A stretch of DNA of 33,283 nt, from positions 1 through 33,283 of the forward strand of contig JABFRC010000200.1 of NCBI GenBank assembly GCA_013141375.1, written 5' to 3'. The position numbers and the translations under genes were made by a program. This DNA is from Methylococcaceae bacterium. Its GTDB lineage: Bacteria > Pseudomonadota > Gammaproteobacteria > Methylococcales > Methylomonadaceae. This document shows positions 1-33,283 of the stretch, piece after piece. Every line of letters starts with the position of its first letter. Position 1 is the first letter of the stretch. The notes under the pieces were generated by a model. The model saw only the letters and a program-made list of their open reading frames with translations, had not been told where the DNA came from and ran no database searches.

Positions 1-1668
1 CTTGCAATCGCAAGTGTCGCGCAGGCAGGCCCTTCCCCCGTTGTCAGCTTCGGTTCTTATAAGAGTCATCAAATTAATGTCGACGTATTCGGACAGAATA
101 TTCCTGGTGACCGGGGCAATGAGCCCACGATAGCCCTCAATCCACTCAATCCGGCCAATATTGTTATCGGCTGGCGCATGTTTGATTCACCACCCACAGC
201 CTTGAAACATGGGGGCGTTGGGGTTAGTTTCGATGGTGGCCTGAGTTGGAGTAACTCAAAGCTACAAGCCTTAACGGGACAAACCCGCACCGACCCTGTG
301 CTGGATGTCGATTCAAACGGCAATTTCTATTACCAATCGTTGGGGCTGGGAGGAGAAGACAGAACCTCAGTTTTTAAATCCAGCGATGGGGGGATCAACT
401 GGTCCGAGCCTGTGTTTCAATTTAATGGTGATAAAAACTGGCTTGCCATTGATAAAACCTCAGGTCCCAGCAATGGCATTATCTACAGCACCTGGCGCCG
501 AACCAGCTTTCCCAATCCAGATCCCAGTTATATTCCGAAATATTTCATACGCTCGGTAGATGGCGGTATCAGTTATCAGGAGCCCGATGCCCCATTGCCT
601 GTGCCTTATTTTGGTTTTGGCAGAATCGCAATTGGTCCGGAAGGCAATGTTTATCTTTCCGGCTTTGATGAATCACTCCTTTCTATCAATGCACTCGGTG
701 TTATTCGTCAGGGACACTATTTCTTAAAGTCCGTCAATGCCAAGGAGCCTTCTATTTCACCCACATTTACTGCCAAAAAGATTGATATGGGCGGAAATTC
801 GGTGATGCTTCTTTCTCCGCAGTTGCAACTTCCAAATCCGCTTGGAGGCGATGGCGATATTCAAATTGCTGCCGATCAATCTACCGGTCCTTTACGGGGG
901 AATATATACATGCTCGCCCATGTGGTTCCCTATGACTGGATACCTGGAGGGGATCCGTTGGATGTCCATTTTGTGCGCAGCACCGATGGTGGTGAGACAT
1001 GGTCAGCGTCGACGCGTCTCAACGATGACAGTCCGAGTGCCGACGCCTATCAATGGTTTCCAATGCTTAGCGTAGCACCCAATTCCCGTATCGACGCAGT
1101 TTGGTACGATACCCGCAATGCTACGGGCTTGACGCCCTATCGATTTTCACAACTTTACTACACCTATTCCTGGGACGGCGGCATAACCTGGAGTCATAAC
1201 CAAGCAGTGACGCCGATCTTCAATACCCACCTGCCGAATAGTATTGTGAATGGTGAAGAAAGACCGGCAGATAAAATCGGCGACTACACGCAGATGCTGT
1301 CCGATGCCAATGGTGCACATATCGCCTACACCGCTACTTTCAATGGCGAACAGGATGTGTACTATCTGAATATATTCCCGGACTGTAATAACAACAGGCT
1401 GTCTGATGTGCTCGATATTGAACAACGTAAAAGCGGTGATACCAATGTCAACCATATTCCCGATTCATGCGAGAACATCACTGTATCCGGTGATATAGAC
1501 GGCGACCGCGATGTCGATCAACTGGATGTCAATCTGTTACTGGCCGTTAAAAACAAACCGGCTACCGGTGCGAATGATCCACGGGATTTAGACAAAAATG
1601 GCGTAGTTAACCTGCTGGATGCGCGAAAGCAGACCTTACTATGCACTCGGCCGCGATGTGCTGTGTAG
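1..1668 (+). CDS. Asp-box (BNR/sialidase-like) exported protein with C-terminal dockerin; 5' end outside window
   Basis: The ORF track starts at 178, but the same frame is open back to base 1 and reads LAIASVAQA then GPSPVV, which looks like the end of a signal peptide with AQA|G cleavage. The true start is therefore a short distance before the window. Five Asp-box motifs are visible (SFDGGLSW, SSDGGINW, SVDGGISY, STDGGETW, SWDGGITW), the hallmark of a sialidase-type beta-propeller. A DCNNN...PDSCE segment, like the Ca-binding linkers of surface proteins, precedes two dockerin-like calcium loops (DIDGDRDVDQLD and DLDKNGVVNLLD). The last residues are LLCTRPRCAV, a two-Cys tail. Sialidase activity is not implied: Asp boxes are structural and I see no Arg triad. 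The next gene encodes a cohesin-like protein, a possible binding partner. Exported and probably surface-held. Confidence 0.85.
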   Translation, partial: LAIASVAQAGPSPVVSFGSYKSHQINVDVFGQNIPGDRGNEPTIALNPLNPANIVIGWRMFDSPPTALKHGGVGVSFDGGLSWSNSKLQALTGQTRTDPVLDVDSNGNFYYQSLGLGGEDRTSVFKSSDGGINWSEPVFQFNGDKNWLAIDKTSGPSNGIIYSTWRRTSFPNPDPSYIPKYFIRSVDGGISYQEPDAPLPVPYFGFGRIAIGPEGNVYLSGFDESLLSINALGVIRQGHYFLKSVNAKEPSISPTFTAKKIDMGGNSVMLLSPQLQLPNPLGGDGDIQIAADQSTGPLRGNIYMLAHVVPYDWIPGGDPLDVHFVRSTDGGETWSASTRLNDDSPSADAYQWFPMLSVAPNSRIDAVWYDTRNATGLTPYRFSQLYYTYSWDGGITWSHNQAVTPIFNTHLPNSIVNGEERPADKIGDYTQMLSDANGAHIAYTATFNGEQDVYYLNIFPDCNNNRLSDVLDIEQRKSGDTNVNHIPDSCENITVSGDIDGDRDVDQLDVNLLLAVKNKPATGANDPRDLDKNGVVNLLDARKQTLLCTRPRCAV

Positions 1669-1715
1669 TCACAACACGCCACCTATAAAAATAAGAACCT
1701 TAAGAGACTTTATCC

Positions 1716-2306
1716 ATGAACCCCTTAATTTACAGATTGTTTTTTCTAGCGTCATTCCTGTTGTTTAACGGCGTGACCCAGGCCAATATCAGCCTGGGCA
1801 TCACCCCAATTACTCAGTCAGGAAACTCAGTCAATCTAGGCCTAGTGATTTCCGGCTTGGGAAGTGCTTCCGCACCATCGCTTGGCGGATACGATTTTGA
1901 CATTGGTTTTGATCCTGCCCACTTATCTTTTGACAGTGCCGTCTTTGGTGATTCGGTTTTGGGCAATCAACTGGATTTGTCCAATTTTGGTTCAAACTAC
2001 ACGACTGCTAATGTCGGCAGCCCAGGTCTTTTGAATTTATCCGAACTGTCTTTCGATGCCATTTCCGACTTAAACACCCTGCAAGCCGATAGTTTTACCT
2101 TGGCAACGCTCAGCTTTAATGTGCTCAACCCAGGCACCAGTCAATTGGATATTACAATTAATACCTTGAGCGATGCCGATGGCAGTGCGCTCCTGGCAAA
2201 CAATACCTCTGTCGCCATCACCACCGTTCCTGTACCGGGGGCAGTCTGGCTAATGCTCAGCGGATTGGGTGTGTTTTTCAGAAAATATCCATTGCTAACT
2301 AATTAG
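1716..2306 (+). CDS. Cohesin-like protein with PEP-CTERM-type sorting tail
   Basis: A 196-residue protein with an N-terminal signal peptide ending near TQA|NIS. The body has the look of a cohesin domain: alternating hydrophobic strands, the segment LGGYDFDIGFDPAHLSFDS, and a later LATLSFNVLNPG strand. The C terminus VPVPGAVWLMLSGLGVFFRK fits the VPxPxAxWL variant of PEP-CTERM, with a hydrophobic helix and a short basic end. In the known family such tails are recognised by exosortase in the inner membrane and the protein reaches the outer surface or exopolysaccharide. It begins 47 bases after the dockerin gene with a purine-rich AAGAGA before the ATG, so co-transcription is likely. The adjacent dockerin suggests a cohesin-dockerin pair, which is inference. 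No exosortase gene lies in the window. Confidence 0.8.
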   Translation: MNPLIYRLFFLASFLLFNGVTQANISLGITPITQSGNSVNLGLVISGLGSASAPSLGGYDFDIGFDPAHLSFDSAVFGDSVLGNQLDLSNFGSNYTTANVGSPGLLNLSELSFDAISDLNTLQADSFTLATLSFNVLNPGTSQLDITINTLSDADGSALLANNTSVAITTVPVPGAVWLMLSGLGVFFRKYPLLTN

Positions 2307-2363
2307 TCACTGTTCAGTACCTTTAAATTCTATAAAAACAGGCTATTAGTTCGCCAGGTTTGT

Positions 2364-2403
2364 TGGGAGCGACACCTACGTCGCGACGTAGGTGTCGCTC
2401 CCA
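2364..2403. repeat. Perfect 40-nt palindrome, REP-like element
   Basis: TGGGAGCGACACCTACGTCG is followed directly by its exact reverse complement, giving two 20-base arms with no spacer. The GGGAGCGAC start and GTCGCGAC centre resemble REP sequences handled by RAYT (IS200-like) transposases in gammaproteobacteria. It lies between the PEP-CTERM gene and the TonB receptor. I see no second copy in this window and no T tract after it, so it is not a standard terminator, although the hairpin could still stabilise or end the upstream transcript. Confidence 0.75.
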
Positions 2404-2456
2404 CAGATGACCTGAATAGTTACACTGATTATTTTGCGTCCATATCACCCATTCCA

Positions 2457-4493
2457 TTGAAAAAACTATTTATTGTTTGTCTGATTTCAATATCAGCACA
2501 TGCCGATGAAACCCTGACCTTGCAAACCATGCAGGTCACCGCAGGTCGTTCGACCATTGACAGCTTTAACGTACCCACTGCTATTACCGTGATCGATCAG
2601 GATGACATTGAAAAACAGGTGCCGCAGATCCTGCCTGATCTGCTGCGGGGACAAACAGGGGTATTTGTGCAGGAAACCACCCCCGGCCAGGGAATTCCCA
2701 TCATCAGAGGTCTAAAAGGATCGGAAGTTCTCTATCTTGTAGATGGTATGCGACTAAGCAATGCCATTTTCCGTAATTCGCCGAATCAGTACACAGCGAT
2801 GCTTGACCCTTTCAATGTAGAAAGCATCGAGGTGTTACGCGGTCCATCATCATCCCTTTATGGCGGCGATGCGATGGGCGGCGTGGTGCAAGTGATGACG
2901 CCCACGCCTCGATTTTACGGCTCCGAATGGCAATCAAACGCCGCATTCGACAACAGTTATGCCAGTGCCGAAAATGCCTTTCAAACCCATATGAAACTTA
3001 GTGCAGGCAATGAGAAACTTGCCGTGCTGGGAGGTTTTGGGTATCAGGATTTTGATGACCGTGTCGCAGGGGGGGGTGAAGAGCAAGCTCATTCAAGTTT
3101 TAAATCCTGGGCGAGCAATAGTAAAGTCATTTACCACCCAAACAATGCTCATGAATTGCTGTTGGACATGCAGTATTACAACCAGCCTAAAACACCGCGT
3201 TATGATGAATTAATGCCGGGATACGGCCAAACCAACCCCAGCTCTTCAGTATTCTACTTCGAGCCCAACGAACGGCTGTTTTTGCATGGCAGATACCGTT
3301 ACACGCACAACACGCCGTTATTTGATAGTCTGGAGTTCCATGCTGCCCATCAACGAATCACGGATGACAGGCGAGCTCGGGATTTCGGAGATTCTATAGA
3401 AACCAGAGAGCGCAATGCCAGTCTTTTAACAGGGTTTACAGTTCAAGCGGCCCTGGCTCATTGGCCCCGTTCTCAATTGGTATACGGTTTTGAGTTTTAT
3501 CATGATGAAGTCGACAGCCGACGTTTTGATACCGATATCAATACAGGAACAGCTTCTACTGAAAAGAGTCGCTTCCCAAACGCTTCCACGATGGATTCTT
3601 ATGCACTGTATGGCAATGAGACCCTGCAGCTTGGCGAGCGCTTGCAGTTCATGCTGGGCACACGCTACAGCCATTACCATACGATACTGGCTCCGGCAGA
3701 TCGCGGCGTTGGCGCCAGGCTCGATCATGATGATGTCACCGGCAATGTCGGTTTGTCCTATTTACTGATTGACGGACTTAAATTTGTCAGCAACTTTGGA
3801 CGCGGTTTTCGTCCGCCGAATGTGTTTGACCTGGGTACGCTGGGCTCTCGACCGGGAAATCGTCACAACATCGCCAATCCCGCACTAACCCCCGAAACCC
3901 TATTGACCTGGGATGGAGGATTCAAATTTCAGAACAGGGTCTGGCAGGCTGAAGCTATCGGCTTTGTTACGGACTACCGAGATAAAATTACCAGTGTGTT
4001 GACCGGTGATAAGATTGCGGGACGTGATGTTGTTCAAAACCAGAATGTTAATAAAGTAAAACTTTACGGAGTAGAATTTGGCGCCCGATTTTTTGCCAGT
4101 GACCAACTTGAACTGTTTAGCAGCGTCAATTACACGCTGGGCGACGAAACCTTCACCGACGGCAAAAGCTTACCGGCAGACCGCATTCCGCCCTTAAATG
4201 GTCGATTCGGCCTACATTACACTCTGATGCCAACACTTTGGATTGAGTCTTATACCCGCTTCGCCAGCAGGCAGAATCGATTGAGTGGTCGTGATCGGGA
4301 TGACCCGCGCATCAATCCGGCGGGGACTGCAGGCTGGGCGACCTTAAATCTTCGTGCTGGCTGGAAACCCCATGAAAATTGGGCACTCCAACTGAGTCTT
4401 GAAAACTTGCTGGACAAAAACTACAGAGAACATGGCTCAGGCATCGATGCAACAGGCGTCAATGTCATCGCCAGCCTGCACATGACCTTGTAA
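2457..4493 (+). CDS. TonB-dependent outer-membrane receptor
   Basis: 678 residues, normal size for the family. The start is TTG: it gives a clean signal peptide (MKKLFIVCLISISAHA|DET), and no in-frame ATG exists between it and the REP palindrome. No good Shine-Dalgarno is visible. ETLTLQTMQVTA just after the signal is TonB-box-like. The plug domain (about 35-150) carries IPIIRGLKGSEVLYLVDGMR and VLRGPSSSLYGGDAMGGVV. The barrel includes FRPPNVFDLG followed by NPALTPE, which matches the FRAP/NPxL region of HmuR-like heme or hemoglobin receptors. The C terminus ends in an aromatic-poor SLHMTL strand. It imports a ligand across the outer membrane using TonB energy. Heme is one candidate, but metal chelates or other ligands cannot be excluded. 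No periplasmic binding protein or permease is adjacent. Confidence 0.92.
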   Translation: MKKLFIVCLISISAHADETLTLQTMQVTAGRSTIDSFNVPTAITVIDQDDIEKQVPQILPDLLRGQTGVFVQETTPGQGIPIIRGLKGSEVLYLVDGMRLSNAIFRNSPNQYTAMLDPFNVESIEVLRGPSSSLYGGDAMGGVVQVMTPTPRFYGSEWQSNAAFDNSYASAENAFQTHMKLSAGNEKLAVLGGFGYQDFDDRVAGGGEEQAHSSFKSWASNSKVIYHPNNAHELLLDMQYYNQPKTPRYDELMPGYGQTNPSSSVFYFEPNERLFLHGRYRYTHNTPLFDSLEFHAAHQRITDDRRARDFGDSIETRERNASLLTGFTVQAALAHWPRSQLVYGFEFYHDEVDSRRFDTDINTGTASTEKSRFPNASTMDSYALYGNETLQLGERLQFMLGTRYSHYHTILAPADRGVGARLDHDDVTGNVGLSYLLIDGLKFVSNFGRGFRPPNVFDLGTLGSRPGNRHNIANPALTPETLLTWDGGFKFQNRVWQAEAIGFVTDYRDKITSVLTGDKIAGRDVVQNQNVNKVKLYGVEFGARFFASDQLELFSSVNYTLGDETFTDGKSLPADRIPPLNGRFGLHYTLMPTLWIESYTRFASRQNRLSGRDRDDPRINPAGTAGWATLNLRAGWKPHENWALQLSLENLLDKNYREHGSGIDATGVNVIASLHMTL

Positions 4494-4514
4494 ATCTTGA
4501 GGATACTTAATTTA

Positions 4515-4529
4515 ATGCTTTGCTCATGA
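4515..4529 (+). promoter_or_regulatory. Possible 4-codon leader ORF overlapping the trmN6 start
   Basis: ATG CTT TGC TCA TGA sits 12 bases after a TGAGGA ribosome-binding-like sequence. Its stop overlaps the trmN6 ATG as ATGA. The ribosome site is too far (23 bases) from the trmN6 ATG itself, so trmN6 may be translated by re-initiation. It could also be chance. Confidence 0.25.
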
Positions 4530-5233
4530 GCTACTTTCACTGCCAGCAGTTTTCGGTACGACAACAGCAGTCGGCGATGAAGATTTGTACCGATGGTTTG
4601 TTGTTTGGGGCGATGGCGCCGATTAAGCCTGGTGATACTGTTCTGGATATTGGCGCCGGTACCGGCGTGCTGTCGTTGATGGCCGCGCAGCTGGGAGCTG
4701 AGAGGGTGACAGCGGTGGAATTGACCCGCGAAGCCTATGAAGAAGCCGGTTTCAATTTCAGCAATAGCCCATGGTCGGATCGATTGACAGCGGTACATCG
4801 GGATATTCAAAGCTATGCCAGGGAGGAAGATTCGGTCTACGACGTCCTCATCAGTAATCCGCCGTTTTTTGTGCAGCACAGCAAGTCTGTCAGTCCTTCC
4901 AGAAGTATCGCCAGGCATACGGATAGTTTGTCTTTTGCCGAGTTGATTGTGGTAGTTGAGAAATTACTTGCACCACAGGGTTTGTTTTATGTGCTGTTGC
5001 CCACCAATGCGGCGATGCAATTTTCCGAGCTCGCATTGGTGGCGGGCTTGTTTCTAAGTCAGCAAATAAGTTATCGGGGCTATGAAGATAGCCCGACTAA
5101 GGTATCCGCATTGACCTTTAGCCGTATAAAGGCAGATTGTGAATATGGGTTGTTGACAATTTATCAGTCGAAAAGTATTTATACCTTAGCAAGTCAGGCC
5201 TATTTACAGGATTTTTTACTGCGCTTTGCCTAA
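4526..5233 (+). CDS. trmN6: tRNA1(Val) (adenine(37)-N6)-methyltransferase
   Basis: Class I SAM-dependent methyltransferase of the YfiC/TrmN6 family, which methylates A37 of tRNA-Val in the cytoplasm. Visible features: N-terminal FSVRQQQSAMKICTDGLLFGA, typical of the family; SAM loop LDIGAGTGVLSL; an acidic residue after strand 2 (AVEL); and the catalytic ISNPPFF (NPPF/Y) motif used by N6-adenine methyltransferases. About 235 residues, near the E. coli length. The track starts at TTG 4520; I prefer ATG 4526, which gives MSYFHCQQF and aligns with the family start. It follows the TonB receptor by 32 bases. The role is firm at family level. Confidence 0.9.
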   Translation: MSYFHCQQFSVRQQQSAMKICTDGLLFGAMAPIKPGDTVLDIGAGTGVLSLMAAQLGAERVTAVELTREAYEEAGFNFSNSPWSDRLTAVHRDIQSYAREEDSVYDVLISNPPFFVQHSKSVSPSRSIARHTDSLSFAELIVVVEKLLAPQGLFYVLLPTNAAMQFSELALVAGLFLSQQISYRGYEDSPTKVSALTFSRIKADCEYGLLTIYQSKSIYTLASQAYLQDFLLRFA

Positions 5234-5358
5234 GTTTAAGTCTCTATTTACGGCTGTCTATGTTCGTCAACGAACAGAATTCCGAGTTACTAAAATCTAC
5301 TATCCCATTGGCGCACAGTTATTACGATTGCCGATTTCTCTGCTTGATTGTCAGCGGG

Positions 5359-5397
5359 TACATCTCGGCTTGAGCCGAGATGTATGGTGGTTTTTGG
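5359..5397 (+). terminator. Probable terminator after trmN6
   Basis: TACATCTCGGCT and AGCCGAGATGTA form a perfect 12-bp inverted repeat separated by two bases, followed after TGGTGG by TTTTT. The T tract is a few bases further than ideal. The 229-base gap between trmN6 and the next gene holds nothing else I can support. Confidence 0.5.
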
Positions 5398-5462
5398 CAA
5401 AAATCATGGTTGTAAATTAACTGGCCCGGCAAAACACAATTTAATTATTAAGGGCTTCAATC

Positions 5463-5960
5463 ATGAAATATGTTTACGTTATTCCCGTTGCTTTATTTAG
5501 CATTATCACGACCAATGCATTCGGCGCTTATAGCTGCAAGCCGATATCGGGCTCAATAGAGCAATTAGCCGTTGATCCTGTCTGTAAAATTTTGAAAGAT
5601 AAAGCTGTGCATTTTCCTGATGTCACATTTTATGGTGCTCTCGGCAGCTGTTTTTCAGGTAAGTTACAGGGGACTCTTGGCGGAAAGCCGGTGACCGGGA
5701 TATCTTCTTCAGGTTTGACAGTGAATGGCATTGGTAAGCTAACGTCAGCTTCAACAATTCGTGTGTATTCTGGATCAAATGAATTAGGAAGATTGTTTAC
5801 TAAAGATTTGCTGTCCGACCCTGAAGGCAATACATCTGAATTTGTTAGTGTGGTGGACGGTAGCAAACAATTTAAAGGCGGTCACGGCAGTCTTGAAATT
5901 ATCGGTAACGGGTTATACCAAGCCACCAGCTTTTCGGGCGTTATCTGCACGGAAGATTAA
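5463..5960 (+). CDS. Small secreted protein of unknown function
   Basis: 165 residues with a clear signal peptide (VIPVALFSIITTNAFG|AYS). The mature part has four cysteines (YSCKP, DPVCK, GSCFSG, VICTE), enough for two disulfides. It is rich in Gly and Ser with alternating hydrophobic residues, suggesting a small beta-rich periplasmic or extracellular domain. An AAGGG sequence stands upstream of the ATG. I do not recognise the family. It is a stand-alone gene with hairpins on both sides (5359-5397 and 5986-6022), and no neighbour suggests a role. Confidence 0.75.
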   Translation: MKYVYVIPVALFSIITTNAFGAYSCKPISGSIEQLAVDPVCKILKDKAVHFPDVTFYGALGSCFSGKLQGTLGGKPVTGISSSGLTVNGIGKLTSASTIRVYSGSNELGRLFTKDLLSDPEGNTSEFVSVVDGSKQFKGGHGSLEIIGNGLYQATSFSGVICTED

Positions 5961-5985
5961 TTCTTCTTAAATCAGCAGTCCTCTT

Positions 5986-6022
5986 TGCCTAAGCAAGTTT
6001 TACTTGGCTTAGGCAGATTTTC
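5986..6022 (+). terminator. Terminator between convergent genes
   Basis: TGCCTAAGCAAG, loop TTTTA, then CTTGGCTTAGGCA: an 8-bp perfect base plus an upper stem with one bulged G, then GATTTT. It lies between the secreted protein gene and the oppositely oriented oxidoreductase gene. The T run favours the plus strand. Confidence 0.6.
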
Positions 6023-6047
6023 TGAGAATGAACACATAGTTAAACGA

Positions 6048-7064
6048 TTACTTTCCCAAGCGTATAACACGCCCTTGGGCTGCAGATTGCAAGGCGGCGA
6101 CGATAATCTGGCAGTTGGCTTTGGCATCTTCAAAAGATAAAGCCGGAGCCGTACCATTTAAAATGCAATCGCTGAAATGTTCAATTTCCAGCCGGAAGTG
6201 ATTGGCAGCGGGAAGGCGTTCTTCGGTTTGGCGACCATCTTCATTCCACCAGGAAATCACTGGAACATCGCCGGGTAATTGCCATACGGTATGGCAAATG
6301 ATGCCGCCACGGGTGCCGATAATTTCATATTCGCATTTACGGGCGCGTTCAAAACTGAAATCAAAATGGGCCAGGGTGCCGTCACCAAAATCCAGGATGC
6401 CGCTGCTGGTGGTATCTGCGCCGCTCTCTGCATAATTGGCAATGGCTGTGACTGCAATGGGGAGTTGATCAAAAAACATCCGTGCGGAATGAATGGCGTA
6501 GCAGCCGATATCCCACATGGCACCGCCGCCGCGTTCAACGCTTTCTGCCAAACGATACATCCGTGCCGGGCGCATCATAAAAGAGTAGCTGGCGCGTACT
6601 GAGCGGATATCGCCAATCGTGCCCTGATCCAGTAATTCTTTCACCCGGGCATGCTGCGGGTGAAAACGGTACATAAAGCCTTCCATGACTGTGACATTGT
6701 TGCGTTGCGCGGCGGCCTCAATGGCTTCAATATCTTCAATAGTCAGTGCCATCGGCTTTTCGACCAACACATGCTTGCCTTGCTCGATCGCGCGAAGTGC
6801 CCATTCGGCATGCTCATGATTGGCCATTGGTAAGTAGATGGCATCAACGTCAGTGTCGTTCAGCAAGCTTTCCAGATGATCATAAGTACGAACATTTTGT
6901 TGCTGAGGTGCATATTGAGCCAAGGTTTGCGCTGCCGCTCCAGGCCTACGGCTGGCAATCGCCACCAGTTCGGCGTTATTAGCCTCGACAATCGCTGGCA
7001 ACAGGCGCTCATTGACACGAGCAGCTCCTAAAATTCCCCAGCGTAGTTTTTTGTTGTTACTCAT
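6048..7064 (-). CDS. Gfo/Idh/MocA family NAD(P)-dependent oxidoreductase
   Basis: 338 residues from the chosen start. The track begins at 7139, but on the minus strand GAAGAGG abuts the ATG at 7070 and lies six bases before the ATG at 7064, giving MSNNKKLRWGILGAARV directly ahead of the Rossmann fold. Visible: dinucleotide-binding GILGAARV, a VAIASRRPGAA segment, the conserved EKPMALT motif whose Lys is catalytic in this family, and a C-terminal GFO/IDH beta domain. It resembles dihydrodiol or D-xylose dehydrogenases, but the substrate cannot be read from sequence. It is a single gene, convergent with the secreted-protein gene. Confidence 0.88.
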   Translation of the reverse strand: MSNNKKLRWGILGAARVNERLLPAIVEANNAELVAIASRRPGAAAQTLAQYAPQQQNVRTYDHLESLLNDTDVDAIYLPMANHEHAEWALRAIEQGKHVLVEKPMALTIEDIEAIEAAAQRNNVTVMEGFMYRFHPQHARVKELLDQGTIGDIRSVRASYSFMMRPARMYRLAESVERGGGAMWDIGCYAIHSARMFFDQLPIAVTAIANYAESGADTTSSGILDFGDGTLAHFDFSFERARKCEYEIIGTRGGIICHTVWQLPGDVPVISWWNEDGRQTEERLPAANHFRLEIEHFSDCILNGTAPALSFEDAKANCQIIVAALQSAAQGRVIRLGK

Positions 7065-7324
7065 AAGCATCCTCTTCAATTTCTTCCGTTTTAACAGCTT
7101 GGCTAAAACGGGATGGTTGTTAGCGATTTGGTCTGGCAATGATAGCGTAGTTTGCCCGTCAAATTAGCAAACAAGTCTTAAAGCCTTGCGCTTAAGTTTA
7201 GAAGTCCTTAACTGAAGCGCTACTGAATTAACACGAGTTGTAATTGAATGATTACACCTGCACTGGTTTGAACAGGCTAAAGCAAGGTATGCTTAGTACA
7301 CTTAAACCGCTGGAGATATTGATA

Positions 7325-8545
7325 ATGCAATTCCCATTCAGATTGATGTTTAGGACGGCAATACTGATTCTGCTGAGTGTTGTGCTTGTTGGTTGCGCTA
7401 GGCAAAATGCTATGCCAAATCAAGGGACCAAATCGTCTTATCAATTACTCTCGCTGGGTTTATATGAACTGAGCTCGTTTGATGCCATCGTCCATGATGA
7501 TTCCGTTCATGTCGTGGTTGTCGGTCTGGAAACTGTTTCCAGTAAAGCATCGGTTTTTCGCTATATCCACTCTGAAGATGGCGGCAGACACTGGTCGCTG
7601 CCAGTCGATTTAGGTGCAGATCTGCCCGCTTCTTTAGCCGCACGAGGCAATGATATTCAACTGGCCGTTAGCGGTAAGAATTTATTGGCTGTGTGGCAAA
7701 GTAAGGGGGAACTTCCCGGCATGGGGCCGATGGCCAGCGTTTATTCTCATGATGGGGGTAAAATCTGGCAAGCCGGTGCGAATCCGGCGGCTAATGATTT
7801 CGGCGATCAGGCGCATATTGATTTGGTTGCTGATCAACAGGGCAATTTTCATGCGGTTTGGCTGGAAGATCCGGAAGAAAATGGCTATCAAAGTTTGCGT
7901 TATGCCCGTTCAGTCGATGCCGGAGAGCATTGGCAGCCCGGCGTCAGGTTAGACGACAGTACCTGTTCGTGTTGCTGGAATACCTTGCGGGTGTCGACAA
8001 CTGGTCAACTGGATGTGTTGTATCGGGATATGGAGCCACGCGATATGGCGCTGGTACGATCCACCGACCATGGCAGTCAATGGCAACCGGTTAGTAAGGT
8101 GGGTGACTTTCATTGGCAGTTTGACGGCTGTCCGCATATTGGTGGCGGTTTAACTTATACCGACCAGTCCGAGCAATTACAGGCAATCGTTTGGACCGGC
8201 GCAGAGCCTAAACCCGGTTTATATCATCTGCACTCTGAAAATAACGGCCAAACCTGGTCTGCGCCGCAGCCCATGGGCATTCGGGGTTTACATGGCGATA
8301 TTGCTGCAATAGATAGCAAGCATGTGCTTGCGGTTTGGGATGAGTTGGGGCCTGAAGGCTCGAGTATTGTTTCCGAGTTATCGAGCGATGGCGGGATAAG
8401 CTGGGCAAATGTTCAAACGCTATCAAAACCAGGTTCGATGGTTACTCATCCCAGAATTGTTGCCACGTCAGCGGGATTTTTGGCTTTATGGTCAGAAAAA
8501 CAGCCCAAACAAAAAAACCAACTGGCGATAGCTGTATTTGATTAA
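7325..8545 (+). CDS. Asp-box (sialidase-like) lipoprotein with CSCC motif
   Basis: 406 residues from ATG 7325, chosen because GGAG lies nine bases upstream and the product then starts with a lipoprotein signal peptide ending LVVLVGC-like (lipobox LVGC, Cys24). The track start at 7244 has no such support. Six Asp-box-like motifs (SEDGGRHW, SHDGGKIW, SVDAGEHW, STDHGSQW, SENNGQTW, SSDGGISW) indicate a six-bladed propeller. Between blades 3 and 4 is TCSCCWN, and FDGCPHIGGG lies further on, so a disulfide or metal site is possible. No catalytic sialidase residues are obvious. It is probably periplasmic, lipid-anchored and binding or scaffolding. It resembles the first gene only in its propeller motifs. 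Confidence 0.82.
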   Translation: MQFPFRLMFRTAILILLSVVLVGCARQNAMPNQGTKSSYQLLSLGLYELSSFDAIVHDDSVHVVVVGLETVSSKASVFRYIHSEDGGRHWSLPVDLGADLPASLAARGNDIQLAVSGKNLLAVWQSKGELPGMGPMASVYSHDGGKIWQAGANPAANDFGDQAHIDLVADQQGNFHAVWLEDPEENGYQSLRYARSVDAGEHWQPGVRLDDSTCSCCWNTLRVSTTGQLDVLYRDMEPRDMALVRSTDHGSQWQPVSKVGDFHWQFDGCPHIGGGLTYTDQSEQLQAIVWTGAEPKPGLYHLHSENNGQTWSAPQPMGIRGLHGDIAAIDSKHVLAVWDELGPEGSSIVSELSSDGGISWANVQTLSKPGSMVTHPRIVATSAGFLALWSEKQPKQKNQLAIAVFD

Positions 8546-8581
8546 GCGCTGCTTTAGCGTTTTGAAATCAATATAATATCT

Positions 8582-8604
8582 GCTGAACTTCCCTTTCAGC
8601 TTTT
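8582..8604 (+). terminator. Weak hairpin terminator after the lipoprotein gene
   Basis: GCTGAA, loop CTTCCCT, TTCAGC, then TTTT. The stem is only six base pairs, so this is a tentative call between the propeller lipoprotein and the YchJ-like gene. Confidence 0.35.
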
Positions 8605-8650
8605 CAGCGATAGATAAACGAATGATAGATTTAAGTGTGTGGTCAGGCTT

Positions 8651-9133
8651 ATGAGTAATGAGCCTTGTTTGTGCGGCTCCGAGAATGCCTACTCGGAATG
8701 CTGCGGTCAGTTTCACAACGGCGAAAAAAATCCCCCTACCGCTGAATCTTTGATGCGTTCCCGCTATAGCGCTTATGTGCTGCGCAATGCCGATTATTTG
8801 CTAAAAACCTGGGATGTGACAACGCGTCCGAAGGAGATCGATTTTTCCAATGAAACGGTCGAATGGCAGCGCCTGAGTGTGGATATGGTAAAAAAAGGCG
8901 GCAGCAAAGACAGCAAAGGCCTGGTTGAATTTAAAGCAGTCTACCTGCTTGATGGAGAAGAGCACGTCATGACTGAGATCAGCCGCTTTACCAAACAGGC
9001 GGAGCGCTGGTTTTATTTAGATGGCAAAGTTAAGTCGATCAGCAAGGCCAATCAGCAAGTCAATGAGGGTAAAAATGCACCCTGCTCATGCGGCAGTGGT
9101 AAAAAATTCAAACGCTGCTGCGGTGCGAATTGA
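8651..9133 (+). CDS. YchJ-like protein with two SEC-C zinc motifs
   Basis: 160 residues from ATG 8651 (MSNEPCLCGS), preferred over the GTG at 8639 because it begins right at the SEC-C motif as in the family. An N-terminal SEC-C-like PCLCGS...YSECCG and a C-terminal PCSCGSGKKFKRCCG each carry the CxC...CC zinc pattern. Between them is a YchJ-type NTF2-like middle domain (SLMRSRYSAYVL...WFYLDG). The family (UPF0225/YchJ) is widespread in proteobacteria and its function is not established. The DUF2024 gene follows after 24 bases and may be co-transcribed. Confidence 0.88.
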   Translation: MSNEPCLCGSENAYSECCGQFHNGEKNPPTAESLMRSRYSAYVLRNADYLLKTWDVTTRPKEIDFSNETVEWQRLSVDMVKKGGSKDSKGLVEFKAVYLLDGEEHVMTEISRFTKQAERWFYLDGKVKSISKANQQVNEGKNAPCSCGSGKKFKRCCGAN

Positions 9134-9157
9134 GTTGTCTTACCTAACGAGGCGCGT

Positions 9158-9424
9158 ATGACACTTTCTTATATTTTCGACACTTACGCCAAAACTGCAC
9201 AAGGAAAAACTCTGCATTTTAATGTGGCGCTGGATGAAGAAGATCAGCAACAAGCCTTGATCTATGCCAGGCATTGGTTGGAGGGTATCGGCTTGGAAGA
9301 AGATGCGGTAGTTACACCGGAAAATTGTTACTTCTACCACAGCCTTGTTGTACCGGCTGAGATGCGAGTCGATATCGACCGGCAAGGATATGCAATTTAC
9401 AAGATGGAAGGTTGTCCCAGGTAA
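9158..9424 (+). CDS. DUF2024 family protein
   Basis: 88 residues. The opening YIFDTYAKTAQGKTLHFNV, the middle YARHWLEGIG, the ENCYFYHS segment and the end GYAIYKMEGCP match my recollection of the DUF2024 family, a small cytoplasmic alpha/beta protein of unknown role. GAGG lies upstream of the ATG at good spacing. Two cysteines (ENCYF and EGCP) and two histidines might bind a metal, but that is speculation. Confidence 0.72.
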   Translation: MTLSYIFDTYAKTAQGKTLHFNVALDEEDQQQALIYARHWLEGIGLEEDAVVTPENCYFYHSLVVPAEMRVDIDRQGYAIYKMEGCPR

Positions 9425-9442
9425 GGGAAAAACGCGCTGGAA

Positions 9443-9472
9443 GTGAATCCTGTTCAATTGAATAGGATTCAC
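9443..9472. repeat. Near-perfect palindrome between convergent genes
   Basis: GTGAATCCTGTTCAA and TTGAATAGGATTCAC are reverse complements except one position that would be a G-U pair in RNA. It lies 19 bases after the DUF2024 stop and 19 before the end of the convergent gene. No T run follows on either strand, so it may be a bidirectional transcript-end structure rather than a classical terminator. Confidence 0.5.
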
Positions 9473-9490
9473 AGAAGACAAATTGCCGAA

Positions 9491-10045
9491 TTACTTTTTC
9501 ATTCGTTTTTTAAACAAAGAATCCAGTTTCTTATTGGTGTCCTGACTATCGAATCCAGGTGCGCGAGGTGCGACAGCTGGAGCAGGTGCCGGTGTTGCCG
9601 GAGCAACAACGATAGGCGCTGGTTGCGGAGCTATCACTTCGACAGGCTCTGGAGCTGCTTGGCTTTTGTTTAAGCGAAAGGTGTCTCCGTAGGTGGTGTC
9701 GACATCAAAGTCATCCCAGATATACACAGGATAGGCGATGGGTTTGGTCGGAATCGGAAAGGTCACCAGGTCGGCAACGCCAACGCCAATTCTTCCGCCT
9801 GTATTCACAATCCCCTTAAATAAGCCGCCAATCACGCCATAAAAAATATTGCTTTGGTTAGTGGTATTGATGATGTTTTTGGGAATTTCCAGTGGTGCAG
9901 TCGCCAGATTGGCGAAGCCATTCAGGGCTTTATTGCCAATTTTACTGCCGTAACTGGACTGGTCGGTCGCATCGTTAGCGCTGACTAAAGTCACTGAAGA
10001 TGCCAGCAGGCCCGTGATGAATAATGTGCGAATTGAGTTAGCCAT
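9491..10045 (-). CDS. Exosortase system-associated protein, TIGR04073-like
   Basis: 184 residues. Signal peptide MANSIRTLFITGLLASSVTLVSA|NDA. The core KALNGFANLATAPLEIPKNI, GLFKGIVNTGGRIGVGVADLVTFPIP and the following Tyr/Pro segment match the TIGR04073 family, which is found in genomes with PEP-CTERM/exosortase systems. A Pro/Ala-rich tail (APQPAPIVVAPATPAPAP) and a basic KKRMKK end follow. Molecular function is unknown; export to the periplasm is likely. AAGGA precedes the ATG, and an extended -10 lies just downstream of the tex stop. Its presence fits the PEP-CTERM protein at 1716-2306. Confidence 0.78.
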   Translation of the reverse strand: MANSIRTLFITGLLASSVTLVSANDATDQSSYGSKIGNKALNGFANLATAPLEIPKNIINTTNQSNIFYGVIGGLFKGIVNTGGRIGVGVADLVTFPIPTKPIAYPVYIWDDFDVDTTYGDTFRLNKSQAAPEPVEVIAPQPAPIVVAPATPAPAPAVAPRAPGFDSQDTNKKLDSLFKKRMKK

Positions 10046-10081
10046 ATTTAAATCCTTGGATCAAGTTTAACGGTGCGCTTG

Positions 10082-10112
10082 AGTATAGCAGAGCTGACAG
10101 TTACTTTTTCAA
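10082..10112 (-). promoter_or_regulatory. Candidate promoter for the TIGR04073-like gene
   Basis: On the minus strand TTGAAA (inside the last codons of tex) is followed after 19 bases by TATACT, preceded by TGC, which gives an extended -10. The spacer is slightly long. It sits 37 bases before the ATG. Confidence 0.4.
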
Positions 10113-12392
10113 CGCCTTGGCGAAGGCGTTAGCCATGCTGTTTTGCACTGGCGCTTGCGGTTTGACTTTGCCGGCTGGTTTTTGCTGATTGTGCTCAGTT
10201 TTGCGTTCAGGTTTCGCCGTTGCACCGATTTCCGGCTGCGATTTCATCGATAGCGAAATGCGTTTGCGTTCGACATCAACTTCCAGCACTTTTACTTTAA
10301 CCATATCGCCGGTTTTAACAGCTTCTCTTGGATCTTTAATAAAAGTATCTGATAGATGCGAAATGTGTACCAGGCCATCCTGATGCACGCCAATATCAAC
10401 GAAAGCGCCAAAGTTGGCGACATTGGTGACAACGCCTTCCAGGCTCATGCCCGGTTGCAAATCGGTAATTTTTTCGATGCCCGCTTTAAATGCCACGCTT
10501 TTAAATTCCGGTCTGGGATCGCGGCCGGGTTTTTCCAATTCTTGCAGAATGTCAGTAACGGTCGGCAGACCAAAATGTTCATTTGTAAAGTTTGCCGCGT
10601 TTAGGCCCCGTAAAAATTGGCTTTGACCAAGCAAGTCCCGAATTGATTTGCCGGTGTTGCCGATGATGGCTTCGACAACCGGGTAGGCTTCCGGGTGAAC
10701 CGCAGAGGCATCCAGCGGATTATCGCCGTTCATCACGCGTAAAAATCCGGCCGCTTGTTCATACGCCTTATCGCCCAGCCGCGGTACTTTCTTCAACTGC
10801 TTGCGATTGGTAAACGGGCCGTTTTCATCGCGGAAAGCGACAATATTTTCGCTGACGCTGGTCGAGAGACCAGACACCTGTTTCAGTAAGGCGACTGATG
10901 CCGTATTGACGTCGACGCCGACCGCGTTAACGCAGTCTTCGACAACGGCATCCAGGCTCTTTGCCAGTTGCACCTGATTAACATCATGCTGATACTGGCC
11001 CACGCCGATAGATTTTGGATCGATTTTAACCAGTTCTGCCAGCGGATCTTGCAAGCGCCTGGCGATGGAGACCGCGCCGCGCAAGGATACATCGAGATTT
11101 GGGAATTCTTTGGCCGCCAATTCTGATGCGGAATACACCGACGCACCGGCTTCAGAGACAGTAATTTTGGTGAATTTGAGTGCGCTGTAGCGCTTCATCA
11201 AGTCAGCTACCAGTTGATCGGTTTCGCGTGAGCCGGTGCCATTGCCGATGCTGACCAAGTCAACATGATGCTGCCCAATCAGTTTTGCCAAAGTTTCAAT
11301 GGATTCATCCCATTGCTGTTTGGGTGGATGTGGATAAATGGTATGGGTGGCCAATAGTTTGCCGGTGGAATCAACTACGGCGACTTTAACACCGGTGCGT
11401 ATGCCGGGATCCAGGCCCATGGTTGCTTTTGGGCCGGCTGGTGCAGCCAGTAATAAATCTTTTAAATTGCTGGCAAATACCCGGATGGCTTCAAGTTCTG
11501 CCGCTTCGCGTAGGCGCAATTTCAAATCCAGGTCGATACGCGTGAATAATTTAATTTTCCAGGCAAAACGTGCGGTTTCCGCCAGCCAGGCATCAGCCGG
11601 TTTGGATGTATCGCTTACGTTGAGATGTTTGCTGACAAACTGGGCATAAAGATCGTGCTCTTCTTTATCTTGCTCACCCGGTTTTAGATTGATGCTTAAC
11701 AAATCTTCATTGCGACCACGGAACAAAGCCAAGGCTCGGTGCGATGGGATTTTATTGATGGCTTCCTGATAATCAAAATAATCCTGAAACTTCGCGGCTT
11801 CGTGCTCTTTTCCCGAAATAACCGTAGCGTGCAATATGCCTTTTTGCCAGATGCGCTCCCGTAATTCGGCTAATAAACCGGCATCTTCAGAAATACGTTC
11901 CATGATGATTTGTCTGGCGCCTTCAAGAGCAGTGGCAACATCGGGAACGGCTTTTTCTTCGTTAATATAGCTAAGAGCGGCTTGATCAGGGATCAGGCTG
12001 CGGTCATCCAGTATGGCATCGGCCAAGGGTTCAAGTCCGGCTTCGCGAGCAATCTGTGCTTTGGTGCGACGTTTGGGTTTATAGGGTAAATACAAATCTT
12101 CGAGCAGTGTTTTGGTGTCTGCATCATTAATTGCATGTTCCAGTTCCGGCGTCAGTTTGCCCTGTCCGGTGATGCTTTCCAGAATGGTCTGTCTGCGATC
12201 GTTGAGTTCGCGTAAATAACTCAAGCGTTCATCCAGCATTCGTAATTGCGTGTCATCGAGACCGCCGGTGGCTTCTTTACGATATCTGGAAATGAATGGT
12301 ACGGTGGACCCCTCGTCTAAGAGTGCAACAGCAGCACTGACTTGTTTGATATTAACGGCGAGTTCTTCGGCGATGCGTTTGATTACGTCCAT
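10101..12392 (-). CDS. tex: Tex family RNA-binding transcription accessory protein
   Basis: 763 residues, the usual Tex/YhgF length. In order: N-terminal helical Tex domain with [15 protein letters not shown]; central RNase H-like YqgF domain ([16 protein letters not shown]); helix-hairpin-helix region ([15 protein letters not shown]); and a C-terminal S1 RNA-binding domain ([26 protein letters not shown]). A charged low-complexity tail closes it. Tex binds nucleic acids and associates with transcription in the cytoplasm; its precise role varies between species. It is a single gene read toward the TIGR04073-like gene. Confidence 0.96.
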
Positions 12393-12466
12393 TTTTGGAA
12401 TTCTTGATAATTAATGGGAGTGGTGTGCGCGCATTGTAAATTCAGTCTTACATTTCTTAAAGCGCA

Positions 12467-12508
12467 TAAAAAAACCGGAACCCGAGATATTTCCTCAGGC
12501 TCCGGTTC
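12467..12508 (-). terminator. Rho-independent terminator of the gpmI-envC-ctpA operon
   Basis: Minus strand: AACCGGAGCCTGAGG, loop AAATAT, CTCGGGTTCCGGTT, followed directly by a run of T. It is a strong GC-rich stem with two non-pairing positions, placed 13 bases after the ctpA stop. Confidence 0.88.
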
Positions 12509-12520
12509 GATTAATCAAGA

Positions 12521-13840
12521 TTATTTGATGATGCTAATGCCTTTAAGCAAGTTAAGCGCCTCGTATAAACCATAGTCTTTGAGCTCAAGGGGTTCGTCCT
12601 TTTTATCTTCCTGGCCTTTTTTCTTGGCGTCAGCCGCTTCTTTGTCATTTTGTAAATGATGAGACAGATCAGCTTCCTTGACGGGTGTGAACTCGGCTTT
12701 ATCCAGTGCTTCCAGTTTGACCCGCGCAACTGTGACATCAGGCTCGATGCCTTCGGCCTGAATGGAGCGACCTGAAGGGGTGAAGTATCGGGCTGTGGTT
12801 AATTTGACCGCGGCGCCGTTACTGGTTGGCAAGATGGTTTGCACGGAGCCTTTGCCAAACGACTTTTCACCCATGATAACCGCACGTTTTTGATCTTGCA
12901 GCGCACCGGCAACAATTTCAGAAGCGGATGCTGAGCCGGCATTGATCAACACAACAATCGGCGCGCCATTCAAAAGGTCATCCGGTGCTGCATTAAAACG
13001 CATTTCAGAGTTGGCAATGCGACCTTCGGTATAGACAATCAGTCCGCTTTTGATAAAGGCGTCGCTGACTTCAACGGCTGCATTTAACACACCACCGGGG
13101 TTATTTCTTAAATCCAGCACCAGGCCTTTTAAGTCAGCACCGTTTTCTTTTTTAAGTGCGGCAAGCGATTCTTTCAGGCCTTCACCGGTACCTGATTGAA
13201 AGCTGCTGATACGAAGATAACCGAAGTTTTTTTCAAGTAAGCGACTCTTCACGCTTTTAACTTTAATGATGTCTCTGGCTAAAGTAATTTTTAAAGGGGC
13301 TTCTGCGCCTTCACGCACGACAGTCAATAAAATTTTGCTGCCTGGCTCACCCCTCATCAGCTTGACGGCGTCGGCCAGCGACATGCCTTTGACGGGTTGA
13401 TCATCCAGTCTGACAATCAGATCACCGGTTTTGATGCCTGCGCGTTGTGCGGGGGTATCGTCAATTGGAGAGACGACTTTAATAAAGCCGTTTTCCATAG
13501 TGACTTCTATACCTAAGCCGCCAAATTGTCCGGTGGTACCTTCTTTTAGCTCTTGATATTCATCAGCTGCCAGATAAGCCGAATGTGGGTCGAGTCCGCT
13601 CAGCATGCCTCTAACAGCGTCTTCCAATAACTTTTTATCGGTGACGGGCTCGACATAGTCTTGCTTGATGCGGCCAAAAATCTCGGTAAAAGTGCGTAAA
13701 TCTTCATAAGGGAGCACTTCTGTATTGGTTGAGGTAGCGGCTGGGTTGTTTTTCTCAGCTACGACACTGCCACAGATACCAATAAATACTCCGAGTGTTA
13801 CCCCTAGAGACAAGATGAATATATTTTTCTTTTTCAGCAT
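12521..13840 (-). CDS. ctpA: S41 family carboxyl-terminal processing peptidase
   Basis: 439 residues. An N-terminal hydrophobic segment (IFILSLGVTLGVFIGICGSVV) is a signal or anchor sequence. Then comes an S41 N-terminal region with GLDPHSAYL, and a PDZ domain about 105-180 (GLGIEVTMENGFIKVVSPI). The protease core has DLRNNPGG, GSASASE (Ser305 predicted nucleophile) and FGKGSVQ (Lys330), 25 residues apart as in Prc. It acts in the periplasm, clipping C-terminal tails. It is the last gene of gpmI-envC-ctpA and is followed by a strong terminator. The pairing with EnvC is consistent with control of cell-wall hydrolases, which is inference. Confidence 0.94.
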   Translation of the reverse strand: MLKKKNIFILSLGVTLGVFIGICGSVVAEKNNPAATSTNTEVLPYEDLRTFTEIFGRIKQDYVEPVTDKKLLEDAVRGMLSGLDPHSAYLAADEYQELKEGTTGQFGGLGIEVTMENGFIKVVSPIDDTPAQRAGIKTGDLIVRLDDQPVKGMSLADAVKLMRGEPGSKILLTVVREGAEAPLKITLARDIIKVKSVKSRLLEKNFGYLRISSFQSGTGEGLKESLAALKKENGADLKGLVLDLRNNPGGVLNAAVEVSDAFIKSGLIVYTEGRIANSEMRFNAAPDDLLNGAPIVVLINAGSASASEIVAGALQDQKRAVIMGEKSFGKGSVQTILPTSNGAAVKLTTARYFTPSGRSIQAEGIEPDVTVARVKLEALDKAEFTPVKEADLSHHLQNDKEAADAKKKGQEDKKDEPLELKDYGLYEALNLLKGISIIK

Positions 13841-13908
13841 GTAATTTCAAACTCCAAACGATCAATATTAATAGTAATCAACGCATGTTTAATTGGCTGT
13901 TCGGCTTT

Positions 13909-15102
13909 TCAGCGGCGACACCAAGCAATCGGGTCGACCGGTTTACCTTTTTTGCGTATGCCGAAGTACAATCCAGGCTCGCTTCGACCACCGCTTTGCC
14001 CGACGGTAGCAATAATCTCTCCGGCCTCAACTTTGTCACCCACTTTTTTATAGAGGCTTTGGTTGAAGGCATATAGCGTCATGTAATCATTGCCATGCTC
14101 GACAATGAGCAGCATGCCGTAGTCTTTAAGCCAGTCGGCATAGACCACCTCGCCATTGGTTACTGCGTGTATTTCAGTACCTTCTTTGGCGTCAATTAAC
14201 ACGCCACCATCACCGGCAACTTCTGCGTTATTTCCGGTTTTATTGCGTAATTGTCCCGCAACTGGCCAAGGTAATGTTCCCTTAAGTTCGGAAAAATCAC
14301 CTTTAAGTACAGGAAAACTCTCCCCAGTTTCAGCACTTGCAACATTTACAACGGGTGGTGCTGTCTGATGGTGGAGTTGTTCTTTCACCCATTCAACCGC
14401 TGACATTGAGTCATCGGAGCTTCGATCGGTAGAAGCAATGAGGTTTTTTAATGTACGTTCGCTTTCTTTTAAACGGTTTATTTGCTGTTCGTTAGTAAGA
14501 TAATCGTTGCTAAATTGTGCCAGCAAGTTGGCGCGTTTTTCTTTGATATCATCGGCTTTTAGTTGTTCAGATTTTTGCTGACTAAGAACGTTCTCTAACG
14601 ATGTCGATTCTTCCTGTTGACGCTGCTCTAATGTAGTTAATTGGCTCAGTGTGTTATTGAGTTGGTTCAACTTCGATATGCGGGCGGCATTCAGGTAGCC
14701 ATAATAGACCATCATTCTGCTAGATAATGCCGGATCTTTTTGATTCAGCAACAATTTTAATTTTTCTTGTTGCCCCATCGCATGAGCGGCTTTTATTTGG
14801 CCGGCCAATTCCTTGTTATGTTTAGCGACTTCAGTTTTGAGCTGGGTTAATTCTTTACGAATTTTACTCAGGTTGTTATTAGTTGTTTCCGCCTTGGTGT
14901 TTAAAGTTCTGAGTAACGCGGCTGTGTTTCCGTAAAGTTTCTCAATTTCCGCCAGTTGCGCATTCAGCGAAGTTTTTTGCTTATCATCGACAGCAGTTTC
15001 AGTATCGGCTTCACTCAGCTCAATAACCGGCTCGGGCACCTCGCTGTTTGCGGGGGCTTGATATAGGGCGAGCAAACATAAAAAAACTACCCTTCTTTTC
15101 AT
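13909..15102 (-). CDS. envC: EnvC-type murein hydrolase activator (degenerate LytM/M23 domain)
   Basis: 397 residues. Signal peptide (VVFLCLLALYQAPANS). A long coiled coil spans about 40-245 with dense Gln, Lys, Leu and Asn. A C-terminal LytM fold covers about 290-397 (GVLIDAKEGTEIHAVTNGEVVYADWLKDYG). The M23 metal ligands are missing: the usual HxH region reads GLYFGIR and no HxxxD is seen. The protein should therefore activate amidases rather than cut peptidoglycan itself, as known for EnvC. Its ATG overlaps the gpmI stop by four bases (ATGA), showing translational coupling. Periplasmic. Confidence 0.93.
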   Translation of the reverse strand: MKRRVVFLCLLALYQAPANSEVPEPVIELSEADTETAVDDKQKTSLNAQLAEIEKLYGNTAALLRTLNTKAETTNNNLSKIRKELTQLKTEVAKHNKELAGQIKAAHAMGQQEKLKLLLNQKDPALSSRMMVYYGYLNAARISKLNQLNNTLSQLTTLEQRQQEESTSLENVLSQQKSEQLKADDIKEKRANLLAQFSNDYLTNEQQINRLKESERTLKNLIASTDRSSDDSMSAVEWVKEQLHHQTAPPVVNVASAETGESFPVLKGDFSELKGTLPWPVAGQLRNKTGNNAEVAGDGGVLIDAKEGTEIHAVTNGEVVYADWLKDYGMLLIVEHGNDYMTLYAFNQSLYKKVGDKVEAGEIIATVGQSGGRSEPGLYFGIRKKGKPVDPIAWCRR

Positions 15103-16655
15103 TCACTGTTTGCTACTTTAATGAGCGATCGCCCCGTCATTTCAGCCGGCTGCGGCAAGCCAAGAATTGCCAGCATGGTCGGCGCAAGGTCTGACAAGCT
15201 GCCGCCGTCTTCCAATTGGCCTTTGCCACAGACATAGACCAGAGGTACCGGATTGGTGGTGTGGGCTGTGTGCGGCTCGCCAGTGATCGGATCGCGCATT
15301 TGCTCGATATTGCCATGATCTGCAGTCAGCAGTAATTGACCACCTACCGATTGCAGTGCGATTAGAATGCGTTGCAATGCGGCATCAACAGCTTCAACGG
15401 CCTTGATTGCAGCATCCAGCACACCGGTATGACCGACCATATCGCAATTGGCGTAGTTGCAGATAATGACGTCGTATTTCCCGCCGGTAATCGCCTCGAC
15501 CATGTGATCGGTCACTTCTACGGAGCTCATTTCCGGTTGTAAATCATAGGTTCTTACCTTGGGTGACGGAACCAGAATTCTATCTTCGCCAGGGAATGGT
15601 GTATCTACGCCGCCATTTAAAAAGAAAGTGACATGGGCGTATTTCTCGGTTTCTGCCAATCGCAATTGGGTTAGCCCCAAGTTCGATAAATATTCGCCCA
15701 GTCCGTTTTTTATATCGCTTGAGGGGTAGGCAACATCATAATCAAAGGCATGATGATATTCGGTCAGGGTGCAAAAATAGCCTGAGTGAGCGGCATGGCC
15801 TCGTTCAAAGGCATCAAAATCTTTTTCGGTAATGGCTTGAGAAATTTCTCTGGCGCGATCGGCGCGAAAATTCATAAAAACGACAGAATCATCCGGGTCC
15901 AAGGCAATTGCATGTCCATCGTCAGACAAAATACCGGTAGGCAAAACAAATTCGTCTGTCTCACCTCGCGCGTAAGCGTCATGTAAGCCGGTCGATGCAG
16001 AATCAGTATAAAAGTCGGCTTTGCCTTTGACGATTAAATCGTAACCACGCTGCACGCGATCCCAGCGATTGTCTCTGTCCATTGCATAAAAGCGGCCAAC
16101 GATTGAGGCAATCTTGCCTACGCCCAGGTCAGCAAACTTTTTATCCAGTAAATCAATGGAGGATTGGGCGCTTTTGGGCGGCACATCTCGGCCATCAAGA
16201 AAGGCATGTAAATAAATCTTTTCCAGACCTTTTCGGGCAGCCAATTCTATCAATGCGATGATTTGGTCTTCATGGCTGTGCACGCCGCCAGGCGATAACA
16301 GTCCCAGAATATGTAAGGCCTTGCCTTTGATTTTGGCCAGCTCGATAGCGCGAGATAAAACGGGATTAGAGAAAAAGCTGCCGTCTTCTATGGCATCATT
16401 TACTTTAGAGAAATCCTGAGGAACATAGCGGCCTGTACCAATGTGGATATGTCCCACTTCGGAATTGCCCATTTGTTCGGCTGGCAAGCCAACCGATCGT
16501 CCCGAGCAATCCAGATATGTCATTGGATAATCTTTTTGCAAGTTATCCCAACAAGGCGTTTTGGCTAATGCAATCGCATTATAATCGGGATTAGCGGAAT
16601 ACCCGAATCCATCAAGTATCAGCAGGACTAAAGGCTTTGGCCGATTCGACAGCAT
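15099..16655 (-). CDS. gpmI: 2,3-bisphosphoglycerate-independent phosphoglycerate mutase
   Basis: 518 residues, standard length. It interconverts 3- and 2-phosphoglycerate in glycolysis using Mn2+. Alkaline-phosphatase-fold motifs: LLILDGFGY near the start (metal Asp), GNSEVGH with Ser65 as the phospho-acceptor, HSHEDQI, the RADRAREI substrate-binding stretch, and the C-terminal metal sites CDMVGHTG and LTADHGN. GGAGAG precedes the ATG at good spacing. It is first in an operon with envC and ctpA, an order widely conserved in gammaproteobacteria. Confidence 0.97.
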   Translation of the reverse strand: MLSNRPKPLVLLILDGFGYSANPDYNAIALAKTPCWDNLQKDYPMTYLDCSGRSVGLPAEQMGNSEVGHIHIGTGRYVPQDFSKVNDAIEDGSFFSNPVLSRAIELAKIKGKALHILGLLSPGGVHSHEDQIIALIELAARKGLEKIYLHAFLDGRDVPPKSAQSSIDLLDKKFADLGVGKIASIVGRFYAMDRDNRWDRVQRGYDLIVKGKADFYTDSASTGLHDAYARGETDEFVLPTGILSDDGHAIALDPDDSVVFMNFRADRAREISQAITEKDFDAFERGHAAHSGYFCTLTEYHHAFDYDVAYPSSDIKNGLGEYLSNLGLTQLRLAETEKYAHVTFFLNGGVDTPFPGEDRILVPSPKVRTYDLQPEMSSVEVTDHMVEAITGGKYDVIICNYANCDMVGHTGVLDAAIKAVEAVDAALQRILIALQSVGGQLLLTADHGNIEQMRDPITGEPHTAHTTNPVPLVYVCGKGQLEDGGSLSDLAPTMLAILGLPQPAEMTGRSLIKVANSE

Positions 16656-16911
16656 TTATTTAACTCTCCAAACATACACATTAATATTACGAATTGCCAT
16701 GAAAGCTGGCTCAGTCGAAGGGATTTTTCTCGCACCCAAATGATTCAAAATAATGTATCATTTGACCGGATATACCGTTTATTTATCTACTCTGACAATG
16801 GTACGTAACCAATTAGTTATATTAAACACGTTTAAGCGGGTTGTGTATAAATAATTATCTCCCTTCTTTCGATAACATTTTGGTCTTGTTGTAAAAGTCA
16901 TCAAATACAAT

Positions 16912-17226
16912 ATGGAAATCAAACACGATCATTCGTTGTATGCCGATAGTGACATTACCAAGGCTGCAAACCGCTTGAAAGCGATGTCTCACCCGCTACG
17001 CTTAAAAATTTTGTGTGTGCTTGGCAACCAGTCAATGTGTGTGCAGGATATTGTTGAACTTGTGGGCACCAGTCAGAGCAATATTTCTCAGCATTTATCG
17101 ATACTTAGAGATAAGAAAATCATAGATTTTAAAAAAGATGCCAATCGGGTGTTTTATTTCATTGACGATGCCCGAGTTTTACAATTGATCAAAATGATGC
17201 AGGAAGTATTCTGCTCTCAACATTAA
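16912..17226 (+). CDS. ArsR/SmtB family transcriptional regulator, possible persulfide sensor
   Basis: 104-residue winged-helix regulator: LKAMSHPLRLKILCVLG, the recognition helix TSQSNISQHLSILRDKKII, and a beta wing DANRVFYFI. Cysteines are C35 (LKILC, helix 2), C43 and C101 (EVFC, last helix). The C35/C101 placement resembles the dithiol pair of SqrR/BigR-type sulfide sensors rather than the ELCVCD metal site of ArsR/SmtB proper. The next gene, 32 bases on, is a rhodanese, which supports a sulfur signal. No clear Shine-Dalgarno precedes the ATG. The 256-base divergent gap to gpmI is AT-rich; I found no convincing operator or promoter in it. It likely heads an operon with rhodanese, secB and gpsA. 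Confidence 0.9.
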   Translation: MEIKHDHSLYADSDITKAANRLKAMSHPLRLKILCVLGNQSMCVQDIVELVGTSQSNISQHLSILRDKKIIDFKKDANRVFYFIDDARVLQLIKMMQEVFCSQH

Positions 17227-17258
17227 CCCGATTTTTACTCAATTTATTAAAGTGACTC

Positions 17259-17693
17259 ATGGATCGTTATCTGGAATTTATCTTAAATCATTACTGGCTG
17301 TCGATTGCCTTGGCTGTTGTTACGTTTTTACTCATTCAAGAGTTTTTTGATACGACGTTTAAAAAATTCTCATCCGTTTCTCCTTTGGAAGCCGTCACTA
17401 AAATGAATGATGGTAATACTGTCGTTGTGGACGTGCGCGAGCCTGATGAATACAAGGTTAGCCATGTTGTTGATGCGATTAATGCGCCATTGAGCAAGTT
17501 AAACGAACAACTCGTCAAGCTGGAAGCTCACAAAAAAGGCTCTATACTGTTGGCTTGTCAGAATGGCACGCGCTCTGCAGCTGCGGCAAAAATTTTGACA
17601 AAAGCTGGATTTGAGCAAGTTTTCGTTATTACTGGCGGAATGCAGGCCTGGGAAGTCGATTACAAGTTGCCAATCAGAATTTCCAAAAAATAA
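17259..17693 (+). CDS. Membrane-anchored rhodanese-like protein (YibN type)
   Basis: 144 residues. One N-terminal transmembrane helix at about 13-29 (WLSIALAVVTFLLIQEF), then a single rhodanese domain: VVVDVREPDEY, INAPLSKL, and active-site loop CQNGTRS with Cys100. Such enzymes carry sulfane sulfur as a persulfide on the loop Cys. In E. coli yibN precedes grxC-secB-gpsA; here grxC is missing and an ArsR gene lies upstream. The gap to secB is 37 bases. Likely faces the cytoplasm from the inner membrane. Confidence 0.93.
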   Translation: MDRYLEFILNHYWLSIALAVVTFLLIQEFFDTTFKKFSSVSPLEAVTKMNDGNTVVVDVREPDEYKVSHVVDAINAPLSKLNEQLVKLEAHKKGSILLACQNGTRSAAAAKILTKAGFEQVFVITGGMQAWEVDYKLPIRISKK

Positions 17694-17730
17694 ATTATCC
17701 TTACACAATTAACTTATCGAGCAAAACATC

Positions 17731-18198
17731 ATGGCCGAAGAAAACGCAGCAGTTGAAAAACAATTTTCCATTCAAAAAATCTATACCAAAGATCTCTCTT
17801 TCGAAACACCTAACTCACCCAAGACGTTTACCTTGCAATGGGAACCGGTGGTCGATTTCAACTTAGGTACCAATGTTGAGCATTTGGAAGATTCTTTATA
17901 CGAAGTTGTTTTGTCTGTCACCATCACTGTTAAAAGTGGCGAGACAACAGCTTATCTGGCTGAAGTCAAACAAGCCGGTATTTTTTCATTAGGCGGATTT
18001 ACTGAGCAAGAATTGGGTCCAATGCTTGGCAGTTTCTGCCCGAACATACTGTTTCCTTATGCCAGAGAAACTATTTCTGACATCGTTGCCAGAGGCGGCT
18101 TTCCTCAAATGCTGTTGGCACCGGTTAATTTCGATGCCTTATATGCGCAGCATTTGCAACAGGCACAGCAATCTGCCGGTTCTGAAACTCTTAACTAA
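17731..18198 (+). CDS. secB: Protein-export chaperone SecB
   Basis: 155 residues, family length. Recognisable SecB stretches: [52 protein letters not shown] and the [12 protein letters not shown] end. Cytoplasmic tetramer that keeps precursor proteins unfolded and hands them to SecA. gpsA follows after eight bases, the usual secB-gpsA pair. Confidence 0.97.
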
Positions 18199-18206
18199 GT
18201 CCACGC

Positions 18207-19205
18207 ATGAACCAAAAAATAACCGTTCTCGGTGCAGGATCCTGGGGCACCGCATTAGCAATGTTGGCAGCCAGAAATGGCTGTCAAACTCTGTTGTGGG
18301 GGCATAAGCCCGCGCATATCGACGCGCTAAAAAACGACCGGGAAAACAAACATTATTTGCCCGGTTTGGCGTTTTCGGACAATTTGTCGGTCACGTCAGA
18401 TTTGGCCGAAGCTGCCGCTTTCAGTGATTTGATTCTGGTTTCTGTACCCAGCCGGGCTTTCAAAGACACCTTGGTTAAGCTCAAGCCTTTTACCCGTGAT
18501 GGCGTGCAGATTGCCTGGGCCACAAAGGGGTTTAATTCTGAGAATGGTTCCTTGCTGCATGAAGTCGTAGCGGAAGTTTTTACGCCCAATACACCGGCGG
18601 CTTTTCTTTCTGGCCCCAGTTTTGCGCGTGAAGTGGCAGCAGATCTGCCAACGGCGGTAACGATTGCATCTGCACAGACGGAGTTTGCCAATCAATTGGC
18701 CGATATTCTTCATAGCGGTCGTTTCCGCGCCTATACCAACTCTGATTTGGTTGGCGTAGAAGTTGGCGGGGCAGTTAAAAACGTCATGGCGATTGCCGCT
18801 GGTATTGCCGATGGACTTGGCTTTGGTGCCAACACGCGTGCAGCATTAATTACGCGAGGTCTGAATGAGATCATCCGCTTGGGCATCGAGTTAGGCGGTA
18901 AAAGAGAGACCTTCATGGGCTTGGCGGGATTGGGAGATCTTCTTTTGACCTGCACTGACAATCAATCCAGAAATCGTCGTTTTGGTTTGGCTTTAGGTCA
19001 GGGCAAAGACAGAGCCACCGCTACAGCAGAAATTGGCCAGGAAATCGAAGGGGTTTCAGCGGCCAGGGAAACGTTTTTGTTGGCTCAAAAACACGGAATA
19101 GAAATGCCCATTACTGAGCAAACCTACAAAGTGTTGTATGAAGGCTTGGCTCCACTGACGGCAGTAGAAAACCTGCTGGCACGCGATCCCAAAGCTGAAT
19201 CGTAA
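18207..19205 (+). CDS. gpsA: Glycerol-3-phosphate dehydrogenase [NAD(P)+]
   Basis: 332 residues. N-terminal Rossmann fold with VLGAGSWGTALA, the SVPSRAF segment, WATKGF, SGPSFAREVA, the catalytic Lys in GGAVKNVMAIAAGIADG, and the GLGDLLLTCT motif of the C-terminal helical domain. It reduces dihydroxyacetone phosphate to sn-glycerol 3-phosphate for phospholipid synthesis. It ends 15 bases before the convergent hvfC stop. Confidence 0.97.
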   Translation: MNQKITVLGAGSWGTALAMLAARNGCQTLLWGHKPAHIDALKNDRENKHYLPGLAFSDNLSVTSDLAEAAAFSDLILVSVPSRAFKDTLVKLKPFTRDGVQIAWATKGFNSENGSLLHEVVAEVFTPNTPAAFLSGPSFAREVAADLPTAVTIASAQTEFANQLADILHSGRFRAYTNSDLVGVEVGGAVKNVMAIAAGIADGLGFGANTRAALITRGLNEIIRLGIELGGKRETFMGLAGLGDLLLTCTDNQSRNRRFGLALGQGKDRATATAEIGQEIEGVSAARETFLLAQKHGIEMPITEQTYKVLYEGLAPLTAVENLLARDPKAES

Positions 19206-19220
19206 ATCCCCAGTTTTAAG

Positions 19221-19964
19221 CTAGCCGAAGTCCACTACTGATTTTTCGGCGAGTTCCAGCAAGATTTGTAGCCCTCCATTTTTGATGATGTCAGGATTGG
19301 CGGGCTTCAATTCATCAGTGACTTGTTGAAGTACGTCCTTTGTTTGAATGCCTTCGTTTTGTTCAATAATTTCCAGTAAGCGATAGGTCAGCGGAGTTAT
19401 TTCGATAAAGTTCACTTCATCATCCGGATTACGATAGACCGCCAGAAAAGTGGGTTGCTCAGGCAGATTTTTCGGCAGACAGTCTGGTGAAATGGTATGC
19501 ACCGGGTACTGATAAACCAGTGGCCAGGCTAGCGGCGATAACTTGAGTTGGGCTTGCAGCGGATCATCTATCGGTAATGGTGCACTGACGTTCTCTTTGG
19601 CAATCGATAAAGCCATTTCCACCCATTCGTAATGCGCAAGCTCAAACATAAACGCAAAATCATTCGTGCTATCCCGTTCATCTTGCAGATAGCCGAGAAA
19701 TTCTTCAGGAATTTCAGAAAAAAAAGGCGATTGATTGTGGTGATTGGCAAAAAAATCTTCAGTCAGAGCTTGCCATTGTGCATCGTTAAGAATTTTTCTG
19801 AGCACCGGAAAGGTGCTGGCAAGAAAGCTATCAATATTGTTATAAAACAGCTGGCGGTACATCGCCATACGCTCCGGCTTAACGTCGGCTGGTGCAGGGT
19901 TGACCTGAGGATTTCTAATGTAAGCGGCAAACTCTTGCTGTTTGGCTTTAAAGTCAATGTTCAT
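19221..19964 (-). CDS. hvfC: HvfC/BufC-type RiPP maturation partner (DUF2063)
   Basis: 247 residues. The N-terminal DUF2063 domain has YRQLFYNNIDSFLASTFPVL, WQALTEDFFANH, SPFF and EFLGYL, followed by FELAHYEWVEMAL. The C-terminal part (YPVHTI, FLAVYRNPDDEVNF, LTYRLLEIIEQNEG) has a winged-helix look. In the known HvfABC and bufferin systems the partner protein binds the precursor leader and presents it to the DUF692 enzyme. Its ATG lies five bases after the hvfB stop, so the two are co-translated. Last gene of the cassette; no DoxX (hvfD/bufD) gene follows, since gpsA is convergent. Confidence 0.88.
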   Translation of the reverse strand: MNIDFKAKQQEFAAYIRNPQVNPAPADVKPERMAMYRQLFYNNIDSFLASTFPVLRKILNDAQWQALTEDFFANHHNQSPFFSEIPEEFLGYLQDERDSTNDFAFMFELAHYEWVEMALSIAKENVSAPLPIDDPLQAQLKLSPLAWPLVYQYPVHTISPDCLPKNLPEQPTFLAVYRNPDDEVNFIEITPLTYRLLEIIEQNEGIQTKDVLQQVTDELKPANPDIIKNGGLQILLELAEKSVVDFG

Positions 19965-19969
19965 TAACT

Positions 19970-20821
19970 TTAGGCCGATGCTTTGGCGTGCTGGTCGGAC
20001 CAGGCTGCTTGTATCGTTTTAATGGTATTTACTTCCAGCAAAAGCTCGGACAAAGGCGGAATATTGAAATCCCTTTCCAGTAAGGTTGGAAATACTCCGT
20101 AAAGTTCATAAGCCTTACCCAGTAAGTTCCAGACCGGGTCGATAATCGGCGCGCCGTGGGTATCCACCAAAAAATCGTCGGCTTCAACATAGTGTCCTGC
20201 GATATGAGCATAAGCGATGCGATGAGCGGGGATGGCTTTTAAAAAAGCTTCGGCATCGTAACCATGATTGACGCTATTGACGTAGATATTGTTGATGTCG
20301 ATCAGAATGTCGCAATTAGCTTCTTCCACCACAGCATTAAAAAAATCGATTTCCGTCATTTCCTGGCCAGGTGCGGCGTAATACGAAACATTTTCGATAG
20401 CGATTTTTTGTTCCAGAATGTCCTGTACCCGGCTAATACGTTCAGCTACATGAGTGACAGCTTCGCTAGTGAAAGGAATAGGCATCAAGTCGTATAAATG
20501 GCCGCCATGACTACAGTAGCTTAAGTGTTCGCTGTAAAGTTTGATTTGATGCTCGGCCATAAAGGCTTTGATGGCATGAACAAATTGCTCGTCCAACGGA
20601 TCGGTGCTGCCTATGGATAATGACAGGCCATGGCATATAAAGTTGCAGCGTTCAGTCATGGCGCGGAATTGTTTGCCCAATTTACCGCCGATGGGAATCC
20701 AGTTTTCCGGTGCGACTTCGTAAAAACCTACTTCTGATGGAGGTGCATTGAGTATTTTCGCCAAAATAGAACGTCTCAGGCCTAGACCGGCACCATCAAC
20801 CAAGAATTGAGTTGTGTCCAT
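19970..20821 (-). CDS. hvfB: HvfB/BufB-type MNIO (DUF692) peptide maturase
   Basis: 283 residues, a TIM-barrel multinuclear non-heme iron oxidative enzyme. Conserved stretches in order: GLGLR, EVAPENW, HGLSLSIG, SEHLSYCS, AIENVSYYA, LIDINNIYVNSVNHG, HIAGH, DTHGAPIIDPVW and LLERDFNIPP. These contain the His, Asp and Glu ligands expected for the iron cluster. Known relatives oxidise cysteines of EGxCG motifs to oxazolone/thioamide or thiooxazole groups that bind copper. The adjacent precursor with many EGxCG motifs makes it the near-certain substrate. AGGTG precedes the ATG. It is separated from the precursor gene by 77 bases holding a hairpin. Confidence 0.93.
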   Translation of the reverse strand: MDTTQFLVDGAGLGLRRSILAKILNAPPSEVGFYEVAPENWIPIGGKLGKQFRAMTERCNFICHGLSLSIGSTDPLDEQFVHAIKAFMAEHQIKLYSEHLSYCSHGGHLYDLMPIPFTSEAVTHVAERISRVQDILEQKIAIENVSYYAAPGQEMTEIDFFNAVVEEANCDILIDINNIYVNSVNHGYDAEAFLKAIPAHRIAYAHIAGHYVEADDFLVDTHGAPIIDPVWNLLGKAYELYGVFPTLLERDFNIPPLSELLLEVNTIKTIQAAWSDQHAKASA

Positions 20822-20848
20822 AAGAACACCTGTGTTGAATTTTAAGGT

Positions 20849-20871
20849 GAGGGCATGAGACTCATGCCCTC
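20849..20871 (-). promoter_or_regulatory. Intercistronic hairpin between hvfA and hvfB
   Basis: GAGGGCATGA, spacer GAC, TCATGCCCTC: a perfect 10-bp stem with a three-base loop. No long T tract follows on the minus strand, so it may act as a partial terminator or an RNA-end stabiliser that keeps precursor above maturase levels. Confidence 0.5.
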
Positions 20872-20898
20872 CGCAGCGAGTAAAGCAATCTTGGTGAT

Positions 20899-21765
20899 TT
20901 ATTTTTTAGGAACGTAGGGAATCACTTTGATCAGACTTTTATCTAAGCCGTATTTATCGTGCTGCTCGTCACTCTTCTTATCTGCATCGGGATGATGAGC
21001 GTCATGGCCCGCAGCTGCTTCAGGGCTGATAGTGGTTTGGGTATCTTTTTTAACGGCAGAGTCCATCGCGCCGCATGCGCCTTCCTTGCCTTTCATCATA
21101 GCACCGCAACTTTGCTCCAGGCCTGGTTTCATTTTGCCGCCTTGCATCATCGCACCGCACATGCCTTCGCCACAGGCGCCTTCGGCAGTTTTAGTTACCG
21201 GTTTTTCTGCAGCTTTGGTTTCAGTGGCAGCGGCACCGCAAGCGCCGTCTTTGCCTTTCATCATCGCGCCGCAGTTATGTTCAAGACCGGGCTTCATTTT
21301 GTCACCCTGCATCATAGCGCCACACATGCCTTCTCCACAGGCGCCTTCGGTGGCTTTAGCGGCTGGTTTTTCCGCAGGTTTACTGTCAGTCGTTCCTGCA
21401 CCACAAGCGCCTTCTTTGCCTTTCATCATGGCACCGCAACTTTGTTCCAGTCCCGGTTTCATTTTGCCGTCTTGCATCATTGCGCCGCATTTACCTTCGC
21501 CACATGAGCCTTCGGTTGACTTTGATGTAGGTTTATCGGCTGCTTTTGTTGGTTTGCCTGCACAAGCACCCTCGGGAGCTTTAGGGTCTTTCATATTCAT
21601 GCTGGCGCCACAGGCCATTTCTGCTGCGGCAACTTGCATATAGCCAGAAGATAACTCAGTCATACCAAAAGGATTGGCCTCGGCACTGACTGGGCTGGCT
21701 GAGAGTGTCGAGATAAATGCGGCACCCATCGCAGCCGCTAAAGGGGTTTTGTTGATTTTTTTCAC
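20899..21765 (-). CDS. hvfA: HvfA/bufferin-like RiPP precursor with three 55-residue EGxCG repeats
   Basis: 288 residues from a GTG start preceded by GAGGAG. Residues 1-28 are a Sec signal peptide (ending SPVSA). Residues 29-48, EANPFGMTELSSGYMQVAA, match the leader region of HvfA-type peptides. Then follow 14 cysteines: C52, C68 and four in each of three repeats starting at E85, E140 and E195, exactly 55 residues apart. Each repeat has EGxCGEGxCGAMM, a KMKPGLExxCGAMMKGK segment and [ED]GACGA, joined by Lys/Ala/Pro/Thr linkers. A His/Asp-rich stretch (GHDAHHPDAD) and IPYVPKK close it. Known relatives are exported copper-binding RiPPs modified on EGxCG cysteines. This one is much longer than the single-block precursors I know. 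Which cysteines are modified is unknown. Confidence 0.9.
   Translation of the reverse strand: MKKINKTPLAAAMGAAFISTLSASPVSAEANPFGMTELSSGYMQVAAAEMACGASMNMKDPKAPEGACAGKPTKAADKPTSKSTEGSCGEGKCGAMMQDGKMKPGLEQSCGAMMKGKEGACGAGTTDSKPAEKPAAKATEGACGEGMCGAMMQGDKMKPGLEHNCGAMMKGKDGACGAAATETKAAEKPVTKTAEGACGEGMCGAMMQGGKMKPGLEQSCGAMMKGKEGACGAMDSAVKKDTQTTISPEAAAGHDAHHPDADKKSDEQHDKYGLDKSLIKVIPYVPKK
21043..21513 (-). repeat. Three tandem 165-bp coding repeats in hvfA
   Basis: Units run about 21513-21349, 21348-21184 and 21183-21043 (the last lacks the linker). They are in frame and the protein repeats are nearly identical, while the DNA differs at many third positions, for example in the codons of CGAMM. This points to selection on the peptide rather than a recent duplication. 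Units 1 and 3 look closest at DNA level. Confidence 0.9.
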
Positions 21766-21822
21766 GGTAACTCCTCAGTTATTTTTATGAAATTCGATGA
21801 TGCCAGCGTTCAAACACTACCT

Positions 21823-21855
21823 ATGATACCAAATAGCTGTAAGGATCAGCTTACA
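21823..21855 (-). promoter_or_regulatory. Candidate hvfA promoter with overlapping dyad
   Basis: Minus strand: an extended -10, TGG followed by TATCAT (21828-21823), with an inverted repeat TGTAAG-N6-CTTACA at 21838-21855 covering where the -35 would be. The -35 itself is poor, as expected for a regulated promoter. The dyad is a candidate operator. A leader of about 50 bases would precede the GTG. Confidence 0.35.
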
Positions 21856-21870
21856 AAAAAACTTTAGGCG

Positions 21871-22506
21871 CTAGGTGGCTTGTTTATCTTTGAATTCGCA
21901 CAGATCAACAACAACGCAATTCGGGCAACGTGGTTTTCTGGCTATGCAGGTATAACGGCCATGTAAAATAAGTAAGTGATGGGCGTCTTTTTTGTATTTT
22001 TCATTCACCACTTTATCCAGCTTACGTTCCACGTCAAGTACCGTTTTACCTGGCGCCAGACCGGTGCGATTAGCTACTCTAAAAATGTGTGTATCGACAG
22101 CGATCACCGCGTGACCAAAGGCGGTATTAAGAATGACATTGGCGGTTTTTCTGCCCACGCCCGCCAATGCTTCCAGTTCAGCTCGGGTTGTCGGTACTTG
22201 CCCTTGATGCTTGTCCAGCAACTGCTGACACAGCGTAATAATGTGGGCCGCTTTGCTGTTAAACAAGCCGATCGTTTTAATAAATTCTTTCAGGCCCCTC
22301 TCGCCTAAGGCCAATATGCTTTCCGGTGTATTAGCAACTGGAAACAAAAGGCTGGTGGCCTTGTTGACACCTTTGTCAGTTGCTTGCGCTGACAAAACAA
22401 CTGCAATTAGCAATTCAAACGACGTGCTGTAATTTAATTCGGTTTGGGGATCGGGGATAGCCTGAGCCAGACGTTCGAAGATTGCCAGCCGTTTTGCTGC
22501 ATTCAC
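21871..22506 (-). CDS. nth: Endonuclease III
   Basis: 211 residues, very close to E. coli Nth throughout. DNA glycosylase/AP lyase of base-excision repair, removing oxidised pyrimidines. Visible: helix-hairpin-helix LAGVGRKTANVIL with the catalytic Lys, the catalytic Asp in AVDTHIFRVANR, and the [4Fe-4S] cluster motif C-x6-C-x2-C-x5-C (CIARKPRCPNCVVVDLC). The start is GTG, two bases after the rsxB stop, so translation is coupled. Operon metG-rsxB-nth. Confidence 0.96.
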   Translation of the reverse strand: MNAAKRLAIFERLAQAIPDPQTELNYSTSFELLIAVVLSAQATDKGVNKATSLLFPVANTPESILALGERGLKEFIKTIGLFNSKAAHIITLCQQLLDKHQGQVPTTRAELEALAGVGRKTANVILNTAFGHAVIAVDTHIFRVANRTGLAPGKTVLDVERKLDKVVNEKYKKDAHHLLILHGRYTCIARKPRCPNCVVVDLCEFKDKQAT

Positions 22507-22508
22507 AC

Positions 22509-23063
22509 TTAGCCTGCCGATTTAAGCTTGTTGAGCAATGCTGCTCTTTTTTGTTTTGCGCGCTCGGCATTTTCTGCTTCTTCTTGCTGCTTACGCAGGT
22601 TTCGCGCTTCATAGCGTTGTTTGGCAAGTTGTGCTCGGGCGGTTTTTTCTGCCTCAGACAGGGCATCTGGCAATGGTTGCATCACAACACAATCGACCGG
22701 GCAAGGGGCGATACACAATTCGCAGCCGGTGCATTCAGCTGTGATAACCGTGTGCATGAATTTCGCGGCGCCCAAAATGGCATCGACAGGGCATGCTGCA
22801 ATGCATTTGGTGCAGCCGATACAATCCTTCTCAATAATGAATGCAATACTTTTAGGCTTATGTTCACCAAATGCCGGATTGAGCAACTTGGGACTTACAT
22901 TCAACAACTGCGCCAATGCAAGGATGCCTTCATCCCCGCCAGGAGGGCATTGGTTGATGTCAGCGTCGCCAGCAGCAATCGCTTCGGCATAAGGGCGGCA
23001 ACCTTTAAAGCCGCATTGACCGCATTGGGTTTGCGGTAGAAGGTTATTGATTTGTTCAATCAT
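22509..23063 (-). CDS. rsxB: RsxB/RnfB-like ferredoxin, soluble form
   Basis: 184 residues. The N-terminal Fe-S domain has [16 protein letters not shown] and C39 (cysteines 14, 17, 22, 39). Two [4Fe-4S] ferredoxin motifs follow, [14 protein letters not shown] and [15 protein letters not shown] Lys/Ala/Glu-rich coiled tail ends it. Full RnfB proteins begin with a membrane helix; here the chain starts with [17 protein letters not shown] and has none, and no other rnf gene is present. It is likely a soluble electron carrier. It sits between metG (13 bases) and nth (2 bases), and nth is itself an Fe-S enzyme, a suggestive but unproven link. Confidence 0.9.
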
Positions 23064-23076
23064 TCAGCTAACCAAA

Positions 23077-25095
23077 TTACTTTACGCGCATTCCCACTAG
23101 CGCACCTGCATCCGGGCTTAATACCCATATGTCTTTGCCGCCGGGGCCTGCTGCCAGCACCATACCTTCAGAAACGCCAAAACGCATTTTTCTTGGGGCC
23201 AGATTCGCAATAACCAGCGTTAATCGGCCTTCCAGATCTTCCGGCGCGTAAGCAGATTTTATCCCTGCAAAAATGTTTCGAGTTTCATCACCGATATCAA
23301 CAGTCAGTTGCAGCAGTTTTTCCGCGCCTTCAACATGTTCAGCCTTAATAATTTTGGCGATACGCAAATCCAGCTTGGCAAAATCATCAAACTCAATGGT
23401 CGGCGCGATGGCTTCGAATTTCTTTTCGGCGGGTTTATCGACAGTTTTTTCCAGATTTTCTTTTGAGGCTTCAATAATCGCGGCGATTTTATCGGCTTCA
23501 ACACGCGTCATTAACGGCTTAAATGCGTTAATGCTGTGGCCGAGTAAAGGCGCTGCTTGAGCTGGCCAGGATTGCGCGGCGATGTTCAGGAACTCTTCGG
23601 TATTGACGGCCAACACTGGTAATACTGGGCTCAGATAAGCAGCCAATAGACGGAACAGATTAATGCCTACAGAGCATACCTCATGCAATTCTTGATCTTT
23701 ACCTTCTTCTTTGGCGATCAACCAGGGTTTTTTCTCGTCGATATACTGGTTGGCTTTATCGGCCAGCGCCATGATTTCACGCATCGCTTTGCCAAATTCG
23801 CGAGTTTCGAAGAATTCGGCAATTTGCTCATTAGCGGCAACGAATTCTGCAAATAAAGCCGGCTCTGCATTTCGTTCGGACAGAACGTTATTAAAACGTT
23901 TGGCGATAAAACCGCTACAACGGCTGGCAATATTGACCACCTTGCCGACCAAATCGCTATTCACCCTTTGGCTGAAGTCGTCGAAGTTAAGATCGATGTC
24001 GTCAACACTGCTGCTAAGTTTTGCGGCAAAGTAATAGCGCAGATATTCCGGATTTAAATGGTCCAGGTAAGTCCGGGCTTTAATGAAAGTGCCGCGGGAT
24101 TTGGACATTTTTTCGCCATTCACGGTTAAAAAACCGTGGGCGAAGATCGCGCTGGGCGTTCTAAAGTGTGCGCCATTCAACATCGCCGGCCAGAACAGAG
24201 CGTGGAAATAGATAATGTCTTTGCCGATGAAGTGGTAGAGCTCGGCGTCGCTGCCTTTCGCCCAGAATTCGTTAAAATCCAGACCTTGCTTGTCGCAATA
24301 ATTTTTGAAGCTGGCCATATAGCCGACCGGCGCATCCAGCCAGACATAAAAGTATTTGCCCGGCGCATCGGGAATTTCAAAACCGAAATAAGGCGCGTCG
24401 CGGCTGATATCCCATTGTTGCAAGCCGCCATCCAGCCATTCAGCCAGCTTATTGCGGACTTCCGGTTGCAAATGTCCGGCAGTCGTCCAACTGCGCAGCA
24501 TGTCGGTGAAATTGGCTAAATCAAAAAAGTAATGTACCGATTCTTTATCTATCGGTTTGGCACCGGAAATGGCTGAGACAGAGTTTTTCAGGTCCGTTGG
24601 TGAATATGTCGCGCCGCAGACTTCGCAGCCATCGCCGTATTGATCAGCCGCGCCGCATTTCGGGCATTCGCCTTTGATAAATCGGTCCGGCAAAAACATG
24701 TTTTTAACCGGATCATAAGCCTGAACAATACTGCGCGAGCTGATATGACCGGCATCACGCAGGCGTTCGTAAATTAATTCAGAAAAGATTTTGTTCTCTT
24801 CAGAATGGGTGCTGTGATAATTATCAAACGCGATGCCAAACTCGGTAAAATCAGCCAAATGCTCTTTACCGACAGCCGCGATCAGTTCTTCAGGCGTAAT
24901 GCCGTCGCGATCGGCTTTCAGCATAATCGGAGTGCCGTGGGTATCGTCAGCACAGACGTAGTAGCAAAGATTGCCGCGTTGTTTTTGAAAACGCACCCAA
25001 ATATCAGTCTGAATATATTCAACCAGATGGCCTAAGTGAATCGGGCCATTGGCGTAAGGTAAGGCGCTGGTAACAAGGATTTTTCTGTTTGACAT
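23077..25095 (-). CDS. metG: Methionyl-tRNA synthetase
   Basis: 672 residues from ATG 25095 ([17 protein letters not shown]). The track's extension to 25137 adds 14 residues with no family support. Class I motifs: HLGH (20-23) and KMSKSRGTF. Zinc knuckle [18 protein letters not shown]. Anticodon-binding helices follow, then a C-terminal EMAPII/tRNA-binding domain ([22 protein letters not shown]). Charges tRNA-Met in the cytoplasm. Divergent from mrp, a common arrangement in gammaproteobacteria. Confidence 0.97.
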
Positions 25096-25193
25096 GGTGT
25101 TAACGCGGCAAGAATTACAAAAATATAATGCGCACATTATCGCATAAAACCTGGCGTGCAGATGATGCCTTCCGATGCAGTATGCTTTGAGTG

Positions 25194-25222
25194 TTGAAAA
25201 ATAATCTCGCGCCTTATATCCT
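25194..25222 (+). promoter_or_regulatory. Candidate sigma-70 promoter for mrp
   Basis: TTGAAA, 17-base spacer, TATCCT, ending 49 bases before the mrp ATG. Confidence 0.5.
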
Positions 25223-25271
25223 GACTAAATAATTTGGTTATTAATTTATCCCCTCATCCTTCGGAAAAATC

Positions 25272-26360
25272 ATGACAGACATCAAAGCAGATGTAGAAGC
25301 TTCGCTACAAACTTTTATTGATCCAAATAACGGTGTTGATTTAGTCACCGCCAAATCCGTGAAAGCCATATCAATTGATGGCGCCAATGTGCTGGTCAAA
25401 CTGGAACTTGGCTATCCCGCCAGAAGTTATATTGAAGAGCTCAAAACGGCTGTTGTCGAGCATTTACAAGATGTTCCCGGGATTGGCAATGTTGTGGTCG
25501 AAGTGGCGGTTAAAATTGTGTCACATGCTGTTCAGCAAGGCTTGAAGCCTTTGCCGAATGTTAAAAACATCGTAGCGGTAGCTTCCGGTAAAGGCGGAGT
25601 AGGTAAATCGACGACGGCCGTTAATCTGGCGCTGGCGCTGGCTGCGGAAGGTGCTTCGGTGGGTATTTTGGATGCTGATATTTATGGGCCGAGCATTCCG
25701 ACCATGTTGGGGCTTTCAGGCTTTCCAGAGAGTAAAGATAACAAAACCATGCAGCCAAAAATATCTTTTGGGATTCAAACCAACTCCATCGGTTATTTGG
25801 TGGAAGCCGATCAAGCCGTTATCTGGCGCGGTCCAATGGTTACCGGCGCATTGCAGCAGTTACTTAAAGACACCAATTGGACGGATCTGGATTATTTGAT
25901 CATCGATTTGCCGCCTGGTACGGGTGATATTCAATTAACCTTGGCTCAGCAGATTCCGGTCAGTGGTGCCGTGATCGTGACCACGCCGCAAGATATTGCC
26001 TTGCTTGATGCCCAACGTGGTTTGGCGATGTTCGAGAAAGTCAATGTGCCCGTATTAGGTTTAGTGGAAAACATGAGCATTCATATCTGCAGCAATTGTG
26101 GGCATGAGGAAGCCATATTTGGTCAAGGTGGCGGTCAGGCGATGGCCGAACGTAACCGCATTGAGTTGTTAGGATCGTTACCTTTAGACATCAGTATTCG
26201 TCAAAATGCCGATAGCGGCAGGCCGACAGTTGCGGCCGATCCTGATGGCAGACCTGCGCAAATTTATAAACAAATTGCCCGCAAAACAGCAGCCAAACTG
26301 GCTTTGAAAGGCAAAGATTTTTCCACGAAGTTTCCCAACATTGTTGTGCAAAATTCCTAA
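25272..26360 (+). CDS. mrp: Mrp/ApbC family Fe-S cluster carrier ATPase
   Basis: 362 residues. The N-terminal MIP18/DUF59 domain (about 5-85) is followed by a P-loop ATPase with deviant Walker A GKGGVGKST (106-114), DADIYGPSIP, Walker B LIIDLPPGTGD, and the CSNCG motif whose two Cys bridge a cluster between monomers. It delivers Fe-S clusters to apo-proteins in the cytoplasm. A terminator follows. Confidence 0.96.
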   Translation: MTDIKADVEASLQTFIDPNNGVDLVTAKSVKAISIDGANVLVKLELGYPARSYIEELKTAVVEHLQDVPGIGNVVVEVAVKIVSHAVQQGLKPLPNVKNIVAVASGKGGVGKSTTAVNLALALAAEGASVGILDADIYGPSIPTMLGLSGFPESKDNKTMQPKISFGIQTNSIGYLVEADQAVIWRGPMVTGALQQLLKDTNWTDLDYLIIDLPPGTGDIQLTLAQQIPVSGAVIVTTPQDIALLDAQRGLAMFEKVNVPVLGLVENMSIHICSNCGHEEAIFGQGGGQAMAERNRIELLGSLPLDISIRQNADSGRPTVAADPDGRPAQIYKQIARKTAAKLALKGKDFSTKFPNIVVQNS

Positions 26361-26374
26361 TTCAAATTGAAGCT

Positions 26375-26417
26375 ACAGCATCTCCGAATGTCTTTCTGAC
26401 TTCGGCGATGCTGTTTT
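26375..26417 (+). terminator. Terminator after mrp
   Basis: ACAGCATC-T-CCGAA, loop of 12 bases, TTCGG-C-GATGCTGT, then TTT. The stem is 8 + 5 bp with one mismatch, 14 bases after the mrp stop. Confidence 0.7.
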
Positions 26418-26515
26418 GGGTCTGTTCAAGTCATGCGTAAGACCCTGTTATAAAAAGTTAAAGTTTAAACATGAGGTGCCGATAACTGCCTAAACATACA
26501 GATAAAGGTGCCGTC

Positions 26516-27742
26516 ATGAACACTCAATCCATTCAAGTTGCGCTGTCTTCTTCCTTCTATTTGACCGGAAGACTTAACCAAGCAATTCGACCACAATTGG
26601 CTGCAGTTGCCAGTGCTCAGTCGCCCGCAGCCAAGGTAGAAAACGATAAACAGACGCTGACATCAAACCCCAACAAAGTCATTGAAAAACAGGTTTTTAA
26701 AGGCCTAGATAAAACCAGTGGCACTGACAGCAAGAAAGAAGTTGATGGCAATGACTCAGAGTTTAATCCTGAAAAGTTAGCCCGCAAAATCATGAAGTTT
26801 GTGAACCAATCTTACCGGCAGCTTCAAAGTGAAGATCCTAATTTTGATAAGGCCAAGTTTTTTAGCCAAGTCAAACAAGGCTTGGAAACCGGCTTTGCTG
26901 ATGCAAAAGATACCCTGAGCAAGCTCGGCATGTCGAATGCAGAAACGCAGAAAGGTATAGACGCGGCCTATGCCAACATCCAACAGGCATTAACCAAGCT
27001 GGAATCCGCCAACCAAGCGTCGTCAGTCGATCCTGCTGCAACAGCGACGAATCCTGTGGCGCAATTGCAAGGATTTTCAGCGCAAATGAACCAGTCTGCC
27101 GAAGTACAAGTGGTTACTAAAGAAGGCGATATCGTCAAAATTAAATTGTCGCAATCAGCGGCGACTACTCAGGGCTCGGTGAATCTTCAGCAAAATGGAC
27201 AGTCTGCCACAGCCTTTCAGTTAAGTTCTGAAAACAGCTCCAACTTTTCGGTAAGCGTGCAAGGCAATCTTAATGAAGATGAGCAGGCATCATTGAAGAA
27301 GCTGTTGAAAGAAATGGACACTGTGGGACAGGATTTTTTTAAAGGCAATGTGAAAGATGCCTTTGAACATACTCAAAAGATTGGCCTGGATACCGGGCAA
27401 ATTGCGAGCTTTTCGTTGAGTCTGTCATCAAGCAAATCCATTCAAGCGGTAGCTGCTTATCAGCAAGCCGCGACACCTGATCAACAAGTTGATCAGGGCA
27501 AAATAAAACAGGCGACTGACTTTTTCAGCCAAGCCAGGGATTTATTAAAAACAGCACAAGAGGCTTTGAAACCTTTTGAAAATCCCTTGTCAGTGTTTGA
27601 TGCGCTTTTTGGTGGGGTGAATCAGGTTGCGGCAAGCGCAGAGCCAAAACAGATAGAGAGCACCGCGGCATTGCAACAGATCATCAAGCCCTTGGGTGAG
27701 ACAGTTTTAGCAACTGAGCCGAAGGTGCCTGTTCAAGCTTAA
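26516..27742 (+). CDS. DUF5610-like protein of unknown function
   Basis: 408 residues, AAAGGTG before the ATG. No signal peptide or membrane helix. The N-terminal 80 residues are Ser/Lys/Asn-rich and probably disordered. Residues about 85-165 (FNPEKLARKIMKFVNQSYRQL...GLETGFADAKDTLSKLG) look like a DUF5610 helical domain. A beta-rich middle (EVQVVTKEGDIVKIKLSQS) and a helical part (LKKLLKEMDTVGQDFFKG) follow, then a Gln/Ala-rich end. There are no cysteines. It is a stand-alone gene. Function is unknown and the DUF5610 match is from memory. Confidence 0.75.
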   Translation: MNTQSIQVALSSSFYLTGRLNQAIRPQLAAVASAQSPAAKVENDKQTLTSNPNKVIEKQVFKGLDKTSGTDSKKEVDGNDSEFNPEKLARKIMKFVNQSYRQLQSEDPNFDKAKFFSQVKQGLETGFADAKDTLSKLGMSNAETQKGIDAAYANIQQALTKLESANQASSVDPAATATNPVAQLQGFSAQMNQSAEVQVVTKEGDIVKIKLSQSAATTQGSVNLQQNGQSATAFQLSSENSSNFSVSVQGNLNEDEQASLKKLLKEMDTVGQDFFKGNVKDAFEHTQKIGLDTGQIASFSLSLSSSKSIQAVAAYQQAATPDQQVDQGKIKQATDFFSQARDLLKTAQEALKPFENPLSVFDALFGGVNQVAASAEPKQIESTAALQQIIKPLGETVLATEPKVPVQA

Positions 27743-27918
27743 AGTTATTGCTTTGATACTACACAAGTCACATAACTTTAAGTTTCCGAAACTATGGATT
27801 TGTTGACAAAAACATGAGTTTTATCCATCTCAAAACAAGTTAATCTATTAATAGGCGTGAATGAACCTATCTACTTTATTAGTAGCGGTTTGGCTTTTGA
27901 TAATTTTAAGGAGTAGTG

Positions 27919-28956
27919 GTGGAGAAAAATCATTTTTTTCGGGTGTTTGAGGGCTTGCGCTGTATAGCGGCATTGGGAGTTGTGGGGTATCACGCGACCT
28001 ATGGTTGGCCTGGCTATTTGGCTGTTGAGGTCTTCATGCTACTCAGTGGCTTTATTCTAGCTCATACCTGTCTTGACCGCAGTTATAGAGTAAATGGCTC
28101 AACATTTATTCTGCAGCGTTTAGCGCGTATGTATCCTATGCATATTTTTGGACTAATGGCCTATGTATTCGCATATTGGCTTAATCATGACAAACACTGG
28201 CCATCTTTTCCTGATGGCACGCTGTTTACTTTACTCCAGCAACTTACCCTTTTACATAATGTTGGATTTAATCCTAATGGCTTGACGTGGAATTTTCCGG
28301 CGTGGTGTGTCAGCATAGAAATTTGGATCAATGTAATTGTATTTTTTGCATTGCCTATGCGGATGAAAAGCGCTTACTTACTGCTCATTGCTTTAGCCAG
28401 TTATTTGGTACTGTTCAATCACAGCCACCGACTCGGTGTTCATTATGAGTTGTATTGGGGCTGGTTGGCCTCCGGCATGGTGAGAGGATTTGCTGACTTT
28501 ATGCTGGGCTGGTTTGTTTACAGAGTTTATTCGAAATGGAGTGCAATACATCGTATTTCCATGACTAATGCCACAATTATTGAACTGCTTCTAGTTGGTT
28601 TAATTGCACCTATTTTCTGGTTTAAATTGCAAGATGGCGCGAGTGATTTTATTGCAGTTGGTTTGATGGCATTATTTCTTTTGGTTTTAGCACTTGAAAG
28701 AGGATTTGTTAGCAAAATATTGAGTGTTCCTGTCGCTGTTTATTTCGGACGAATCTCCTATTCCATGTTTTTACTGCATATTCCTATCCTTGAATTTTTT
28801 TATTATTTGGAATGGCATGCAGTGACTCTTGGTTTGCCGCTATTTCTTACCCTGTTTCTGAGTACCGTTATCGTGATCGGCAGCCTTACTTATTATCGGG
28901 TAGAAGAGCCATGTAGGCGCTTTTTAAAACAGTACCAACCAAATCCGAGTCACTGA
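27919..28956 (+). CDS. Acyltransferase 3 (OafA/NodX-like) membrane protein
   Basis: About 345 residues, around ten membrane helices. N-terminal FEGLRCIAALGVVGYHA holds the R..H signature of AT3 acyltransferases, then FMLLSGFILA and NFPAWCVSIEIW, all conserved in the family. It transfers acyl (often acetyl) groups onto surface carbohydrates or other extracytoplasmic targets; the substrate is unknown. Start: GTG codons occur at 27916 and 27919. AAGGAG is two bases from the first and five from the second, so I choose 27919. Convergent with gloA; no polysaccharide genes nearby. Confidence 0.9.
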   Translation: MEKNHFFRVFEGLRCIAALGVVGYHATYGWPGYLAVEVFMLLSGFILAHTCLDRSYRVNGSTFILQRLARMYPMHIFGLMAYVFAYWLNHDKHWPSFPDGTLFTLLQQLTLLHNVGFNPNGLTWNFPAWCVSIEIWINVIVFFALPMRMKSAYLLLIALASYLVLFNHSHRLGVHYELYWGWLASGMVRGFADFMLGWFVYRVYSKWSAIHRISMTNATIIELLLVGLIAPIFWFKLQDGASDFIAVGLMALFLLVLALERGFVSKILSVPVAVYFGRISYSMFLLHIPILEFFYYLEWHAVTLGLPLFLTLFLSTVIVIGSLTYYRVEEPCRRFLKQYQPNPSH

Positions 28957-28971
28957 AAACCTTAAAGAATT

Positions 28972-29412
28972 TCACCAGCTCCCCGTATTTTCCATAGAAA
29001 TCCAGGGCTCAGCAGGCGCCAGCGGCTCGCCTTTTTGCAAAAACTCAATTGATATGTTGTCCGGTGAGCGGATAAACGCCATCCGTCCATCACGAGGTGG
29101 GCGGTTGATGGTGACGCCGGCAGCCATCAATTTCAGGCAGGTTTCATAGATGTTGTCGACTTCATATGCTACATGGCCGAAATTGCGTCCGCCCTGATAA
29201 TCCTCTGTGTCCCAGTTGTAAGTCAGTTCCAGTAAGGGGGCATTGCTGTTGGTGGCTTGTTCAGCATCTTTGGGTGCATGTAAATATACCAGCGTAAAGC
29301 GTCCGGCCTCACTGACGATTCGACTGCTTTCAATCAGTCCAAGCTTATTGCAGAAAAAATCCAATGACTCGTCTAGGTCGCGAACCCGAATCATGGTATG
29401 TAGATAGCGCAT
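28972..29412 (-). CDS. gloA: Lactoylglutathione lyase (glyoxalase I)
   Basis: 146 residues from ATG 29412, with GAGGAG seven bases upstream. The track's extension to 29445 is not needed. Begins [20 protein letters not shown], typical of bacterial GloA, with metal ligands visible as His5 (LHTMIRV), Glu in LLELTYN, His in FGHVAYEV and Glu in SIEFLQ. It converts the methylglyoxal-glutathione hemithioacetal to S-lactoylglutathione; ligand set and length suggest the Ni2+ type. It is divergent from a small membrane-protein gene. Confidence 0.94.
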
Positions 29413-29552
29413 GGTATTACTCCTCGAAATCGAATTTAAATACAACGGGACACGGCCAATGCCGAGAATACAGCTCTGAGTGCTTGATTCTTGGCGGCTT
29501 GGATGACGGGTTTGGTATCATAATAGTTATTATTTACAGCCTAGGAAAGCCA

Positions 29553-30029
29553 ATGCCACGCACATCCGAATCATCCTCTAAAACCTTATTACTGCATTGG
29601 TTTGTAGTTGGGGTTATGGCGGCCTTACTTGTGGTTTCTTTAGTGTTTTGTAACACAAAAGGCTTAGCCTTTCAGCAGCCACTGCCGGAGCATGACAGGA
29701 TATTGCTCAGAACGATTTTGTATGTGGTCGCAATTCTTACTCTACCGCTGACAAATTTAATACGCCATATCCAACTGCGGCTCAATCAAACCATGCCGGG
29801 AGACAAATCGGCCAAAAGCCGTTATTTGTTGACGGTACTTGTCTCGGCTATTTTTTCTGTAAGTATTGGTGGCTATGGTCTGCTCATGTATTTGCGTGGT
29901 GACGGCTTCAATACTTTGTATATTTTTACCTGGGTGTCGGCGCTGGGATTGTATTTGTATCGCCCCAAGGCCGATGAATATCAAAGCATTGTGTCCGCGT
30001 TGACAGAGCGTGAGAGCGAGGCGGATTAA
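29553..30029 (+). CDS. Four-helix membrane protein of unknown function
   Basis: 158 residues from ATG 29553 (AGGA upstream); the track's 29364 start would run back over gloA. Four predicted membrane helices: WFVVGVMAALLVVSLVF, ILYVVAILTLPLTNLI, YLLTVLVSAIFSVSIGGYG and TLYIFTWVSALGLYLY. A charged loop between helices 2 and 3 (MPGDKSAKSRY) and an acidic tail are also seen. I do not recognise the family. It ends six bases before the convergent gmk. Confidence 0.75.
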   Translation: MPRTSESSSKTLLLHWFVVGVMAALLVVSLVFCNTKGLAFQQPLPEHDRILLRTILYVVAILTLPLTNLIRHIQLRLNQTMPGDKSAKSRYLLTVLVSAIFSVSIGGYGLLMYLRGDGFNTLYIFTWVSALGLYLYRPKADEYQSIVSALTERESEAD

Positions 30030-30035
30030 ACAAGG

Positions 30036-30650
30036 TTATTCCAATAACGCTTTCAGCAAATCATCAAGTGCGTAGGATTGCCGTTGTTGGGTCAGACGGT
30101 TAGCGATGAAGATGCTTTTAACTTCAGCCAAGGCTTGGTCAAAATCATCGTTGACGACCAAGTAATCAAATTCATTGTAATGGCGTATTTCATTCACGGC
30201 TTCACGCATGCGGCGGGCGATGGTGGCTTCATCATCCTGGCCTCTGTTTCTAAGGCGCTGCAACAACACTGCAGTTGAAGGCGGCAAGATAAAAATAGAT
30301 AAGCTTTCAGGCAACAGCTTTTTAATCTGTTGCCCACCTTGCCAGTCGATTTCAAGAATAACATCCAGGCCTTTCTTGAGATTTTCCTCTACCGTTTGTT
30401 GGGCGGTACCGTAAAAGTTATCAAATACCTGAGCATGTTCCAGAAACGCGTTTTGCGCTGACATGGCTTGAAAGTCGGCAACATTCACAAAATAGTAATC
30501 CTGCCCGTGGATTTCGCCAGGGCGCATTTGGCGCGTGGTGTGAGAAACAGAAACGGCCAGCTGGTCTAGGTCGTTAAGGAGTTGTTTAACCAAGCTGGTC
30601 TTGCCTGCCCCTGAGGGGGCTGCGATGATGTAAAGTTTGCCAATGTTCAT
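30036..30650 (-). CDS. gmk: Guanylate kinase
   Basis: 204 residues. P-loop APSGAGKTSL, GMP-binding SVSHTTRQMRPGE and DYYFV, EHAQVFDNFYGT, and the lid region RLRNRGQDDEATIARRM. Phosphorylates GMP to GDP in the cytoplasm. It lies 29 bases after yicC, the usual yicC-gmk pair. rpoZ, often next, is not in its place here because a membrane-protein gene is convergent. Confidence 0.97.
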   Translation of the reverse strand: MNIGKLYIIAAPSGAGKTSLVKQLLNDLDQLAVSVSHTTRQMRPGEIHGQDYYFVNVADFQAMSAQNAFLEHAQVFDNFYGTAQQTVEENLKKGLDVILEIDWQGGQQIKKLLPESLSIFILPPSTAVLLQRLRNRGQDDEATIARRMREAVNEIRHYNEFDYLVVNDDFDQALAEVKSIFIANRLTQQRQSYALDDLLKALLE

Positions 30651-30679
30651 ATTAACTTCAAATCTACAGTGATTGTGGG

Positions 30680-31546
30680 TTACTCAATATTCTGGATTTG
30701 CTCGCGCATTTGTTCAATAAGCACTTTCAGTTCTATTGATATCTGCGTCATGTCTTTGTCTTGGGATTTTGATCCGAGCGTGTTGGCTTCACGGTTTAAT
30801 TCCTGCATTAAAAAATCCAGGCGTCTGCCGACCGGTTCCGGTTGATTAAGTACGCGTAAGACTTCGCTGATGTGTGTATGGAGGCGATCGAGTTCTTCGG
30901 AGATATCGAGTTTTTGTGCCAGCAGAACCAATTCTTGTTCCAGGCGGTCAAAATTGGGCTCGCTAACCAATTCTTTTATCCGGTCTTTGAGTTTGCGGCG
31001 CAAAGCATTCAACACTTCAGGTAGGCGCTTGCCGGCAGCTGCGACATAAAACTGCATTTTGTGGCAACGATCTTCCAGTAGTAATTTAAGCTGTGCACCT
31101 TCTCTTTCGCGCACTTCGTGCAGCTGTACTAAGGTTTGTTTAACTAGGGTTGTGATGGCCGCGGCAAGTTCTTCTTTGTCGGTTTCCGGTTCTTGTTGTA
31201 TGCCTGGAAATGCCAGTACATCCAGTGCGGAGAATGCCAAAGGTGCGGACATTTGTCGTTCAATTGCATTCGTTGCTGTCAGCAACGCATCAACTGCCTG
31301 ACTATTGATGATAAAGGTTTGGCCATCTTTTGCTTGTTTTTTATAGTTTAACGAGCATTCGATTTTACCTCGGCTGATTTTGGCGGCTATCTGAGTGCGC
31401 AGGTCGCTTTCAATAAAACGTAAGCGTTCGGGCAGTTTTAAGTTGATGTCGGAGTAGCGGTGATTGACCGAGCGCAATTCACAGGTCAGGGTTAAATTGC
31501 CGATTTCAATTTCACTGCCGGCAAACGCGGTCATGCTTCTTATCAT
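30680..31546 (-). CDS. yicC: YicC/YloC family endoribonuclease
   Basis: 288 residues. Starts MIRSMTAFAGSE with the N-terminal YicC domain (CELRSVNHRYSDINLKLPE, RGKIECSLNYK) and ends with DUF1732 (QPEPVGRRLDFLMQELNREANTLGSKS). The family is a metal-dependent endoribonuclease acting on RNA in the cytoplasm. Divergent from the protein kinase gene, with rph beyond it. Confidence 0.96.
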   Translation of the reverse strand: MIRSMTAFAGSEIEIGNLTLTCELRSVNHRYSDINLKLPERLRFIESDLRTQIAAKISRGKIECSLNYKKQAKDGQTFIINSQAVDALLTATNAIERQMSAPLAFSALDVLAFPGIQQEPETDKEELAAAITTLVKQTLVQLHEVREREGAQLKLLLEDRCHKMQFYVAAAGKRLPEVLNALRRKLKDRIKELVSEPNFDRLEQELVLLAQKLDISEELDRLHTHISEVLRVLNQPEPVGRRLDFLMQELNREANTLGSKSQDKDMTQISIELKVLIEQMREQIQNIE

Positions 31547-31592
31547 TTTTCACCTATACTCGGGGAGCATTAATAAATGTTGTGTGTGGTAA

Positions 31593-32492
31593 ATGACTGA
31601 ATACTACGATCCGGACACTTATCCAAAGGAATGGAACTACCTGCAAACTGGCACTATTATAGACCAGTACATGATCGAGCGGGAGCTTGCGCATGGTGGC
31701 TTTAGTTCCGTGTACCTAGCAAGGCAGCTGTCCGACCAGACACAAGTTGCAATTAAAGAGTACTTGCCTAGAAAACTGGCGCACCGCACTTGGAATAATC
31801 TTGTGGTTGCCAACAATGAAGAATCACAAAGCTTTTTTATGCGTGGTCGGGCCTTGTTCTTTGAAGAAGCCAAGGTGTTATCGACGTTAAAACATCCCAA
31901 TATCGTTGAAGTGACCAATTTTTTTAAGGCCAACGATACCGTTTACATGGTGATGACGTATGACTATGGCGTCACCATGGATAAGATTTTAAGCACAAAA
32001 ATGTTGCCGGTGACCGAACAGTTTTTGGTGTCTGTTTTTAGTAGCTTGCTGGCGGGCTTGGCCCATATTCACCAGCATAAGTTAATCCATCTTGATATCA
32101 AACCCTCAAATGTTCTAGTAAGACCTGGTAATGATGCATTGTTGCTTGATTTCGGAGCCATCCAGAGCTACCCCATTTCGCATACGAGCAAGCAAAGCAA
32201 GGTGTTGACCAAAGGCTTTTCGCCAATCGAACAGCATGACTTAAATGCACAACTGGGGCCTTGGACGGATCTTTATGCGGTGGGGGCGAGCATGCGTGCC
32301 TGCCTTGATTGCAAAACTCCAATTGCTTCGCCTGATCGGGCCAAACTGGATACCTTAGTGCCGGCTGCTAAAGCCTTCAAACGAAAATTTCCTGAATATC
32401 TGTTGAACGCGATCGATTGGGCAATGGCCTTGCAGCCCCAGCAAAGACCGCAGTCCGTTGAGCAATTGCAGCGTGCTTTAGAGGGAAATTAG
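31593..32492 (+). CDS. Serine/threonine protein kinase
   Basis: 299 residues, Hanks-type catalytic domain only, with no membrane helix or extracellular sensor. Gly-rich loop ELAHGGFSSVYLA, catalytic Lys55 (VAIKEYLP), HLDIKPSN with Asp168 and Lys170, DFGA (Asp186), and GFSPIEQ in the activation segment, where eukaryotic kinases have APE. HLD replaces HRD, so it is a non-RD-like kinase. The family often lies between rph and yicC, in my recollection beside a PP2C phosphatase; no phosphatase is seen here. Targets unknown. Confidence 0.92.
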   Translation: MTEYYDPDTYPKEWNYLQTGTIIDQYMIERELAHGGFSSVYLARQLSDQTQVAIKEYLPRKLAHRTWNNLVVANNEESQSFFMRGRALFFEEAKVLSTLKHPNIVEVTNFFKANDTVYMVMTYDYGVTMDKILSTKMLPVTEQFLVSVFSSLLAGLAHIHQHKLIHLDIKPSNVLVRPGNDALLLDFGAIQSYPISHTSKQSKVLTKGFSPIEQHDLNAQLGPWTDLYAVGASMRACLDCKTPIASPDRAKLDTLVPAAKAFKRKFPEYLLNAIDWAMALQPQQRPQSVEQLQRALEGN

Positions 32493-32539
32493 TTTCCATT
32501 CTTTACACCTTTCAATCGTGAGCTTTACCACCATCCCCC

Positions 32540-32564
32540 TTGAATAGACGCGTTCCGGTATACT
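32540..32564 (+). promoter_or_regulatory. Possible rph promoter
   Basis: A good -10, TATACT, 29 bases before the rph ATG. The upstream TTGAAT is only 13 bases away, so no proper -35 is visible. Low confidence. Confidence 0.25.
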
Positions 32565-32593
32565 CTGCAGTTTTAAATTTTACCGAGAACTAC

Positions 32594-33283
32594 ATGAGAC
32601 CCAGCGGACGCAATCCAGATCAACTCAGAGACATTTCATTTACCTGCGGTTTTACCAAGCATGCCGAAGGCTCGGTTCTGGTTGAATTTGGCGATACCCG
32701 TGTCTTATGTACCGCCAGTGTCGATAAAAGTGTGCCGCGTTTTCTAAAAGGTAAGGGCGAAGGCTGGGTGACGGCCGAGTACGGTATGTTGCCGCGTTCC
32801 ACGCACAGCCGGATGAATCGCGAAGCGAGTCATGGCAAACAAGGCGGTCGTACATTGGAAATTCAACGTCTTATCGGTCGCTCGCTTCGTGCAGCAGTGG
32901 ATTTGAAAGCCTTGGGCGAGCACACCATCACGATTGATTGCGACGTGCTCCAAGCCGATGGCGGCACACGCACGGCGGCAATTACTGGCGGCTTTGTGGC
33001 GCTATCGTTGGCTGTCGATAAAATGCTTAAACGTAAACAAATTAAAACCAACCCTTTACATGGCCAAGTAGCGTCTGTGTCTGTGGGGATATTTAATGGC
33101 GTGCCGGTGTTGGATTTGGATTATGCCGAAGACAGCAATGCCGAAACCGATATGAATGTAGTCATGAACGATGCGGCTGCCTTTATTGAAGTGCAAGGCA
33201 CGGCGGAAGGTCATGCGTTCAGAAAAGAAGAGCTCGATGCAATGTTAGAATTAGCATCCCTGGGCATTACCCAACTTTTGGAA
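32594..33283 (+). CDS. rph: Ribonuclease PH; 3' end outside window
   Basis: Open from ATG 32594 to the last base (230 codons, no stop), so the ORF track omits it. Full-length RNase PH is about 238 residues, so only a few are missing. [28 protein letters not shown], the [17 protein letters not shown] motif, [17 protein letters not shown] and [15 protein letters not shown] are all family hallmarks. It is a phosphorolytic 3'-5' exoribonuclease that trims tRNA 3' ends and works in rRNA turnover. Confidence 0.96.

Follow-up and report, generated by a model that had tools for sequence, protein, structure and literature searches.

A three-block, Met-paired HvfA-family precursor in a methanotroph: a probable thiooxazole copper buffer

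The window (the whole stretch of 33,283 nucleotides analysed here, from a Methylococcaceae bacterium) encodes an HvfA-family precursor in which a block of about 38 residues with two Met-Met pairs occurs three times. The repeat count is ordinary for the HvfA family and the Met-pair block is the distinctive part. We think it probable that the precursor gives rise to a copper buffer or reservoir of the thiooxazole type, modified by HvfBC at up to 14 Cys and exported, and that duplication of the block has raised its capacity. The gene, its partners, the contexts of its sites, the restriction of the block to one clade and the history of its duplication can be read directly from the data below.

The precursor gene and its partners

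The precursor is followed directly downstream by hvfB and then hvfC. These genes and the N-terminal features of the precursor are:

20899..21765 (-), hvfA-like precursor gene, an open reading frame of 288 aa with a GTG start; NF050137 at 30.5 bits (cut-off 19.5)
19970..20821 (-), hvfB, MNIO maturase, 283 aa; NF003818 at 437 bits (equivalog cut-off 360); PDB 3BWW at E=1.8e-71
19221..19964 (-), hvfC, RRE/DUF2063 partner, 247 aa; NF050145 at 306 bits (cut-off 142); PDB 3DEE at E=1.2e-12
21771..21776 (-), putative ribosome-binding site GAGGAG, 5 nt ahead of the GTG, found in the sequence by eye
21682..21765 (-), predicted Sec signal peptide, aa 1-28, MKKINKTPLAAAMGAAFISTLSASPVSA with the cut before EA, by inspection
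21637..21675 (-), NPFGMTELSSGYM motif directly after the signal peptide, a candidate recognition element

An earlier note on this DNA had placed the precursor in the HvfA family, and the profile scores of all three genes agree. The precursor lies below the strict HvfA equivalog NF050188 (36.9 bits against a cut-off of 95) and above NF050137, so it is a member of the family but not a strict HvfA equivalog. Matches to it were found in 24/24 other genomes searched from the same family, and the GTG start is also used in all 3 available same-genus orthologues. Methylobacter tundripaludum SV96, which can be cultured, carries an orthologue as well (locus L095). gpsA is convergent with hvfC, and upstream of the precursor, on its own strand, come nth-rsxB-metG (names read from the sequences). 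Among 80 named relatives hvfB is near the precursor in 70, hvfC in 68 and nth in 67. In the region between nth and hvfA promoter-like elements recur; no regulator could be named there. One of them, TATCATA/TATGATA, is seen in the window (21770-21870) and in relatives, with TATGATA in 29/80 upstream regions. It is perhaps the promoter of hvfABC.

Some other open frames should be mentioned. A 203-aa frame lies opposite the repeat array (21032-21643, +), and is probably a shadow ORF that comes from biased composition. At one relative's locus (L070) the stretch of about 170 bases that runs up to position 4001, ahead of the precursor scored at that locus, codes for the end of another precursor-like ORF (PEGACAGAK...), a sequence that suggests tandem precursor genes. 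The window also encodes a TonB-dependent receptor (2457-4493, +) whose nearest models are heme/hemoglobin receptors, below their cut-offs.

The signal peptide was recognised by inspection from its basic n-region, hydrophobic core and V-S-A cut, and A28 is invariant in an alignment of 19 orthologues. In bufferin and HvfA the Sec signal peptide doubles as the leader (PMC13419390). By analogy this one is probably read by HvfC too. The NPFGMTELSSGYM motif is present in 100 of 101 distinct Methylococcales precursors and at 26 of 30 other gammaproteobacterial loci, with 2 of the 4 misses being contig-edge ORFs. It may be a recognition element that is retained in the mature product.

Fourteen cysteines in one context

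The rest of the precursor is divided as follows:

21562..21612 (-), N-terminal pair of candidate sites, Cys52 (EMACGASM) and Cys68 (EGACAGKP), from sequence and site contexts
21400..21513 (-), Met-pair block 1, aa 85-122, EGSCGEGKCGAMMQDGKMKPGLEQSCGAMMKGKEGACG
21235..21348 (-), Met-pair block 2, aa 140-177
21070..21183 (-), Met-pair block 3, aa 195-232
20902..21069 (-), C-terminal tail, from alignment and composition, ending in the genus-conserved KYGLDKSLIKVIPYVPKK

With starts at aa 85, 140 and 195, the units recur every 55 residues exactly; in the DNA, Tandem Repeats Finder gives 2.7 copies of a 165-nt unit with 78% matches. The earlier note described three exact 55-residue repeats. The period and the three units are right, and the exactness is not. 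Pairwise identity is 82, 92 and 89% for the 38-aa cores, and for the 55-mers it drops to 65-71% owing to differing linkers. No exact repeat is longer than 24 aa, a stretch that only units 1 and 3 share. The 38-aa copies differ synonymously at 11-16/38 codons; therefore they are not recent duplicates. The tail holds 4/5 His of the mature protein (GHDAHH, EQHDKYG). A similar stretch, SAASGHDAH, occurs in the linker after block 1 in the sister species, a likeness which suggests that block and tail were duplicated as one module.

There are ten motifs of the form [E/D]GxC[G/A], namely eight EGxCG, one DGACG and one EGACA, just as the note had counted them. Shuffles of the mature composition (n=2,000) give 0.08 such motifs on average and 3 at most. 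The note had also placed three CGAMM cysteines outside the motifs, which is correct, and had overlooked Cys52, so the total is 14 Cys. CGAMM itself is present 6 times, and EQSCGAMM and EHNCGAMM are among the site contexts that differ from EGxCG. Each of the 14 cysteines is preceded by E/D at -3 and followed by G/A at +1, that is, [E/D]xxC[G/A]. Given this shared context, dividing the cysteines into EGxCG ones and outside ones is probably not functional. The canonical Lys precedes Cys at 1 of the 14 sites and the other 13 depart from the EGKCG consensus. The residue before Cys is mostly Ala, Ser or Met.

Would the maturase accept such sites? According to PMC13097082, EGKCG-class MNIOs have Arg-Arg and Asp-Phe at their specificity positions, and in the Cys-Lys class the second Arg is lost and Asp replaces Phe. 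The HvfB of the window has RR and DF at these positions, and the second MNIO of the genome has RT and DD. Among the relatives' HvfB scored, RR is kept in 35/36 and DF in 36/36. That paper also shows that FonBC, a characterised relative, tolerates Ala in front of Cys and either Gly or Ala behind it. Under a site rule of the FonBC type all 14 sites are plausible substrates, though Met and Asn before Cys are not among the FonBC variants given in the passages available. The [E/D]xxC[G/A] context also holds for 805 of 923 Cys in 101 relatives.

One can instead imagine a thiol buffer rich in Cys and Met that is unmodified or partly modified, with HvfBC acting on a subset of sites, and that works mainly against oxidants or other metals. 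The 13 sites off the EGKCG consensus would fit this, and Met-rich disordered proteins are able to scavenge oxidants. However, the class signature of HvfB is kept across the relatives, and a free-thiol role makes no demand for the [E/D]xxC[G/A] context that most of their cysteines share. We regard this scenario as very improbable. As for disorder, AlphaFold2 gave the precursor no confident fold with 19 sequences (pLDDT 48.6, pTM 0.19), and low confidence of this kind is weak evidence that the chain is disordered.

The Met-pair block is found in one family

The orthologues of the family have a common block, CGxMM-x3-KMKxGxExxCGxMMKGKEGxCG. Its Cys, its Met pairs and its KMK are invariant in the 19 aligned orthologues, which were gathered by similarity and not by pattern. 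To map where the block occurs, its first half (CGxMMxxxKMKxG) was written as a degenerate codon pattern, and the reversed pattern served as a control. In the window's own family the pattern matches 110 of 127 genomes. It matches 0/74 genomes in other families of the order and 0/365 gammaproteobacterial genomes outside the order (4 genomes of the order were left out), hence 0/439 distinct gammaproteobacterial genomes outside the family, an absence that may be exaggerated since an exact pattern allows little variation. The reversed control had no match anywhere. Elsewhere in the order there are HvfA-like precursors of the canonical EGKCG type (loci L026-L029). One precursor from a sister family (L024) contains CGAMM pairs but lacks the full block.

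Of 101 distinct Methylococcales precursors 94% contain CGxMM, against 0/26 others, and Met makes up 11.4% against 4.4%, but both figures are biased because the named loci were fetched by Met-containing patterns and the comparison set by a Lys-biased model. The alignment and the family pattern counts were not selected in this way. Judging by these sequences, the Met-paired repeat type appears to be specific to one methanotroph family. The earlier note had proposed the Met pairs as extra soft-metal ligands beside the modified cysteines. This is the useful part of the note: the pairs, which are putative ligands here, do not vary among the aligned orthologues, and the full block is specific to the clade. 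A literature search found no description of the Met-pair block and none of HvfA-type genes in Methylococcales, though a prior report is possible. Spread by plasmid was also considered and rejected, since there was no plasmid match at the protein level.

Three blocks are unusual. Among the 110 matching genomes the pattern occurs once in 95, twice in 13 and three times in 2, including that of the window. Counting full blocks in 101 distinct precursors gives none in 11, one in 69, two in 15, three in 5 and four in 1; the window precursor is the second longest of these. Same-genus relatives have two blocks. Block 2 of the window is closest to block 2 of these relatives, and blocks 1 and 3 are each other's nearest match, with 29/30 identical residues in a 30-aa core. 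The kinship of blocks 1 and 3 together with two-block sisters implies that the third copy arose within the genus or was lost in the sisters. A recent tandem duplication can be rejected because the blocks differ synonymously at 10-15/30 codons of the 30-residue core.

It could be argued that block copy number is a neutral product of recombination with no effect on capacity. The family does range from one to four blocks, and low-complexity linkers favour recombination. However, the protein core has been kept despite those synonymous differences, which argues for purifying selection on each copy. We consider a neutral origin unlikely, and prefer the reading in which added blocks add capacity.

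Comparison with known systems

The earlier note took known HvfA precursors to carry a single block. They do not. In H. influenzae the motif AEGKCGEGKCG occurs three times in HvfA (oxazolin), which has six thiooxazoles (PMC13419390). FonA has seven sites (PMC13097082) and MmrA has three cassettes with five to eight Cys in EGKCG units (PMC12538549). The family ranges up to 506 aa and 58 Cys, the 58 Cys being in a piscicida protein (PMC12452194). Most of the complete precursors at 30 other gammaproteobacterial loci have 6-14 EGxCG-like motifs, in a sample biased to the best-scoring loci. A multi-repeat HvfA is therefore not unique, and this candidate novelty is rejected on the cited precursors and the 30 loci. 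The note had proposed a check of repeat count across the family: multi-repeat precursors are indeed the norm, and three copies of the Met-pair block are not.

A close comparison is the HvfA/oxazolin of nontypeable Haemophilus influenzae, which likewise has a Sec signal peptide, repeated E-x-x-C-G and adjacent HvfB and HvfC. Unlike it, the window precursor has mostly Ala, Ser or Met before Cys in place of Lys, blocks of about 38 aa with two Met-Met pairs on a 55-residue period, 14 Cys, and no HvfX (DoxX). A doxX (hvfX) gene often accompanies such clusters elsewhere, and PF07681 has no match in the whole genome (an assembly 96% complete), though it matched 7 of 14 control genomes. The Buf_EGKCG/oxazolin type 1 precursors (PMC12452194) also have doubled-motif repeats in variable number. 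Theirs are 17-residue repeats with a predicted beta-helix, whereas the period here is 55, a compound unit, with no confident fold. Fontiphorin, gonophorin and bulbicupramide (PMC13097082, PMC12538549) share the enzyme class and the [E/D]xxC[G/A] rule, and are reported to be thiooxazole copper binders. They are of the canonical EGKCG kind, and the passages available describe no Met-pair block for them.

Bufferin Buf2 (BufA2-BufB and DUF2063) has in common with this cluster an MNIO and a DUF2063-type partner, and bufferins are periplasmic thiooxazole copper binders. Its precursor is of the Cys-Lys type, however, with the other maturase class. Methanobactin (MbnABC) is itself an MNIO-made copper peptide, and its likeness lies in an MNIO-type maturase and a methanotroph host. 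HvfB of the window gives 268.6 with the BufB model (cut-off 310) and 50.9 with the MbnB model (cut-off 325). A bufferin or methanobactin identity is rejected for the window cluster since the scores fall short of these curated cut-offs.

A copper protein in a methanotroph

The genome encodes a PmoA/AmoA-type protein (PF02461, E=6e-129), and the named genomes related to it belong to Methylobacter and other Methylococcales. The host is thus a methanotroph with a copper enzyme. A profile search finds two MNIOs in the genome, one of HvfB type and one of BufB type, and no methanobactin maturase among them. The BufB-type enzyme belongs to a second cluster on contig C71 (L031:686-2797), with a BufA2-type bufferin (NF050166 at 85.7 bits, cut-off 60), BufB (386 bits, above the cut-off) and a DUF2063 partner, so both maturase classes are found in one methanotroph.

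For the modification, export, copper binding, participation of Met and physiological role we infer the following from characterised relatives. HvfC would bind the N-terminal signal/leader region of HvfA. HvfB would then turn as many as 14 Cys per chain into 5-thiooxazoles, one by one, each by an oxidation that removes 4 H. The chain would be exported by Sec and signal peptidase would remove the first 28 residues. The product, about 260 residues and presumably mostly disordered, would hold Cu(I) by its thiooxazole sulfurs, and the Met-Met pairs would act as thioether co-ligands. Its role would be to buffer or store copper in the periplasm of a cell that relies on particulate methane monooxygenase. 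Each Met-pair block would be a self-contained binding unit, so that duplication would give more capacity per chain.

The same protein could instead deliver or store copper for the assembly of pMMO, with the Met pairs tuning affinity or exchange for hand-over to pMMO or a chaperone. Buffering of excess copper and supply of methane monooxygenase look alike at the level of sequence. In favour of a role in supply, the full block is seen in a single methanotroph family. Met pairs are also typical labile Cu(I) ligands of periplasmic copper trafficking proteins. However, there is no linkage of hvfABC to pmo or known copper chaperone genes (its neighbours are nth, rsxB and metG), and other families of the order use canonical EGKCG precursors instead. 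We see supply of pMMO as possible, and buffering as the better supported role.

Another scenario cuts the chain at its linkers to make several small metallophores, near-identical secreted copper peptides of about 38 residues that would substitute for methanobactin. The earlier note had raised such cutting at Lys/Ala/Pro linkers. In its favour are the discrete blocks with low-complexity linkers between them and the lack of a methanobactin maturase in the genome. For several methanotrophs, M. album BG8 among them, genome mining turned up no methanobactin operon (PMC3621798), and the processing of EGKCG products is called unclear in PMC13097082. However, no protease, exporter or receptor gene adjoins hvfABC in the window or in the relatives' neighbourhoods, the linkers vary between relatives in sequence and length, and the blocks are similar but not identical. 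The single block in 69 of the 101 distinct relatives means that cutting cannot be central. This is an unlikely scenario, and we return to an intact chain as the copper buffer.

A more specific picture, which we offer tentatively and with some doubt, is that the family has a thiooxazole protein of its own. Mixed Cu(I) sites of thiooxazoles and Met pairs, set in duplicable blocks of about 38 residues, might make a copper reservoir or delivery system for methane monooxygenase in cells without methanobactin. Particulate methane monooxygenase needs copper in large amounts, which methanotrophs without methanobactin have to handle by other means. For that role a family-specific precursor of thiooxazole type, widespread and with its Met pairs conserved, is a concrete candidate. 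Precursors with one, two, three or four blocks also form a natural series, well suited to asking whether copper stoichiometry scales with the number of blocks.
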